Of a stretch of DNA of 64,000 nucleotides, positions 1-64,000 are shown piece after piece. The notes beneath the pieces were generated by a model that saw only the letters and a program-made list of their open reading frames with translations, made no database searches and was not told the origin of the DNA. Numbering within the stretch: position 1 is the stretch's first letter; every line of letters begins with the position of its first letter. The position numbers and the translations under genes were made by a program. The stretch is from positions 3,787,910 through 3,851,909 of the forward strand of contig NZ_CP031165.1 of NCBI RefSeq assembly GCF_003344865.1, written 5' to 3'. This DNA comes from Euzebya pacifica (GTDB taxonomy: Bacteria > Actinomycetota > Nitriliruptoria > Euzebyales > Euzebyaceae).

Positions 1-2530
1 GACGGAAGATGTAGTCGGTCAGCGACGTGGCGAACCGGATGTCCGGGTCGTCGGTCATGCCGGCCGGCTCGTACCGCGTGTTGATGAACTTGGAGACGTA
101 GGCCTCCAGCGGCACGCCGTACTGCAGGCCCAGGGACACGCTGATCGCCAGGGCGTCCATGATCCCCGACAGCGTCGACCCCTGCTTGCCGAGCTTGACG
201 AAGATCTCGCCGAGCCCGTCGCCGGGGTACTCCCCTGCCGTGACGTAGCCGTCGGCGTCGCCGACCTGGAAGCTGATCGTCTGGCTGGGACGCTGCTTGG
301 GCAGGCGCCGACGGACGATGCCCTGCTCGGCCGCGGCCTCCTCGGTCACCGGCTGCGCGTCGTCGCTCTTCTTGGAGATCGACAGCGGCTGGGCGACCTT
401 GCAGTTGTCGCGGTAGATGGCGATGGCCTTGAGGCCCAGGCGCCAGCCCTCGATGTAGAGGTCCTCGATGTCCTGCACCGTGGCCGACTCCGGCAGGTTC
501 ACGGTCTTGGAGATGGCACCGGAGAGGAACGGCTGGGCCGCCGCCATCATCTTGATGTGGCCACCGGGGGCGATGGAGCGGTCACCCATGGCGCAGTCGA
601 ACACCGGGATGTGCTCAGGCTTGAGCGCCGGGGCACCCTCGACCGTCGCGTGCTCGTCGATGTAGGCGACGATCGCCTCGACCTGCTCGGGCTGGTAGCC
701 CAGGTTGGCCAGGGCGTGCGGGACCGTCTGGTTGACGATGCGCATGGTGCCGCCACCGACGAGCTTCTTGGCCTTGACCAGGCCCAGGTCGGGCTCGATG
801 CCGGTGGTGTCGCAGTCCATCATCAGGCCGATGGTGCCGGTCGGGGCGAGCACCGAGGCCTGGGCGTTGCGCACGCCGTAGTCCTCGGCGACGTCGACGG
901 CACCGTCCCAGCTGTCCTCGGCCGCAGCCAGGACGTTGGCCGGGGCCAGCACCGGGTCGATGGTGTCGACGGCCGCGCGGTGCTTGCGCAGGACGCGCAG
1001 CGTGCCGTCACGGTCGTCGGCGAACCCGGCGAACGGCCCGGTGACCTTGGCGATCTCCGCGGACGTGCGGTAGGCGTGGCCGGTCATCAGGGCGGTGATG
1101 GCACCGGCCCAGGCACGACCCTCGTCGGAGTCGTAGGGCAGGCCGAGGCTCATCAGCAGGCCACCGAGGTTGGCGTAGCCCATGCCGAGCTGGCGGTACT
1201 TCTCGGCGTTCGCCGCGATCGGCTCGGTCGGGTAGGAGGAGTTCCCGACGATGATCTCCTGTGCGGTGAAGACGACCTCGACCGCGTGGCGGAAGGCCTC
1301 GACGTCGAAGACGCCGCCCACCTCGAACTTGCGCAGGTTCAGGCTGGCGAGGTTGCACGCGGAGTTGTCCAGGTGCATGTACTCGCTGCACGGGTTGGAC
1401 CCGTTGATGGGACCCGCGTTGGGGGTCGTGTGCCAGTCGTTGATCGTCGTGTCGTACTGCACGCCGGGGTCGGCGCAGGCCCAGGCGGCCTCGGCGATCT
1501 GGTTCATCAGGTCGCGGGCCTTCATGGTCTTGGCCGTCTTGCCGGTCAGGACCTCACGAAGGTTGAAGTCGGCGTCGTCGACGACGGCCTGCATGAACTC
1601 GTCGGTGACCCGAACGGAGTTGTTGGCGTTCTGGTACTGCACGCTGGCGGCGTCGGCACCGTCGAGGGACATGTCGAAGCCGGCCGCCTGCAGGGCGCGG
1701 GTCTTGTCCTCCTCGCGCTGCTTGCACCAGATGAACTCCTCCACGTCCGGGTGGTCGACGTTGAGGATGACCATCTTGGCCGCGCGACGGGTCTTGCCGC
1801 CCGACTTGATGGTGCCCGCCGACGCGTCGGCGCCACGCATGAAGCTGACGGGACCGGACGCCTCACCGCCGCCCTTCAGGTGCTCCACGGAGGAGCGGAT
1901 GTTGGACAGGTTCACACCCGAGCCGGACCCACCCTTGAAGATGGTGCCCTCCTCGACGTACCAGTTGAGGATGGAGCTCATCCGGTCCTCGACGCTGAGG
2001 ATGAAGCAGGCCGAGCACTGCGGCTTCTCCTCCACCCCGCAGTTGAACCAGACCGGGGAGTTGAACGCCGCCTTCTGGTGGACGAGGAGGTGCTTGAGCT
2101 CGTGGTTGAACGCCTCGGCGGAGTCGGGGTCGGCGAAGTACCCGTCGTGGATGCCCCAAGCGGTGATCGTGTCGGCGACGCGGTCGATCATCTGCTTGAC
2201 CGACGACTCGCGCTCGGGGGTGCCGAGGGTGCCGCGGAAGTACTTCTGGCTGACGATGTTGGTCGCGATCATCGACCAGCTCTTGGGGAACTCCACCCCG
2301 CGCTGCTCGAAGGAGACCTTGCCGGTCTTCCAGTCGTCGATCACCGCGTCGCGCAGCTGCCATTCCACCTCGTCGTAGGGGTGGACGGCCTCGGTGGTGA
2401 AGTACCTGTCGAACTTCAACCCCGTGCGCTCGCCGTCGAGGACGGCGCGCACGCCGTCGTGGAGCTTGACCTGACCCTGGTTGTCACCCATCGCGTTGCC
2501 CTTCGATGCCTGCTGCAAATCGTGTCCCAT
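1..2530 (-). CDS. nrdJ: Adenosylcobalamin-dependent (class II) ribonucleotide reductase, C-terminus cut by window edge
   Basis: Makes deoxyribonucleotides from ribonucleotides with a B12-generated thiyl radical. About 843 codons lie in the window and the frame is still open at the left edge. I translated the minus strand by hand. The N-terminal part reads HPYDEVEWQLRDAVI, then SGGKTRRAAKMVIL, SACNLASLNLRKFE with its conserved Cys, and near the edge EPAGMTDDPDIRF, all typical of NrdJ. I chose the ATG at 2530 because GGGAG lies 8 nt upstream; a second in-frame ATG at 2491 is possible. It is divergent from nrdR, and the shared spacer carries NrdR-type boxes, so NrdR repression is expected. No cobalamin riboswitch was recognised upstream. 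Identity is firm; the missing end should hold the C-terminal redox-active region. Confidence 0.95.
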   Translation of the reverse strand, partial: MGHDLQQASKGNAMGDNQGQVKLHDGVRAVLDGERTGLKFDRYFTTEAVHPYDEVEWQLRDAVIDDWKTGKVSFEQRGVEFPKSWSMIATNIVSQKYFRGTLGTPERESSVKQMIDRVADTITAWGIHDGYFADPDSAEAFNHELKHLLVHQKAAFNSPVWFNCGVEEKPQCSACFILSVEDRMSSILNWYVEEGTIFKGGSGSGVNLSNIRSSVEHLKGGGEASGPVSFMRGADASAGTIKSGGKTRRAAKMVILNVDHPDVEEFIWCKQREEDKTRALQAAGFDMSLDGADAASVQYQNANNSVRVTDEFMQAVVDDADFNLREVLTGKTAKTMKARDLMNQIAEAAWACADPGVQYDTTINDWHTTPNAGPINGSNPCSEYMHLDNSACNLASLNLRKFEVGGVFDVEAFRHAVEVVFTAQEIIVGNSSYPTEPIAANAEKYRQLGMGYANLGGLLMSLGLPYDSDEGRAWAGAITALMTGHAYRTSAEIAKVTGPFAGFADDRDGTLRVLRKHRAAVDTIDPVLAPANVLAAAEDSWDGAVDVAEDYGVRNAQASVLAPTGTIGLMMDCDTTGIEPDLGLVKAKKLVGGGTMRIVNQTVPHALANLGYQPEQVEAIVAYIDEHATVEGAPALKPEHIPVFDCAMGDRSIAPGGHIKMMAAAQPFLSGAISKTVNLPESATVQDIEDLYIEGWRLGLKAIAIYRDNCKVAQPLSISKKSDDAQPVTEEAAAEQGIVRRRLPKQRPSQTISFQVGDADGYVTAGEYPGDGLGEIFVKLGKQGSTLSGIMDALAISVSLGLQYGVPLEAYVSKFINTRYEPAGMTDDPDIRFATSLTDYIFR

Positions 2531-2681
2531 TTCGCGGTCTCCCAGTCGTTGGTTTCCGTCCCGGCTTCGCCCGTGGCGAGGACCGAACGTGCTCGTTGCC
2601 CGTGTCTCCGGTGGAAACCACACGGCTGTAACTACCTCTTCGTACTCTCGACCCGATCGTAGCTGCCGTCAAGCATCGATT

Positions 2682-2730
2682 CCCCAACATGTATGGGCGA
2701 CACCCCGACTTGACCACAATATCTTGTGGT
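2682..2730. promoter_or_regulatory. Tandem NrdR boxes between nrdJ and nrdR
   Basis: The site ACCACAATATCTTGTGGT at 2713-2730 has perfect 7-bp arms around TATC and fits the NrdR box. A weaker 16-bp copy at 2682-2697 matches it at 10 of 16 positions. Their centres (2689.5 and 2721.5) are 32 bp apart, about three helical turns, the arrangement NrdR repressors use. The strong box is seen directly; the partner is degenerate and inferred mainly from spacing. The likely targets are nrdJ and nrdR itself. Confidence 0.75.
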
Positions 2731-2792
2731 GCAACGATCCTCAGGAAGTGAACGTCGGGCAACAATGTCGCCGTCCACGAGGGCCGTCAACC

Positions 2793-2885
2793 TGTGGACG
2801 AAGCCCTCCCGAGCCACCGCCACCACCACATCTCGTGGAGGCCCTGCACACCCCCTGTGGACAACCTGTGGACAGCTGTGGGGAA
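2793..2885. promoter_or_regulatory. Cluster of DnaA-box-like sites upstream of nrdR
   Basis: TGTGGACAA at 2856-2864 is the complement of TTGTCCACA, the high-GC actinobacterial DnaA box. Related copies follow at 2867-2875 (TGTGGACAG) and 2877-2885 (TGTGGGGAA), 10-11 bp apart on one face of the helix, with another partial copy at 2793-2800. DnaA control of ribonucleotide reductase genes is known in E. coli; here it is an inference. No AT-rich unwinding region, dnaA or dnaN is present, so this is not read as an origin. Confidence 0.5.
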
Positions 2886-2946
2886 CCGTCCCACCTCGTG
2901 CACAACCACCCCTCGTGGCAGGGAAAACCGAAAAAGGATTCGTCCC

Positions 2947-3399
2947 GTGAAATGTCCCTACTGCGCCAGCGATCGTGACCGGGTGGTCGACTCCCGTCCG
3001 GCCGACGAGGGCCGGTCGATCCGTCGACGCCGGGAATGCGAGGCCTGCGCCCAGCGCTACTCCACCTACGAACGCGTCGAGCACGCGCCCCTTTCCGTCC
3101 GCAAGCGTTCCGGCTCGGTGCAGCCCTTCGACCCCGAACGCATCAGCGACGGCATGCACAAGGCCACGGCCAATCTCGACCTGGATCCCGACGAGGTCCG
3201 CATCGCCGCCGCGCGGGTCGAGGCCCACCTCCGCGCGATGGGCCGACGGGAGATCGGCACCGACGAGATCGGCGGCCACGTCCTCGAGGCGCTGCGATCG
3301 CTGCACCACGTCGCCTACGTCCGGTTCGCGAGCGTCCACAAATCCTTCACCTCCGCCGACGACTTCGCCGAGGCGTTGGCGACCCTCAAACGGGCCTGA
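2947..3399 (+). CDS. nrdR: Transcriptional repressor NrdR
   Basis: Zinc-ribbon/ATP-cone repressor of ribonucleotide reductase genes; it senses dATP/ATP and binds paired NrdR boxes. The protein has 150 residues, the family norm. The ribbon cysteines are C3, C6, C31 and C34, and the ATP-cone spans roughly residues 46-136. The GTG start at 2947 gives the classical MKCPYC N-terminus and has AAGGA 8 nt upstream; a longer open frame from 2794 would put non-conserved sequence in front and is rejected. It is divergent from its likely target nrdJ. The neighbourhood nrdR, LysM gene, lexA matches mycobacteria (nrdR, chiZ, lexA). Confidence 0.96.
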   Translation: MKCPYCASDRDRVVDSRPADEGRSIRRRRECEACAQRYSTYERVEHAPLSVRKRSGSVQPFDPERISDGMHKATANLDLDPDEVRIAAARVEAHLRAMGRREIGTDEIGGHVLEALRSLHHVAYVRFASVHKSFTSADDFAEALATLKRA

Positions 3400-3441
3400 C
3401 GCCGGAGCGACGCGATCGCCCCACCCAGCGGGACCGTCGGG

Positions 3442-3810
3442 CTACTGCGGAAGCTCGAGCACGGACCCCGGCCGGAGGGCGGTTGCACTGACGCCGTTGT
3501 GGGTGACGACCACCATGGCGTAGTCCTGGACCGACACCCCGGCCGGGGCGTGCGCGCGTGCGAGCTCCCACACCGTGTCCCCGGACTGGACGACCACCGT
3601 CACCGGCGCAGGCGCCGGTTCGTCAGCGACGGAGGATCCGACCAGCCACGAGAGCAGGAGCCCCGCGACGAGCAGGAGGGCGACGAGCGCCCAGGAGAGC
3701 ACGTGCCCGACGTCCATGCCGGCACGCGGTGCGGCCGTCCGGTGGTTGCGACCCACGATGGGCGCGTGACCGATACCTGACGGTGACAACGGGGCGGTGA
3801 TGGTGGACAT
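3442..3810 (-). CDS. ChiZ/YneA-like SOS cell-division inhibitor (membrane anchor plus LysM)
   Basis: A 122-residue protein with a basic cytoplasmic N-terminus, one membrane helix at about residues 37-57, and a LysM domain at about 71-119 (begins VVVQSGDTVWELA) that should face the cell wall. This layout and its position divergent from lexA match Bacillus YneA and mycobacterial ChiZ, which delay division during DNA damage. I start at the ATG at 3810, with GGAG just upstream; an upstream in-frame start at 3864 would lie inside a LexA box and is unlikely. Its promoter (TTGACA, 16 nt, TAGTGT) has a LexA box in the spacer, and a second damage-type motif lies further upstream. Orthology rests on architecture and synteny, since this family is poorly conserved in sequence. 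Confidence 0.8.
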   Translation of the reverse strand: MSTITAPLSPSGIGHAPIVGRNHRTAAPRAGMDVGHVLSWALVALLLVAGLLLSWLVGSSVADEPAPAPVTVVVQSGDTVWELARAHAPAGVSVQDYAMVVVTHNGVSATALRPGSVLELPQ

Positions 3811-3857
3811 GGCCTCTCCAGTTCTGGGGGAGATGAGGGTTATGCTGCGATCAACGG

Positions 3858-3910
3858 CGAACATCTGTTCCCTTGACCGACAACACTATCGAACGTATGT
3901 TCGTTGTCAA
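3858..3910. promoter_or_regulatory. Overlapping divergent lexA/chiZ-like promoters with two LexA (SOS) boxes
   Basis: LexA box 1, CGAACGTATGTTCG, is at 3890-3903; box 2, CGAACATCTGTTCC, at 3858-3871, with centres 32 bp apart. Leftward, TTGACA (3905-3910) and TAGTGT (3883-3888) are 16 nt apart with box 1 inside the spacer, directed at the LysM gene. Rightward, TTGACC (3873-3878) and TATGTT (3896-3901) are 17 nt apart, with the -10 inside box 1, directed at lexA. One LexA dimer could therefore shut both promoters, and box 2 could roadblock the leftward transcript. Boxes are clear; promoter calls are by eye. Confidence 0.8.
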
Positions 3911-3945
3911 GACCCGAATCCTCGAGTCCCGACCTCGTCACCCGC

Positions 3946-3968
3946 AACGTACGAGGGGGGTGTGACAT
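3946..3968 (-). promoter_or_regulatory. PafBC/RecA-ND-like damage promoter motif, site A (toward the chiZ-like gene)
   Basis: On the minus strand this reads ATGTCACAC, 8 nt, TACGTT, fitting ATGTCACA(C/T)-N8-TANNNT. It points leftward toward the LysM gene at 3810, upstream of that gene's LexA-controlled promoter. The mycobacterial RecA-independent motif is TTGTCRGTG-N8-TANNNT, so TGTC, the 8-nt spacer and TANNNT agree while the last bases of the upstream element differ. Three more copies occur at 22836, 23526 and 56091. Confidence 0.6.
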
Positions 3969-3998
3969 CGGGGTCCCGAGCAGCAGGAGGTCCACCCC

Positions 3999-4628
3999 GT
4001 GCCACCCGAACTGACCAGCCGCCAGCAGGCCATCCTCGACACCATCCGCCGCGCCGTGCAGGAGCGGGGATACCCGCCGTCCGTGCGCGAGATCGGTGAC
4101 GCCGTGGGGTTGAAGTCCCCCTCCAGCGTCCACGCCCAGATGAACACGCTGGAGGAGATGGGGTTCATCCGCCGCAACCCCGCGCGCCCCCGTGCCATCG
4201 AGGTCATGGTCGACGGCGGCGACCCGCTCGAACCCACCTCCCCCACCCGACACGTCCCGCTGGTCGGCGAGATCGCCGCCGGTGGGCCGATCCTGGCGGA
4301 GGAGCAGATCACGGAGCACCTCGCCCTGCCCGAGTCGATGGTGGGACAGGGCACCATCTTCGCGTTGACCGTCCGCGGTGAGTCGATGATCGAGGCGGGG
4401 GTGCTGCCCGGCGACGTCGTCGTCATCCGCCAGCAGCCGACGGTCGAGCAGGGCGAGATGTGCGCGGCGCTCATCGACGGCGAGGCCACGGTGAAGTTCT
4501 TCCGCCGCACCAAGTCGGGCGAGGTCTTCCTCGACCCGGCCAACGAACGCTACGAACCGATCCCCGTCCCACGGGACGCCGACAGCGCGATCATGGGTCG
4601 CGTCGTCACCGTCATGCGTTCCCTCTAG
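3999..4628 (+). CDS. lexA: LexA repressor
   Basis: SOS repressor that cleaves itself when stimulated by RecA filaments. It has 209 residues: an N-terminal winged helix (about 1-65) and a C-terminal S24 peptidase domain. The cleavage site is A94-G95 in EIAAGGP, the nucleophile S129 in RGESM, and the general base K166 in ATVKFF, all intact. The GTG start at 3999 has CAGGAGG 8 nt upstream. It is divergent from the chiZ-like gene through a shared LexA-box region and is probably autoregulated. It ends convergently, overlapping the stop region of the next gene by 4 bp. Confidence 0.97.
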   Translation: MPPELTSRQQAILDTIRRAVQERGYPPSVREIGDAVGLKSPSSVHAQMNTLEEMGFIRRNPARPRAIEVMVDGGDPLEPTSPTRHVPLVGEIAAGGPILAEEQITEHLALPESMVGQGTIFALTVRGESMIEAGVLPGDVVVIRQQPTVEQGEMCAALIDGEATVKFFRRTKSGEVFLDPANERYEPIPVPRDADSAIMGRVVTVMRSL

Positions 4629-7600
4629 GTCGGCGACCCGGCCGGGGCCGCGAACAGCGGCAACGCACGTTCCCACGCGAGGTGACCGACCTCGGCGCCG
4701 ATGATCCGGCCGGCGTGGTCGTCAGCAGGGATGTGGATGCCGCCGTGGATGCGCGACCGCCCGGCCTGGTCGGCGGCGTCGGCGTAGGTCGCCCAGGTCA
4801 GCACGACGTCGCCCGCGGGTCCGCCCTCGAACGCCAGGTCGCCTGCCGGGACCGTCCAGCCGAACGACCCGCCCGGGAACCACGGGCTGCCGGTCGCCGC
4901 GGTCATGACCTCGGCCGCAGCTCGGCTGAACGTGGAGTGCCCCGACACGTAGCCGGCGAAGGCCGGTGAGACGAAGGTCGCCTGCTGGTAGGGCACCCAC
5001 TCCTCGGCGTGGAGCCACCTGACCGCCGGGTCATCCGGATCGACGCGGGGCGCCCATGCCCGCACGACGACGCGGCCCTCACCGAGTCCCTCGTGCCGTC
5101 CGCCGGGTGCGGTCGTGGCAGCCGAAGCGACCTCCACCACGTCATCGACCAAGGGCAGCCCGTCCGGGTGGTACGCGGCACCGTCGGGGTCGCTGGACTG
5201 GCCCAGGCCGCCGAGGTGGCGGATCAACGAGATCGGTCGAGGTGAGTCGTGGGCGGTCTTGACGCCCCACGCGGCGACCGCAGCGTCGTGCAGGGCACCG
5301 TTGAGGACGAGGTGCAGCGACACCTCCCACGTCAACCGGTCCAGGGCCGGCCCGCTCCCCCCGAGCAGCCGTTCGGCCGGAGACATCGCGTCGGTGACCG
5401 CCCGCGCGATCACGTTCCAGTGGCCGGGCGGGGTCTCGGAGTGCGGCCCGTCGGCCCAGAACTCCGCGAGCACCCGACCCAGGTCGCCACGCAGGACCGG
5501 CTGCGCTGGCCACGGCTGGCCGGCCGTGGGGTCGACGGGATGTCCGGTTCCCTCGTCGGTGCCCAGCGGGTTGTTCCCCCAGCCCCCCGGCCCCGCATCG
5601 ACGACGACACCGTCGGCGGGGTCGAGCTGGCTGGACGCCCGCAGCACGTCCACCAGCTGGCGTCGCAGCTCCTCGCCACCGTCGGGGTCGTCGAGCCGGG
5701 GCGGCGGACCGGGGTCGATCGGCACGCCGTCGGGGTCGTCGGGCAACGCGAACGTGGCCACCCCGCCCCAGCCGTACCCGAGGAAGGCCTGCGGCTCGGC
5801 TGGCTGGGCGATCCCGTTCTGGGTGACCACCCGATCCAGCTGCAGGGGCTGCCAGGCGTCCGGGTCGTCCATGTCCGCGCCGGGCAGCCGCACGACGAGG
5901 GGACGGTTGGCCGGCTGGTGGGTCGACCGGTCGGCGGATCCGTCCCCATCGGCCACCGCCAGGACCGCTGCCGCGACGCGACTTCCGACCGCACGGGCGG
6001 CGGCGTCGTCGGACCGGAAGCACTCCGCGGCCAGGGCGGCCGGCAGGGATCGGGCGACGTGGTCGCCCGCTCGGCCATCGCCGTAGCGCGACGCCAGGAC
6101 GTCGTGGGCGGCTTGGGCGATCGCGGCCTCGACCGCCCGACGGTCGACGGCCACGGCCGCGGCCGCGGCGAGGGCCACCGCCTGCGCGTCGACGTCGGCC
6201 AGCACCGTCGGCACCCCCTCGACCAGTGCCGCCCGGCTGTCCCACATGGCCGCGGACAGGTGGTACAGCGTCCGGGCGTGCGCCGTGGGGTCCGGCAGGT
6301 CGTGGCGGATCGCCTCGAGCGCCACGTCGATCCAGCGAGCCACCGCCGACGGGGCCTCGGCGCTGCGATCCGCGCACGCGACGGCCGTGGCCGCCACGTC
6401 GCGCTGCGGCTCGAAGCGATGCAGGACGGTGCTGCCGTCCCGTCCGACCTCGAGCACCCGGTCGGTGGGGACGTCCTCGACCACGACGGAGTGCCCGTCG
6501 GGCCACGTCACCTCGACAGTCCGCACCCGGTCGGCCGTCCCCAGGCCGAACAACGGCCGTGGGTCCTCCGTCGACAGGTAGCTCGAGCCCGCTGTGACCG
6601 TCCGCGCGGCAACGGTGCCGTCCGCCATGGTGACGACGACACGGGTCCCCGGCTGCCGGCCCTCGGGCTGCACGCGCAGCGCCGCCCCTCCCCTTCCCTG
6701 GTTCTGGAGGAGGACGAGGGGTTCGCCGACGCCGACCACGACGACATCGGGATCCCCGTCGTTGTCGTAGTCGGCCACCGCGGTGCCCCGGGCGTTGTGG
6801 CGGCCGACGGCATCCAGCCCCCAGCCGCCGTCGACCACGCGCAGCCCGCCGGAGGTCCCCGCATAGGCCAGCAGCGGCTGGGCGGTCGTGGCGGGATCGG
6901 TGCCCATCGGGATCGCACCGTGCCCGACGAGCACGTCGTCGTGGCCGTCGGCGTCGAGGTCGACCACGCCGATCCCCCAGCCGGTCAGCCCCTCCCCGAA
7001 CGCCGGGACCCCGAAGGTGGCGCGGCCGTCGACGAACGCCCAGGGCTCGGCCGCCTCGGGCTGGTGCAGGGCGTGGCGCTGCTCGCCCATGTTGGTCACG
7101 AGCAGCTCGGCCATGCCGTCGCCGTCGAGGTCGCCGGACGCCGTGCCCATGCCCGACCCGTCGTCGTCGACGCCCACGGCAGAGGCCACGTCGACGAGGC
7201 GTGCGTGCCCGGGGGTCGAGTCGTTGCGATACAGCCGGTCGGGGTCGGTGTCGTTGGCGACCAGCAGGTCCCGGTCGCCGTCGTGGTCGACGTCGACGAA
7301 CGTCGCGCCCAAGCCGTAGCGGGGGCCGTCGACGTCCAGCCCAGCCTCGCTGCTGACGTCGACGAAGCGGGCCCGAGCCCCCTCCCCCGGGCCGAGGTTG
7401 TGCAGCAGCAGGTCGGCGACCGGTGCGTGGCCGCGCGGGAACCCGCCTGATGCCGCGGGCAGCGGGGTGTTCCGGTCGACGTAGCCGGTCAGGACCACGT
7501 CGAGGCGACCGTCGCCGTCGACGTCGTCGGCTGCAGCACCCGCGTGCCAGCCCGAGACGTGCAGTCCGGCGCGGCCGTCGTCGCGGGTGAACGTGCCGTC

Positions 7601-8098
7601 CCCGTCGTTCCAGAGCAGGGTGCTGGTCCGGTCGGAGGTGACCAGCAGGTCGACGTGGCCGTCACCGTCGAGGTCGGCGGCCAGGCAACCCTGCCCGCGC
7701 ACCTGCAGCGCCGTCCCCGACTCCGTGCCCACGTCGACGAACCGTCCCTCGACGTTGCGGTACAGCGTCGAGGTCGGCAGCCCGCCCTCGTCCAGCCAGC
7801 GCTGGTGTTCGCCGTCGGACCAGGTGGAGACCACGTAGAGGTCCTGCCAGCCGTCACCGTCGGCGTCCAGCCAGCAGACCCCTCCCCCCATCATCGCCGC
7901 GGGGTCGGGCGACGACCCCCAGCGGAAGGCCCCGTGCCGGGTGTCCAGCCCGACCCGGTCGGCGACGTCGACGAGGGTCGTGGCGACGGCGGCCCGGTCC
8001 GGCGAGGGCGCCGCCGCCGCGAGGACGGTGGTGGTGGCCGCGAGCACCGCGACCACCACGAGCGCGGTCAGCGGCCCCGTGCCACGACCTCGCCCCAT
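4625..8098 (-). CDS. Secreted fusion of FG-GAP/ASPIC-UnbV repeats with a vanadium-haloperoxidase-like domain
   Basis: A 1157-residue exported protein. The signal peptide is at about residues 1-30. Next come at least seven calcium-loop FG-GAP repeats (for example DADGDGWQDL, DLDGDGHVDL, DYDNDGDPDV) and an ASPIC/UnbV-like segment with SSYLSTEDPRPLFGLG. The C-terminal half has every active-site motif of vanadium haloperoxidases and acid phosphatases: K947 then RP (954-955), SGH at 1052-1054, and S1115-R1116 with H1122 and D1126. It could be an extracellular vanadate-dependent peroxidase, or a phosphatase that kept the fold. I start at ATG 8098, where the signal peptide begins; the upstream extension to 8251 is arginine/serine-rich and not convincing. 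The gene follows the ABC permease by only 13 bp and may share its transcript. Substrate unknown. Confidence 0.85.
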   Translation of the reverse strand: MGRGRGTGPLTALVVVAVLAATTTVLAAAAPSPDRAAVATTLVDVADRVGLDTRHGAFRWGSSPDPAAMMGGGVCWLDADGDGWQDLYVVSTWSDGEHQRWLDEGGLPTSTLYRNVEGRFVDVGTESGTALQVRGQGCLAADLDGDGHVDLLVTSDRTSTLLWNDGDGTFTRDDGRAGLHVSGWHAGAAADDVDGDGRLDVVLTGYVDRNTPLPAASGGFPRGHAPVADLLLHNLGPGEGARARFVDVSSEAGLDVDGPRYGLGATFVDVDHDGDRDLLVANDTDPDRLYRNDSTPGHARLVDVASAVGVDDDGSGMGTASGDLDGDGMAELLVTNMGEQRHALHQPEAAEPWAFVDGRATFGVPAFGEGLTGWGIGVVDLDADGHDDVLVGHGAIPMGTDPATTAQPLLAYAGTSGGLRVVDGGWGLDAVGRHNARGTAVADYDNDGDPDVVVVGVGEPLVLLQNQGRGGAALRVQPEGRQPGTRVVVTMADGTVAARTVTAGSSYLSTEDPRPLFGLGTADRVRTVEVTWPDGHSVVVEDVPTDRVLEVGRDGSTVLHRFEPQRDVAATAVACADRSAEAPSAVARWIDVALEAIRHDLPDPTAHARTLYHLSAAMWDSRAALVEGVPTVLADVDAQAVALAAAAAVAVDRRAVEAAIAQAAHDVLASRYGDGRAGDHVARSLPAALAAECFRSDDAAARAVGSRVAAAVLAVADGDGSADRSTHQPANRPLVVRLPGADMDDPDAWQPLQLDRVVTQNGIAQPAEPQAFLGYGWGGVATFALPDDPDGVPIDPGPPPRLDDPDGGEELRRQLVDVLRASSQLDPADGVVVDAGPGGWGNNPLGTDEGTGHPVDPTAGQPWPAQPVLRGDLGRVLAEFWADGPHSETPPGHWNVIARAVTDAMSPAERLLGGSGPALDRLTWEVSLHLVLNGALHDAAVAAWGVKTAHDSPRPISLIRHLGGLGQSSDPDGAAYHPDGLPLVDDVVEVASAATTAPGGRHEGLGEGRVVVRAWAPRVDPDDPAVRWLHAEEWVPYQQATFVSPAFAGYVSGHSTFSRAAAEVMTAATGSPWFPGGSFGWTVPAGDLAFEGGPAGDVVLTWATYADAADQAGRSRIHGGIHIPADDHAGRIIGAEVGHLAWERALPLFAAPAGSPT

Positions 8099-8111
8099 GT
8101 CCCTCGACACC

Positions 8112-9334
8112 TCAGGCTGCGCGGCCGCGCTTGGAGATCGAGTCGACCAGCACCGCCGCGAGGAGCACCAGGCCGGTGACGACGAACTTGACGCCCGCCG
8201 GCAGGCCCAGCAGGTCCATGCCGTTGCTGACCGACGCGATGACGAGGGCACCCAGCAGGGCCGAGATGACCCGGCCCCGACCGCCGAACAGGCTGGTCCC
8301 GCCGATCACCGCTGCCGCGATGACCTCCAGCAGCAGGTTGCCGCTGCCGGTATTGGTGGACACCGACCGCAGCCGGGACGCGAGGATCACGCCGCCGACG
8401 CCCGCCATGAAGCTGGAGATCATGAAGACGGTGATGCGGAGTCGCTCGACGTCGATGCCGGCACGCCTGGCGGCTTCGGGGTTGCCGCCGACGGCGTACA
8501 CGTGGCGTCCGAACCGCGTGCGAGAGGCGACCACGGTCCACCCGACGAGGAACACCAGCACCACGAGCGCCACGACGGGTACCCCTCGGTCGAGGTTGGC
8601 GTAGAAGGCGGCGAACCCGGTGACCAGCGCCAGGCCGGCAACCTGGAGCGCCAGGACCGTGGTCGGCTTGGCGTCGAGGTCGAGGGAGCGGCGCGAGCGC
8701 TGCCGCAGCAGCTGGACGGCGGCGTACCCACCGGTGACCCCCAGCGCCAGCAGCCAGCCCCACACGTCGGGCAGGTAGGTGTTGGACAACCCGAGGACGA
8801 CGTCGTCCTGGAGGATGATCGTGCCGGCCTGGCTGGTCTCGGTGGTGAGGATCAGCACCACACCGGACCATGCGAGGAAGCCGGCCAGGGTCACCACGAA
8901 CGACGGCACGCCGAAGGAGGTGATCACGAGCCCCTGCAGGAAGCCGATGAACGTGGTCACCGCCAGCCCCGCGGCGATGGCCAACCACCAGGGCCACCCG
9001 GGATCCCCGGGTCGCAGCAGCAGGGTGGTGACGACCCCGCCGACCGCGCTGACGTAGGCCACCGACAGGTCGATCTCGGCGATGAGCAGCACGAATACGA
9101 TGCCGATGCCGAGGATGGCGATGCCCGACATCTGCAGCAGCAGGTTGACGAAGTTGGCGCTGGTGAGGAACACCGGCTCCAGGGCACCGAAGACCACGAC
9201 GATGAGCGCCAGGCCGACGAGGATCGGCAGGGAGCCGAGGTCGCCGGCCTTCGTGCGGGCCCACCAGGCGCGGACGTAGCTGCCCAGGTCGGCGTTGGCC
9301 GGCTGTGCGAACGCGGGGGTCTCGATGGGGGCGG

Positions 9335-9338
<4 letters not shown>
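8112..9338 (-). CDS. Sugar-type ABC transporter permease (XylH/RbsC family)
   Basis: Inner-membrane permease of 408 residues, beginning MTAPIETPAFAQPAN, with about ten hydrophobic segments. Family features include LVITSFGVPSFVVTLAGF, a cytoplasmic loop with GGNPEAARRAGID (the ATPase-coupling region) and IGGTSLFGGRGR. It should form the channel for a solute delivered by the lipoprotein encoded upstream. The ATG at 9338 overlaps the TGA of the ATPase gene (ATGA), so translation is probably coupled. The fused ABC-kinase protein encoded upstream carries a paralogous ATPase domain that might dock on this same permease; that is inference. The exact sugar cannot be read from sequence. Confidence 0.88.
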
Positions 9339-10126
<788 letters not shown>

Positions 10127-10156
10127 CCCGTTCAGTCTCCTCCGTCGGGATTGGAT

Positions 10157-10195
10157 GGCGCCGACACCCCCGCCGAAAAGAGGGGTGTCGGCGCC
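10157..10195 (-). terminator. Perfect 14-bp hairpin between the binding-protein and ATPase genes
   Basis: GGCGCCGACACCCC (10157-10170) pairs completely with 10182-10195 around an 11-nt loop. There is no U-tract. In ABC operons such intercistronic hairpins usually stabilise or partly terminate the message, leaving more binding protein than ATPase and permease; that role is inferred. Confidence 0.65.
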
Positions 10196-10214
10196 GGTTG
10201 CTGCCGCGGATGAC

Positions 10215-11393
10215 CTAGCGGTCGGCCGGGCAGAACTCCTCGAAGTCGCCGACGCAGATCTCCTCCCACGTCCGGAAGCCGTCGGCGATGACGGTGTCCG
10301 CGACGTTGTCGGCGGTGACCGCGACGGGCTCCAGGGCGATGAACGGCAGGTCGGCCGACCCGTTGTTGATGGTCTGGCCGTCGGCCAGTGCGGCCACGTC
10401 CTCGCCGTTGAGCAGCGCGATAGCGGCTTCGGCGGCCGCGGCAGCCTCGGCGGCGATCGGCTTGTAGACCGTCATGGTCTGGTCGCCCGCGAGGATGTTC
10501 TGGATCCCACCGACGGTGGCGTCCTGCCCGGAGACGGGGAAGGGGTCGAGTCCGGCGTTCTTGCGCGCCGCGATCACGGAGTTGGCCAGGCCGTCGTTGG
10601 CGGCGAACACCGCGTTCACGTCGTTGCCGGCGTCGACGAGGATCTGCTCGAAGATGGTCAGCGCCTCGGCGTTGTCCCACTCGGGGACCGACTCGTCGGC
10701 GACGAGCTCCCAGTCACCGGCCTCCACCCGCGGCTCCACGGTTTCTGCGTAGCCCTCGCGGAAGAGGGTGGCGTTGTTGTCGGTCGGGCCACCGTTGAGC
10801 ATGACCACGCGGGGCGTCTCGACACCCAGGTCGTCGATGGCGGGCTCGAGGACGCTGGCCATGGTGCGGCCGACCTCGACGTTGTCGAAGGAGACGTAGA
10901 CGTCGGCTCCGGGACCCTCGATGGTGAGGCGGTCGTAGTCGATCACGGCCACGTCGGCCGAGCGGGCGAGGTCGATGATGGCCGCACCCGATCCGGAGTC
11001 GAGGTTGACGAACAGGATGACCGACGCGCCGGAGGCGATGGCCTGCTCGGCCTGGCTGATCTGCTGCTGGGCGTCCCCCTCGGCGTTGACGATGTTGTAC
11101 TCCACCCCTGCCTCGTCGAAGGCCTGCTCGAAGAACCGGCGGTCGTCGGTCTCCCAACGAGCGGACGAGGCGCTGTCGGGCAGCAGCACCCAGATGCTGC
11201 CGTCCCCGGCAGTCGCCGTGTCGCCGCTGTCGTCCCCCTCGTCAGCGGTGTCGTCGGCCTGCTCGGTGGTGTCGGTCGCGTCGCTGCCCTCGTCTGCGCC
11301 GCTGTCGGCGTCGTCGCTGCTGCTGCAGGCGGTCGCGACGACCACCAGCGCGAGCAGGAGCATGAGGATTCTCGTGATCCCGGTTCGTGCCAT
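10215..11393 (-). CDS. ABC transporter substrate-binding lipoprotein (XylF/RbsB type)
   Basis: Periplasmic-binding-protein fold lipoprotein of 392 residues. The start MARTGITRILMLLLA leads to a lipobox-like ATAC and an acidic Ser/Asp/Thr linker of about 45 residues before the folded part (GSIWVLLPDSASSARWETDD). The remainder matches type-1 sugar-binding proteins, for example VNLDSGSGAAII, VFAANDGLANSVI and SGQDATVGGIQNI. I chose ATG 11393 (GGAG 7 nt upstream) over an in-frame ATG at 11426. It is the first gene of the importer operon. The response regulator gene ends 122 bp upstream, and four direct repeats in that gap look like its operator. Ligand unknown; a pentose or similar sugar is the family default. 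Confidence 0.88.
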   Translation of the reverse strand: MARTGITRILMLLLALVVVATACSSSDDADSGADEGSDATDTTEQADDTADEGDDSGDTATAGDGSIWVLLPDSASSARWETDDRRFFEQAFDEAGVEYNIVNAEGDAQQQISQAEQAIASGASVILFVNLDSGSGAAIIDLARSADVAVIDYDRLTIEGPGADVYVSFDNVEVGRTMASVLEPAIDDLGVETPRVVMLNGGPTDNNATLFREGYAETVEPRVEAGDWELVADESVPEWDNAEALTIFEQILVDAGNDVNAVFAANDGLANSVIAARKNAGLDPFPVSGQDATVGGIQNILAGDQTMTVYKPIAAEAAAAAEAAIALLNGEDVAALADGQTINNGSADLPFIALEPVAVTADNVADTVIADGFRTWEEICVGDFEEFCPADR

Positions 11394-11457
11394 CTCGTGT
11401 CTCCAGTCTGGTTCGGCTCGGCCCATGCCGGCCCTGCGAGCACGCTAGTAACGATCC

Positions 11458-11505
11458 TGTGAACGAGGTGTGAAAGCGTTGTTTCGTGCGTGAATGAACT
11501 GTGAA
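11458..11505. promoter_or_regulatory. Four direct repeats (two pairs, 11-bp pitch): likely OmpR-type operator
   Basis: On the plus strand (T/C)GTGAA begins at 11458, 11469, 11489 and 11500. Within each pair the spacing is exactly 11 bp, and the pairs are 20 bp apart, so all four lie on one helix face. Head-to-tail repeats with 11-bp pitch are how OmpR/PhoB regulators bind. The site lies 64-111 bp upstream of the binding-protein gene and next to the end of an OmpR-family gene. Confidence 0.7.
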
Positions 11506-11515
11506 CGACAGTTCG

Positions 11516-12211
11516 TCAGCCGGACAGCCGGTAGCCGGTCCGTGGCTCGGTGATGATCAGCTCGGGACAACCGGGGTTCTCCAGCTTGGCGCGCAGCCGC
11601 CGGACGTAGGCGCGGGTGTACTCCGTCTCGGTTTCGTAGGCCTGCCCCCAGACCCGGCGGAGCAGCATGCCGTGGGTGAGGACCTTGCCCTGCTCGACCG
11701 CCAGCTCGCGCAGGACGGCGAACTCCGTGGGGGTGAGGTGCACACGGGCATCATCGACGGTGACCCCCTGCGCTTCGAGGTCGATGACGACGTTGCCGAC
11801 CGCGATCCGTTGTGCCGACGGTGTCGCCGTCTCGGCCGGCCGGGTGCGCCGCAACGTGGCGGTGATGCGGGCGAGCAGCTCGTTGATGCCGAAGGGCTTG
11901 GTCATGTAGTCGTCGGCACCCTGGTTGAGGGCACGGACCTTGTCGGACTCTCCGCCGCGGGCCGAGATGACGATGATGCCGACCTCCGACCGGGCACGGA
12001 TGCGGCGGCACAGCTCGAACCCGTCGGCTTCGGGGAGCATCAGGTCGAGCAGGACGACGTCGGGCTGCTCTCGGTCGACCAGGCGCTCCACTCCCCGTCC
12101 GTCGGTGGACAGCACGACGTCGTACCCGCGGGCGGTCAGGTTCGCGCGGATCAGGTCGGAGATGTTCGGGTCGTCCTCGACCACGAGCACCCGGGTCCGA
12201 GCGATGGTCAT
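11516..12211 (-). CDS. OmpR/PhoB-family response regulator, partner of the ABC-kinase fusion
   Basis: DNA-binding response regulator of 231 residues. The receiver has acidic residues E12-D13-D14, phosphoacceptor D56 in VVLLDLMLP, and K105 in TKPFG. The C-terminal winged helix ends in the typical YTRAYVRRLRAKLE and RTGYRLSG. It looks closest to the KdpE branch by eye. Its ATG at 12211 overlaps the TGA of the kinase gene, so the two are translated together. It probably binds the repeats just downstream of its own gene and controls the sugar importer. A complete, standard regulator with no missing residues. Confidence 0.93.
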   Translation of the reverse strand: MTIARTRVLVVEDDPNISDLIRANLTARGYDVVLSTDGRGVERLVDREQPDVVLLDLMLPEADGFELCRRIRARSEVGIIVISARGGESDKVRALNQGADDYMTKPFGINELLARITATLRRTRPAETATPSAQRIAVGNVVIDLEAQGVTVDDARVHLTPTEFAVLRELAVEQGKVLTHGMLLRRVWGQAYETETEYTRAYVRRLRAKLENPGCPELIITEPRTGYRLSG

Positions 12212-14736
12212 CGTGTGGCCTCCGTGTGGTGGCTGCGGCCACCGCGATCGTCCAGGTCCCAGCCGGGGTCCTCCTCGGTGGGTCCCTCCACCGGCAGGCC
12301 GAGCGTGATCGTCGTCCCGCCCGGGCCGGTGGACACACCCACGGTCCCGCCGTGGGCGACCACGATGCCACGGGTGATGGACATCCCGAGCCCAGCGCCG
12401 TCGCCCCTCCCCCTGATGCCGGCGACGAACGGGGACTCCGCGACGTGGTCGGGCAGCCCCGGTCCGCGGTCGGCGACGACGATCTCCACGACGTCGGAAT
12501 CGGGTCGCCGGACCATGCGGGCACCGACGCGGATCGGCGTGCCGTGCGGGGTGTGGCGCACGGCGTTGCCGAGGAGGTTCACGAGCGCCTGCTCGATCCG
12601 GCCGTGGTCGGCCACGATCGGCGGCAGGTCGTCGGGGACCTCGACGGCGATCGCCTCGGCGGGGGTGGTGGGCACGCAGGCGACGGCTGCCTCGATGATC
12701 GGCTTCAGCTCGCACCAGTGCAGCTGCAGGCGCAGGACACCGGCCTCGATGGCCGAGGCGTCCAGCAGGTCGGTGACGAGGTCGCCGAGGCGGTCGGACT
12801 CGTGGGCGATCGTGTCGAGGAAGCGACGGGTGGAGGAATGGTCCCACGCGACGTCGGGCTGTCGAAGGGTGTCGGCGTAGCCGTGGATCGCGGTCAGCGG
12901 TGTGCGCAGCTCGTGGCTGAGCCGTGAGAGGAAGGTGCGCTGCAGCTCGTTGCTGCGCCGCAGGGCCGTGGCCTCCTGTCGCGCGGCCTCGTGGGCACGT
13001 CGTTCGAGGGCGAGCAGCACGGAGTGGGCACCGTCGACGAGCAGCTCGGCAGCCCCGTCGCGGGGGGCCTCGCCCGCGGCCCAGCGGGCGGCCAGCACGT
13101 GACGGCGTTCGGGACCGGCGACCACGGCGATCAGCACGGCCCGGCCGTCGTCCTGCCTGGTCACGACGGCGTCGGGGGCCAACGGCACGTCGGTGCGGCG
13201 GGCCCATCCCCCATCGCCCTCCCCGACGACGTGGCCGACCACCTGCTCGCCGGGCTCGTGGGCGTCGGGACCGCGGGCACTGGCCTCCTGCGCACTGGCC
13301 TCGCGCGCGTCGGCATCGTCGGGGCCGGACAGGGCCAGCCCCTCGGCGCCGAGGCCCACCCGCAGGGCTTCCAGGGCGATGACCAGGCCGGCGTCCTCAC
13401 CGACGGGACCAGCGAGGGTCTCCAGCACCTGCCGGAGCGTCTCGAGGGTTCGGTTGCGACGGGTGACGGTCGCGAGGAACCGGTCGCGTTCCACGGCGGC
13501 TGCAGCCTGCGCGGCATACAGCGACGCGAGCTCCAGCGCTTCGTCGGTCACGCCGCCTGCGGCCGTACCGTAGCCCGACAGGGTGCCGAGCACCTCGTGT
13601 CCGGCGACGAGCGGCACGGCCCACATGCTGCGGATGCCCGCGGCCACGAGGGCGGCGGCATCGGGGCTGTCGTGGTCGCGGAGGTCGGGGACGACCACCG
13701 GCCGACGGGTGCTGGTGCACTCCGCGAGGGGGGTGCCCGGACGGCCGCTCGCGCCCCCGACCTCGAGCCGGTCGAGGTGGCCCCGGAGTGGGCCGGAGAG
13801 TCCGATGGCTGCGCCGAGGCGGAGCAACGCCGTGTGCCCCTCCCCCACCGGGCCGTCCCCGGACCGGGGGCGGTGCAGGTGCAGCGCGAGCCGCGGTTGT
13901 TCCAGCGCGACCCCGACCGCGGAGACGACCAGCGGCAGGACGTCGGTGGGTTCGACGTCGGCGAGCTGGTCGACGAGGGAGCGCAGCCCGTGCAGCTGCT
14001 GCCGGGCCAGGACGTCGGCCTCGAGCCCGGACATGCAGCCGCGCAGCAGGTCGGGGGTCAGGTCGGGTCGGCGGACGTCGTGGCTGATGACGCCGTCGCG
14101 GAGGACGAGGACTCGGTCGGCGACCTCGCAGACGAGCTCGAGGTCGTGGCTGATCAGCAGGATCGCGGTGCGCTGGGCCCGCATGCCCTTGAGGAGCGAC
14201 CGGACGGCGTGCACCCCCGCGGAGTCCAGCGCCCCCGTCGGCTCGTCGAGGACCAGCAGCGCCGGCGGTCGGACGAGGGTCCGCGCCAGCGCGATGGTCT
14301 GTCGTTGTCCGCCCGAGAAGGTAGCGACGGGACGGTCGGGGGCAGGCATCGCCACGCCGAGTCGGTCGAAGAGCTGCCGTGCACGGACCTGCTCGTCCTC
14401 GCGCCGGCCCAGCAACGATCCCTCCTCGCGCCCGAGGAAGAGGTTGTCGATCACGTCGAGGTTGTCGCACAGGGCGAGGTCCTGCCACACGACTTCCAGC
14501 CCCGGAGGCGGTGCGCTGCCCGTGCCGTTCAGCGCCCTCCCGTCGACCACGACCGACCCGTGGTCGGGGGCCAGCGCACCGGCGATGCAGCGCACGAGGG
14601 TGGTCTTGCCGGCACCGTTCTCGCCGACGAGGGCGATCAGCTCGTCGGGGTGCACCACGAAGTCCACCCCTCGCAGGACGTCCACGGTCGCGAAACGTCG
14701 GTGGACGTTGCGGACCTCCAGCACCCCTCGGCTCAT
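12208..14736 (-). CDS. ABC ATPase / GAF / sensor histidine kinase fusion protein
   Basis: One 842-residue soluble protein joining transport and signalling parts. Residues 1-240 are a complete sugar-type ABC ATPase: Walker A GENGAGKT 38-45, Q-loop near 85, signature SGGQRQ 141-146, Walker B with E165, switch H197. Residues 250-415 look like a GAF domain (IRSMWAVPLVAGHEVLGTLSGYG); 435-580 is a second GAF-like region with an Ala/Glu-rich linker. A HisKA domain follows with H608 in SHELRTP, then a HATPase domain with N724, DRGPG and GDGAGLGMS. No membrane segment is present, so it must find its signal inside the cell or by docking on a permease. It starts 26 bp after hflX and overlaps the regulator gene by 4 bp. 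The ATPase half resembles the importer ATPase at 9335. Domain identities are firm; direct sensing of importer activity is a hypothesis. Confidence 0.9.
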   Translation of the reverse strand: MSRGVLEVRNVHRRFATVDVLRGVDFVVHPDELIALVGENGAGKTTLVRCIAGALAPDHGSVVVDGRALNGTGSAPPPGLEVVWQDLALCDNLDVIDNLFLGREEGSLLGRREDEQVRARQLFDRLGVAMPAPDRPVATFSGGQRQTIALARTLVRPPALLVLDEPTGALDSAGVHAVRSLLKGMRAQRTAILLISHDLELVCEVADRVLVLRDGVISHDVRRPDLTPDLLRGCMSGLEADVLARQQLHGLRSLVDQLADVEPTDVLPLVVSAVGVALEQPRLALHLHRPRSGDGPVGEGHTALLRLGAAIGLSGPLRGHLDRLEVGGASGRPGTPLAECTSTRRPVVVPDLRDHDSPDAAALVAAGIRSMWAVPLVAGHEVLGTLSGYGTAAGGVTDEALELASLYAAQAAAAVERDRFLATVTRRNRTLETLRQVLETLAGPVGEDAGLVIALEALRVGLGAEGLALSGPDDADAREASAQEASARGPDAHEPGEQVVGHVVGEGDGGWARRTDVPLAPDAVVTRQDDGRAVLIAVVAGPERRHVLAARWAAGEAPRDGAAELLVDGAHSVLLALERRAHEAARQEATALRRSNELQRTFLSRLSHELRTPLTAIHGYADTLRQPDVAWDHSSTRRFLDTIAHESDRLGDLVTDLLDASAIEAGVLRLQLHWCELKPIIEAAVACVPTTPAEAIAVEVPDDLPPIVADHGRIEQALVNLLGNAVRHTPHGTPIRVGARMVRRPDSDVVEIVVADRGPGLPDHVAESPFVAGIRGRGDGAGLGMSITRGIVVAHGGTVGVSTGPGGTTITLGLPVEGPTEEDPGWDLDDRGGRSHHTEATR

Positions 14737-14762
14737 GGAGGTGTCCTCAGCCGCCTCGGCGC

Positions 14763-16292
14763 TCAGTCATCATCGTCCTTCGCCCACGGGTCGTGGGTGG
14801 CGAAGGGGACGAGCTCGGCCCCGACCTTGGGCGAGACGTTCGCCACGATCCACGTGCCGTCGTCGCGGTCCTCGCGCTTGAGGACTTCGCCGCCCGCGTG
14901 TGCCCGGGCGACCAGGTCGGCGCGGGCGTAGGGGATCAACGCCTCGATGACCTTGCGGTGCGGGGGAATGCGCTCGGCGATCCCGTCGACCAGCGCCTGC
15001 ACCCCGTCACCGGTGGCAGCGGAGACCTGGTAGACGGCCTCCCCGTGGGCCTCGACGGTCCGGGCCAGGCCGACCAGGTCATCGGGGTCGCAGCGATCGA
15101 TCTTGTTGAGGACCAGCACCCGCGGCATGTCGCCCGCGCCGATCTCGGCCAGCACGCGGTTGACCGCCAGCACGTGGGACTCGGCCTCCTCGTGGGACGC
15201 GTCGACGACATGCACGAGGAGGTCGGCGTTCAGCGTGTCCTCCAGGGTGGACTTGAACGACTCGACGAGCTGCGTCGGCAGCTTCTTGACGAAGCCGACG
15301 GTGTCGGTCAGCACGATGGTGCGGCCGTCGGGCAGGTCCAGCCGGCGGGCCGTGGTGTCGAGGGTCGCGAACAGCTGGTCGGCGACCAGCACGTCGGCGC
15401 CGGTCATGGCGTTCATCAGGGTGGACTTGCCGGCGTTGGTGTAGCCGACGATGGCGGCCGCACGGACCTTGTTGCGGCGGCGGCGAAGGGACTTGGTCTG
15501 GCGGATCTTCTGGAAGCCCTTCAGGTCCCGCTTGAGCTTGGTGATCCGGCGGTTGAGCTTGCGTCGATCGACCTCGAGCTGCGTCTCACCGGGACCACGC
15601 ATGCCGACGCCGACACCACCGGCCTGCCGGGACAGGGCGTCACCCCAGCCACGCAGGCGGGGCAGCAGGTAGGTCAGCTGGGCCAGCTCGACCTGGGCGG
15701 TGCCCTCGGAGGAGGAGGCGTGCTGGGCGAAGATGTCGAGGATCACAATGGTGCGGTCGAGCACCTTGACCTTCAGCTTCTCCTCCAGGTTGCGCTGCTG
15801 GGCCGGGGACAGGTCGTCGTCGAAGACCACGGCGTCAGCGCCGAGCTGGCCGACGAGGCCCTTGAGCTCCTGGACCTTGCCGCGGCCGAGGAAGGTGGCG
15901 ACGTCGGGGTGGTCACGACGTTGCACGACCCTGCCGACGGTCAGGCCACCGGCGGTCTCCAGCAGCTGCTCCATCTCGTCGAGGGAGGCGTCGACGTCGT
16001 GGCTGGTCTCGCCGGGCAGGTGCAGCCCGACGATCACGGCCGCGTCGACCTGCCGGAAGATCTTCACACCCTCCTGCGGGGCGTGGTCCTCGATGCGTTC
16101 CGCCTCGAGGCGGCGACGCTGGGCACGGCCGATCTGCAGTCCGCCCTCGCTGTCGGACGCCGGGTCGTCAACGTCCCAGCCCAGGTCGGCGTCGTCAGCC
16201 ATCGAGTCGTCGGTCGCCAGGTCGTCGGTGTCGATCACGGTCTCGTCGATGTCGTCGTGCTCCTCGCTGGGGTCTGTGGTGTGGTCACTCAT
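14763..16292 (-). CDS. hflX: Ribosome-associated GTPase HflX
   Basis: GTPase that binds the 50S subunit and helps split or rescue stalled ribosomes. It has 509 residues, with an acidic N-terminal extension of about 55 residues, the HflX domain (PDVATFLGRGKVQELK; GVGMRGPGETQLEVDRR) and a G domain with GYTNAGKS (G1), DTVGF (G3) and NKID (G4). The ATG at 16292 overlaps the end of dapF by 8 bp; the order miaB, miaA, dapF, hflX is standard for actinobacteria. The ABC-kinase gene follows 26 bp downstream on the same strand. Confidence 0.96.
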   Translation of the reverse strand: MSDHTTDPSEEHDDIDETVIDTDDLATDDSMADDADLGWDVDDPASDSEGGLQIGRAQRRRLEAERIEDHAPQEGVKIFRQVDAAVIVGLHLPGETSHDVDASLDEMEQLLETAGGLTVGRVVQRRDHPDVATFLGRGKVQELKGLVGQLGADAVVFDDDLSPAQQRNLEEKLKVKVLDRTIVILDIFAQHASSSEGTAQVELAQLTYLLPRLRGWGDALSRQAGGVGVGMRGPGETQLEVDRRKLNRRITKLKRDLKGFQKIRQTKSLRRRRNKVRAAAIVGYTNAGKSTLMNAMTGADVLVADQLFATLDTTARRLDLPDGRTIVLTDTVGFVKKLPTQLVESFKSTLEDTLNADLLVHVVDASHEEAESHVLAVNRVLAEIGAGDMPRVLVLNKIDRCDPDDLVGLARTVEAHGEAVYQVSAATGDGVQALVDGIAERIPPHRKVIEALIPYARADLVARAHAGGEVLKREDRDDGTWIVANVSPKVGAELVPFATHDPWAKDDDD

Positions 16293-17130
16293 GCGACGTC
16301 CTCGCCCCGCCGGTGGCGGTGGCGATCCATGCGTCGTCGAGGACGCCCTTGCCGACCTCGACGGCCGGACCGGTCACGAACAGGGTCTCCTCGGTCCACT
16401 CGATCCGCAGCACGCCGCCGGGGAGGTGCACGTCGGTGGTCCGGGCCGCCAGGCCGTTGAGGTGGGCGGCGACGGCCATCGCGGATCCGCCGGTGCCCGA
16501 GGCCATGGTCTCGCCGACACCCCGTTCCCAGATGCGTCCGTCGACGCCGCCGTCGGACCGTGCCGCGATGAACTCCACGTTGGTGCCCTCGGGGAAGTCC
16601 GGATGGGTCTCGATGCGTGGCCCCAGCGTGGTCACGGGTGCGGTCGCCACGTCGTCGACGAGGAGGACCGCGTGCGGGTTGCCCATCGAGACGATGGTGA
16701 CCGTGGCCGTGGTGCCGTCGTCGAGCACGACCGGCCTGCCGACCTCGCCGACCACGGGCGCACCCATGTCCACGGTGCAGGTCTCGGTCAGGCCGTCGGG
16801 ACCGCGGTGGATGACGACCCGCTTGACGCCGGCACGCGTGTCGACGGTGACGACGTCCATGGGCTGTCGGTCGGCGAGGTACTTGGCGACGGTGCGGACA
16901 CCGTTGCCGCACATCTCCGACAGGCCCCCGTCGGCGTTGCGGTAGTCCATGAACGCGTCGGCGTCGGTACCGGGACGGGCGGGGCCGACGCGGATGGCCC
17001 CGTCGCCACCGATCCCGAGCTGACGGTGGCACAGCGCAGCAGCCAGGTCGGCGGTCAGGTCGAGGTGGTCGTCGAGGTCGGGCAGCAGCACGAAGTCGTT
17101 GCCGGCTCCGTGCACCTTCAGGAACTCCAG
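16285..17130 (-). CDS. dapF: Diaminopimelate epimerase with a Cys-to-Ser change at the second catalytic position
   Basis: Converts LL- to meso-diaminopimelate for lysine and peptidoglycan. About 281 residues if it starts at the CTG at 17130, which gives MEFLKVHGAGNDF and has GGAG 6 nt upstream; the only standard start nearby, GTG at 17115, would remove the conserved first strand. The first catalytic cysteine is present (C74 in SEMCGNGVR). In the second motif, normally ACGTG, this protein has ASGTG: the codon at 16498-16500 reads TCG, Ser211. The other family landmarks (GIGGDG, NPHAV, ERGVGET) are intact. A serine base could slow the reaction, or this lineage may use another residue. It is the only dapF seen here. 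Confidence 0.88.
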   Translation of the reverse strand: MEFLKVHGAGNDFVLLPDLDDHLDLTADLAAALCHRQLGIGGDGAIRVGPARPGTDADAFMDYRNADGGLSEMCGNGVRTVAKYLADRQPMDVVTVDTRAGVKRVVIHRGPDGLTETCTVDMGAPVVGEVGRPVVLDDGTTATVTIVSMGNPHAVLLVDDVATAPVTTLGPRIETHPDFPEGTNVEFIAARSDGGVDGRIWERGVGETMASGTGGSAMAVAAHLNGLAARTTDVHLPGGVLRIEWTEETLFVTGPAVEVGKGVLDDAWIATATGGARTSHE

Positions 17131-17156
17131 GGTGCTCTCCGTGGGTCGTGTGTGCG

Positions 17157-18107
17157 TCAGACCAGCCTAGCGGCGGCCTCGACCGCGGCCGGGACGTCGT
17201 CGGCCGACAACCAGGTGATGCGGGGATCCTTGCGGAACCATCGGCGCTGCTTGGAGGCGAACTGGCGGGTGCGGATGACGATGCGCTCCACTGCGTCGTC
17301 CCACGACAGGGTGCCGTCGAGGTGCGCGAACAGCTCGGCGTAGCCGATGGCCTGGGAGGCGGTGTCGGACAGGGTGCGTCCGCGCAGGGCCCGTGCCTCC
17401 TCCAGCCAGCCGTGGTCGAGCATGTCGTGGGTGCGGCGTTCCAGCCGGGCCGCGAGGTCACGGCGGTCCAGGTCGACACCGATCACGGTCAGGCCGGGGT
17501 AGATCGACTCGTGGTCACCCCACACCCGGTGGAAGCTGGAGAACGGCTGGCCAGTCAGCTCGATGACCTCCAGCGCGCGGACGGTGCGGCGCAGGTTGAG
17601 GGGATCGATGCGGCCGGCAGCCTCGGGGTCGATGGTGTGCAGGTGCTGGTGGGCGGCCGCCGGATCGTGGCGCCACTCCCGTTCCAGGCGCTCGCGGACC
17701 GTCGGCTCGGTGGGCGGGAAGAGCATCGGGTCGACCACGGCGCGGTAGTACAGGCCGGACCCGCCGACCAGCAGCGGCACCGCTCCCCGTCCGGCGATGT
17801 CGGCGATGACCGCGCGAGCCCGTTGCTGGAACCAGCGGACGGTGCAGTCCTGCTCGGGGTCGAGCGCGTCGACGAGGTGGTGGGGCACCCGGGCACGGTC
17901 CTCGGGACCGGGGGTGGCCGTGCCGATGTCGAGGCCGCGGTACACGGTGAACGCGTCGATGGCCACCAGCTCGACGTCGAGTCCCGCGTCGTGCAGCCGG
18001 TCGACGGCCGCCATGGCCGCCGCGGACTTGCCGCTGCCGGTGGGGCCGACGATGGCGACCACCGGCCCGGCGGGCACCGCCGGGTCGCCGGGTGCAGCCC
18101 CGTCCAC
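17157..18107 (-). CDS. miaA: tRNA dimethylallyltransferase
   Basis: Adds the isopentenyl group to A37 of tRNAs reading UNN codons; the product is the substrate of MiaB, encoded directly upstream. 316 residues, close to the family length. The P-loop GPTGSGKS is at 21-28, followed by the catalytic-region aspartate in AIDAFTVYRG (this family usually has DSxQVY, so the small change to DAFTVY is noted), GGSGLYYRA, and the tRNA-binding RTRQFASKQRRWFRKD. GTG start at 18107, 11 bp after miaB. Part of the miaB-miaA-dapF-hflX operon. Confidence 0.95.
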   Translation of the reverse strand: MDGAAPGDPAVPAGPVVAIVGPTGSGKSAAAMAAVDRLHDAGLDVELVAIDAFTVYRGLDIGTATPGPEDRARVPHHLVDALDPEQDCTVRWFQQRARAVIADIAGRGAVPLLVGGSGLYYRAVVDPMLFPPTEPTVRERLEREWRHDPAAAHQHLHTIDPEAAGRIDPLNLRRTVRALEVIELTGQPFSSFHRVWGDHESIYPGLTVIGVDLDRRDLAARLERRTHDMLDHGWLEEARALRGRTLSDTASQAIGYAELFAHLDGTLSWDDAVERIVIRTRQFASKQRRWFRKDPRITWLSADDVPAAVEAAARLV

Positions 18108-18118
18108 GGCTCTGTCGG

Positions 18119-19534
18119 TCAGGCGAGCGCGGTGGCCGGGCCCGGGGTGGGCACGGCCGGGGTGACGGCAGCGTCGGTGACCTCGCCCAGGAGGTAGTGG
18201 GCCGCTGCGTCGGTCACGGCCACGTTGGTCGTGGCGCCGGAGGCCAGGCCCTCGACCACCGGGAAGTGCACGAGGCGGTTGTGGCGCGTGCGACCGCTGA
18301 GCCGGGTGTCGTCGGTCTTGGACGGTCCCTCGACCACGACCTCCTGCACGGTGCCGACCTGACGGGCGTGGGACTCCGCCGACAGCCGCTTGGTCAGCTC
18401 GGCGAGGCGGATGAACCGCTCGTCCATGACGTGCTGCTCGACGTGGTCGGGCAGGTCGACGGCGGTGGTGCCGGGACGCTTGGAGTACTTGAAGGTGAAC
18501 GCCGAGTCGAAGCGAGCCTGCTCGGTGACGTCGAGCGTCGCCTGGAAGTCCGCTTCGGTCTCACCGGGGAAGCCCACGATGATGTCGGTGGAGATGGCCA
18601 GCCCGGGGATGGTGTCACGGGCCTCGGCGACGAGGTCCAGGAACCGACGGGAGCGGTAGCTGCGCTGCATCAGCTTGAGGATCCGGTCGCTGCCGGCCTG
18701 CAGGGGCAGGTGCAGCTGCTCCATCACCGTCGGCACGTCGCGCATGGCGGCGAACACGTCGGAGGTGAAGTCCTTGGGGTGGGGCGAGGTGAACCGGATG
18801 CGGTCCAGGCCGTCGACGTCGCCGAGCATGTGCAGCAGCTCGGCGAACAACGTGCGGTTGCGCGACCCGTCGGCGAACTCGGCCGGAACCTCGCCGGCCC
18901 GGACCAGGTCGCGGCCGTAGCTGTTGACGTTCTGGCCGAGGAGCGTGATCTCGGTGACGCCGTCGGCCACGAGCTCGCGCGTCTCGCTGACGATGTCGCC
19001 GAGCTTGCGGGACTTCTCGGGGCCACGGAGCGACGGGACGATGCAGAAGGCACAGGTGTTGTCGCAGCCGATGGAGATCGAGACCCAGGCGTGGTGGCGC
19101 ACCTCTCGCATCGAGGGCAGCGCCGAGGGGAACATCTGGGTGTGCTCGAGGATCTCCACGACGGGCAGCGACGCGGAGTCGGCCTGGGCGAGCAGCTCGG
19201 GCAGGCGGCCCATGTTGTGGGTGCCGTACACGACGTCGACGTAGGGCGCCTTCTCGGCCAGCTTGTCCTGGTCCTTCTGGGCCAGGCAGCCACCGACCAC
19301 GATGGTCTTGGAGGGGTCAGCCAGCTTCAGCGGCTTGAGGTGGGAGAGCTGGCCGTACAGCTTGTTGTCGGCGTTCTCCCGGATGGCGCACGTGTTGAGC
19401 AGCACGAGGCCCGCCGACTCGGGGTCGGGGGCAGGGCGATAACCCATCGTCTCCAGCACGCCCGCGGCGCGCTCGGAGTCGTGCTCGTTCATCTGGCACC
19501 CGTAGGTGCGGATGAAGTAGGTACGTGCGCTCAC
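18119..19534 (-). CDS. miaB: tRNA-2-methylthio-N6-dimethylallyladenosine synthase
   Basis: Radical-SAM methylthiotransferase that converts i6A37 to ms2i6A37. It has 471 residues. The N-terminal cluster cysteines are C13 (TYGCQMN), C49 (LNTCAIR) and C83 (GGCLAQ); the radical-SAM triad is C157, C161 and C164 in CDNTCAFC; a TRAM domain ends the protein. I start at GTG 19534, which gives the standard MSARTYFIRTYGCQMN and has GAGGA upstream; the frame continues upstream into unrelated sequence. It sits 11 bp after a small membrane-protein gene. Confidence 0.96.
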   Translation of the reverse strand: MSARTYFIRTYGCQMNEHDSERAAGVLETMGYRPAPDPESAGLVLLNTCAIRENADNKLYGQLSHLKPLKLADPSKTIVVGGCLAQKDQDKLAEKAPYVDVVYGTHNMGRLPELLAQADSASLPVVEILEHTQMFPSALPSMREVRHHAWVSISIGCDNTCAFCIVPSLRGPEKSRKLGDIVSETRELVADGVTEITLLGQNVNSYGRDLVRAGEVPAEFADGSRNRTLFAELLHMLGDVDGLDRIRFTSPHPKDFTSDVFAAMRDVPTVMEQLHLPLQAGSDRILKLMQRSYRSRRFLDLVAEARDTIPGLAISTDIIVGFPGETEADFQATLDVTEQARFDSAFTFKYSKRPGTTAVDLPDHVEQHVMDERFIRLAELTKRLSAESHARQVGTVQEVVVEGPSKTDDTRLSGRTRHNRLVHFPVVEGLASGATTNVAVTDAAAHYLLGEVTDAAVTPAVPTPGPATALA

Positions 19535-19545
19535 AGAATCCTCGA

Positions 19546-19839
19546 TCAGCCCTGCGCCGCGCGACGCTTGGGGTGCAGCGACGCGTCGGGGACGGCCAGC
19601 TCGTCGGCTCGGGTGTCGATCCGCTCGAGGCTGCCGCCGCGACCAGCGGCGTACAGCAGCGCGATGAGGCCGCCGAAGACGGCAGCGTTGGCCCGGTCGT
19701 AGACCGCCATGCCACCGAACCCGGCGAAGAGGACGGCATAGCCGACGACCGAACGCCAGGGCGAGCGGCGCACGAAGAGCGCACCGGCGAGCGCCAGCGC
19801 GGGGACACCGATCAACATCCAGACCTGCAGCACGTTCAC
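19546..19839 (-). CDS. Small membrane protein of unknown function, first gene of the miaB operon
   Basis: A 97-residue protein with about three hydrophobic helices (MNVLQVWMLIGVPALALAGA; WRSVVGYAVLFAGFGGMAVY; ANAAVFGGLIALLYAAG) and a charged cytoplasmic tail. Not recognised. It starts with GTG at 19839 behind an excellent GAGGAG, 8 nt away, so it is probably translated. It is transcribed toward miaB with an 11-bp gap. Confidence 0.7.
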   Translation of the reverse strand: MNVLQVWMLIGVPALALAGALFVRRSPWRSVVGYAVLFAGFGGMAVYDRANAAVFGGLIALLYAAGRGGSLERIDTRADELAVPDASLHPKRRAAQG

Positions 19840-20119
19840 GTGCGGTTCTCCTCATCCATTGGCGGGGCGGTTGACCAGCCTACGGGTTGTGGTCGAGACT
19901 GCCCAGCCGCCCCCACGCGCCCCGGCCCATCCGTCGCCGCTGGCGCGCAGGACAACCTCCTACAGGTACGGCCGCTGTCACCCGATACCTCCCACTGTCC
20001 GACCGACAGCAGGAGATCCGGTGCCGCAGGGCGAAAATACGAGTGAAGAACCGTCACACGACGCAGCGGGCGTCGTTGGGTTCCGCGTAGAGCCGCACCG
20101 AACCGCAGGAGATCCCCCA

Positions 20120-20953
20120 GTGGCCCACCCCACTTCAAACCGTCGCCGCCCCACCCGTGGCATCGCGTTCGCCAGCCTGGCAGGCGCCGCGATGCTGCTG
20201 CCGGTTGCGCCGGTCGCGGCCCAGCTGCTGGACGCACCCCAGGAGATCGTGCCGGCCTGCGCTGCCGAGTCCAGCGCCGACCCGATCGTGGACGCCGCCT
20301 GTGACGTCGTCGACGACGTCGTCGAGGCAGCCGCACCCGTCGTCGAGGCGATCGCGCCGGTGACCGAGGCCCTGCCGCTGGACACAGTTGCCCCCATCGT
20401 CGAGGAGGTGCCCGCCGGACTGCTCGGTGACGACGCGCCGGCCGACGACAACCAGGGTGTGCCCGCTCCCCCGGCCGCGCCGGCACCGCAGTCGGACGCC
20501 CAGGGTGGTGTGGCAACGGCCGACGAGGGAACCGAGCCCGAGCCCACCAAGGTCTCCGCGGCAGGCAAGGCCCCGACCGAGGTCGTCGAGCCGCAGGCCC
20601 CCGCCGCCGACGGCCGTGTCACGGGCACGCCGACCATCCAGCCCGCCAACCTCGGCTCGAACATCGACGGGGTCCGCAGCCAGAACGGGCTGACGCTGCA
20701 GCCCTACGAGGCGCCGATGGTGTCGGTCCCGATGGAGTACGAGACCCCGATGATCGCCCCGCCCACCACCACGGCCGCCCCGATCCAGCAGGCCGCCGCC
20801 GAGGCCATCCGCTTCACCGGTGCCGCCATGGTCCCCTACACGGACGGGTCGGCCGCCTGGGTCACGGCCACCGGACTCGGACTGCTCGGTGCCGCCGGAT
20901 ACGGCATGCGTCGCCGCGCCGACCGCCTGACGGTCACCACCCTGGACGTGTAG
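20120..20953 (+). CDS. Secreted Ala/Pro/Glu-rich surface protein with a sorting-signal-like C-terminus
   Basis: 277 residues from the GTG at 20120 (CAGGAG 7 nt upstream). A twin-arginine-rich basic start (NRRRPTRG) precedes a hydrophobic segment ending PVAPVAAQ, giving a likely signal peptide. The middle is low-complexity, rich in Ala, Pro, Val and acidic residues, and contains two early cysteines. The C-terminus has VPYTDG, a hydrophobic stretch (WVTATGLGLLGAAGYG) and RRRAD, the order of a cell-wall sorting signal although the motif is not a true LPXTG. Function unknown. It is the only plus-strand gene between lexA and the kinase gene at 41947, and is divergent from the miaB operon. Confidence 0.7.
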   Translation: MAHPTSNRRRPTRGIAFASLAGAAMLLPVAPVAAQLLDAPQEIVPACAAESSADPIVDAACDVVDDVVEAAAPVVEAIAPVTEALPLDTVAPIVEEVPAGLLGDDAPADDNQGVPAPPAAPAPQSDAQGGVATADEGTEPEPTKVSAAGKAPTEVVEPQAPAADGRVTGTPTIQPANLGSNIDGVRSQNGLTLQPYEAPMVSVPMEYETPMIAPPTTTAAPIQQAAAEAIRFTGAAMVPYTDGSAAWVTATGLGLLGAAGYGMRRRADRLTVTTLDV

Positions 20954-20999
20954 GCCGTCAGGCCGTGTAGTCCGTCAGGACGTGCAGTCCGTCAACAAC
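20949..20999 (+). repeat. Three tandem 17-bp imperfect repeats over a stop codon
   Basis: Units at 20949-20965, 20966-20982 and 20983-20999 share the core TG(T/C)AG(G/T)CCGTCA. The array begins at the stop codon of the secreted-protein gene. Role unknown; it may be replication slippage or a transcript-end element. Confidence 0.7.
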
Positions 21000-21028
21000 A
21001 GGATCAATTCCCAGTCCTCCTAGGGCCT

Positions 21029-21058
21029 CGGACCCCGTCGTTCACCCGGCGGGGTCCG
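21029..21058. terminator. Hairpin between the secreted-protein gene and recX
   Basis: CGGACCCCG (21029-21037) pairs perfectly with 21050-21058 around a 12-nt loop. It lies between convergent genes and could end both transcripts, although no U-tract follows on either side. Confidence 0.6.
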
Positions 21059-21084
21059 CGGTTCGTGCGGGTACTGAACCCCGC

Positions 21085-21729
21085 TCAGTCCCAGTCGCGA
21101 TCGAGGGCGGTGGCTTCCCGTGCGGCCTGATGGGCGGTGCCGGAGTCGAACCCACGCCGGACGAGCATGCCCACGAGCCGCTGGGCCACCCGGGCGGGCG
21201 GCAGGTCCGCCGGCATTCGCTGGGCCCGCTGGCGCGCGAGCTCGAGCGCCTGGGCCGTCTCGTCGACCTCGTCGAGCTGGGACAGCGCGGCGTCGATGAC
21301 GGGTTCGGGCACCTTGCGCTTGGCGAGCTCGCGGTGCAGCCGTCGGCGACCGTAGCCCCGCTTGACCCCCCGGTCACCCACCCAGGCGCGGGCGAACCCC
21401 TCGTCGTCGAGCATCCGCATCGCGATGGCACGGGCAACCGCCACGTCCACGACGGCGTCGTCGTACTCGCGGGCGACCAGCTTGTCGCGCGCCTCGGCGA
21501 CGGTCAGCGGGCGACGCGACGCGCTGCGGGTCAGGTAGGCCATGGCCTTGGACAGCGCCGCCGGGTCGACATCGTCCGGCACGCCAGCCGGGTCATCATC
21601 CAGACCCTTCCGGGCAGCGCCGGGTTCGCCCGGTTCCGCGCCCACCTCGGCGTTCGCCACCTCGGCGGGGCGAGCCCCCGCCGCGTCCATCGCAGCACGG
21701 AGGCGGGCGATCACCTCCGGATCGCTCAC
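21085..21729 (-). CDS. recX: RecA regulator RecX
   Basis: Modulates RecA filament extension. 214 residues: a poorly conserved acidic N-terminal region of about 55 residues, then three helical repeat units with [32 protein letters not shown] and [13 protein letters not shown], standard for RecX. The GTG start at 21729 overlaps the recA stop by 4 bp, so it is translated with recA and shares its damage-inducible promoters. Confidence 0.93.
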
Positions 21730-22778
21730 GCGTCGAGGGCCAGCGCCCCGTCGACCTCGATGCTGTCGTCACCGGTGACGTCGGTCGGCACGAGGCCCAG
21801 CATCTCGATGGTGCGCTTGTAGATCTCGTCCGCGACGTCGCCGTGTTCCTTGAGGAAGCTGCGCGCGTTCTCGCGGCCCTGGCCGAGCTGTTCGCCGTCG
21901 TAGGTGTACCAGGCACCGGCCTTGCGGATGATCCCGTGCTCGACCCCCATGTCGATCAGCGAGCCCTCCTTGGAGATGCCCTCGCCGAACATGATGTCGA
22001 ACTCGGCCTTGCGGAAGGGCGGGGCCAGCTTGTTCTTGACGACCTTGACGCGAACCCGGTTCCCGACGAAGTCCTGGCCGTCCTTAAGCGACTCGATGCG
22101 ACGGATGTCCAACCGCACGGAGGAGTAGAACTTCAGGGCCCGACCACCGGGGGTGGTCTCGGGCGAGCCGAACATCACGCCGATCTTCTCGCGCAGCTGG
22201 TTGATGAAGATGCAGCAGGTGCGGGACTTGTTGAGGTGGCCGGCGAGCTTGCGCAGCGCCTGGCTCATCAGGCGGGCCTGCAGGCCGACGTGGGAGTCGC
22301 CCATCTCGCCCTCGATCTCGGCGCGGGGCGTCAGGGCCGCCACGGAGTCGACGACGAGCAGGTCGACGGCCCCCGATCGGACCAGCGTGTCGGTGATCTC
22401 CAGCGCCTGCTCGCCGGTGTCGGGCTGGGAGACCAGCAGGGCGTCGACGTCGACGCCGAGGGCACGGGCGTACGTGGGGTCCAGCGCGTGCTCGGCGTCG
22501 ATGAAGGCGGCGATCCCACCGGCCTTCTGGGCCTCGGCGATGGCGTGCAGTGCCACCGTCGTCTTGCCGCTGGACTCGGGTCCGTAGATCTCGCAGACAC
22601 GTCCACGGGGGAACCCGCCCACCCCGAGGGCGACGTCCAGGCCGATCGCACCGGTGGGGATCGTGGCGACCTTCTGCTGGGCACCTTCGTCCATGCGCAT
22701 GATCGCGCCCTTGCCGAACTGCTTCTCGATCGAGCCGAGCGCCAGCTCGAGCGCCTTCTCGCGGTCGGTCTTGGCCAT
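21726..22778 (-). CDS. recA: Recombinase RecA
   Basis: Forms filaments on single-stranded DNA for recombination and triggers LexA self-cleavage. 350 residues, no intein. The P-loop GPESSGKT is at 66-73; loop L1/L2 landmarks are [16 protein letters not shown] and [27 protein letters not shown]. The ATG at 22778 has CAGGAGG just upstream. Two control elements precede it: a proximal PafBC-like promoter motif (22836-22858) and a distal promoter with a LexA box in its spacer (22906-22934). This mirrors the two recA promoters of M. tuberculosis. Confidence 0.98.
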
Positions 22779-22835
22779 GGTGTCCTCCTGCCGGCCCCGC
22801 GGCCGGTATGGGTCTGTGTGGGGTCTGTCTGATCG

Positions 22836-22858
22836 ACGTTACGTCGGGGGTGTGACAT
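22836..22858 (-). promoter_or_regulatory. PafBC/RecA-ND-like damage promoter motif, site B (recA proximal promoter)
   Basis: Minus strand: ATGTCACAC, 8 nt, TAACGT. It points toward recA; a transcript start just past the -10 would give a leader of about 50 nt. Mycobacterial recA has the same arrangement of a proximal LexA-independent and a distal LexA-controlled promoter. Confidence 0.65.
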
Positions 22859-22882
22859 CGAGGCCGGCTGATCCGACGGGTC

Positions 22883-22891
22883 TGTGGACAA
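22883..22891. promoter_or_regulatory. DnaA-box-like 9-mer upstream of recA
   Basis: TGTGGACAA is the complement of TTGTCCACA, identical to the best site in the nrdJ/nrdR spacer. It lies between the two proposed recA promoters. A single 9-mer can occur by chance, so the role is uncertain. Confidence 0.35.
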
Positions 22892-22905
22892 CCGCGTCGC
22901 CCTCC

Positions 22906-22934
22906 ACGGTATCGAACAATCGTTCGAGTGCCAA
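22906..22934 (-). promoter_or_regulatory. recA distal promoter with LexA box in the spacer
   Basis: TTGGCA (22929-22934) and TACCGT (22906-22911) are 17 nt apart on the minus strand. The spacer holds the LexA box CGAACGATTGTTCG (22913-22926, perfect arms). The layout is the same as at the chiZ-like promoter, so LexA bound there should block RNA polymerase. Confidence 0.8.
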
Positions 22935-23005
22935 GCACATCAGCACCAAGCAGGTCGGCACGACGTACGTCGGCACCTCGCAGTCCGCCCGCGTGGCGAG
23001 ACGGC

Positions 23006-23443
23006 TCACCAGCGGACCGGCGTCCGGTCGTTCGCAGCGTTCACCAGGTCGACGGCGTAGTTGGCGTTGTCGCGCATGGCGTCCTCGGTCCGGCGTCGCA
23101 GCGAGTGGCCGGCTTCCTCGACGCCCCGGAAGGCATCGTGGTCGCGCAGTCCCGGTGGGACGCGGCTGATCAGCGGCAGCACTTCGCGGCAGACCTTCCA
23201 CGACAGCGCGCGCAGCCGCTGCACGGCTTGCCAGCGTTCGGCATCGGGCAGGTCGCTGTTGCGCATCGCGCGGTCCGCGTCCCGCTGGGTGCGGATGACC
23301 GCCTGCTCGCACCATTCCAGCTGCTGCTGCAGCGCGATCAGCTGCGCGCGTCGACCCACCGGCAGCGTCGCCGCCCCGAATCGACGATGGGTCGTGTCCT
23401 CGGTCAGGTCGATCGTGACCGCGTTCCCCTTGGCATCGTGCAT
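23006..23443 (-). CDS. Uncharacterised 145-aa protein next to recA with a damage-type promoter motif
   Basis: I do not recognise the family. The protein is mainly helical and charged, with a Gln/Leu/Glu stretch (AQLIALQQQLEWCEQAVIR) and further helices rich in Arg and Asp; no signal peptide or membrane segment is seen. It has two cysteines (EWCEQ, KVCREV). It lies upstream of recA on the same strand, ending about 70 bp before the recA LexA-controlled promoter. A PafBC-like motif at 23526-23548 points at it, so it may be a damage-induced gene. ATG start at 23443; the ribosome site is weak (AGAGG close to the ATG). Confidence 0.7.
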   Translation of the reverse strand: MHDAKGNAVTIDLTEDTTHRRFGAATLPVGRRAQLIALQQQLEWCEQAVIRTQRDADRAMRNSDLPDAERWQAVQRLRALSWKVCREVLPLISRVPPGLRDHDAFRGVEEAGHSLRRRTEDAMRDNANYAVDLVNAANDRTPVRW

Positions 23444-23525
23444 CCTCTGCCCCTGCCTTCCGTGTCACCCGATCGCATCCCCACGACCGGTCGGTAATCA
23501 CATACCCGTGATTCCCGGTGACCGA

Positions 23526-23548
23526 AGCGTACGCCCGAGGTGTGACAT
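23526..23548 (-). promoter_or_regulatory. PafBC/RecA-ND-like damage promoter motif, site C
   Basis: Minus strand: ATGTCACAC, 8 nt, TACGCT. It points at the 145-aa gene at 23443 with a predicted leader of about 75 nt. Confidence 0.6.
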
Positions 23549-23620
23549 CCACCCGTGACCCTCCCCTGTCCCCATGTCCGTCCCGTCAGCGGAGCGCTGG
23601 GGAACGGCCACGCCACCCGT

Positions 23621-24178
23621 TCAGGTGAGCGGGATGTTCGCGAGCTCCGTGTACTGCGCCCCGGTGGCGGTGCGGTCGCTGCGCAGGACCTCGACGCGGT
23701 CTGCCGTCCACGACAACGACGGCCCTTCGTAGGCCGCGGCGACCGTCCGGGCCAGCCCAGCAGGGTCCGGTGTCGACCGGCGCGGGACCCGGCACAGGGT
23801 CAGGTGGCCGCGGAACGGACGGGTCCGGTCCGGCGGCGCGCCTGCAGCCGCACAGGCGTCACGCACCCGCTCGGCCAGGTCGCCGAGCGACGGTGACGCC
23901 ACGGCAAGCCAGACGATCCCTCGGCTCCCGGGAGCGGTGTCGGCGGTCACGGGCAGGCCGAGCTGCAGCGGCGAGACGTCCGCCAGCGCCACCGCCACCG
24001 TGGCGCACACCGCGGTCGCCACGTCGTCGTCGATCTCGCCGAGGAAGGCCAGGGTCAGGTGCCAGCCCAGCGGATCGGTCCAGCGCAACTCGGGCCAACG
24101 GTTCCGCAGGCCGTCGGTGGCTGGCTGGATCATCGTCGCGGCCGCCGCGGGGACGGGCAGCGCGACGAAGGTGCGCAT
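23621..24178 (-). CDS. thpR: RNA 2',3'-cyclic phosphodiesterase (2'-5' RNA ligase family)
   Basis: A 2H phosphoesterase of 185 residues. The two catalytic motifs are HLTLAFLG and HLTLCRV. The start MRTFVALPVP is typical; its ATG at 24178 overlaps the cinA TGA by one base (ATGA context), so translation is coupled. Position between cinA and recA is conserved in actinobacteria. The biological substrate of bacterial members is unsettled. Confidence 0.88.
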   Translation of the reverse strand: MRTFVALPVPAAAATMIQPATDGLRNRWPELRWTDPLGWHLTLAFLGEIDDDVATAVCATVAVALADVSPLQLGLPVTADTAPGSRGIVWLAVASPSLGDLAERVRDACAAAGAPPDRTRPFRGHLTLCRVPRRSTPDPAGLARTVAAAYEGPSLSWTADRVEVLRSDRTATGAQYTELANIPLT

Positions 24179-25431
24179 CAGGCGTCCCGCAGGACCGTGT
24201 GCAGCACCGAGAGCGCCCCCGACGCCCCGAAGGACTGGATGTCCACACGTGACCGGCCGGGCATCCGCATCTCCTTGGTGACGGCCGGTCGGCCGTCGAC
24301 GACAACGGCCACGCGGACGGTGCCGACGGGGGCATCGTCGACCGGGTCGGGGCCGGCCACCCCGACGATGCCGAGGCCGACGTCGGCGCCGCAGCGATCG
24401 GCGGCCGCACGGGCCAGCGCCTCTGCGGTCGTTCCCTCGACCGGTCCCGTCCTCTGCAGGCCGGAGGGGTCGAGGCCGGCGAGCATCGTCTTGACCTCTG
24501 TTGCGTAGGTGATGAGTCCTCCGCGGAACCACCCGGAGGCACCGGGGACCGTGACCAGGCGCGCCCCCACTCCCCCTCCCGTGATGGACTCGGCGACGGC
24601 GAGCGTCCAGCCGTGCGCCAGCAGCAGGCGGCCGATGGCGTGCTCGACCCCCTCCTCGTCCAGGCCCGTGACCCCTCGACCCAGCAGCGACACGACCTCC
24701 TCGACGATCGGGTCGATCATGGTCAGGGCGGTCGGCCGGTCCGTGGCCGTTGCCGTCACCTTGACCCGTGTCTCGCCCCGCGACGCCAGGAACGCGATCG
24801 TCGGGCCGCCGTCGCGCTCGACCCGGGAGACCAGCTCGGCCAGCGTGTCGGCGATGCCGCTCTCGCTGAGCCCGGAGGTCCGCACGGTGCGGGTGACGGT
24901 CGTGGCCAGGCCGCCCCGCTCGACGAGCATCGCGACCACGTCCTGCTCGAACATGACCCGCATCTCGCTCGGGACACCCGGCATGCAGACGACGAGGCCG
25001 TCACCCACCTCGAGGGCCAGGCCCGGCGCCGATCCGACCCGCGTCAGCCACCGCCCGCCCTCGGGGATGTCGGCCTGCTGGGCGTTGGAGGGCGACATCT
25101 GCCGGTTGCGTGACGCGAAGTACGCCTCGATCTCGGCCAGGGTCGCATGGTCCCGCACGAGCGGCACGCCGGCGACGCGGGCCAGGGCGACGCGGGTCAG
25201 GTCGTCCTGTGTCGGACCGAGCCCCCCAGTGGTCAGCACCACGTCCGCACGTGCCAGCGCCTCCTCCATGGCGGTGGCCATGTCGTCGATCCCGTCGCCG
25301 ACGGAGGTGTGGCGCACGACGGTCACGCCGAGCTCGACGAGCCGGCGGGACAACCACGTGGAGTTGGTGTCGGTGTTGTCGCCGAGCAGCAGCTCGGCCC
25401 CGATGGCGATGATCTCCGCTGATGTCCCCAC
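24178..25431 (-). CDS. cinA: CinA: competence/damage-inducible family, NMN deamidase
   Basis: 417 residues with the two usual domains. The N-terminal molybdopterin-binding-like domain has EIIAIGAELLLGDNTDTNS and TTGGLGPTQDD; the C-terminal amidohydrolase-like domain has LAVAESITGGGVGARL and GIVGVAGP. CinA deamidates nicotinamide mononucleotide and cleaves ADP-ribose pyrophosphates. GTG start at 25431, 2 bp after the pgsA stop, with GGAGG 9 nt upstream; the frame continues upstream into pgsA and is not coding there. Conserved pgsA-cinA-recA neighbourhood. Confidence 0.95.
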   Translation of the reverse strand: MGTSAEIIAIGAELLLGDNTDTNSTWLSRRLVELGVTVVRHTSVGDGIDDMATAMEEALARADVVLTTGGLGPTQDDLTRVALARVAGVPLVRDHATLAEIEAYFASRNRQMSPSNAQQADIPEGGRWLTRVGSAPGLALEVGDGLVVCMPGVPSEMRVMFEQDVVAMLVERGGLATTVTRTVRTSGLSESGIADTLAELVSRVERDGGPTIAFLASRGETRVKVTATATDRPTALTMIDPIVEEVVSLLGRGVTGLDEEGVEHAIGRLLLAHGWTLAVAESITGGGVGARLVTVPGASGWFRGGLITYATEVKTMLAGLDPSGLQRTGPVEGTTAEALARAAADRCGADVGLGIVGVAGPDPVDDAPVGTVRVAVVVDGRPAVTKEMRMPGRSRVDIQSFGASGALSVLHTVLRDA

Positions 25432-25433
25432 GG

Positions 25434-26069
25434 TCAGGATCCTCCGGTTGCGGCGGCGACGGCCTCCTGGCGGAGCCGCTGGACGCGGGCGAGGTACTCC
25501 AGCCCGCTGCCCACGGTGGCCGCGACGGCCACCAGCAGGGCCACGAACGCCACGTCGGCAACGCCCGGATACAGGTACAGGGTCACGGCGATGACCTGGG
25601 TGACGGTCTTGACCTTGCCCCAGACGCTGGCGGGCATCACCACGTCGTGGTCGCGCAGCAACGACCCGCGCTGCCAGGTGACGAAGACCTCGCGGGCGAT
25701 GATCACCAGGACCGCCCACCACGGCAGCTCGCCGAGCGCCGCGAGGATGGCCAACGAGCCGATGATCAGCAGCTTGTCGGCCAACGGATCGGCCAGCTGT
25801 CCCCAGCGGGTCACGCCGACCAGCCGGCGGGCGACCCACCCGTCGATGGAGTCGGTCAGCGCCGCGAAGACGAAGATGCCGAACGCCCACCACCTGGTGA
25901 CCGTGCCGGCGTCACCGGTGCTGCGCGCCAGCAGCACGCCGATGACGGGCACGAGCAGGACGCGCAGGAAGGTGAAGGCGTTGGCCAGGTTGAGGGGGGA
26001 GGGTTCCGCCGTCGCCGCCGTGGCGCCGCCCCTGGGGTCGTCGCCGTCGGAGTGGTCGGTGTCGGCCAC
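25434..26069 (-). CDS. pgsA: CDP-diacylglycerol-glycerol-3-phosphate phosphatidyltransferase
   Basis: Membrane enzyme making phosphatidylglycerol phosphate. 211 residues with about five membrane helices. The CDP-alcohol phosphotransferase motif is complete: DGWVAR, spacing, G, D, D in DSIDGWVARRLVG and GQLADPLADK. The first 25 residues are a charged extension beyond the usual start NLANAFTFLRVLLVP. GTG start at 26069, 11 bp after rimO. Confidence 0.92.
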   Translation of the reverse strand: MADTDHSDGDDPRGGATAATAEPSPLNLANAFTFLRVLLVPVIGVLLARSTGDAGTVTRWWAFGIFVFAALTDSIDGWVARRLVGVTRWGQLADPLADKLLIIGSLAILAALGELPWWAVLVIIAREVFVTWQRGSLLRDHDVVMPASVWGKVKTVTQVIAVTLYLYPGVADVAFVALLVAVAATVGSGLEYLARVQRLRQEAVAAATGGS

Positions 26070-26080
26070 GTGTGCGTCCG

Positions 26081-27481
26081 CTACGCCGGCCGGGCGATGA
26101 GGTCGACGCCGTCGCTGGCGACGATGGTGACCGGTGCCATCCGGCCGATCGGCGTCTGGACGCCCTCGGCCCGGATCTCGCCGTCGGTCTCGGGGGCCTC
26201 GCGGTAGCTGCGGCCGATGGCGGTGTCGCCCTCGTGGGACTCCACCAGCATTTCCAGCGTGCGACCGACGAAGGCGTCGGTGCGTTCCTGGGCAACGGCC
26301 TCGATCACCTCGGTGACGGCGTCCGCGCGAGCACGGGCCTCGTCGGTGGGGACCTGGTCGTCCATGGTCGCGGCGGGGGTGCCGTCCTCGGGTGAGTAGG
26401 TGAACACACCCGACCAGTCGATACCGGCGTCGCCGACGAAGTCCATCAGCGTCTCGACGTCGGCCTCGGTCTCGCCGGGGAAGCCGGTGATGAAGGAGGA
26501 GCGGAACACCGCGTCGGGGTCACGCCGCCGGATCCCCTCCATCAGCCGCAGGAAGCGCTCGGGCGATCCGGAGCGGGCCATGCGGGTCAGCACCGGCTCG
26601 GAGGCGTGCTGCAGGGACAGGTCGTAGTAGGGCACGACGGTGTCGGAGGCGGCCATGGCGTCGAGGAGCTCGGGGATGATCTCGGCCGGCTGCAGGTACA
26701 TCAGGCGAACCATCTCCAGCCCCTCGACCCGGCCGAACATCTCCACGAGGTCGACCTGGCCGTGGCGGCCGTGGTCGAGGTCCTTCCCCCATGACGTGGT
26801 GTTCTCGCTGACGCAGACGAGCTCACGCACGCCGGTGGAGGCCAGCCAGCGCACCTCCGCCTCCAGCTCCTCCAGCGGCCGGGACACGAAGCGTCCACGG
26901 AAGGAGGGGATGGAGCAGAAGGTGCACACGCGGTCGCAGCCGCCGGCGATCTTGAGGTACGCCCACGGCCCCTTGGGCACGGTCCGGACGGGGAAGGAGA
27001 CGTTGGGTGGCGCGTCGGGCCCGGCGGGACCGGCGCCGAGCACCGGCAGTCCACGGCGGCCCGTGGAGGCTGGCGCAATCGTGGCGGGGGCAACGGCGGG
27101 TGAGCCGTCGATGGCCCGGCCGACGATGTCGGCGAGCTGGGTGTACTGGCCGAACCCCACGACCGCGGCGGCCTCCGGTACGGCCTCGGCGAGCTCGTCG
27201 CCGTAGCGCTCGGCCATGCAACCCATGACGACGACCGGACGGTCGCCGTCCACGGCGTCGAGGACGGTCTCGATGGACTCCTCGCGGGCCGGGCCGATGA
27301 ACGTGCAGGTGTTGACGATGACGCAGTCCGCGCCGTCGGGATCGTCGACGATGTCGAAGCCGCCGGTGCCGAGCAGGCCGCCGACGTTGTCGGAGTCCAC
27401 CTCGTTGCGGCCGCAGCCCAGCGTGACGATCGCCACACGACGACGGTCGGGGGCGGGAGGGGTGAGGGTGGAGTCGGTCAC
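26081..27481 (-). CDS. rimO: Ribosomal protein S12 methylthiotransferase
   Basis: Radical-SAM enzyme that methylthiolates an aspartate of ribosomal protein S12. 466 residues. N-terminal cysteines are C23 (TLGCGRNEVDS), C59 (VNTCTF) and C88 (MGCMAERY); the radical-SAM triad is C182, C186 and C189 in GGCDRVCTFCSIPSFRG. The GRNEVDS sequence and a TRAM-like end separate it from MiaB at 18119. GTG start at 27481, following the rodZ-like gene by 8 bp. Confidence 0.95.
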   Translation of the reverse strand: MTDSTLTPPAPDRRRVAIVTLGCGRNEVDSDNVGGLLGTGGFDIVDDPDGADCVIVNTCTFIGPAREESIETVLDAVDGDRPVVVMGCMAERYGDELAEAVPEAAAVVGFGQYTQLADIVGRAIDGSPAVAPATIAPASTGRRGLPVLGAGPAGPDAPPNVSFPVRTVPKGPWAYLKIAGGCDRVCTFCSIPSFRGRFVSRPLEELEAEVRWLASTGVRELVCVSENTTSWGKDLDHGRHGQVDLVEMFGRVEGLEMVRLMYLQPAEIIPELLDAMAASDTVVPYYDLSLQHASEPVLTRMARSGSPERFLRLMEGIRRRDPDAVFRSSFITGFPGETEADVETLMDFVGDAGIDWSGVFTYSPEDGTPAATMDDQVPTDEARARADAVTEVIEAVAQERTDAFVGRTLEMLVESHEGDTAIGRSYREAPETDGEIRAEGVQTPIGRMAPVTIVASDGVDLIARPA

Positions 27482-27489
27482 GATGGGGC

Positions 27490-28317
27490 TCAGATCACGC
27501 GAACTTGGCAGGCCTGCTCGCCGATGGCGCAGGACACCTCGACAGCTTGTCCGGGTCCGCCGAGGCCGACCAATGGTAGGCCGTTGACGGTGATGTCGAC
27601 GGCGGCGGCGTCGCTGACCCTGAACACCACGGCGGAGTCGCCGGTCAGGGTGCGCGAGTCGCCGACGTCGAGCTGGGCGTTGCTGACCGGCGGTTGGCCC
27701 TGCACGACGTTCAGCCGGACGGGCTGCAGGACGGAGACCTCGATGACCAGCTCGGTCAACGCCGGGCCGTCGAGCTGCGCCGGCGTGGAGGCGTCCACCA
27801 GCGGGTCGGCGGGGGTGTTGGCCAACGCCTGGCCGTCGTCCTCGGTCGGAGCCTCGTCGGGGACCTCGGCGACCTCCGCGGGCGAGGGGCCGGGCGCGTT
27901 GGGGTCCTCACTCGCCTCGGACTCGGCCTCGCCACCACCCCGGAAGGAGAAGAACGCGATGACGAGGAGGGCGACCAGGCCAACCGCCCCGAGGATGGCG
28001 GGGTTGAACGGCAGCCGGGGCCGGCCGTCGGGCGGGAGGATGTCGTCGATGCTGGAGCCGGGGAAGGCCGAGACCTCCTCGAGGGTGTCGTGGTTGGCCC
28101 GGTACGCCTCGACCAGCGCCTCGGCGTCGAGGTCGAGGTAGCGCCCGTACAGGCGGATGAACCCACGGGCGTACACGTCCCCGCCGAGCACGGCGAAGTC
28201 GTCCTCCTCGATCGCGGCGAGGTAGGACTCACGAACACGCGTCTCTGCGGCAGCGTCGGCCAGGGAACGTCCCTGCCGCCGACGCTCTGCCCGCAGCGTC
28301 TCTCCGATTCCGGCCAT
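27490..28317 (-). CDS. RodZ-like helix-turn-helix membrane protein
   Basis: 275 residues. A cytoplasmic Xre-type helix-turn-helix at about 1-75 (GETLRAERRRQGRSLADAAAETRVRESYLAAIEEDDF, then YARGFIRLYGRYL), a membrane helix at about 148-168 (AILGAVGLVALLVIAFFSF), an acidic linker, and an extracytoplasmic beta domain like the RodZ C-terminal region. RodZ links MreB to the wall-elongation machinery. Genes of this type sit beside rimO/pgsA in many Gram-positives. ATG at 28317; earlier in-frame sequence is arginine-rich and non-conserved. Confidence 0.85.
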   Translation of the reverse strand: MAGIGETLRAERRRQGRSLADAAAETRVRESYLAAIEEDDFAVLGGDVYARGFIRLYGRYLDLDAEALVEAYRANHDTLEEVSAFPGSSIDDILPPDGRPRLPFNPAILGAVGLVALLVIAFFSFRGGGEAESEASEDPNAPGPSPAEVAEVPDEAPTEDDGQALANTPADPLVDASTPAQLDGPALTELVIEVSVLQPVRLNVVQGQPPVSNAQLDVGDSRTLTGDSAVVFRVSDAAAVDITVNGLPLVGLGGPGQAVEVSCAIGEQACQVRVI

Positions 28318-28746
28318 GCGGGTCGAGGGTAGCGGTGGGACGGCCACACGAACCCTCCCCCAACGGGCCATGTGGGCGGGGTGGTTGGTCCTCGCGTTGT
28401 TTGTTGGTCCTCGCTTCGCTCGTCTGGTCCTCGGGCTCTGACCCGACGAATCACTCCCTCGATTCTCGGCCCTCGCTCCGCATCGGGCACTGCGAGCCTC
28501 GCTCGCGTTTCGCCGGCGCCCTGCGGCGGTGCGTTGGCACCTCGGCAGGCCCCGCACACGACCGTGTGTGCGTTGCCCCGCTCAAGGTGCTGTTGATCGC
28601 ACCCACCCTCGACCGTCGTGTGACATGAACGCCCCGAGGAGACGGGCATGTCGCACGAACCCTCACCCCGGGTGCGGTCGACCACCCTCAGAGACGCCCA
28701 ACGCACACGCCACCCCTACCACCGCCCCCCCCACACCAACCCCAAC
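28318..28746. other. 429-bp intergenic region with short repeats, no gene recognised
   Basis: No convincing coding sequence. GGTCCTCG occurs at 28387, 28406 and 28426, about 19-20 bp apart, followed by TCGCT/GCGA-rich palindromic sequence. GTGTGCGTTG near 28563 and its inverse CAACGCACAC near 28697 match the repeats found near 61755-61844. One TGTGACAT occurs at 28619 without the downstream TANNNT element. Confidence 0.6.
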
Positions 28747-29703
28747 TCAAAACACGCTCAGGCCCGTCTCCGTGACCAGGTGTTCGAGGGCGGCGCGGCC
28801 CTTGACGGAGTTGCCGGTGGCGTCCAGGCCCGGGGACCAGGCGCAGGCGGTCAGGTGGTGGGGGACGATGCCGACCACTCCCCCGCCGACGCCGGACTTG
28901 CAGGGGATGCCCACGCGGAAGGCGAACTCGCCGGCGGCGTCGTAGGTGCCGCAGGTGAGCATCAGGGCGTTGACGCGGCGGGCCTGGCTGACCTCCAGCA
29001 CCCGCTCGCCCGACGCCGGGTCGACGCCGTCATTGGCCAGGTAGCCGAGGGCGCGGGCCAGCTGGTCGCTGGTCATCGCCAGGGAGCACTGGGCGAAGTA
29101 GACGTCCAGTACGTCCTGCGGGTCGTGGGTGATGTTGCCGAAGCCCTTCATGAGGTGGGCGAGGGAACGGTTGCGGTAGCCCGTCTCGGCCTCGCTGAGC
29201 GCCACCTCGCCGTCGACGACGATCTTGGACCCGGCGAGCTTGCTGACCATCGTGACCAGCTCGTGCAGCGGGTCCTCCAGGCAGGTCAGCAGCAGGTCGG
29301 CCACGACGATCGCCCCGGCGTTGATGAAGGGGTTCCGCGGGATCCCCTCCTCGTGCTCGAGTTGCACGAGGGAGTTGAACGGGTCACCGGAGGGTTCGCG
29401 GCCGATCCGCGCCCACAGGTCGCCCTCGAACCGCTGCAGCGCCAGCGTCAGGGTGAAGACCTTGGAGATCGACTGGATCGAGAACGTCGTGTCGTGGTCG
29501 CCGACGTGCACCGGCTCGCTGTGCAGCGGATTGACGGACAGGGCGAACCGTTCGGCGGGCACCCGGGCGAGCGCCGGGATGTAGTCGGCCACCCGACCCT
29601 GACCGGTCAGGCCGGACACCTCTTCGGCGATCCGGGGAAGGATCGTGTCGAGCTGCCCCACACCGGGGGCAGCCTCGTGTCTGTCCAGGGAGATCTCGGC
29701 CAT
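28747..29703 (-). CDS. glsA: Glutaminase A
   Basis: Hydrolyses glutamine to glutamate and ammonia. 318 residues. The SxxK catalytic pair is S78 and K81 in SIQSISKVF; other landmarks are NPFINAGAI, ALGYLANDGVDP and CGTYDAAGEFAFRVGIPCKSGVGGGV. Start ATG at 29703. It lies downstream of the mce operon on the same strand, separated by a hairpin, so it probably has its own promoter in the 85-bp gap. Confidence 0.96.
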   Translation of the reverse strand: MAEISLDRHEAAPGVGQLDTILPRIAEEVSGLTGQGRVADYIPALARVPAERFALSVNPLHSEPVHVGDHDTTFSIQSISKVFTLTLALQRFEGDLWARIGREPSGDPFNSLVQLEHEEGIPRNPFINAGAIVVADLLLTCLEDPLHELVTMVSKLAGSKIVVDGEVALSEAETGYRNRSLAHLMKGFGNITHDPQDVLDVYFAQCSLAMTSDQLARALGYLANDGVDPASGERVLEVSQARRVNALMLTCGTYDAAGEFAFRVGIPCKSGVGGGVVGIVPHHLTACAWSPGLDATGNSVKGRAALEHLVTETGLSVF

Positions 29704-29733
29704 GGCCTACAGCCTTGCGTTGACGCTCGACGT

Positions 29734-29753
29734 CCGCAGCCGTCCGGCTGCGG
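29734..29753 (-). terminator. Hairpin after the mce operon
   Basis: CCGCAGCCG (29734-29742) pairs with 29745-29753; in practice an 8-bp stem with a 4-nt loop. It lies 36 bp past the mceG stop on the minus strand and should end or attenuate the mce transcript before glsA. Confidence 0.55.
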
Positions 29754-29788
29754 CGGCCTGACGCACCCGGTCCCGGGGACCCCGCGTG

Positions 29789-31090
29789 CTAGTGGTCCGA
29801 CCCCGGCAGGGCCGCGTCGTCGCGCATGTCCTCCAGGGAGAACTGGTCGGCCGACTCGTCGTACTTGGCGGTGACGTCGCCGGAGTCCTTCTCCTCGCTC
29901 ATCCCGATCGGGCCCATCGTGGAGCCGCGCAGGAACTGCCGGACCACGGCCATGTCGGAGTTGAGCAGCCGTTCCTTCGGGCCGGCCAGCATCAGCTGCC
30001 GGCGGTACAGCAACGCGAGGTTGTCGCTGACGTTCTTCGCCGTCGGGATGTGGTGGGTCACGATCACGAACGTCGAGTCGAGCTTCTCCTTGAGGTCCAG
30101 GATGAGCTCGTTGAGGAACGCCGTGCGGACGGGGTCGAGGCCCGAGTCCGGCTCGTCGAACAGCAGGATCTCGGGGTCCAGGACCAGCCCACGGGCCAGC
30201 CCGGCACGCTTGCGCATGCCACCGGAGATCTCACCGGGAAACAGCTTGGCGGCATCCGACAGGCCGACGATCTCGAGGTTGTACTCGACGATCTCCCTGA
30301 TCTCCTTCTCGTTCTTGCGCGTGTGCTCGCGCAGCGGGAAGGCGACGTTGTCGTAGATCGTCATCGAGCCGAACAGGGCACCGTCCTGGAACAGCACGCC
30401 GTACTTCTTGCGCACCTCCAGCAGCGGCCGGTTGCGCAGGGTCGGCACGTTCTTGTCGTCGACCCACAGCTGGCCCTCGGTGGGGCGGAGCAGGCCGATC
30501 AGGTGGCGCAGCAGCACCGACTTGCCGGTACCCGACGGTCCGAGGACGACGGTGACCTTGCCCTTGGGGATGTCGAAGGTCAGGTCCTCCCAGATGACCC
30601 GGGAGCCGAACGCCTTGGTGAGGTGGCGGATCCGGATCTTCGGCTCGGGCTGGGTCGGGTCGAGCACCCATTCGCGCCGGTCGGCGCCGTCGGGGCACGG
30701 TGCCCACCCGTCGGGCAGCTCGAAGCCCTCGGGGGGCGTGACCGGGTTGCCGTACTCGTCCAGCTCGAGCTGCCCACCGAACCCGGTGGGGATCGGCTCG
30801 TGCAGCACCGCGACGGAGCTCGGCTGCGGCTGGTGGCCGTACTGCGGGGACGGATCCTGCTGGGGCTGGGAGGACACGGGGAAGGGTGGCGGCTGGGGCG
30901 CGGGCGGTGCCGGGGCCGGCGGCGCGGTGGACCCGGGACGCACCGAGGCGGAGCCCGACGGATGCAGGTCGTACTCGATGGTCGACCCTGCACCCACGCC
31001 CGAGGGACCGCTGGCCGGCGGACCGGGCACGACAGGAGGCGGCACGGCGGACGCCGCACGCGGCGGCTTCGGCAGCTCGTGGTCGGTCAT
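29789..31090 (-). CDS. mceG: Mce-transporter ATPase (MceG/Mkl type) with a long proline-rich N-terminal extension
   Basis: Powers Mce lipid import. 433 residues. The first 150 or so are Pro/Ser/Gln-rich and end in GFELPDGWAPCPDGADRRE; the ATPase follows with GPSGTGKS (Walker A), ISGGMRKRAGLARG (signature) and LLFDEPDSGLDP (Walker B). The C-terminal tail (RQFLRGSTMGPIGMSEEKD) fits the MceG-specific extension. In mycobacteria mceG lies away from the mce operons; here it follows mceF, an Mce-associated gene and a stress-protein gene on the same strand. The extension is unusual and may be disordered. Confidence 0.9.
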   Translation of the reverse strand: MTDHELPKPPRAASAVPPPVVPGPPASGPSGVGAGSTIEYDLHPSGSASVRPGSTAPPAPAPPAPQPPPFPVSSQPQQDPSPQYGHQPQPSSVAVLHEPIPTGFGGQLELDEYGNPVTPPEGFELPDGWAPCPDGADRREWVLDPTQPEPKIRIRHLTKAFGSRVIWEDLTFDIPKGKVTVVLGPSGTGKSVLLRHLIGLLRPTEGQLWVDDKNVPTLRNRPLLEVRKKYGVLFQDGALFGSMTIYDNVAFPLREHTRKNEKEIREIVEYNLEIVGLSDAAKLFPGEISGGMRKRAGLARGLVLDPEILLFDEPDSGLDPVRTAFLNELILDLKEKLDSTFVIVTHHIPTAKNVSDNLALLYRRQLMLAGPKERLLNSDMAVVRQFLRGSTMGPIGMSEEKDSGDVTAKYDESADQFSLEDMRDDAALPGSDH

Positions 31091-31142
31091 CGGTGGCCTC
31101 GCTTCTGGATCGATCCTTGGGCGGCGGGGGGCGTCGCGGTGA

Positions 31143-31979
31143 TCACGTCGTCTTGACGATCAGCAGGTCCGCCCCGACGTGGTGCGACACCTTGTTGGGG
31201 ACGCTGCCCAGCAGAAACCTGCGGGCCCCGGTCATGCCGCGGTTGCCGAGCACCAGCAGATCGTAGTCGGCAGCCCGCTCCACCAGCACCGCGGCGGCGT
31301 CGCCGTCGTGCTGCTCGGTCTCCACGGGCACGCCTGCCGCCTCGACCCGCGCGGAGGCCTCGGCCAGCACGTCGGTGGCCCACCCGGACCGACCGACGGT
31401 CAGCACGGTCACGCCTGCACCGAGGGCGGACGCCACCGCGATGCCGCGGTCCAGCGCCTTGGTCGCCGTCTTCGAGCCGTCCGTGCCGATGAGGACACGG
31501 CGCGGGGCATCGTCCTCGCGCTCCCGACCGGTGCGGACGACCATGACGTCGCCCACGGCGTGGTGGGTGATCTTGTTGGGGACGTTGCCGAGCAGGAACA
31601 GACCGGTGGCGCCGAGTCCCTGCCCACCGATCACGAGCAGCGCGTTGCCACGGGTCTCGGTGAACTCCAGCAGCGCATCGGCGGGGTCGCCCTGCGGGGT
31701 TGCGACGTCGATGTCGAGGTCGGGGAAGGCCTTGAGGGCGATCGACACGCCGTCGCGGGCGGTCTCCTGCGCACCGATGTAGCCGAACGCCCCGATGTTG
31801 TCGGGCAGCTCGGCCTGCACCGACCGGGGACCGAGCTCTTCGGGCCGCACCCGCATGTAGGCGGTGGCGACGATCATCGGGATCTGCAGGCCGGCGGCAA
31901 CGGTGGCGGCCCGGCGAACCGCACGGCCGGCGGTCACCGACCCGTCGGTGCCGACGATCACGGAGCTGTACACGGACAT
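31143..31979 (-). CDS. Tandem-domain universal stress protein
   Basis: 278 residues with two UspA domains (about 1-148 and 158-278). Both keep ATP-binding loops: VGTDGS and GGQGLGATGLFLLGNVPNK in the first, IGTDGS and GNRGMTGARRFLLGSVPNK in the second. The ATG at 31979 directly abuts the stop of the preceding mce-associated gene, so it belongs to the mce operon, perhaps tuning import to stress or energy state. Confidence 0.92.
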   Translation of the reverse strand: MSVYSSVIVGTDGSVTAGRAVRRAATVAAGLQIPMIVATAYMRVRPEELGPRSVQAELPDNIGAFGYIGAQETARDGVSIALKAFPDLDIDVATPQGDPADALLEFTETRGNALLVIGGQGLGATGLFLLGNVPNKITHHAVGDVMVVRTGREREDDAPRRVLIGTDGSKTATKALDRGIAVASALGAGVTVLTVGRSGWATDVLAEASARVEAAGVPVETEQHDGDAAAVLVERAADYDLLVLGNRGMTGARRFLLGSVPNKVSHHVGADLLIVKTT

Positions 31980-32663
31980 CTAGCCCTCCTCGGGCGTGGG
32001 GTCGCCAGGATCGCCCGCTGCGTCCTGGTCGATCGGGGTGATGGTCGAGGGGCCGAGGACGGCGACGTCGCTGGCCAGCCACTCCCCCTCGACGAGGGTG
32101 AGCTCGATCTCCATGCGCAGCTCGTCGGAGACCTGCTGGGGCTGCAGCGCCGAGGTGTAGGTCTGGCGCATCACCGCGAACACCGTCGCGGTCTCGTCAC
32201 GGACGTCCTGCACGAACGCGCTCAGCACGGTGCCGACTGACTGGACCTGCGCGTCGGCCAGGCCCTGTCTGATGGTCGGGTCGAACCGCTCGGCGACCTC
32301 CTGCGCGTAGTCGCCGGTGGACAGGCTCTGGGTGTCGCTGACCCAGTCGTCGATGTCGCTGCCCTCGAAGGTCGTGACCCGCAGCGCGACCAGCTCGCCG
32401 GCCTCGCGGACGTCCTCGCGCACGGCGGCCTCGCGACGAAGGTCCTGGGCCCCGAGGAAGAACACGGCGGCGAGCACGAGGCCCAGCACACCGACGGCGA
32501 CGCCGATGCGGGCGCGCCACAGGAGGCTGCGCACCGGCACGGCGATGCTGTCGGAAGGGCCGCCGGTCGGCCACACCGACGCAGCGGGCGAGTCCGGACC
32601 CGGACCACCCTCAACGGGGCCGTCGTCGTCGACGTCACGTGGCACGGTGGTGCGATCAGCCAC
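31980..32663 (-). CDS. Mce-associated membrane protein
   Basis: 227 residues: cytoplasmic acidic/proline N-terminus, one membrane helix at about 52-71 (RIGVAVGVLGLVLAAVFFLG), and an extracytoplasmic alpha/beta domain. Length, topology and position just after mceF match mycobacterial Mas proteins, which stabilise Mce complexes. GTG start at 32663 overlaps mceF by 8 bp. Confidence 0.8.
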   Translation of the reverse strand: MADRTTVPRDVDDDGPVEGGPGPDSPAASVWPTGGPSDSIAVPVRSLLWRARIGVAVGVLGLVLAAVFFLGAQDLRREAAVREDVREAGELVALRVTTFEGSDIDDWVSDTQSLSTGDYAQEVAERFDPTIRQGLADAQVQSVGTVLSAFVQDVRDETATVFAVMRQTYTSALQPQQVSDELRMEIELTLVEGEWLASDVAVLGPSTITPIDQDAAGDPGDPTPEEG

Positions 32664-33906
32664 CCGCGCCCACCTCCGAGCCGCCGGGGGCTGTCGGCAC
32701 CGCGGGCACCGTCAGGTCGGGAAGGCGCAGCAGGCGCGACAGGCCTGCCGACGTCGACACGCGCGCCTCGGGGTTGCCGCGATCGTTCGCGGGCCGCACG
32801 ACCTCGCCCTCGGGCACGGCCAGCTGGTGGTTCAGCTGGAACGCCGAGGTGGCGCCGGGCCCGAAGACGGACTCGCAGGCCCCACCGGGGAGGGTGTCGG
32901 GGATCGGTCGCCGCGGTTCGTAGCGTTCGGCGATCGGGGTCGTCTCGGCCAGGAAGTGCACGCGCAGCCACGGCTCGCCCTGCGCGCTGGTGGGACCGAT
33001 GGTCCGGAACGCGTCGAAGAAGTAGGCCTGCTGGCGGATGGTCTCGCCGAGGTTCTCCAGGTTGGGTGCGTCGCTGACGTACTCGTTGAGGTTGGCCAGG
33101 TCGCGGATGGAGCAGGCCAGGTTGGCGTCGCCCCGCTCCAGGACCGACGTGGTCAGCGCCAGCGTCGGCGGGACCGTGTCGAGCAGGCCATCGACGTCGG
33201 CCCGGATCTCGCCGATCAGCTGTGCGCTGTCGGCGAAGTCGGTCATCAGGTCGGCCAGGACGTCCCGGTTCTCCGCGAGGGAGGCGTTGACGATGCGGCT
33301 CGCAGCGAACAGCCGGTCGTACTCCGCGCCGTTGTCGGCCACGGACTCCGACAGGGCCGCGGAGTCGGTCATGATCGACTGCAGGTCCGCCGACCGCCCA
33401 CGAACGGTGTCGGCGAGCTCGCTGATCAGCACGGCGGCCTGGTCGTTGTCGACGTTGCCGAACACGCGGTTGGCGACCTCGAGCAGGTCCTCGGGCTTCG
33501 TCGGCAGGACGATGGAGAGCGGCACGATGACGTCGCCCTCCTCGTAGTACTGCGTGGTCGCGGACTCGGCCACGCGGGGGCGGAAGTCGACGGCCTGCTC
33601 GCCCACGGCGGACTGGCGCAGCACGACGAGGTCGACGTCCTCGGGGATCCTGGCGTCCTGGTCGATCTCCAGCTCCAGCCGCACGCCGTCCTCGTGCAGG
33701 TCGGCGTCGGCGATGCTGCCGATCCCGACACCCCGGTAGGTGACCTGCTTGTTCTCCGTCAGACCACCGGCCTCGGGCAGGTCGACGTAGACGGGGTAGC
33801 CCTGCCCGAACACCGCACCGGCGACGAGCTGGGTGAGGGCGTACAGGGCCAGCACCGAGGAGGCCAGCACCACGGTGACCAGGTTGATGAATGTCCGCTT
33901 CTTCAC
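32656..33906 (-). CDS. mceF: Mce family protein, sixth subunit (MceF position)
   Basis: 416 residues: N-terminal membrane anchor (FINLVTVVLASSVLALYALTQLV), MCE domain with VYVDLPEAGGLTENKQVTYRGVGIGSI, then a long helical region and a C-terminal tail. MCE subunits form a hexameric tube carrying lipids between membranes. GTG at 33906 overlaps the mceE TGA (GTGA). Subunit letters here follow gene order, not sequence comparison. Confidence 0.9.
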   Translation of the reverse strand: MKKRTFINLVTVVLASSVLALYALTQLVAGAVFGQGYPVYVDLPEAGGLTENKQVTYRGVGIGSIADADLHEDGVRLELEIDQDARIPEDVDLVVLRQSAVGEQAVDFRPRVAESATTQYYEEGDVIVPLSIVLPTKPEDLLEVANRVFGNVDNDQAAVLISELADTVRGRSADLQSIMTDSAALSESVADNGAEYDRLFAASRIVNASLAENRDVLADLMTDFADSAQLIGEIRADVDGLLDTVPPTLALTTSVLERGDANLACSIRDLANLNEYVSDAPNLENLGETIRQQAYFFDAFRTIGPTSAQGEPWLRVHFLAETTPIAERYEPRRPIPDTLPGGACESVFGPGATSAFQLNHQLAVPEGEVVRPANDRGNPEARVSTSAGLSRLLRLPDLTVPAVPTAPGGSEVGAGG

Positions 33907-34910
33907 TGGTCGTAGTCCACCTGTGTCGGACGGGGGGTCGGGATCTCGCGGCCCTGCGGTGGGGTCCTGCAGGCACGGACCGGGTCGCCGGGCTCGTCGT
34001 TGACGCCGCAGACGATGAAGTCGAGCACGACCTGCGCGTGTTCGTTGTTGACGCCGCGGATCGTGGAGAAGTTGTGCTGCGCCAGGTTGACGAACAGCCG
34101 GTCGAGCGCGGTGAGGGTCGACTCGCGGGTCAGCTCCTCGGTGATCCCGTCGAGGCGGAACACGAAGTCGTCGATCCGCTGCTGGTGGGTCACCATGATG
34201 TCGGTGCCGGTCTCGGCCAGGTCCTGGAGGTTGACCAGCGTGTCGACGAGGTTGTCGTCCTCCTCCGCCAGCACCCGGGTGAACTGCTGGATCTCCTCCA
34301 GCGCCCGGCCGTGCATCTCCGCCTGGGGGCCGACGGTGTCGAGGAACTGGTCCAGTCCCTCGAGCAACCGGACGAGGTCGGCGGAGTTGGCGTTGTAGGT
34401 CGTCGAGACGGCGTTGAGGTCGTCGATGATCTCGCCGAGGGTGGCGCCGCGGCCGTCGAGGCCCTCGGCACCGGATCGGATCGCGCCGGCCAGCGTGTCG
34501 GTGCTGACCGCGATGAGCAGGTCGGTGGAGGTCTGGATGACCTCCTCCAGCTCCGGCACGACCTCGGTGTCCTCGACCTCGTTGCCGGAGATCCATTCGC
34601 CACCCTCGCCGACGGGGACGAGGTCGATGAAGCGCTCGCCGAGGACGGAGGTCTTGCGCAGCCGGGCACGGAGGCGACCGGGCAGGGCGACCTCGGGGTC
34701 GATCTCCATCGTGACCATCGCCTGCAGCTCGCTGTCGAGCTCGATGTCGGCGACCGTGCCGATCGGCACGTCGGCCAGCCGGACCGAGGCGTTGGTCGTC
34801 AGGTCGGCGACGTCGTCGAAGGTGGCAAGCACGACGGTCGCGTCGTCGCTGGAGCACCCGGCGAGCAGGAGGGACAGCGACACGACCACGGCGGTCAACC
34901 AGCGCGTCAT
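33903..34910 (-). CDS. mceE: Mce family lipoprotein (MceE position)
   Basis: 335 residues with a lipobox LLAGC (C19), so lipid-anchored as expected for the LprK-like fifth subunit. MCE domain at about 25-115 (TTNASVRLADVPIGTVADIEL; KTSVLGERFIDLVP), then a long alpha-helical needle region. ATG at 34910 overlaps the preceding gene by 4 bp. Confidence 0.9.
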   Translation of the reverse strand: MTRWLTAVVVSLSLLLAGCSSDDATVVLATFDDVADLTTNASVRLADVPIGTVADIELDSELQAMVTMEIDPEVALPGRLRARLRKTSVLGERFIDLVPVGEGGEWISGNEVEDTEVVPELEEVIQTSTDLLIAVSTDTLAGAIRSGAEGLDGRGATLGEIIDDLNAVSTTYNANSADLVRLLEGLDQFLDTVGPQAEMHGRALEEIQQFTRVLAEEDDNLVDTLVNLQDLAETGTDIMVTHQQRIDDFVFRLDGITEELTRESTLTALDRLFVNLAQHNFSTIRGVNNEHAQVVLDFIVCGVNDEPGDPVRACRTPPQGREIPTPRPTQVDYDQ

Positions 34911-36268
34911 CGGTCCCCCTCCTCGTCGTCGCGGTCACCGAACAGGCCGAGGTCGGGCAGCAGGCCGCCGCCGTCACCGCCGCCTGCTTCGGGAACGGGG
35001 ACCGAGCCCCGTCCGGTCAGCCGCGAGTCGGGCTGTGGCAACGGGACAGGAGGCGCCGGTTCGGGCAGCGGGGCCGCGAGCGCCTCGGCCTGCCGCGCGG
35101 CCACGTCGTCGGCGATGGCGGTGCGGGCCTCCAGCGGGAGGGACGCCAGGGCCAGGCCCAGCGCCTCGGTCAGGCTGGTGCCGCCGCCCTCGGAGGGGAC
35201 GCACAGGCCGGGGACGCACAGGTCGGGGATCCCGGCGAGCACGTCCTCCACGATGCTGCAGTCGGCCAGGTCCAGCCGCAGGCAGAGCCCGACGATGCGG
35301 TCCTCGAGCCGGTCAGTCGCGGCGTCGGCAAGGTAGCCGGCCTCGTTGTCCAGCGGCAGCCGGGCGTTCTCCCACTCGATGACGCGACCGGCCGTCTCGA
35401 ACAGGGTGCGGCTGCCGAGCAGCGCGTCGCCGATGCGTTCGAGGTTGCGGTCGACGGTCGACAGGGTCGTGGCGAGCGTGTCGAGGTCGCGGACGAGTGG
35501 GTCGCCGTGTTCGATGACGATCGGCTGCAGCTCACCGACCGCGCGCTGCAGCTCGTTGAGCGCCCCGATGAGCAGGTCGCGGTCCTCCTGCAGGTTGCGC
35601 AGCACCGTGGAGGTGTTGCGCAGGGTCGACCCGATGCGTTCCTCCCGCGTGGCGAGCGTTTCGTTGAGGTCGGCCAGGTCGCGCACGACCTGGTTCAGGT
35701 CAACGGAGCTGTCCGACAGCACGCGAACGGTGTCGGCCCCGGAGGCGATGAGGTCGTTGAGGCCCTGGCCGTTGCCGTCGAGGGTGTCGGCCAGCACGTC
35801 GATCAGGTCGGCGAGTGCGTCGCCGTCGAGTGCGGCGAGGAACTCCTCGAAGGACCGCAGGACCTCGTCGACCTCCGCCGGGATGCCGGTGCGTTCCATC
35901 GGCACGTGGGCGCCGGTCTCGAGGGTCGGCCCCTCGATGTAGGGCGGGTCGAGGGCGGCGAACCGCTCACCGAGCAGCGACTGGGGCGTCAGGCGCACGT
36001 TGACGTCGGCCGGGTAGTCACGGGTCCCGTCGAGCGTCAGCTCGATGTCGACCACGTCGCCCTTGGGCTCGATGGCGGAGACCTCGCCGACGGGGACGCC
36101 GAGGACCCGGACCTCCGACCCGACGAACAGGTTGGCGGTCCGCAGCACGGTGGCGGTCACGACGATGTCCTCTGGCGTGTCGTCGCTGCCGGTCAACGAC
36201 GTACAGGCCGAGGCGATGACTGCCATCACGAGGAGGGCGGCTGCGAGGACGAGGCGGGAGCGGGTCAC
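34907..36268 (-). CDS. mceD: Mce family lipoprotein-like subunit (MceD position)
   Basis: 453 residues. The N-terminus VMAVIASACTS looks like a lipobox, so there appear to be two adjacent lipidated subunits, whereas mycobacterial operons usually have one. MCE domain with VGSEVRVLGVPVGEVSAIE and PQSLLGERFAALDPPY, helical region, and a Pro/Gly/Asp-rich tail from about 395. ATG at 36268 overlaps mceC by 4 bp. Confidence 0.88.
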   Translation of the reverse strand: MTRSRLVLAAALLVMAVIASACTSLTGSDDTPEDIVVTATVLRTANLFVGSEVRVLGVPVGEVSAIEPKGDVVDIELTLDGTRDYPADVNVRLTPQSLLGERFAALDPPYIEGPTLETGAHVPMERTGIPAEVDEVLRSFEEFLAALDGDALADLIDVLADTLDGNGQGLNDLIASGADTVRVLSDSSVDLNQVVRDLADLNETLATREERIGSTLRNTSTVLRNLQEDRDLLIGALNELQRAVGELQPIVIEHGDPLVRDLDTLATTLSTVDRNLERIGDALLGSRTLFETAGRVIEWENARLPLDNEAGYLADAATDRLEDRIVGLCLRLDLADCSIVEDVLAGIPDLCVPGLCVPSEGGGTSLTEALGLALASLPLEARTAIADDVAARQAEALAAPLPEPAPPVPLPQPDSRLTGRGSVPVPEAGGGDGGGLLPDLGLFGDRDDEEGDR

Positions 36269-37521
36269 TGCGAGGCCCCTTCCAGCATGTGCATCAGCGA
36301 ACGGGGGCCGACGTCGATGCCGAGCTCCTGGGGTGCACGGACGATCACGGCGCCACCGCCGCCGATCAGGTCGGGGAGGATCGGGATCAGCGCGCCGCTG
36401 TCCTCACCCTCCGGTGGCGGCGGGTCCTGGGTGTCGGGGGTCCCGGTGACACCCTGCTCCTCGCAGGTCCGCGGGTCGGGCCCGAGGATCGCGTCGAGCT
36501 GCTGGTCGATCAGGCCGCCACAGCCGACGAGCACGTCGACGCCGACGGGGCCGGCGGAGGTGACGAACACGTGCCCCCAGTCCACCGGCTGGTCGCCGGC
36601 GAAGCCGATGGAGGCGTAGCCGTTGAGGGCGTCGCCGGAGTAGGCCAGTCCCTCGGCGAGGTCGACCTGGTGGCGACGGACGATCTCGAGGTCCAGGTGC
36701 AGCTCGTCGAGCACGGCGTCGAGGTCCCCGCGGACACGCGCGAGGAAGTCGGCGGTGACCGCGCCGGTGGTCTGTGTCTCCCGCAGGAGGGCCTGCAGGT
36801 CGGCGCGGCGTGTCGCGATGTTGCCGAGCGCCAGGTCGAGGTCGTCGATGATGCCGACGAGCTCGTCGTCGCGGGACTCCAGCGTCTGGCTGAGCGTCGA
36901 CAGGTTGCGCAGCAGCAGCCGGATCTGCTGCTCCTGGGAGTTGACCAGCTCGGTCAGGTCGGTCCCGGAGTCCACCAGGCGCGACACCTCGTCGCGCTGG
37001 TCGCGGGTGACGTCGGCAACGGCCACCAGCAGCGTGTTCAGGGCGTCGGAGTCGATCTCGGTCAGCAGGTCCTCGGCGCTCTCCGCCAGCTGCGGGACGT
37101 CGATGGTCACCCGCGTGTTCTCGATGGTGATGCGATCGCCGTCCTGCAGCAGCGGGCCCTGGAAGGCGGCGTCGCTGATACCGGTGTCGAGGTCGATGGC
37201 CTTCTTGCCAACGAGGGTCCGCACGGTGATGGAGGCGCGGGTGCCCTCGGGCAGCTCGACCCCGCCGTCCATCTGCACGATGGCCTCGACGTGGTCCTCG
37301 ACGATGTCGACCTCGAGGACACGGCCGGCCTGGATGCCGGCGACGATGGCGATGTCACCGGCGGCGAGGCCGTTGGCGTCGGCGAACTCCATCGTCAGCT
37401 TGTAGCCCCCGGTGAGGTCCTCGCGGGTGACGCCGAGGGAGACGAACAGCGCGCCGACGATCAGCGCGGCGGTGATGATGCCGATGATGACCGGGCTGCG
37501 TTCGATGAACTGCTTGCCCAT
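36265..37521 (-). CDS. mceC: Mce family protein (MceC position)
   Basis: 418 residues: membrane anchor (PVIIGIITAALIVGALFVSLGV), MCE domain (MEFADANGLAAGDIAIVAGIQAGRVLEVDI; TLVGKKAIDLD), long helical part, and a proline-rich end. ATG at 37521 overlaps the mceB stop by one base. Confidence 0.9.
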   Translation of the reverse strand: MGKQFIERSPVIIGIITAALIVGALFVSLGVTREDLTGGYKLTMEFADANGLAAGDIAIVAGIQAGRVLEVDIVEDHVEAIVQMDGGVELPEGTRASITVRTLVGKKAIDLDTGISDAAFQGPLLQDGDRITIENTRVTIDVPQLAESAEDLLTEIDSDALNTLLVAVADVTRDQRDEVSRLVDSGTDLTELVNSQEQQIRLLLRNLSTLSQTLESRDDELVGIIDDLDLALGNIATRRADLQALLRETQTTGAVTADFLARVRGDLDAVLDELHLDLEIVRRHQVDLAEGLAYSGDALNGYASIGFAGDQPVDWGHVFVTSAGPVGVDVLVGCGGLIDQQLDAILGPDPRTCEEQGVTGTPDTQDPPPPEGEDSGALIPILPDLIGGGGAVIVRAPQELGIDVGPRSLMHMLEGASQ

Positions 37522-38741
37522 CAGCGACCCTCCTCCACCGTCGTCACGTTCGCGGCTGCGACGTCCTGGGCGGCCAGCAGCGGCATGCCGGTGACCACCT
37601 CGATGGCGTCGAGCCGTTCGGGGGCGTAGGACAGCTCGGGCGGTGCACCCGGGCCGCTGGCACTGCCGGAGGTCGGAACCGTCCCGGCGCTGGAGTGCTG
37701 GGCGCTGTTGGGGATCGAGCAGGCCGTGCCGCTCTCGGTGATGCAGGTCACGACCTGGCCGCCGGCCTGGACCTGCACGGCCACGGCCCGAACGTTGAAC
37801 CACTGGCCCGAACGGCTGGACAGCATGTAGGAGGCGAAGCCCTGGCGCAGCGATGCCAGGGAGTCCTCCAGCTCACCTCGCTGCTCACCGATCCGCTCGG
37901 TCACCTGTTCGAGGTTGTCCAGGGAAGACACCAGCCCGTCGTCGTTGGCGGCGATCAAGCGGCCGAGCTCGGCCTGCACGCGGGTCAGGTCGACCGCGGC
38001 GTCCAGGAGCTCGCCGTTGCGGTTGGCCAGGGTGCTGGAGACCAGTCGCAGCTGGTCGATGAAGCCCACCAGCTCGGCCTCTCGCGTGTTGAACTCGCCG
38101 AGCAGCAGGTTGGCGTTGGCGATGACCGCGCGGATCTCCGGCTCCTGCGAGGACACGGTGTCGGCGAGGTCGGACAGGTTGACGACGAGGTTCTGGATGT
38201 CGTCCTCACGGCCGATCAGCGTGTCGTTGAGCGCCTGGGTCAGCTTGTTCTGGCTGACGGGGTCGATGGCCTCCAGGAGCGGCGTGATCTGGTCGACGAA
38301 GGCCGCGAGGTCGGCGACGGCCACCGACCGGCTGATATCGATGCGCTCGCCCTCGGGCAACGGCACGCCGCCGGGCGCCGGGTAGAGGTAGAGGAACCGC
38401 TGGCCGATGACGTTGCGCCACCGGGCACCGACGCCCCAGGTCGTGGTCGGCTCGATGTCGTCGGCCACCTCGAACTCCACGACCGCGAGGCCCTGCTCGA
38501 GCCGGATGCTGTTGACGCGTCCGACGTCCACGCCGGCCACGCGCACGTCGTCGCCGACGAGCAGGCCCGCGGCTTCCTCCAGCTCCGCCTCGAAGACCTT
38601 GGCGTCGTCGAGGAACGGCAGGACCGTCGGGATGATGCGGTCCAGGGCGATGTTGCCGGAGATCGAGGTCACCCATCCGGCCGCGATCGTGCACACGATC
38701 GCGAACAGGACGAACTTGGTTCCGGGCAGGCGGTCGGTCAC
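37521..38741 (-). CDS. mceB: Mce family protein (MceB position)
   Basis: 406 residues: anchor FVLFAIVCTIAAGWVTSISG, MCE domain with GLLVGDDVRVAGVDVGRVNSIRL and GQRFLYLYP, coiled helical region, and a Ser/Ala/Pro-rich tail. GTG at 38741 overlaps the mceA stop by 4 bp (GTGA). Further upstream sequence in frame belongs to mceA in another reading frame. Confidence 0.9.
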   Translation of the reverse strand: MTDRLPGTKFVLFAIVCTIAAGWVTSISGNIALDRIIPTVLPFLDDAKVFEAELEEAAGLLVGDDVRVAGVDVGRVNSIRLEQGLAVVEFEVADDIEPTTTWGVGARWRNVIGQRFLYLYPAPGGVPLPEGERIDISRSVAVADLAAFVDQITPLLEAIDPVSQNKLTQALNDTLIGREDDIQNLVVNLSDLADTVSSQEPEIRAVIANANLLLGEFNTREAELVGFIDQLRLVSSTLANRNGELLDAAVDLTRVQAELGRLIAANDDGLVSSLDNLEQVTERIGEQRGELEDSLASLRQGFASYMLSSRSGQWFNVRAVAVQVQAGGQVVTCITESGTACSIPNSAQHSSAGTVPTSGSASGPGAPPELSYAPERLDAIEVVTGMPLLAAQDVAAANVTTVEEGR

Positions 38742-39949
38742 TGGCCGCCTCCGAGGAGCAGGTCGAGGTCGCCGAGGACCTGCGTGAACACATCGGTGAT
38801 GGCCCCGTCGCCGACCGGCCCCTGCGGGGCGGCCACGACCACGTCGGGGATGTCGAGCACCGGCAGCGACGGCGGGGCGGACCCATCGCCGCCGTCGGCG
38901 GGCGGGGCGGTGCCGCTGCAGATCGGCAGGACGGCCGCGAGCTCCGGCGGGACACCGGCGCACAGCTCGGCGCTCACGGGCTCCTGCAGGATGATCTGGA
39001 AGCCGGCCGCGAAGCCGCTCCAGCCCGGGTCGGTCTGCCCGCCGTTGCCGATGATGTCGGTGTAGTCGTTGAGGCCCTCGACCATGTCAGCCAGCTCGGG
39101 ACGGTAGGCGAACAGGACACGGGTGACGTTGTCGCCCTCGACCATCAACCGGTCGAGGTCGCCACGGGTCAGCTCCAGCACGATGTCGAGCTGGTCGGAG
39201 AAGGCGTTCAGCTCGGCGAGCATGAACCGCAGCCGGTCCTGGTTGGCGGTGATGGTGTCCAGCGCACCGCCGTCGATGGTGCTGGCGATGCGATTGAACT
39301 CGTCGCCAACGGGGCCGAGCGCCTCGGCCACGAGCGACAGGTCGCGCAGGGTCGGCACCTGGTCGTCGAGGCTGCGGGACAACACGTTGGTCGCGCGGGC
39401 GCCCTGGTCGATGGCGCGGGCGATGGAGTCCTCCTGCCCCACGAAGGCGCCCAGTCCGTCGTTCACGACGACAGCCAGGTCCTCCGGGTCGATGGCCCCC
39501 AACAGCCCGTCGAGGTCCTGCAGGACGTCCTGCACCTCCACGACCGCGTTGACGTCGGTGACACGTCCTTCGTCGGGGATGAACGCCGCGGCCAGCTCGC
39601 GCGGCCCGTCGAAGCGGACCTCGAGCTGCTTCTCACCGAACAGCGTCTTGCCGACGATGGCGAACTGCGCGTCCTCGGGGATGCGGTACTCCGGCTCGAG
39701 GACCAGCTCGACCTCGGCCTGCAGGTCCTCGGTCAACTCGATGGCGCCGACCTTGCCGATGAGGACTCCGCGGGCGACGACATCGGAGCCGTTGACCAGC
39801 CCCTGACCGGTCTCCCCCATCACGACGGTGAAGCGGTAGTCCTCGGCGAACGCTCCCTGGGCAGCACGGGTCCCGAACCACCCGACGGTGCCGACACCGA
39901 CGATGATCAGCAGGCCCAGGAACGCCCGGACGGCAGTGGATCGACCCAT
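38738..39949 (-). CDS. mceA: Mce family protein (MceA position)
   Basis: 403 residues: anchor FLGLLIIVGVGTVGWFGTRAA, MCE domain (GLVNGSDVVARGVLIGKVGAIEL; GKTLFGEKQLEVRF), helical part and a low-complexity tail. First of six consecutive MCE genes, directly after yrbEB. ATG at 39949 shares a base with the yrbEB stop. Confidence 0.9.
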   Translation of the reverse strand: MGRSTAVRAFLGLLIIVGVGTVGWFGTRAAQGAFAEDYRFTVVMGETGQGLVNGSDVVARGVLIGKVGAIELTEDLQAEVELVLEPEYRIPEDAQFAIVGKTLFGEKQLEVRFDGPRELAAAFIPDEGRVTDVNAVVEVQDVLQDLDGLLGAIDPEDLAVVVNDGLGAFVGQEDSIARAIDQGARATNVLSRSLDDQVPTLRDLSLVAEALGPVGDEFNRIASTIDGGALDTITANQDRLRFMLAELNAFSDQLDIVLELTRGDLDRLMVEGDNVTRVLFAYRPELADMVEGLNDYTDIIGNGGQTDPGWSGFAAGFQIILQEPVSAELCAGVPPELAAVLPICSGTAPPADGGDGSAPPSLPVLDIPDVVVAAPQGPVGDGAITDVFTQVLGDLDLLLGGGQ

Positions 39950-40782
39950 CAGGCGATCCGCACCGTGTTGCCGCCGCCGTAGAAGATGACCGAGAGCAGC
40001 AGGTTCAGCAGGACGACACCGACCAGGGAGACCCGGATGGCGTTGCCGACCGCGATGCCCACACCGGCCGGGCCACCCGAGGCGTTGTAGCCGTAGTAGC
40101 AGTGCACGAGGACCACGAAGATCGTGAAGACCACGGCCTTGGTCAGGCTGTACAGCACGTCGATGGTGGGCAGGAACAGGTCGAAGTACTGCTCGTAGGC
40201 GCCCGACGAGACCGTGTAGTACTGCGTCACGATGAGCTCCGACGCCGAGTACGACATGAACAGCGCCAGGAGGTACAGCGGGATCGCGAGGATCAGCGCC
40301 GCCCAGATCCGTGTCGAGACGAGGTAGATGAGGGAGGGCACGCTCATGACCTCCAGGGCGTCGATCTCCTCGGAGATCCGCATGGCCCCGATCTCGGCGG
40401 TGAAGCCGGCCCCGATCTGTGCGGCGAGCGCGACGCCGGCGATCAGGGGGGTGATCTCACGGGTGTTGGCGAAGGAGGCGACCAGTCCGACGTAGGCTTC
40501 CGCGCCGATCTGGTCGAGGGCGACGTAGCCCTCCAGGCCGACCGCCGTGCCGGTGAAGAACGCAAGGGCACCGATCACGAAGAACATGCCGCCGCCCAGC
40601 ACCAGCGCGCCGGCACCGATGGCGACGTCTGTGATCAGGGTGAGGATGACGCCGCCGTACTTGAACGCGCGCGGCATGCCGCGCAGGGCCTCGCCGTAGA
40701 AGGCGAACTGGTCGTAGACGTTCTCGAACGGGCCGCCGAGACGGCGGCCGAAGCGGGACAGCGGTGCGGGGATTGCGCTCAT
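39949..40782 (-). CDS. yrbEB: YrbE/MlaE-family permease, second copy
   Basis: 277 residues with about five membrane helices. The family motif is present as RISEEIDALEVMSVPSLIYLVSTR; QIGAGFTAEIGAM is also conserved. Together with yrbEA it should form the inner-membrane permease of the Mce importer that MceG energises. Starts 7 bp after the yrbEA stop. Confidence 0.93.
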   Translation of the reverse strand: MSAIPAPLSRFGRRLGGPFENVYDQFAFYGEALRGMPRAFKYGGVILTLITDVAIGAGALVLGGGMFFVIGALAFFTGTAVGLEGYVALDQIGAEAYVGLVASFANTREITPLIAGVALAAQIGAGFTAEIGAMRISEEIDALEVMSVPSLIYLVSTRIWAALILAIPLYLLALFMSYSASELIVTQYYTVSSGAYEQYFDLFLPTIDVLYSLTKAVVFTIFVVLVHCYYGYNASGGPAGVGIAVGNAIRVSLVGVVLLNLLLSVIFYGGGNTVRIA

Positions 40783-40789
40783 GCGGGGC

Positions 40790-41557
40790 TCAGAGCTTCT
40801 GCGGGATCAGGTTGAAGTACATGGCGGTCAGCAGGAAGTTCTGGAAGAACAGCAGGATGAACGTGATGACGACGCTGGCCTGCACTGCGTCCCCGACGCC
40901 CTTCGGACCGCCCTTGACCGTGAACCCCTTGTAGCAGGCGACCGCCCCGGCGGTGAAGCCGAAGAACAGCGCCTTGGTGATCATCATGAGGAAGTCGGGC
41001 AGCTGCGAGAGGGCCGAGAGGGAGTCGAAGTAGGCCCCGGAGGTCCCGCCCTGGACGGGCACCGCGAAGTACCAGCCGCCGAGGATGCCGGCGACGGCCA
41101 CGATGGAGCAGAACAGCACCGAGCAGACGGTCGCGGCGACGAGGCGGGGGCCGATCAGCCGGTGCATGGGGTCCACGCCCATGACCTCCATCGCGTCGAT
41201 CTCGTCGCGGATTCGTCGCGACCCGATGTCCGCGGTCATCGCGCTGCCGCCGGCGCCGGAGATCAGCAGCGCCGTCGCGATCGGGGCCTGCTCGCGAACG
41301 GTGGCAAGGAACAGCGCCGATCCGATCTGTGCCTCGGCGCCGAGCTGGCGGAAGAACGACCCCACGTGGAGCGCGATGATCATGCCGAAGGGCACGCTGA
41401 TGAGCACGAGGGGGATCGCCGAGACCTTGGTGATGAACCAGGCCTGTCGCCGGAACTCGTCGAGCTGCAGGGGTCGGCGACGCAGCGACAGCATGCCGTC
41501 GAGGGCGATGGCGGAGATGCCGCCGAGCTGTCCGAGGACGTTGCGGATCTTGTCCAT
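40790..41557 (-). CDS. yrbEA: YrbE/MlaE-family permease, first copy
   Basis: 255 residues, first gene of the mce operon. Motif RRIRDEIDAMEVMGVDPMHRLIGPR is intact, with about five membrane helices. I start at ATG 41557 (MDKIRNVLGQLGGI); AGGAG lies 13 nt upstream, a long spacing. An earlier in-frame start at 41680 would add a hydrophilic non-conserved segment. Confidence 0.92.
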   Translation of the reverse strand: MDKIRNVLGQLGGISAIALDGMLSLRRRPLQLDEFRRQAWFITKVSAIPLVLISVPFGMIIALHVGSFFRQLGAEAQIGSALFLATVREQAPIATALLISGAGGSAMTADIGSRRIRDEIDAMEVMGVDPMHRLIGPRLVAATVCSVLFCSIVAVAGILGGWYFAVPVQGGTSGAYFDSLSALSQLPDFLMMITKALFFGFTAGAVACYKGFTVKGGPKGVGDAVQASVVITFILLFFQNFLLTAMYFNLIPQKL

Positions 41558-41946
41558 TGCTGTCGGCCCACTCCTTTCGGTTCCCTGTGTCGAAGCCCGC
41601 CGACATGGGTAGTGCTCGGGGGTCGCTCGGCTCGTGAGCGACTGAGTATGTGGTTCCGGCTGTGCGGGGTCGCTGCGCACGTTGACTGCTGGATGTGCAC
41701 CGGCCGACCGTCCTGGTCAGTGGTCGAGGGTTGCCCGATCCCGCCGGTAGGAGCAGAGCATAGGGTCTCCGACCCCGTTGAGTGAACAGCAGCGTCGCCA
41801 CGGTGTCCTCGACGGGTCCCGGTGAGTGACAGTTCCTCTCCAGTCCTCGCCCACCCGATGGGGCTGCCGACATAGGGTGCACGACACGAGGTGGACGGGG
41901 CGGCCAACGCCTCCCCCATCTCCGCATCCCGACCGCAGGAGGAGCC
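41558..41946. other. 389-bp divergent spacer between the mce operon and a two-component pair
   Basis: No gene recognised. It should hold promoters for both directions; a TATGCT-like -10 lies near 41757-41763 on the minus strand, but no matching -35 is convincing. No clear operator repeats were seen. Confidence 0.4.
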
Positions 41947-42663
41947 ATGAACGGTACCGACACGCCGATGGATCAGGAGGCCCATGTGGAGGCGCTCGCC
42001 GGCGAACTCGACGCGATCCGCCGCAGGGTCATCAACGTCGTGGGCCACGAGCTGCGGACCCCGGTCACCACCATCCACGGCCTGGCGGGCGAGCTCTCCG
42101 CGGCCGAGGATCTCGCGACGGTCCGCGACGTGATCGGGCCGGCGCTCCTGCGCAACGCCGCCCGGCTGACGGTGCTGCTCGACGACCTGCTCGTGGCGGC
42201 AGGGATCGAGACCGCGATCCCGGTCGACTCCCCCGGCCACCTCGAGCTCGCCGACGAGGTCCGTGCGATCTGGGGGGACCTGCGCAGCAGCATGCTGCAG
42301 CTCGACGGACCACCCACGACGGTGACCGGGCCGCTGACCGGCATCCGGCGAGCGCTGCGTGCGGTGCTGGAGAACGCCGCGGCCTACGGCACCAGCGAGC
42401 CGGAGGTGTCGATCACCGAGGACGAGGGAACCGTGACCGTGCGGGTCTTCTCCCCCGGGCCCGACATCCATCCCGAGGAGGTCCGCTTGGCAACCGAACC
42501 GTTCTTCCGGGGCGAGCGAGCGGTGACCAGCCACGCTGGTCTCGGCATGGGCCTGTCCATCGCCAAGGCTGTCGCCGAGGGTGCAGGCGGCACGCTATCG
42601 TTCGAGGCAACTGTGGGGGGGACCCTGACGAGCATCGTGTTGCCGAGAGCGCCCATTCAATGA
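41947..42663 (+). CDS. Small soluble sensor histidine kinase
   Basis: 238 residues with no membrane segment and almost no sensor region: HisKA with H34 in GHELRTPV, then a HATPase domain with N-box ENAAAYG and GLGMGLSIAKAV. It is translationally coupled to the receiver gene that follows (ATGA overlap). It is divergent from the mce operon, so it might control lipid import, but no operator was found. The signal must come from a partner or from the short N-terminal helix. Confidence 0.88.
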   Translation: MNGTDTPMDQEAHVEALAGELDAIRRRVINVVGHELRTPVTTIHGLAGELSAAEDLATVRDVIGPALLRNAARLTVLLDDLLVAAGIETAIPVDSPGHLELADEVRAIWGDLRSSMLQLDGPPTTVTGPLTGIRRALRAVLENAAAYGTSEPEVSITEDEGTVTVRVFSPGPDIHPEEVRLATEPFFRGERAVTSHAGLGMGLSIAKAVAEGAGGTLSFEATVGGTLTSIVLPRAPIQ

Positions 42664-43049
42664 TCAGCCATCCCTCCCTTCGCGTCGTGATCGCCGACGA
42701 CGAACCCGATCTGCGGCTCCTGCTGCGCATGCAGCTCGACCGCCATCAGGACTTCGAGGTGGTCGGCGAGGCCGCCGACGGCAGCCAGGCGGTCGAACAG
42801 GTCAAGCGCACCGATGCGGAAGTCGTGGTGATGGACCTGCTGATGCCCGGCACGAGCGGGTTCGAGGCCATCGCCATGCTGGCCGAGCAGGCCCCCACAG
42901 TGGGCATCGTGGCCTACACCGCCGTGGCCGGCGACTTCGTCCGCACCGAGATGAAGCGGATCGGCGTGGAGCTGGTCCTCAAGTCCGGCGACATCGGTCC
43001 CCTCGCCGACGCCCTCCGGCGGGCAGCCCCGGCGTCGGTCGACAGCTAG
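42660..43049 (+). CDS. Single-domain response regulator (CheY-like)
   Basis: 129 residues, receiver only: D13-D14, phosphoacceptor D59 in VVMDLLMPG, and K108 in VLKSGD. No output domain, so it probably acts by protein contact or passes phosphate on. ATG at 42660 overlaps the kinase TGA. Confidence 0.88.
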   Translation: MISHPSLRVVIADDEPDLRLLLRMQLDRHQDFEVVGEAADGSQAVEQVKRTDAEVVVMDLLMPGTSGFEAIAMLAEQAPTVGIVAYTAVAGDFVRTEMKRIGVELVLKSGDIGPLADALRRAAPASVDS

Positions 43050-43179
43050 CCCCGACCGGCCCGGTGGGAACCGGCGCGATCGGGGCCCAACCCACCTCCA
43101 CGTGGGTACCGGCACGATCCCGTCGAGCCTTTTTCGCCGGACTTGGAACTCAACGGCCCGCAGGTGCCACCCCTGGGGC

Positions 43180-44955
43180 GTGCACCCGCTGTCGCCCTCT
43201 CCCCTGACCTCCCGAGCCCACGGGCTGGCCGCCCTCGTGCGGCTGGCCGGAGCCGGCGTGCTGGCCTGCCTCGTCATGGTCGTCCTGGCCACCCCGGCCA
43301 GCGCCCACGCGGTGCTCGAGGGCGGGTCGGTGTTCGACGGCCAGGTGCTGGACACGCCGCCGGAGGAGCTGTTCCTGGACTTCAACGAGGCCGTGGTGTC
43401 CCCGCGGGGTGGCCTGCGGATCTTCGGCAGCGACGGTGAGCGCGTCGACGAGGGCGGGACCTTCCAGACCGACGACGCACCCGACATCGTCCGGGTCGCC
43501 CTGCAGCCGGACCTCGCCGACGGGACCTACGCCGTCACCTACCGGGTGACCTCCGCCGACGGCCACCCCGTCAACGGGGCGTTCGTGTTCAGCGTGGGTG
43601 CCGAGTCCGGGTCCGGTGACCAGCTGCTCGGCCAGGTCTTCTCCTCCGGTGCCGACCGACCGTGGGCGGTGCTGGCCGCCATCGTGCGGTGGGTGACCTA
43701 CGCCGGGGTGCTGCTGGCGGCAGGCGCGGTCGCGACCGTGGCGTGGATGCGCGAACAGCTCGACGGGGACGACCAGCCCGTCACGCGGGTCGTGCGGCGC
43801 GCCGGCGTCGCCGTCCTCGTCACCGCCGTCCTCGGGGTGCTGCTGCAGAACGTGCTGGTCGGCGGGGACGGGCTGGCCTCCCTCGTCGACGCCAGCGGGC
43901 TGCAGTCCACGATCACCAGCTTCGTCGGGATCTCCGCGATCGTCCGTGCCGTCGGATCGGTCCTGCTGCTCGTCGGGCTGCGGCGGGCGCTGTCCGGCCC
44001 GGTCGCACTGGCAGGCGGCGTGGTGATGCTGACCTCGCTCCTGCTGGAGGGCCACACCCTGACCACGGGCCCCGCAGCGGTCGTCTGGGGGGCATCGGCC
44101 GTGCACGTCGCCACCGCAGCACTGTGGTTCGGAGGCCTGGTCGTGATGGCCATGGAGCTGCGGCGCCGGCGTCGGTCCGACGACCCGGTCGGCGCGGGCC
44201 GGCTGGTCGCCCGGTTCTCCTCGCTGTTCACCCTCAGCGTCGTCGCGGTCGTGCTGGCCGGGGCGGCGCTGTCGTGGGCCGAGGTCCGGGCCCTGCGCGC
44301 GTTGACCTCGACCGGCTACGGCTGGGCGTTGATCGCCAAGCTCGTCGCCGTGCTGCCCCTGCTGGCGCTCGGCACGTGGAACAACCGCAAGCTGATCCCG
44401 GCGTTGACGGCCCGTCGTCGGCGCAGCGCCCGGGGCGGGTCGGGCCAGCCCGTCATCGCCGGCGGGTCCGACGAGGTCGCCGACCGCGCCGCCGCCCGCG
44501 ATGCCGCGTGGGCGACCCTGACGAAGACGGTCCGCATCGAAGCGCTCGTCGTCGTCCTCGTGCTGGCCGCGACCTCGGTCCTCGTCGCCCTGCAGCCCGC
44601 TGCGGAGGCCGCCGGGATCACGGGTGCGTTCTCGACCAACCAGGAGTTCGAGGGGCTGGGCCAGCTGTCGATCACCGTCGACCCCAACCGGGCCGGCGCC
44701 AACGAGATCCACATCTACCTGCTCAGCGAGGTCGGCCGCCCCCTCGACATCGACGAGGGCGTCACGATGACGCTGTCGCAGCCCGAGCTCGACATCGGTC
44801 CGCTCGTCCGCACCCCAACCCTCTCCGGCCGGGGCCACTTCGTCCTGCAGGGCCCCGAGCTGAGCGTGCCGGGCAGGTGGGAGATCACCACCGAGGTCGC
44901 CACCAGCCGCTTCGACGTGGCGTCGACGGTGACCGAGATCACCGTCAACCCCTAG
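43180..44955 (+). CDS. CopC-CopD copper resistance/import fusion protein
   Basis: About 591 residues from the GTG at 43180. After a signal peptide ending PASA the mature protein begins HAVLEGG, so the N-terminal histidine can bind copper as in CopC. The CopC domain (to about residue 125) keeps TYRVTSADGHPVNGAFVFSV. About eight membrane helices of CopD follow (ALWFGGLVV; GYGWALIAKLVAVLPLLALGTWNNRKL), then a periplasmic beta domain with NQEFEGLGQLSITVDPNRAGANEIHIYL. Start is uncertain: GTG 43102 is also in frame, and neither has a good ribosome site. A YcnI-like gene follows 70 bp later. Confidence 0.88.
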   Translation: MHPLSPSPLTSRAHGLAALVRLAGAGVLACLVMVVLATPASAHAVLEGGSVFDGQVLDTPPEELFLDFNEAVVSPRGGLRIFGSDGERVDEGGTFQTDDAPDIVRVALQPDLADGTYAVTYRVTSADGHPVNGAFVFSVGAESGSGDQLLGQVFSSGADRPWAVLAAIVRWVTYAGVLLAAGAVATVAWMREQLDGDDQPVTRVVRRAGVAVLVTAVLGVLLQNVLVGGDGLASLVDASGLQSTITSFVGISAIVRAVGSVLLLVGLRRALSGPVALAGGVVMLTSLLLEGHTLTTGPAAVVWGASAVHVATAALWFGGLVVMAMELRRRRRSDDPVGAGRLVARFSSLFTLSVVAVVLAGAALSWAEVRALRALTSTGYGWALIAKLVAVLPLLALGTWNNRKLIPALTARRRRSARGGSGQPVIAGGSDEVADRAAARDAAWATLTKTVRIEALVVVLVLAATSVLVALQPAAEAAGITGAFSTNQEFEGLGQLSITVDPNRAGANEIHIYLLSEVGRPLDIDEGVTMTLSQPELDIGPLVRTPTLSGRGHFVLQGPELSVPGRWEITTEVATSRFDVASTVTEITVNP

Positions 44956-45025
44956 CAGTCCATCCGCCCGCGAACCGATGGTCCGGCGCGCCTGCCCCAC
45001 CCAACCCTCCGAGAGGAACCCCTCG

Positions 45026-45850
45026 ATGACACTCCGACGCCTGACCGCGCTCCTTGCCGGTCTGACCCTCCCCCTGCTGTGGTCCACCGCAGCCTTCGCC
45101 CACGCCGTGCTGCAGCCTGCCGCCGCCCCGGCTGGCGAAGCCACCGAGTTCCAGCTGCTGATCCCGCACGGCTGCAGCGAGGGCGAGCCGCCGCCCCCTC
45201 CCGGTAGCGAGGTCGTCGACACCCGCCTGATCTCCCTGGAGATCCCCGAGGGCGTCACCCTCGACGCCGTGGCCGACGTCGAGGGCTTCGAGATCGAGCA
45301 GACCGACGAGGCCGTCACCTGGACCGGCACCCTGGCCAACGAGGACCCCGGCGAGTTCTTCTTCACCGCCACCGTCGACGGCGAGGACGGCACCGAGGTG
45401 CCGTTCAACGTCTACCAGGAGTGCAACGACGAGCTGAACTACCGCTGGACTGGTGACCACGACGCGGCCACCCCGGCCCCCGTCGTGACCGTCGGCGGCG
45501 ACCCCGAGGCCGGCCACGACATGGAGGAGATGACCGAGGGCGAGGGCGACCACGAGATGGCCGAGGGCGAGGAGATGGCCATGGATGACGCCTCGGAGGC
45601 CGCCGACATGGCCGACGAGGCCGCCAGCGAGGACGCCATGGACGACATGACGGCGACCGAGGACGCCGCGACCGAGGACGCCATGGACATGGCCGACGAA
45701 GACAGCGACGACGAGGCCACCCCCGAGGGTGCGGTCGCGACCGGTGCCGGCGGCACCGACGGCGGTTCCTCTACCCCCTGGATCATCAGCGGCGCGGCTG
45801 CCCTGATCGCGGGCGCCGGTGCCCTGGTGATGGGACGCCGCAGGGCCTGA
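45026..45850 (+). CDS. YcnI-family copper-binding protein with an acidic Met/Asp/Glu-rich region
   Basis: 274 residues. A signal peptide ends FAHA, so mature His1 and Ala are in place for copper binding, and the YcnI domain runs to about residue 150 (YRWTGDHDAATPAP). Residues about 165-240 are low-complexity, with many Met, His, Asp and Glu (GHDMEEMTEGEGDHEMAEGE), resembling a soft metal-binding tail. A C-terminal membrane helix and GRRRA anchor it. ATG at 45026 has AGAGGA 8 nt upstream. Works with CopC-CopD encoded just before, probably in copper delivery or tolerance. Confidence 0.88.
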   Translation: MTLRRLTALLAGLTLPLLWSTAAFAHAVLQPAAAPAGEATEFQLLIPHGCSEGEPPPPPGSEVVDTRLISLEIPEGVTLDAVADVEGFEIEQTDEAVTWTGTLANEDPGEFFFTATVDGEDGTEVPFNVYQECNDELNYRWTGDHDAATPAPVVTVGGDPEAGHDMEEMTEGEGDHEMAEGEEMAMDDASEAADMADEAASEDAMDDMTATEDAATEDAMDMADEDSDDEATPEGAVATGAGGTDGGSSTPWIISGAAALIAGAGALVMGRRRA

Positions 45851-45865
45851 CCAGCCGCAGGAACC

Positions 45866-45900
45866 ACGAACCCCCCGCAGCACCGCTGCGGGGGGTTCGT
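45866..45900. terminator. Strong bidirectional terminator between YcnI-like gene and ftsK
   Basis: A perfect 16-bp stem (45866-45881 with 45885-45900) closes a 3-nt loop. It begins ACGAACCCC and lies between convergent genes, 16 bp past the plus-strand stop and 27 bp past the ftsK stop. The flanking CACGAA/TTCGT supply short T runs. Confidence 0.85.
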
Positions 45901-45926
45901 CGTGTTCGGTGGATCGTCGTCGAACC

Positions 45927-48541
<2,615 letters not shown>

Positions 48542-48545
<4 letters not shown>

Positions 48546-50197
48546 ACCTCCATGAGGACCGGCACGACGACGGGCTTGCGGCCCAGCTGTTCGCGCCAGA
48601 ACCGGCTGAGGGATTCGTACACCTTGCGTCGCACGACGTCCTCGTTGCTGCTGCCGAGCGAACGGACGTCGTCGCCGAGGACCTTGGCGGCCTGGTCGAG
48701 CAGGTGGGCGTTCTCGGCCTCGTAGATGAGGCCCTGCTGCATGATCTCGGGTTCGCCGTCCAGCCGGAACCGGCTGTCCAGTCGCAGCACCGCGACGCAG
48801 ACACCCTCCGAGGAGAGGCGTTCGCGGTCGCGCAGCACGGCGTTGCCGACGTCACCGACGCCGAGGCCGTCGACGAACACGCGGCCGCTGTTGAAGCCGT
48901 CGCCACGCTCGACCCGGCCGTCGCGCAGGACGACCCGGTCGCCGTCGGTGCAGACGAACACCTGGTCGGCGGGGGTGCCGGTCGCCACGGCCAGCTGGGC
49001 GTGGGCGATGAGGTGGCGGAACTCGCCGTGCACGGGCACGACGGCAGCTGGCCGGACGATGTTGTGGAAGAACTTCAGCTCCTCCGCTGCGGCGTGGCCC
49101 GAGACGTGCACCCCGTGCTCGCGACGGTGCACGACCTCGGCACCCTGGCGCATCAGGCCGTTGAGCGCCCGGCTGATCGCGGCCTCGTTGCCCGGGATCT
49201 GGGAGGACGCCATCACGACGGTGTCGCCCTCGGTGAGCTTCACGTGCTTGTGCTGGCCGGCGGCCATGAGCGACAGCGCCGCGTAGGGCTCGCCCTGGGA
49301 ACCGGTGCAGATGATCAGGATGCGGGCCGGGCTGTACCGGTCGCAGTCGGCGATGTCGATGATGTCGGCATCGTCGTAGCGCAGGTAGCCGAGCTCACGG
49401 GCGATCGGCATGTTGCGGACCATGGACCGGCCGACGAAGCAGACCTTGCGGCCCATCGCGGTCGCCGCGTCGATCGCCTGCTGCACCCGGTGGACGTGGC
49501 TGGCGAACGTCGTCATGACCACGCGTCCGCGGGCGGACTCGAAGACCGTCCGCAGGGTGTTGCCGACGGTGCGCTCGCTGGGCACGTGGCCGGGCACGTC
49601 GGCGTTGGTGGAGTCGCACAGCAGCAGCGAGATGCCCTGGTCGCCCAGCTGGGCGAGGTGGGGCAGGTCGGTGACGCGGCCGTCGATGGGCGTCTGGTCG
49701 AGCCGGAAGTCCCCGGTGTGCAGGATCGTCCCGTGGGGGGTGTGGACGGCCACGGCCATGCCGTCGGGGATGGAGTGGGTGACCTGGATGAACTCCAGCT
49801 CGAAGTCGTCGATGGCGACCTTCTCACCGGGTTCGACCTCGATGAGCTCGACACGGGCGTCGGGGTGCTCCACCAGCTTGGCCTCGAGCAGCCCGAGGGT
49901 GAGCTTGGCGGAGTAGACCTTGATGCCGGGGAAGTCGCGCAGGAAGAAGGGCAGGGCGCCCATGTGGTCCTCGTGGCCGTGGGTGATCACCACGCCCACG
50001 ATCTCGGGACCGCGCTCGATCAGGTCCTTCCAGTCCGGGAGGATCAGGTCGATGCCGTGGTGCTCGGCGTCGGGGAAGGTCAGGCCGACGTCGACCAGCA
50101 CCGCCTTGCCGTCCACCTCGATGGCGCACATGTTGGCGCCGATCTCACCGAGACCGCCGTAGAAGGAGACGACTGCTGCGTCGTTGGAAATGCTCAT
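48542..50197 (-). CDS. rnj: Ribonuclease J
   Basis: Metallo-beta-lactamase RNase with 5'-exonuclease and endonuclease activity in RNA decay and rRNA maturation. 551 residues. Zinc motif HGHEDH at 73-78; further ligands in HTGDFRLDQTP; beta-CASP region with STNADVPGHVPSE and MTTFASHVHRVQQ; HVSGHAAAEELKFFHNIVRP and PVHGEFRHL late in the protein. ATG at 50197 overlaps the dapA stop (ATGA). The dapA-rnj-ftsK order is conserved in actinobacteria. Confidence 0.96.
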
Positions 50198-51102
50198 GTC
50201 ACTTGCCGTTCCACTGGGAGGCCGGCGGCCACCATCGCGTCGCGTAGGCGCGCGGCGGTGTCGTCGGCGATAGGGACCATCGGCAGGCGCAGCGCGCCGC
50301 CGGGCAGGCCCAGCCATTCCATCGCCGCCTTGAGCGGCGCGGGGCTGGGCTCGAGGAACAGGGCCTCGAAGAGGGGGAGGAGGCGCAGGTGGATGCGCCG
50401 GGCGGCGTACAGGTCGGCGTCGACGAGGGCGATCATGTCCGCCAGCGCGTCACCGACCAGGTGGGCCGCCACGCTGACCAGGCCGGCACCGCCGACGGCC
50501 AGCAGGGGCAGGCAGTTCTTGTCGTCGCCGGACCACACGCCGAAGTCGTTGGGCGCACGGGAGATCAGCCAGCCGGCCTTGGCCATGTCGCCGACGGCGT
50601 CCTTGACCCCGTTGATGTTGGCGACCTCGGTGGCCAGCGTCAGCATCGTCTCGGGGGCGATCTCGCAGGCCGTGCGGCCCGGGATGTTGTAGAGGAGGAC
50701 CGGCAGGTCGGTGGCTGCCGCGGCGGCACGGAAGTGCTGGTCCAGTCCACGCTGGTTGGGTCGGTTGTAGTACGGCGAGACCAGCATGATCCCGTCGACC
50801 CCGACGTCGGTCGCCTCGGCGGTCATGCGGACCGTCTCGGCGGTGTCGTTCTTGCCGGTGCCGGCGATGACCGCCGTGTCCTCACCGACCGCCTCGACGA
50901 CCGCGGCGAGCAGCTCGAGGGTCTCGTCGTGGGTCAACGTCGGCGATTCACCCGTCGTGCCGGCGACGACGATGCCGCCGTTGCCGTGCGCGGCCAGGTG
51001 CCGGGCCAGCTTCTGGGCCGCGGGCAGGTCGAGCGCCCCATCGGCGTCGAACGGCGTCGCCATGGCGGTCATCAGCGGAGGGAAAGCAGCTGGAGTGGAC
51101 AT
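50194..51102 (-). CDS. dapA: 4-hydroxy-tetrahydrodipicolinate synthase
   Basis: Condenses pyruvate with aspartate semialdehyde, the first committed lysine/DAP step. About 302 residues from ATG 51102. Schiff-base lysine K167 in INGVKDAVGD, Y138 and the GTTGE threonines (49-50) for proton relay, and R143 for substrate. GAGG lies 14 nt before this ATG; a longer start at 51135 (MVREHEV) is possible. Overlaps rnj by 4 bp. Confidence 0.95.
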   Translation of the reverse strand: MSTPAAFPPLMTAMATPFDADGALDLPAAQKLARHLAAHGNGGIVVAGTTGESPTLTHDETLELLAAVVEAVGEDTAVIAGTGKNDTAETVRMTAEATDVGVDGIMLVSPYYNRPNQRGLDQHFRAAAAATDLPVLLYNIPGRTACEIAPETMLTLATEVANINGVKDAVGDMAKAGWLISRAPNDFGVWSGDDKNCLPLLAVGGAGLVSVAAHLVGDALADMIALVDADLYAARRIHLRLLPLFEALFLEPSPAPLKAAMEWLGLPGGALRLPMVPIADDTAARLRDAMVAAGLPVERQVT

Positions 51103-51252
51103 AGGGTTGGTGTTGACCTCGTGTTCGCGCACCATCGTTGGCACGCGCACCGCGTTGTTGCAGTGTACTGGCGTGCCCAGTGTTGCTGGTGTGTTTGGTG
51201 GGGGCCGTGGTGTCTGGTGTGGCCCGTGTGGCTGGTGTGACAGTCCTTGGGG

Positions 51253-52602
51253 TCAGGCCTGTGCGATGTCTGCCGTCGAGTGTGCACTCGGTCCGTCGTC
51301 GGGGTCATCGGCCGAGGGGGCGTCCCGCGGGGCAAGCCTGAAGCCGACGAGGAAGATGGAGCCACCGGCTTCGCGCGGCTCGTAGGTGATCTCTGCGCCC
51401 ATGGCGTCGACGAGCTCCTTCACGAGCGGCATGCCGACCCGCGGCCCGCCGCCTTCGTCGGGGGCGTCGAACAGCCGATGGGCGACCCCCGAGGGTACGC
51501 CGGGGCCGTCGTCGGTCACGACCAGGACACCCTGGCCGCCCGTGGAACGCGCCTCGACCCACACCGTCGTGCCGGCCGGGGTGTGCTCGGCGACGTTCTC
51601 CAGCAGGTTGTAGGTGATGCGGCGGGCGGCCCGCCGGTCCCCCACCACGCGGAGGGGCGGCACGTCGACGTGGACCTCGTGGTCGCCGAGGCGCGGGCCG
51701 AGGGCGTGGAGGCAGTCGGCGACGACCCGGCTGAGCTGCACGGCCTGCGGCTTGGCCTCGCGGGCCTCGTCGAGCGCACCCACGTCGGCGAGCTGCTCGA
51801 TGCCACCCTCGAGCTGGGCGGTCCGCATGCGCAGCTGCGCGGCGAGGGCCGTGCGGGTGTCGGTGTCGAGGGCATCGCCGGAGTCGAGCCGATCGGCGAC
51901 CTGCTCGACCGCACCGAGGGGTCCGCGGACGTCGATGCTTGCCTGCCGGACGAAGGAGCGGCGCCGGCGGGTGCGCTTGGCGACCTCCGAGGCGGAGTGT
52001 CCGGCCTCGGCGATGTTGTCCTGCAGGCTGGAGGCGTAGGTGCCGGTCAGGTAGCCGACGCTGATCAGCACGGCGGTGATGATCATGAGGACCACGACGC
52101 GGTCGCCGAGGTCTGGCCGGTGCAGCGCAACCGGGGTGTACAGCCACTCCTCGCTGGCGAGCTGCAGCCAGGCCAGGGTCACCGACAGCGTGGTGAAGCT
52201 GGTGGCGGCTGCGGGTCCGAGGATGATGCCGGCGGACACGATCGGGATGACGTAGAGGGCGCCGGTCCCCGACCCGGTCCCGCCGACGAACGCGGCAGCG
52301 CCGCCGAGCACGATGGCGTCGGCGACCAGCGACAGCGCCACGGAGCTGCGGGGGGCGGTCAGGGAGGTCCGGAAGTAGATGGTCGTGACGACCGCGAGGA
52401 CCGGGATGCCCAGCAGCACCGGCCATGCGGCGGTGCCGTAGATCAGGCCGATGATGACGCAGGCGACGATGTAGGCGCCACCACCAACTGCGCGCACGAT
52501 GCCGAACCGACGAAGGAGGACTTCGTCGGGGGTGTAGACGCTGGACTCCGCCCGCTCTGCGATCTGGCTCACGGCCTGCAGCCTACGCGGCAGGTGCGTC
52601 AC
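51253..52602 (-). CDS. Membrane histidine-kinase-like protein lacking the phosphoacceptor histidine
   Basis: 449 residues: about six membrane helices (41-190), then a kinase-like cytoplasmic part. The dimerisation helix reads SIDVRGPLGAVEQ where active kinases have SHELRTPL; I223 (codon ATC, checked on the DNA) replaces the histidine. The ATP-binding domain looks intact: N-box LENVAEHTP, DDGPGVP, and RVGMPLVKELV. It may be a pseudokinase, a signalling adaptor or an ATP-dependent switch. No response regulator gene adjoins it. GTG at 52602 is the first start; GTG at 52572 is an alternative. It lies between dapA and a divergent cydAB. Confidence 0.8.
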   Translation of the reverse strand: MTHLPRRLQAVSQIAERAESSVYTPDEVLLRRFGIVRAVGGGAYIVACVIIGLIYGTAAWPVLLGIPVLAVVTTIYFRTSLTAPRSSVALSLVADAIVLGGAAAFVGGTGSGTGALYVIPIVSAGIILGPAAATSFTTLSVTLAWLQLASEEWLYTPVALHRPDLGDRVVVLMIITAVLISVGYLTGTYASSLQDNIAEAGHSASEVAKRTRRRRSFVRQASIDVRGPLGAVEQVADRLDSGDALDTDTRTALAAQLRMRTAQLEGGIEQLADVGALDEAREAKPQAVQLSRVVADCLHALGPRLGDHEVHVDVPPLRVVGDRRAARRITYNLLENVAEHTPAGTTVWVEARSTGGQGVLVVTDDGPGVPSGVAHRLFDAPDEGGGPRVGMPLVKELVDAMGAEITYEPREAGGSIFLVGFRLAPRDAPSADDPDDGPSAHSTADIAQA

Positions 52603-52728
52603 CGGGTCCGTGGCATCCCCGGTCGGCCGGCCACGAGGAATCCATGGACCGACATGGAACCGATCGGTCGATCAAGACGACTCCTCCGACGAGGGTCCCG
52701 CTTCCGCCGAAGGTGTTGATCCATCGCC

Positions 52729-54123
52729 ATGGACACGATCCTGTTCGCCCAGTCCGCCAGCGACCTGCTGGCCGCACGCAACCAGATGGCCCTGTCGTTG
52801 GGGTGGCACATCGTGCTGGCCTCGTTCGGGGTGGCCTTCCCCGCGATCATCTTCGCCATGCATGTCCGCGGCATCCGCGGCGACGCCGACGCGTTGGTGC
52901 TCGCCAAGCGCTGGTCGAAGGTTGCCGGCGTCCTGTTCGCCGTCGGCGCCGTCAGCGGCACCATCCTCTCCTTCGAGATGGGGATGCTGTGGCCCGGGCT
53001 GATGGGGCCCTTCGGCGACGTGATCGGCCTGCCGTTCGCGCTGGAGGGCGTCGCGTTCTTCCTGGAGGCGATCTTCCTCGGCATCTACCTCTACGGCTGG
53101 GGTCGTCTGCCCGACCGGGTGCACGTGGCCACCCTCGTGCCCGTCATGCTGGCCGGCGCCGCGGGGACGTTCTTCATCATCAGCGTCAACGCCTGGATGA
53201 ACACCCCGACCGGGTTCACGATGGTCGACGGCGTCCCCGCCGACATCGATCCCTGGGCGGCCATGCTGAACCCGGCGGTCGGCACCAGCTACCTGCACAT
53301 GTTCCTCGCCGCCTACATGGTCGCCGGCTTCGCGGTGTCAGCGGTGTACGCCCTCGGGCGTCTGCGCGGCCGGGACGACCATCTGCACCGGATCGGCATC
53401 GCCGTGCCGCTGGTCTTCGCCGCGGTGGCCTCCCTGGCCCAACCGGTCGTGGGGCACATGGCCGGCCAGCGCATCGCCGAGGACCAGCCGATCAAGCTTG
53501 CCGCCATCGAGGGCCTTCCCGAGACCATGCGGCGTGCGCCGCTGACGATCGGGGGCCTGTACGAGGGCGACCGGGTCTCGGGCGGGATCGAAGTGCCCGG
53601 CCTGCTGTCGTTCCTGGCCACCAACTCCTTCGACGGCGAGGTGGCGGGCCTCGCCTCGGTCCCTCCGGAGGACCGTCCGCCCGTCAACGTGGTGCGCTAC
53701 AGCTTCGCGACCATGGTCAGCATCGGTACCGCGCTGGCCGGCCTCGGGGCGTTCGCCCTGTTCGTCCTCGCGCGGCGACGGCGGTTGCCCCGGAGCCGAT
53801 GGTTCCTGCGCGCCCTGGTCGTCGCCGCCCCGGCTGCCGTGATCGCGCTGGAGACCGGCTGGATCACGACGGAGGTGGGCCGCCAGCCGTGGATCGTCCA
53901 CGGGCTGGTCCGCACCGCGGACGCGGTGACCGACGCGTCCTGGATCTGGACCTCCTACACGGTGCTCGCGGTGGTCTACGCCGGGATGACGGTCGCCACC
54001 GTCGTCGTGCTGCGGTCGATGTCGCGGCGGTGGGCGCTGGGCGAGGCCCCGGCGGCCCCCTACGGGCCACCGGCCGCGTTGGTGGCAAGCGACACGGCCG
54101 ATCAGCCGGAGGTGCGCGCATGA
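52729..54123 (+). CDS. cydA: Cytochrome bd-type ubiquinol/menaquinol oxidase subunit I
   Basis: Quinol oxidase subunit that reduces oxygen without pumping protons; supports growth at low oxygen. 464 residues, about nine membrane helices. Heme ligand candidate H27 in GWHIVLASFG, FEMGMLWPGLMGPFGD, the TSYLHMFLAAYMVAGF helix, and GRQPW near the end. The Q-loop is short, as in the CioA/cyanide-insensitive branch. Overlaps cydB by 4 bp. Confidence 0.93.
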   Translation: MDTILFAQSASDLLAARNQMALSLGWHIVLASFGVAFPAIIFAMHVRGIRGDADALVLAKRWSKVAGVLFAVGAVSGTILSFEMGMLWPGLMGPFGDVIGLPFALEGVAFFLEAIFLGIYLYGWGRLPDRVHVATLVPVMLAGAAGTFFIISVNAWMNTPTGFTMVDGVPADIDPWAAMLNPAVGTSYLHMFLAAYMVAGFAVSAVYALGRLRGRDDHLHRIGIAVPLVFAAVASLAQPVVGHMAGQRIAEDQPIKLAAIEGLPETMRRAPLTIGGLYEGDRVSGGIEVPGLLSFLATNSFDGEVAGLASVPPEDRPPVNVVRYSFATMVSIGTALAGLGAFALFVLARRRRLPRSRWFLRALVVAAPAAVIALETGWITTEVGRQPWIVHGLVRTADAVTDASWIWTSYTVLAVVYAGMTVATVVVLRSMSRRWALGEAPAAPYGPPAALVASDTADQPEVRA

Positions 54124-55151
54124 GCGCCGCCGACGCCGTCGCGGCGATCCTCTTCCTCGGGGTTGTCCTGTACGCGGTGTTCGGGGGTGCCGACTTCGGC
54201 TCCGGGGTGTGGGACCTGCTGGCCGGCAACGCCCGTCGCGGCGGTGCCGTCCGCCGGTTGGTCGACCACTCCATCGCCCCGGTGTGGGAGGCCAACCACG
54301 TCTGGTTGATCTTCGTGATCGTCTTCCTGTGGACGGCGTTCCCTCGCTCGTTCGTCGCGCTGGTCGGAACCGTCTACGTCCCGCTCTCCTTCGTCGGGCT
54401 CGGCATCGTCCTGCGGGGTGCCGGCTTCGCGTACCGGAAGTTCGCCGACGACCTGCACACCGCCCGCCTGTACGGCGTGCTGTTCGCCGGCGCGTCGCTG
54501 ATCACGCCCTTCTTCCTCGGCATGATCGCTGGCGCCGTGGCGTCGGGACGCGTGCCTGCCGACGGTGTGGGCGACCGGCTGACGTCGTGGACCGGGCCGA
54601 CCTCTTGGCTCGGCGGAGTGCTCGCGGTCCTGACCTGCGCGTTCCTGGCGGCGGTGTTCATGGCCAGGGATGCCGACCGCATGGGACTGTCGAACCTGGC
54701 GGAGTGGTTCCGCGTGCGGGGGCTGGCCACGGGGCTCGGGACCGGCGTCGTCGCCCTCGCGGGCATCGTCGTGATCGTTGCTGACGCGCCCACCCTGGCC
54801 GAGGGCCTGACCGGTCGAGCGCTGCCCCTCGTGGTGCTGTCGGGCGTCGGTGGACTGACCACCCTGTGGCTGCTGCGCACACGACGGTTCGTGGTGGCCC
54901 GGGTGTCCGCGGCCGTGTCGGTCGGTGCGATCGTGGTGGGTTGGGGCGTCGCGCAGTACCCGTGGTTGCTCGTCGACGAGGTCACGATCGCCGACGCCGC
55001 GGGTGCACCGGCAACGCTCACCGGCCTGCTGATCGCGTTCGCGGTCGCCGGCGTCCTGGTCGTCCCGGCCCTCGTGGCGCTGTTCGTGCTGGTCGACCGG
55101 GGCATGGTCTCCGGTGGTGAGGACCGTCCCGCTCCGGTCGACCACGGCTGA
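54120..55151 (+). CDS. cydB: Cytochrome bd-type oxidase subunit II
   Basis: 343 residues, about eight membrane helices. Landmarks FGGADFGSGVWDLLAG, EANHVWLIFVIVFLWTAFPRSF and RGAGFAYRKF are typical. The ATG at 54120 overlaps the cydA TGA. No cydDC genes follow in the window; thyX is convergent 24 bp beyond. Confidence 0.93.
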   Translation: MSAADAVAAILFLGVVLYAVFGGADFGSGVWDLLAGNARRGGAVRRLVDHSIAPVWEANHVWLIFVIVFLWTAFPRSFVALVGTVYVPLSFVGLGIVLRGAGFAYRKFADDLHTARLYGVLFAGASLITPFFLGMIAGAVASGRVPADGVGDRLTSWTGPTSWLGGVLAVLTCAFLAAVFMARDADRMGLSNLAEWFRVRGLATGLGTGVVALAGIVVIVADAPTLAEGLTGRALPLVVLSGVGGLTTLWLLRTRRFVVARVSAAVSVGAIVVGWGVAQYPWLLVDEVTIADAAGAPATLTGLLIAFAVAGVLVVPALVALFVLVDRGMVSGGEDRPAPVDHG

Positions 55152-55175
55152 GCGGCTGGCGGGCCGCCCCGACGG

Positions 55176-56048
55176 TCAGCCGGCGTTGTCCAGGCGGTGG
55201 CGGAGCTGGTGCCAGCCGCGGAGGTTGCCGAGCACGGCCTCGCCGTCGACGGCCGGGGTGGCGACGTGCTCCAGGGGGGACCAGTGGGGCGGGTCGGCGG
55301 TGACGAGCCGCTGGTACAGCTCCTCGTCGGCCGAGAGGTCGCGACGGCCGTCGTGGGTCAGGTAGCTGACGCGGGCGCAACGGGCGGCGGAGATGCGTCG
55401 CTTGGTCCGGTCGTCGAGGTCCAGCTCGTCGTCGCGGACGTAGGGCGTGTGCCACTCCCCTGCGGCCATGGCCCGTGGCGTGGACGCGTCGAACGCCTCG
55501 CGCATCGCCTCGGCGGCGACACGGATCTCGGGCTGGGCGAGCGGGCTGCAGCGCTGGTGCCAGAACCCGTCCCAGTCCGTGGCCGTCACGATGACGGTGT
55601 GCCACATGAACGGCTCGAGGATGCGGTTGGCGACCTGCTTGTGCACGCCGAGGTCGTCGAGGACACGAACCGCGTCGACGGCGGCGTCACGGGCCCGCAG
55701 CCACGCATCGATGGCCGCCTTCTCCTCCTCCCCCTCCAGGGGTGCGCCGGCCTGCATGCCCCGCTGGTTGGCGCCGAACTCCACCGGCATGGCCGGGTCG
55801 GTCTCGACCCGGGCGATCTGCTTGCCGATCGGGATGGCCCGTGAGGACGCGGAGTTGCGGGAGAACACGCGGTGGGTGTTGAGCTCGGCCAGGACGAACC
55901 GGTGCAGCGTCACCTCGATGGTGGTCACGCGGACGCCCTCCGGCGACACGCTGTCGGCCACGACGGTCGCCGACGGCACGGTCGGGGCCCCCTCGGCGGG
56001 CTCTGCTCCGGTCTGGGGCTGCTGCAGGTCGGTCACGGCGCCGGTCAC
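55176..56048 (-). CDS. thyX: FAD-dependent thymidylate synthase (ThyX), divergent branch
   Basis: Makes dTMP from dUMP using FAD and methylenetetrahydrofolate. 290 residues from GTG 56048. The signature region reads THRVFSRNSASSR (58-70), not the common RHRTASVNE-type motif; by eye this resembles the branch seen in some phages and actinobacteria. WEQRCS-like WHQRCSPLAQPEIR and LRGWHQLRHR support the fold. A PafBC-like promoter motif ends 43 bp before the start, suggesting induction by DNA damage. Convergent with cydB. Confidence 0.85.
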   Translation of the reverse strand: MTGAVTDLQQPQTGAEPAEGAPTVPSATVVADSVSPEGVRVTTIEVTLHRFVLAELNTHRVFSRNSASSRAIPIGKQIARVETDPAMPVEFGANQRGMQAGAPLEGEEEKAAIDAWLRARDAAVDAVRVLDDLGVHKQVANRILEPFMWHTVIVTATDWDGFWHQRCSPLAQPEIRVAAEAMREAFDASTPRAMAAGEWHTPYVRDDELDLDDRTKRRISAARCARVSYLTHDGRRDLSADEELYQRLVTADPPHWSPLEHVATPAVDGEAVLGNLRGWHQLRHRLDNAG

Positions 56049-56090
56049 CTCGGGTCTGGTCGGTCTGATCGCTCAGGCGGATGGACGTTC

Positions 56091-56113
56091 ACCGTACCCC
56101 TCGGATGTGACAT
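56091..56113 (-). promoter_or_regulatory. PafBC/RecA-ND-like damage promoter motif, site D (thyX)
   Basis: Minus strand: ATGTCACAT, 8 nt, TACGGT. It points at thyX with a predicted leader of about 36 nt. The best-placed of the four copies for a single downstream gene. Confidence 0.65.
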
Positions 56114-56170
56114 CGCCCGTGCCCCCGGGTAGGGGTCGGACCGACGCCCCCGACCCCACGAGAGGCCCAG

Positions 56171-57295
56171 ATGTCCGATCCCCTGCACCATGCCGTCGAC
56201 CTCGACCTCGAACCACAGGAGGCCAGCGGCCTCGTGGCCAGCGGCTCCGCCGAGCTGAAGGACCGGTTGGGCATGGACCCGCTGTACTGGACGGTCCTCG
56301 ACGACGGGCCGGTCGAACGCTGCGTGGCCCTCATCGGCCAGGCCGCCGGGACCGAGGAACCCACCGCCCGCTGGGGGAGCACCCACTTGGTGGCCACGAT
56401 CACCACCCCGACCGGCCCGACCGACGACGGCGAGGCGATCGCCCTCCACGACGGGTGGGTGTACGTCCTGGGGTCGGCCTACGGATCCAAGGAGGGCCCG
56501 CTCGAGGCGGCCCGCAACTTCGTGGCCAGGTTCCACGAGTCCGACGTGACCGTCGACGAGGAGGGTCGGCCCACCGCCGACCTGCACGTCAGCGCCGACC
56601 CCTTCGTCCTGCACCGGGTGGTCAACGACGCCCTCCACGCCGCCGGGGTGGACCTGATGGCCTGGTCACCCAAGTTCCTGCGCAAGACGTTGGGGAAGGC
56701 GCGCAAGCAGGCCATCGGTGACGAGCAACCGTGGTCGTGGCGCCTGGCCCACGACGACTCCCCGGTCAACATCGAGGGAGCGGCGTTCACCGAGGACGGC
56801 TCCCTGCTGCTCGGCCTGCGGGTACCGGTCACGCGGATGGGGCAGGCGATGGTGGTCGAGGTCCACCACCCCGAGCGGCTGTTCGACCCCGCGACGGAGG
56901 ACCCCGAACCGGGGCGGGTGGTCGTGCTCGACGGCGTCGGGTCGAGGGCCGCACCGGTCGGCGTGCGGGACCTGCACCTGGCCGGCGGGCGGTTGCACGC
57001 CCTGCTGGGCAACCTCGACTCCGATCCCGACGACTCGATCCTGCTCGACCAGCACCCGGAGGGAGGCGTGGCCGAGTCGGTGCACGTGGTCGGCGACCTG
57101 CCGGGCCGGCTGGAGGCCCGCGCGGTGGTGCAGGCGATGGACATCGAGGTCGTGCACCGGTTCGACGGCCTGTTCCGTGTGGAGGGACTGGCCGCGGACG
57201 CCAAGGGGCGCTTCCTCTACGTCAGCGACGAGGACAACACCGTCAGGACGCGTTTCTTCACCTCGGGGTCGACGTCGGTGGTCGCCGACGGCTGA
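56171..57295 (+). CDS. Hypothetical protein, possibly DUF3616-like beta-rich fold
   Basis: 374 residues, no signal peptide or membrane segment. Repeated stretches such as NIEGAAFTEDGSLLLGLRVP, VRDLHLAGGRLHALLGN and FRVEGLAADAKGRFLYVSDED look like beta-propeller blades, as in DUF3616 proteins; I cannot confirm the family. The first half also holds VATITTPTGPTDDGEAIAL and WVYVLGSAYGSKEGPLEA. ATG at 56171 with GAGAGG 5 nt upstream. Divergent from thyX and convergent with the subtilase gene. Confidence 0.75.
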   Translation: MSDPLHHAVDLDLEPQEASGLVASGSAELKDRLGMDPLYWTVLDDGPVERCVALIGQAAGTEEPTARWGSTHLVATITTPTGPTDDGEAIALHDGWVYVLGSAYGSKEGPLEAARNFVARFHESDVTVDEEGRPTADLHVSADPFVLHRVVNDALHAAGVDLMAWSPKFLRKTLGKARKQAIGDEQPWSWRLAHDDSPVNIEGAAFTEDGSLLLGLRVPVTRMGQAMVVEVHHPERLFDPATEDPEPGRVVVLDGVGSRAAPVGVRDLHLAGGRLHALLGNLDSDPDDSILLDQHPEGGVAESVHVVGDLPGRLEARAVVQAMDIEVVHRFDGLFRVEGLAADAKGRFLYVSDEDNTVRTRFFTSGSTSVVADG

Positions 57296-57304
57296 CGGTC
57301 GCCG

Positions 57305-58228
57305 TCACCGACCCCGGGCCTCCGCCGCGCGCATCTGCGCGAGGTCGAACACCCCCGACGCCCGTGCCGACAGGCCCGGGCGGGGCCGCAGGGACCCCGG
57401 CCGGCTGGGCGCCTCCTGCACGTTGGCTGCGGTGGCCCACAGGATCGTCTTGACCTGGAACGGCCGCAGCCCGGGGTGCTTGGAGAGGATGCGGGCCGCC
57501 ATGCCGGCGATGTGCGGGGCGGCGTAGGAGTTGCCGGTCCCCGTGATCCGCTGACCGCCCCTCCACGCAACGTCGACATCGACGCCGCGAGCCAGGAACT
57601 CCGTCGGCGGGTCGGGGTTGAAGTGGAAGCGTTCGGGATCCTCGGTGGTGTTGCACGCCACGCTGACCACGCTGGACAACAACGACGGCCAGGACGGGCG
57701 CTGCACGTTGTTGGCCGCCGTGACCACCAGGGAGCCGGCGAAGTAGGCCCGGTCGCAGACCTCGTGGAACGGCAGGGCCCAGTCCTCCCGGGTGGTCCCG
57801 AGCGACAGGTTGATGACGTCGAATCCCTGCTCGACGCACCAGGCCAGGCCGCGGAGGAACACCGCGGCTTTGCCCGCAAGCCCCTCGCCGAGCACCTTCA
57901 CGCTGGTGACCCGGGCCCCCGGTGCCAGGTCGTGCACGATGCCGGCGCAGGCCGTGCCGTGGCCGAAGGCGTCGCGATGCGCGCCCCTGACCTCCTCGAT
58001 CTCGCCGTCGGGGCCGAGCCGCAGGGCCACCCCCTCCTCGACGTCCACACACCCCTCCAGCGCCGGGTGGTCGGCGTCGACACCGCTGTCCACGATCGCC
58101 ACCCGCACGCCGCTGCCGTCGGCCCCTCCCCAGGCCCACTCCGGCGTGATCCCGCCGAGCCTGATGGCGTCGGGCAACCGCATCACCGAGGAGTCCTTGG
58201 CCCAGGCCGGGATGTCGGAGCGGGACAT
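57305..58228 (-). CDS. Subtilisin-like serine protease without a signal peptide
   Basis: S8 protease of 307 residues. Catalytic triad D47 (AIVDSGVDADH), H90 (AFGHGTACAG) and S234 (GTGNSYAAPH), with the oxyanion asparagine near 173. No export signal is visible and the N-terminus (MSRSDIPAWAKDSSV) is short, so it is probably cytosolic or exported by an unusual route. Its ATG shares one base with the stop of the GAF gene upstream, so the two are produced together. Confidence 0.9.
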   Translation of the reverse strand: MSRSDIPAWAKDSSVMRLPDAIRLGGITPEWAWGGADGSGVRVAIVDSGVDADHPALEGCVDVEEGVALRLGPDGEIEEVRGAHRDAFGHGTACAGIVHDLAPGARVTSVKVLGEGLAGKAAVFLRGLAWCVEQGFDVINLSLGTTREDWALPFHEVCDRAYFAGSLVVTAANNVQRPSWPSLLSSVVSVACNTTEDPERFHFNPDPPTEFLARGVDVDVAWRGGQRITGTGNSYAAPHIAGMAARILSKHPGLRPFQVKTILWATAANVQEAPSRPGSLRPRPGLSARASGVFDLAQMRAAEARGR

Positions 58229-58785
58229 CAGCGGACCAGCGCCTCGATGATCGTGGCGACGGTGGCGTAGCGGCTGGGGTCGACCTCGGCCAGCCGTCGG
58301 AGCTCGGCAGCGATCTCCGCGGGTTCGGGCACGTCGGCCAGTGCCCCGAGGCGGGCGTCGGTCAGCGCGGCCGAGGCGACGGTCGCGTGCAGCATCGCCT
58401 GCTCGGTGTCGGCGACGTCGAACAGGCCGTCGTGGGGGTCGATCAGCTCGAGCACACCAACGATGCGGCTGCCCCCGTCGACGGGCACGGCAAGGACGGC
58501 GGAGGGGTTGTGACCCAGCAGGCTGGCGGTCCCCTCCCCCAGCCTCGGGTCGGCGGAGTCCGCGGACAGCGCGAGCGGTTGCCCCGATGCCGCGACGTAG
58601 CCGGCCACGCCCTCCCCTGCGGAGATGGGTTCGCCCACGACGTCCCAGCCGAGCGCGCCGGCGCTGGCCGCGACGCGCATGACCCGTCCCTCGATGGCGA
58701 GCAGCAGGCCGTGGGAGGCGCCGGTGCCCCGGGTCGCGGCCTCCACGATCGCGGTCAGGACGGGATCGACCCTGGTGCGTGCCAT
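58228..58785 (-). CDS. GAF-domain protein coupled to a subtilase gene
   Basis: 185 residues. A GAF domain fills about 5-140 (ASHGLLLAIEGRVMRVAASAG; GEGVAGYVAASGQPL; AVLAVPVDGGSRIVGVLELID). The last 40 residues are helical. Such domains bind small molecules or act as signal inputs; no output domain is attached. Start ATG 58785. It may regulate the protease encoded immediately downstream, an inference from one-base overlap only. Confidence 0.8.
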   Translation of the reverse strand: MARTRVDPVLTAIVEAATRGTGASHGLLLAIEGRVMRVAASAGALGWDVVGEPISAGEGVAGYVAASGQPLALSADSADPRLGEGTASLLGHNPSAVLAVPVDGGSRIVGVLELIDPHDGLFDVADTEQAMLHATVASAALTDARLGALADVPEPAEIAAELRRLAEVDPSRYATVATIIEALVR

Positions 58786-58795
58786 GGCGGTGAGC

Positions 58796-59362
58796 CTACG
58801 TCGGCCGGTCGTCGACGTCGTGGATGGGCCCACTCGCACGCGCTCGGTGGGCGCGCACCTTCGCGCGGTTGCCGCAGCGCGACATGCTGCACCATCGACG
58901 GCGGCCGGGACGCGAGGTGTCGAGGAAGACCAGGTCGCAGTCCTCGGCGGCACAGCGGCGAACCCGATCGTGGTCGGCATCGGTGACCAGCAGCACGGCG
59001 TCGCGCGCCACCGTGGCCAGGACCTGGCCGTGGCTGACCTCGATCGGCCAGCCCCGGGCCCCACCGGCGCCGACCTGCGGCGCGAGGTCGGGCTGGTCGG
59101 CGAGCCGGTTCAGCCGGGCGATGTCACCGATGGACGGTGCACCGCCGACGACCAGCATGGCGGCGATGCGGCTGACGGCGTCGTGCAGGGTCTGGGCGTC
59201 GCGGCGTTCGTCGTCGACCAACGGAAGGAGGTCGCGGACCTGCAGGTGCGTCCGAGCCCAGCCCGACAGGTCCTCGGGGTCCTCGGGGGCGTCGAGGTAC
59301 TGCAGGCAGAGGGTTCCCGCGTCGAAGTCGCGCGGGACGTCGCTGCTGCCGACGGGGGCCAC
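58796..59362 (-). CDS. CGNR zinc-finger transcriptional regulator-like protein
   Basis: 188 residues. The N-terminal ABATE-like helical region is followed by a CGNR zinc finger, RRCAAEDCDLVFLDTSRPGRRRWCSMSRCGNR, with four cysteines. Usually a DNA-binding regulator of nearby genes. GTG at 59362. It ends 10 bp before the GAF gene, so it may head a three-gene operon with GAF and protease genes. Confidence 0.88.
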   Translation of the reverse strand: MAPVGSSDVPRDFDAGTLCLQYLDAPEDPEDLSGWARTHLQVRDLLPLVDDERRDAQTLHDAVSRIAAMLVVGGAPSIGDIARLNRLADQPDLAPQVGAGGARGWPIEVSHGQVLATVARDAVLLVTDADHDRVRRCAAEDCDLVFLDTSRPGRRRWCSMSRCGNRAKVRAHRARASGPIHDVDDRPT

Positions 59363-59414
59363 GTAACCAGACTAAGCGGTGTCGCCCTCGGGCCCACGTA
59401 TGTGGGACGTGGGC

Positions 59415-60149
59415 TCAGCTGTCGAACAGCAGGTGCTCCAGGCCCACCGTCAGGCCCGGGCGACGCGGAACCTCCTTGACGGCCAGCAGGACGCCGGGCA
59501 TGAAGGACGTGCGGTCGATGGAGTCGTGGCGGATGGTCAGCGTCTGCCCCAGCCCGCCGAACACGACCTCCTGGTGTGCCACGAGTCCCGGCAGCCGGAC
59601 GGAGTGCACGGGGATGTCCTCGGTGACCTGTCCCCTCGCCGGGTGCCCGTCTGGGCCCGGCACGTCGATGGCCTGCTGTCGGCCCTCGGCGATCAGCTTG
59701 GCGGTGCGCAGGGCCGTCCCGCTGGGGGCGTCGACCTTGCGGTCGTGGTGGGACTCGATGATCTCCACGTGCGGCATGTGGGCGGCCACCTGGCGGGACA
59801 GCTCCATCATCAGCACCGCACCGATGGCGAAGTTGGGGGCGACGACGGCGTTCGCGGGCCCGGTGAGCGCGCGGAGCTGGTCGAGGTCGTCGTCGGTCAG
59901 GCCAGTCGTGCCCACGACGGCGTGCACGCCGGCCTTGAGCAGCCACGCGGTGTTGGTCCGCACCGAGTCGGGGTGGGTGAAGTCCACACAGACGTCGGCG
60001 CCGGCGTCGATGATGGCCTCGCGGCTGTCGTCGGCGTCGAGCGCGGCGACGAGCTCGACCTCGGGGTCCTCCCGCACCGCATCGCACACCGTGGCCCCCA
60101 TCCGACCGAGGGCTCCGAGGACCGCTACGCGCAACATGTGGTCAACCAT
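59415..60149 (-). CDS. dapB: 4-hydroxy-tetrahydrodipicolinate reductase
   Basis: Second step of lysine/DAP synthesis. 244 residues. NAD(P)-binding start LRVAVLGALGRMGATV; catalytic region ESHHDRKVDAPSGTAL. ATG 60149 has GAGG 8 nt upstream; ATG 60137 (MLRVAVLG) is the shorter choice. Follows cysS by 10 bp. dapA, its partner, is at 50194. Confidence 0.95.
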   Translation of the reverse strand: MVDHMLRVAVLGALGRMGATVCDAVREDPEVELVAALDADDSREAIIDAGADVCVDFTHPDSVRTNTAWLLKAGVHAVVGTTGLTDDDLDQLRALTGPANAVVAPNFAIGAVLMMELSRQVAAHMPHVEIIESHHDRKVDAPSGTALRTAKLIAEGRQQAIDVPGPDGHPARGQVTEDIPVHSVRLPGLVAHQEVVFGGLGQTLTIRHDSIDRTSFMPGVLLAVKEVPRRPGLTVGLEHLLFDS

Positions 60150-60159
60150 AGATGCCGCC

Positions 60160-61620
60160 TCACTGGCGCCGGCGCCACGTCGACCCGTCGGCGCCGTCGA
60201 GCAGCTCCACACCGAGCTCGGCGAGCTGGTCGCGGATCTCGTCGGCCCGTCCCCAGTCCTTGTCGGCGCGGGCCCGGTCCCGGTCGGCCACCAGCGCGTC
60301 GATGGCGTCGGTGTCGAGGTCGTCGTCGGCGTCGCCGGCGGGTCGCTGGACCTCATCGGTGGTGAGGGACGTCAGGCCAAGGCCAAGGAGGCTCTCGACG
60401 GCCTGCAGGAGGACCCGACGGTCCGCGTCGTCCAGGTCGTCGTCGCGGACGACCGCGTGCAGCTCGGCCAGGACCTTGGGGGTGTTGAGGTCGTTGGAGA
60501 TGGCGTCGTGCATGCGCGCGAGGTAGCCCCTCCCCTCCTCGGTGGCAATCGCCTCGGCCGCCTGCTCGTGGGTGATCAGGTCGGTGGAGATGCCCTCGGG
60601 GATGCGGCCGAGCAGCCGCAGGAGCGCGGTGCGTGCGGCGTCCATCGCCTCGTCACCGAAGCCCAGCTGCTGGCGGTAGGTCGAGCCGAGCAGGAGGTAG
60701 CGGTAGACCCGCGGGTGGTAGCCCTGCTGGATCAGGTCCTCCACCAGCAGGGTGCGCCCGGCGGACTTCGACATCTTCTCGTCGCCGAAGAGCACGAACT
60801 CGTTGTGCATCCAGGTGGGCACCCAGTCGCTGGCGTCCTCGGTACCGAGGAACGCCTTGCTCTGGGCGATCTCGTTGGTGTGGTGCACGGGGATGTGGTC
60901 GACGCCGCCGGTGTGGATGTCGAACTGGTTGCCCAGGTACTCCATGCTCATCACCGAGCACTCGAGGTGCCAGCCGGGTGCGCCGACGCCCCACGGCGAG
61001 TCCCACTCCATCTGCCGCTTGACGTCGTCGGGGCTGGACCGCCACACGGCGAAGTCGGTCGGGTTCCGCTTGCCCTCGACCGCCTCGACCCGGGCGCCCT
61101 CGCGAAGGCCCTCGATGTCCAGGCCGGCCAGCTCGCCGTAGCCGGTGACGGTCGTGGAGTCGAAGTACAGGCCGCTCGGGGCGGGGTAGGTGTGCCCGTC
61201 GGCCTGGAGCTTCTCGCCGAACGCGATCATCTGGTCGATGTGGTCGGTCGCCCGCGGCGCCTCGCTCGGCGGGAGGATCCCCAGCCGGTCGATGTCGGTG
61301 AAGAAGGCGTCGGTGTAGTGGGCGGCGATCTCCCAGATCGACCGTTCCTCACGGGCCGCGGCGACCTCGAGCTTGTCCTCGCCCTCGTCGGCGTCGGAGA
61401 CCAGGTGGCCGACGTCGGTGATGTTGACGACCTGGGTGACGTCGTAGCCGTGCCACAGCAGCGCCCGACGCAGCGTGTCGGAGAACACGTAGGCACGCAT
61501 GTTGCCGATGTGGGCGTAGGCGTAGACCGTCGGCCCGCAGGTGTACATGCCGACCGTGCCGGGCTGGAGCGGCGTGAACGCCTCCAGCGTGCGGGTCAAC
61601 GTGTTGAAGAGCTTGAGCAT
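60160..61620 (-). CDS. cysS: Cysteinyl-tRNA synthetase
   Basis: 486 residues. Class I motifs HIGN (37-40, HIGH type) and KMSKS (282-286). Zinc ligands C28, C221, H246 and E250 are in place (MYTCGPTVY; PGWHLECSVM; VDHIPVHHTNE). ATG at 61620 begins MLKLFNTLTR, the usual start. An MshC paralogue is less likely because the length and C-terminal region (DNLNTPKVLAELH-like) fit CysS. Confidence 0.95.
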   Translation of the reverse strand: MLKLFNTLTRTLEAFTPLQPGTVGMYTCGPTVYAYAHIGNMRAYVFSDTLRRALLWHGYDVTQVVNITDVGHLVSDADEGEDKLEVAAAREERSIWEIAAHYTDAFFTDIDRLGILPPSEAPRATDHIDQMIAFGEKLQADGHTYPAPSGLYFDSTTVTGYGELAGLDIEGLREGARVEAVEGKRNPTDFAVWRSSPDDVKRQMEWDSPWGVGAPGWHLECSVMSMEYLGNQFDIHTGGVDHIPVHHTNEIAQSKAFLGTEDASDWVPTWMHNEFVLFGDEKMSKSAGRTLLVEDLIQQGYHPRVYRYLLLGSTYRQQLGFGDEAMDAARTALLRLLGRIPEGISTDLITHEQAAEAIATEEGRGYLARMHDAISNDLNTPKVLAELHAVVRDDDLDDADRRVLLQAVESLLGLGLTSLTTDEVQRPAGDADDDLDTDAIDALVADRDRARADKDWGRADEIRDQLAELGVELLDGADGSTWRRRQ

Positions 61621-61754
61621 CGGGTCTGGCCCCGTGGGTGGTCGCGGTCGTCGAACTGGCCGGGCAATGGTACGGGCCGTCGCGCGCCAGCTCCCACCGC
61701 CGGGTGCGTTGCACGTCCCGAGCGGAGGACCGACGCGCACACCCTCCACGCTCG

Positions 61755-61844
61755 TGTGCGATCCACGGCCTCAGGGGCTGGGCAACGCACACCTCGGCCG
61801 ACCCTGTGCGACTCCAACGCCCTCAGGGGGTGGGCAACGCACAC
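61755..61844. repeat. Two tandem hairpin-forming repeats of about 50 bp
   Basis: Each unit starts TGTGCG (61755 and 61805), contains CCTCAGGGG and ends GGGCAACGCACAC (61780-61792 and 61832-61844). GTGTGCG and CGCACAC at the ends can pair, giving a stem-loop per unit. Related pieces occur in the spacer at 28318-28746, so this may be a dispersed REP-like element. It lies between cysS and the LysE gene. Confidence 0.65.
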
Positions 61845-61852
61845 GCCGGTGG

Positions 61853-62488
61853 TCAGTCGGTCGTCGTGCCGGTGGCCACGGTGCCGAACCCGAGGGCGAT
61901 GTAGGTGCCGCCGGTGACCCACTTGCTGGCCCGGGCCGCTCGCCTGAAGCGACCGAGCGCGCGGCCGACGCCGCCCGAGGCCAGGGCGTACACGCCGTCG
62001 GTCACCATGCCGAGCAGCAGGAACATCAGCCCCAGCAGGACCAGCTGCGGGGCCAGCGCACCACGATCGGGGTCGGCGAACTGGGGGAGGAAGGCCAGGA
62101 AGAACACCGCGGTCTTGGGGTTGAGGACGTTGACGACGGCCCCCTGCCAGAACACCCGCCGCAGGGAGGTGACGCGTGCCGCATCGACGTGGACCGCGTC
62201 GTCGTCGGCCCGGAGCCGGCGGATTCCGAGCCACACCAGGTACAGCGCCCCGGCCCACTTGACCGTGGTGAACGCCGTCGCCGAGGCCGCAAGGATCGCC
62301 GACAGGCCGACCGCCGCGGCCACGACGTGACCGACGGTGCCCAGGTGGATGCCGGCCACGCTGACCAGCGCCGCCACCCTCCCCTGGTCGATGCCTCGAG
62401 CGACGATGTACAGCACGGACGGACCGGGGATCACCAGCAGCGCCAGCGACGCGGCGAGGAACAGTCCGATGCGATCAGGATCGATCAT
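61853..62488 (-). CDS. LysE/RhtB-family amino-acid exporter
   Basis: 211 residues, about six membrane helices. The family pattern PGPSVLYIVARGIDQGRVAALVSVAGIHLG and the later NPKTAVFFLAFLPQF are present. Exports amino acids or related metabolites; substrate not predictable. ATG at 62488. Confidence 0.88.
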   Translation of the reverse strand: MIDPDRIGLFLAASLALLVIPGPSVLYIVARGIDQGRVAALVSVAGIHLGTVGHVVAAAVGLSAILAASATAFTTVKWAGALYLVWLGIRRLRADDDAVHVDAARVTSLRRVFWQGAVVNVLNPKTAVFFLAFLPQFADPDRGALAPQLVLLGLMFLLLGMVTDGVYALASGGVGRALGRFRRAARASKWVTGGTYIALGFGTVATGTTTD

Positions 62489-62530
62489 CCCGACAGTCTA
62501 GGCGCGTTCCCGGACTCCCGGTCACCTTGG

Positions 62531-63811
62531 TCAGGCGACGGCGGCCAGGTCGTCGGCGTCGAGGGGACCGACGGCGGCGATCGTCTGGGGGCCACCGAGC
62601 AGGACCTCGGCGACCTCGGCCACCTCGTCAGCCGTGACGGCCTCGATGGCGGCCATGATCTCGTCCAGGCCCAGCAGGGGTGTGCCCGTCGTCATGGCGC
62701 GACCCATCCGGGTCATCCGGCTGGAGGTGTCCTCCAGCGCGAGGATGGTCGAGCCGGTCAGGTACCCCTTGGCCTGCAGGAGCTCCTCGGCAGTCATGCC
62801 GCCGGTCCGCATCTTCTCCAGCTCGGCCCGGACGACCTCGACGGTCTCCACGGCCTTGCCGGGGGCAGTCCCGACGTACACGGCGTAGGTGCCGCTGTCG
62901 GCGTACATGGCGGGGTAGCTGTAGACGCTGTAGGCCAGGCCGCGCCGTTCGCGGACCTCCTGGAACAGCCGGCTGGCCATCCCTCCCCCGAGCGCCTGGT
63001 TGAGCACGCTCATGGCCCAACGACGGTCGTCGCCGCGCTGCAGCCCCGATCCGCCGAGAACCAGGTGGGCCTGCTCGGTCGGTCGACGGTGGACCCGCAG
63101 CGGCTCGATCGGCGCAGCGGTCGGCTGCACCGTCTCGACCTCGCTCTGGAAGCCGGGTTCGTAACCACCGAGGGCCTCGTCGACCAGCTTGACCAGGTCG
63201 TCGTGCACGACGTTGCCGGCCACGGCCACGGTGATGACGTCGGTGGTGTACCGCGCCTTCCACCAGCCAGCGACCTCGTCACGGGACATCGCGGTCATGG
63301 AGGCCTCGGACCCGAGGATCTCCTTGCCCAGCGGATGGTCGCCGTAGAACGCCTGGGCGAACTCCGAGTGCACCAGGTCGTCGGGCGCGTCGAGGTGCAT
63401 GCGGATCTCCTCCAGCACCACGTCGCGTTCGTTCTCCACCTCGTGCGGTTCGACGACCGAGGCGGTCAGCATGTCGCCGAGCACGTCCACCGCCCGGACC
63501 AGGTCGCGGTCCAGGCAGCGGGCGTAGTAGGCGGTGTATTCCTTCGTGGTGAAGGCGTTCATGTCGCCCCCGACCGCGTCGAGGACCTGCGCGATCTCCA
63601 GCGCCGAACGCCGCCCCGTCCCCTTGAACAACAGGTGTTCGAGGAAATGGGTGGCGCCTTCCAGGGGGGGCTGCTCGTGTCGCGAGCCGACCCCCACCCA
63701 GAAACCGACGCTGATGCTGCGCACCCCCGGCATGTGCTCGCTGACCACCCTGATCCCGTTGGGGAGGGTGGTCAGGCGAACACCGTCGGGGATCCTGACG
63801 CCTTCAACCAC
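62531..63811 (-). CDS. M16-family zinc peptidase (processing-protease-like)
   Basis: 426 residues. Inverted zinc motif H55-FLE-H59 in ATHFLEHLLFKGT, with the distal glutamate in ENERDVVLEEI. C-terminal half has GGGMASRLFQEVRERRGLAYSVYSY, the standard second domain. Located right after pnp as in most actinobacteria; substrate unknown. GTG at 63811, 20 bp from the pnp stop. Confidence 0.93.
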   Translation of the reverse strand: MVEGVRIPDGVRLTTLPNGIRVVSEHMPGVRSISVGFWVGVGSRHEQPPLEGATHFLEHLLFKGTGRRSALEIAQVLDAVGGDMNAFTTKEYTAYYARCLDRDLVRAVDVLGDMLTASVVEPHEVENERDVVLEEIRMHLDAPDDLVHSEFAQAFYGDHPLGKEILGSEASMTAMSRDEVAGWWKARYTTDVITVAVAGNVVHDDLVKLVDEALGGYEPGFQSEVETVQPTAAPIEPLRVHRRPTEQAHLVLGGSGLQRGDDRRWAMSVLNQALGGGMASRLFQEVRERRGLAYSVYSYPAMYADSGTYAVYVGTAPGKAVETVEVVRAELEKMRTGGMTAEELLQAKGYLTGSTILALEDTSSRMTRMGRAMTTGTPLLGLDEIMAAIEAVTADEVAEVAEVLLGGPQTIAAVGPLDADDLAAVA

Positions 63812-63831
63812 GGTGTCGGATCCCTGCCGTA

Positions 63832-64000
63832 CTAGGAGCGACGACGGCGACGACGACGGCCTTCGCCGTCCTCGGACCCACCGTCACGGCTGCGGGTGCG
63901 CGTGCGCTCCCGGCCACCGTCGCTGTCGCCACCACGCTCGCGGCTGCGACCACGGTCGCCACCCTCGGCGCGGGGCTCGGCCGGCTTCTCCTCCGCGCGG
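63832..64000 (-). CDS. pnp: C-terminal tail of polyribonucleotide nucleotidyltransferase (partial)
   Basis: About 56 codons enter from the right edge and stop at TAG (63832-63834). The sequence is a disordered Arg/Gly/Asp/Glu-rich tail ending GRRRRRRRS, like actinobacterial PNPase ends. Identity rests on position before the M16 gene and tail composition; no catalytic part is in the window. Confidence 0.65.
   Translation of the reverse strand, partial: RAEEKPAEPRAEGGDRGRSRERGGDSDGGRERTRTRSRDGGSEDGEGRRRRRRRS

Follow-up and report, generated by a model that had tools for sequence, protein, structure and literature searches.

Two-component control of a CUT2 sugar importer is known for xylose, where XylFII-LytS/YesN has a membrane kinase that receives its input through a second binding protein. 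Histidine kinases coupled to transporters are also already known from BceAB-BceS, Pst-PhoU-PhoR and DctA-DcuS (PMC6978683). In the BceAB-BceS bacitracin modules of Bacillus, an ABC transporter directly controls the histidine kinase, and the regulator drives the transporter genes (PMC6978683, PMC10314905). In PstSCAB-PhoU-PhoR, a kinase and its PhoB-type regulator learn the state of an ABC importer (PMC6978683). Receptors related to transporters have likewise been reported (PMC11109136). In the known kinases of this sort, sensing relies on membrane helices or on bridge proteins.

A locus of Euzebya pacifica encodes a histidine kinase with an importer-type ABC ATPase in its own chain. As with BceAB-BceS, this kinase is tied to an ABC transporter, and a predicted regulator site lies at the transporter genes. 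However, BceS is a membrane kinase in contact with an exporter-like transporter, whereas the fused kinase is soluble and carries the ATPase of an importer. PstSCAB-PhoU-PhoR differs in its separate bridge protein, PhoU, and in a membrane kinase that has no ABC domain; XylFII-LytS/YesN differs in that its input is a binding protein and not an ABC ATPase domain. Among the open-access papers found, none describes a histidine kinase joined to an ABC ATPase, which does not prove that no such description exists. Databases will contain such sequences, listed as ABC proteins that are uncharacterised or wrongly named, and there is a real chance that the mechanism itself is new. If the proposal developed below is true, an importer ATPase used as kinase input would give a direct physical link from uptake state to gene expression.

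The window analysed here is a stretch of 64,000 nucleotides from contig NZ_CP031165.1, in a genome of 6.37 Mb on two contigs. The system is compact, with five genes and one unique promoter element:

12208-14736, minus strand: histidine kinase of 842 aa, ABC ATPase-GAF-predicted second GAF-like fold-HisKA-HATPase
14059-14727, minus strand: fused CUT2-type ABC ATPase domain (about residues 4-226)
14422-14493, minus strand: Q-loop and likely permease-docking patch VVWQDLALCDNLDVIDNLFLGREE (residues 82-105)
12913-12915, minus strand: codon of the phospho-acceptor His608
11516-12211, minus strand: OmpR/PhoB-type response regulator of 231 aa, overlapping the kinase stop codon
11459-11506, minus strand: four half-sites, GTTCAC/ATTCAC and TTTCAC/GTTCAC, spaced 11-20-11 start to start, the predicted regulator binding element
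11442-11447, minus strand: TAGCGT, a -10-like hexamer 11 bp past the last half-site
10215-11426, minus strand: XylF/ChvE-type sugar-binding lipoprotein
9335-10126, minus strand: half-size CUT2 ATPase of the importer
8112-9338, minus strand: GguB-type CUT2 permease, its likely coupling helix in the loop GGNPEAARRAGI from residue 284

The kinase frame is single and intact, running from an ATG at 14736 to a stop at 12210-12208. An initial annotation, made from the sequence alone, had read it as a full sugar-type ABC ATPase followed by GAF-like regions and a complete HisKA/HATPase kinase with H608 and no membrane segment, and this reading is upheld. Pfam places ABC_tran at residues 21-167 (2e-28), GAF at 318-416 (3e-13), HisKA at 599-666 (9e-18) and HATPase_c at 710-817 (1e-18). 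The ABC motifs are present (Walker A GENGAGKTT, Q-loop VVWQDLALCDNL, signature FSGGQRQ, Walker B with its Glu LLVLDEPT, switch ISHD), as are those of a HisKA histidine kinase (SHELRTP with H608; HATPase N and G boxes NLLGNAVRH, ADRGPGLP and GAGLGM). Of the GAF-like regions, one is the Pfam match, and the second has no Pfam match and is supported by predicted secondary structure only. A structure prediction built from seven sequences lays out the ABC domain at 1-236, a helix, a GAF fold at 263-397, a long helix, a second GAF-like fold at about 448-552, and then the kinase helices and catalytic domain, with low confidence in the inter-domain arrangement (pTM 0.35). Among known structures, counterparts are found for the ABC domain (Z about 26 over 231 residues) as well as for the kinase core (HK853), and PDB matches to the fusion are to its separate domains. 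Within its own genome, this protein alone spans ABC and kinase domains in one whole-length match. No convincing transmembrane helix was found in the kinase, where the best 19-residue hydropathy is 1.63 against 2.7 in the permease, nor in any other fusion. The fused kinase thus shows no sign of the two transmembrane helices with a short extracytoplasmic loop that mark Bce-type kinases.

The fusion belongs to a rare and patchy family, found in several actinobacterial families and, within the searched set, only in Actinomycetota, phyla beyond which were covered only by a narrow peptide pattern. It now counts 20 members, comprising the window's protein and 19 further homologues, one of them cut off by a contig end. 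Since these homologues keep the same domain order in other genomes, an assembly fusion is ruled out. Three come from 30 genomes of the order (85, 44 and 45% identical over nearly full length) and one more from a phylum-wide sample. A profile built on the linker-GAF region and used for wider searches matched 10 of the 395 genomes in the class of G108, and gave two matches among 249 genomes in the family of Streptomyces spongiae. The named genome collection contributed matches in Candidatus Microthrix, in S. spongiae and in several MAGs of actinobacteria. The family is sharply bounded, because profile scores drop steeply from 250 to 84 bits and no ABC domain was seen in 26 loci, of a few kilobases each, that have the weaker GAF matches. 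Among plasmids, the fusion had no match at 1e-50.

The kinase stop and the ATG of the regulator overlap as ATGA at 12211-12208, so the regulator is co-encoded with the kinase, as the initial annotation had proposed; a receiver plus winged-helix regulator is likewise co-encoded in 19 of 19 loci with context. The importer said to lie downstream is also there, beginning 89 bp past the regulator with the lipoprotein, and its ATPase is about 41-44% identical to the fused ABC domain. Sequence relatives of the permease were not found in the PDB at 1e-5. The expectation that the same domain order would always adjoin such an importer held at every locus with visible downstream sequence: wherever the contig extends past the fusion, in 19 of 19 loci counting the window, the regulator and then CUT2 importer genes lie 3' of it. 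Regulators of the homologous loci are 59-68% identical to that of the window, rising to 96% in L009.

This neighbourhood is constant in kind and variable in its importer. The neighbouring importers represent different CUT2 lineages, namely a half-size XylG type, a tandem-ATPase Rbs/Xyl type in Streptomyces and a mixed locus. Half-size ATPases occur in 15 of the 19 partner importers. Two Streptomyces loci, L074 and L097, have a tandem ATPase and an Rbs-type permease, and in L074 an Rbs-type binding protein was identified as well. At L093 (6946-12806, G660), one ATPase of another clade is accompanied by two permeases and two binding proteins that come from different CUT2 lineages, so that a XylF-GguB pair may here, for a second time, lack an ATPase of its own. 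The kinase operon L092 (6868-9520, G662) has two tandem XylF-type binding proteins. In one MAG the importer ATPase (L075, 11427-12258) is split across two frames, probably by sequencing error.

Analysis of the gap between regulator and lipoprotein added a link that the initial annotation did not contain. The element there reads GTTCAC-N5-ATTCAC-N14-TTTCAC-N5-GTTCAC, followed after 11 bp by TAGCGT. Its two pairs are the only occurrences of TTYAC-N6-TTYAC in the window (0.03 expected), and the four-site pattern, with up to two mismatches allowed, occurs nowhere else in the 6.37-Mb genome. Of 12 other genomes searched, 7 have a match with 0-3 mismatches in the corresponding gap, beside a few scattered weaker matches elsewhere. 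Against shuffled sequences, the four-site scan gives p 0.03 or better in 17 of 17 loci that have a gap, and in 10 of these 17, the window among them, a -10-like TAnnnT follows the start of the last half-site at a distance of exactly 17 nt. The remaining loci need a 1-bp shift or another half-site pair, judged by eye, and L019 and L096 are not significant in the strict scan of four sites plus -10. The element is absent from L010 and L011, which have no regulator-importer gap, and from the sequence upstream of the kinase-less importers L071, L073 and L077. No significant regulator element was found upstream of the kinase gene itself.

The PhoB-type regulator of the Pst system acts through 11-bp direct repeats, and PhoB-activated promoters have their sites directly upstream of the -10. 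At the sequence level, the window's element is of this kind, its direct repeats having an 11-bp spacing and preceding a -10-like hexamer. Because of this position, activation of the importer by the regulator is likelier than repression. The spacing also equals the geometry of the tandem-dimer sites of PhoP, another OmpR-family regulator, in which a strict 4-bp spacer separates 7-bp direct repeats (PMC4832192). Judged from sequence, the circuit is closed, with the regulator acting on its own importer and little else. Genomic linkage and promoter sites together suggest that production of the importer is switched in response to the importer's own state, and a two-component circuit dedicated to its own sugar importer is very probable.

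How the kinase might read the importer can be outlined as follows. The importer-type ABC domain would be the kinase's input module, reading the state of a CUT2 sugar importer. The kinase, a dimer as in other kinases of its class, would be brought to the membrane by its ABC pair, which would dock on the permease coupling loops and exchange with or replace the transport ATPase. ATP/ADP-driven closing of the ABC pair would be relayed by the GAF-helix stack to the catalytic core, and nucleotide and permease state would set kinase or phosphatase activity. The kinase would in turn phosphorylate the co-encoded PhoB-like regulator, whose binding to the four half-sites before the lipoprotein gene would set importer expression. 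The sequence shows the domain order, the invariant linkage, the common origin of the fused ABC domains and the single conserved element; docking, dimer exchange, the direction of signalling and the sugar are inferred. The proposal as a whole, a dedicated sugar-uptake control operon with an ABC-kinase docked on the permease, seems reasonably likely; towards the docking step taken by itself we lean slightly.

In ABC importers, as established for MalK and others, the coupling helix of the permease contacts the ATPase at the Q-loop Gln and in the residues following it. At domain level, the fused domain is nearest to the CUT2 ATPases, a family that includes XylG, YtfR and GguA; its best NCBIfam match is the CUT2 model YtfR, and it has the family's Q-loop patch. 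Walker A and the catalytic Glu are retained in 20 of 20 fusions, and 19 of 20 keep the Q-loop Gln and likewise the switch His. In contrast to normal CUT2 ATPases, the fused domain has a Trp before the Q-loop position in 19 of 20. Taken as means in 12-residue windows of fusions against operon ATPases, identity is 71% for residues 82-93 and 72% for Walker A, against a domain average of 41%. A comparison of permease-contact residues between fused domain and operon ATPase, suggested at the outset, thus finds the coupling patch kept; it detects no co-variation with the cognate partner, the patch scoring 0.583 against cognate and 0.582 against other ATPases (permutation p 0.51). Because the patch is conserved yet no nearer to the cognate ATPase, these data support a general CUT2-type docking surface on the fused domain rather than specific co-evolution.

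Two operons, L010 (= L015) and L011, consist of fusion, regulator, lipoprotein and permease without an importer ATPase, so that the ABC domain of the kinase is the sole ATPase in the operon, a reading subject to the caveat that the G017 genome is only 64% complete. Since their permeases form one clade (100/99), the importer ATPase was probably lost in a single event. Their coupling loops have drifted (GSNPDVAARAGI and GSDARVAERAGI versus GGNAEAARRAGI) and are still recognisable. The kinase ABC signatures are degenerate (LGRGQ, LSRGQ), and the fused ABC of L010 has lost the Q-loop Gln, the signature Ser and the switch His. A role as replacement transport motor predicts the opposite of such decay, so a receptor fits the sequences better, with binding protein, permease and ABC-kinase signalling rather than transporting. 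The genome G023, in which the kinase operon lacks an ATPase, encodes at another place a complete and related importer without a kinase, L071 (G023:C43), of XylFGH type and 53-69% identical to the window's importer. No kinase or regulator match was seen near L071, and its ATPase could serve both G023 importers. If the receptor reading is true, these relatives catch an ABC importer in the course of turning into a receptor.

The suggestion that the kinase joins the permease in place of, or beside, the normal ATPase therefore survives in part. Retention of the Q-loop patch and the two operons without a separate ATPase, where the kinase offers the only one, support docking; the missing cognate co-variation (p 0.51), the probable single event behind the two ATPase-less loci with the caveats on G023 and G017, the motif losses in L010, and the pTM of 0.35 count against it. 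The degenerate signatures of both operons speak for a receptor over a replacement motor. A broader idea is put forward tentatively: the permease can take a histidine kinase as its nucleotide-binding subunit, so that one membrane complex transports or acts as a sugar receptor depending on the partner bound, and the L010/L011 importer, its transport ATPase lost, has become a pure receptor.

The main rival to docking is a free cytosolic kinase, in which the ABC domain makes no contact with the permease and serves as a soluble switch for dimerisation that depends on ATP/ADP, a metabolite inside the cell is sensed by the GAF domains, and the operon is linked through the regulator only. GAF domains commonly bind small ligands and could carry the real signal here, and a soluble enzyme agrees with the want of a convincing transmembrane segment in any fusion. 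The docking patch shows no tuning to its cognate, and the Streptomyces fusions keep the same patch despite a different importer lineage. However, such a kinase leaves unexplained why its input is a CUT2 ATPase whose QDLALCDNL...FLGRE patch is as conserved as Walker A, and why lipoprotein and permease are kept beside it in the ATPase-less operons. We consider it unlikely, and docking on the permease remains the preferred reading.

A mixed pair, in which the kinase ABC domain and the importer's half-size ATPase sit together on the permease and the output reports the ATPase cycle or its abundance, is improbable. Half-size ATPases must pair, and both their prevalence among the partner importers (15 of 19) and the pairing motifs kept in most fusions would suit it; but the tandem ATPases of Streptomyces are already paired in one chain, L010 and L011 have no ATPase to contribute, and a dimeric kinase would need to bridge two importers. 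Docking of the kinase's own ABC pair is still favoured here.

Normal CUT2 ATPases are tandem or half-size and have no kinase, whereas in the tree the fused ABC domains group together in a single clade (support 94/96), separate from all importer ATPases. Repeated recent fusion with the adjacent ATPase gene is ruled out by this single clade. A chance fusion that left the ABC domain without a role is very improbable and already disfavoured: ABC genes adjoin the kinase, easing such an event, but one origin has given 20 descendants in several families that keep Walker A, the catalytic Glu and, in 19 cases, the switch His, and the fused domain does not derive from each genome's adjacent ATPase. Most likely, the fusion had a single origin, and its descendants have been paired with several CUT2 importer lineages; with one fused clade beside varied importers, the kinase appears to have kept a CUT2 partner through changes of partner.

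At the far end of the operon, the 3' end of the permease gene is overlapped by a gene on the minus strand (4625-8158) for a protein of 1177 aa with FG-GAP repeats, an ASPIC/UnbV domain and a vanadium-haloperoxidase-like (VCPO) helical domain, which is kept at 84% in G022.
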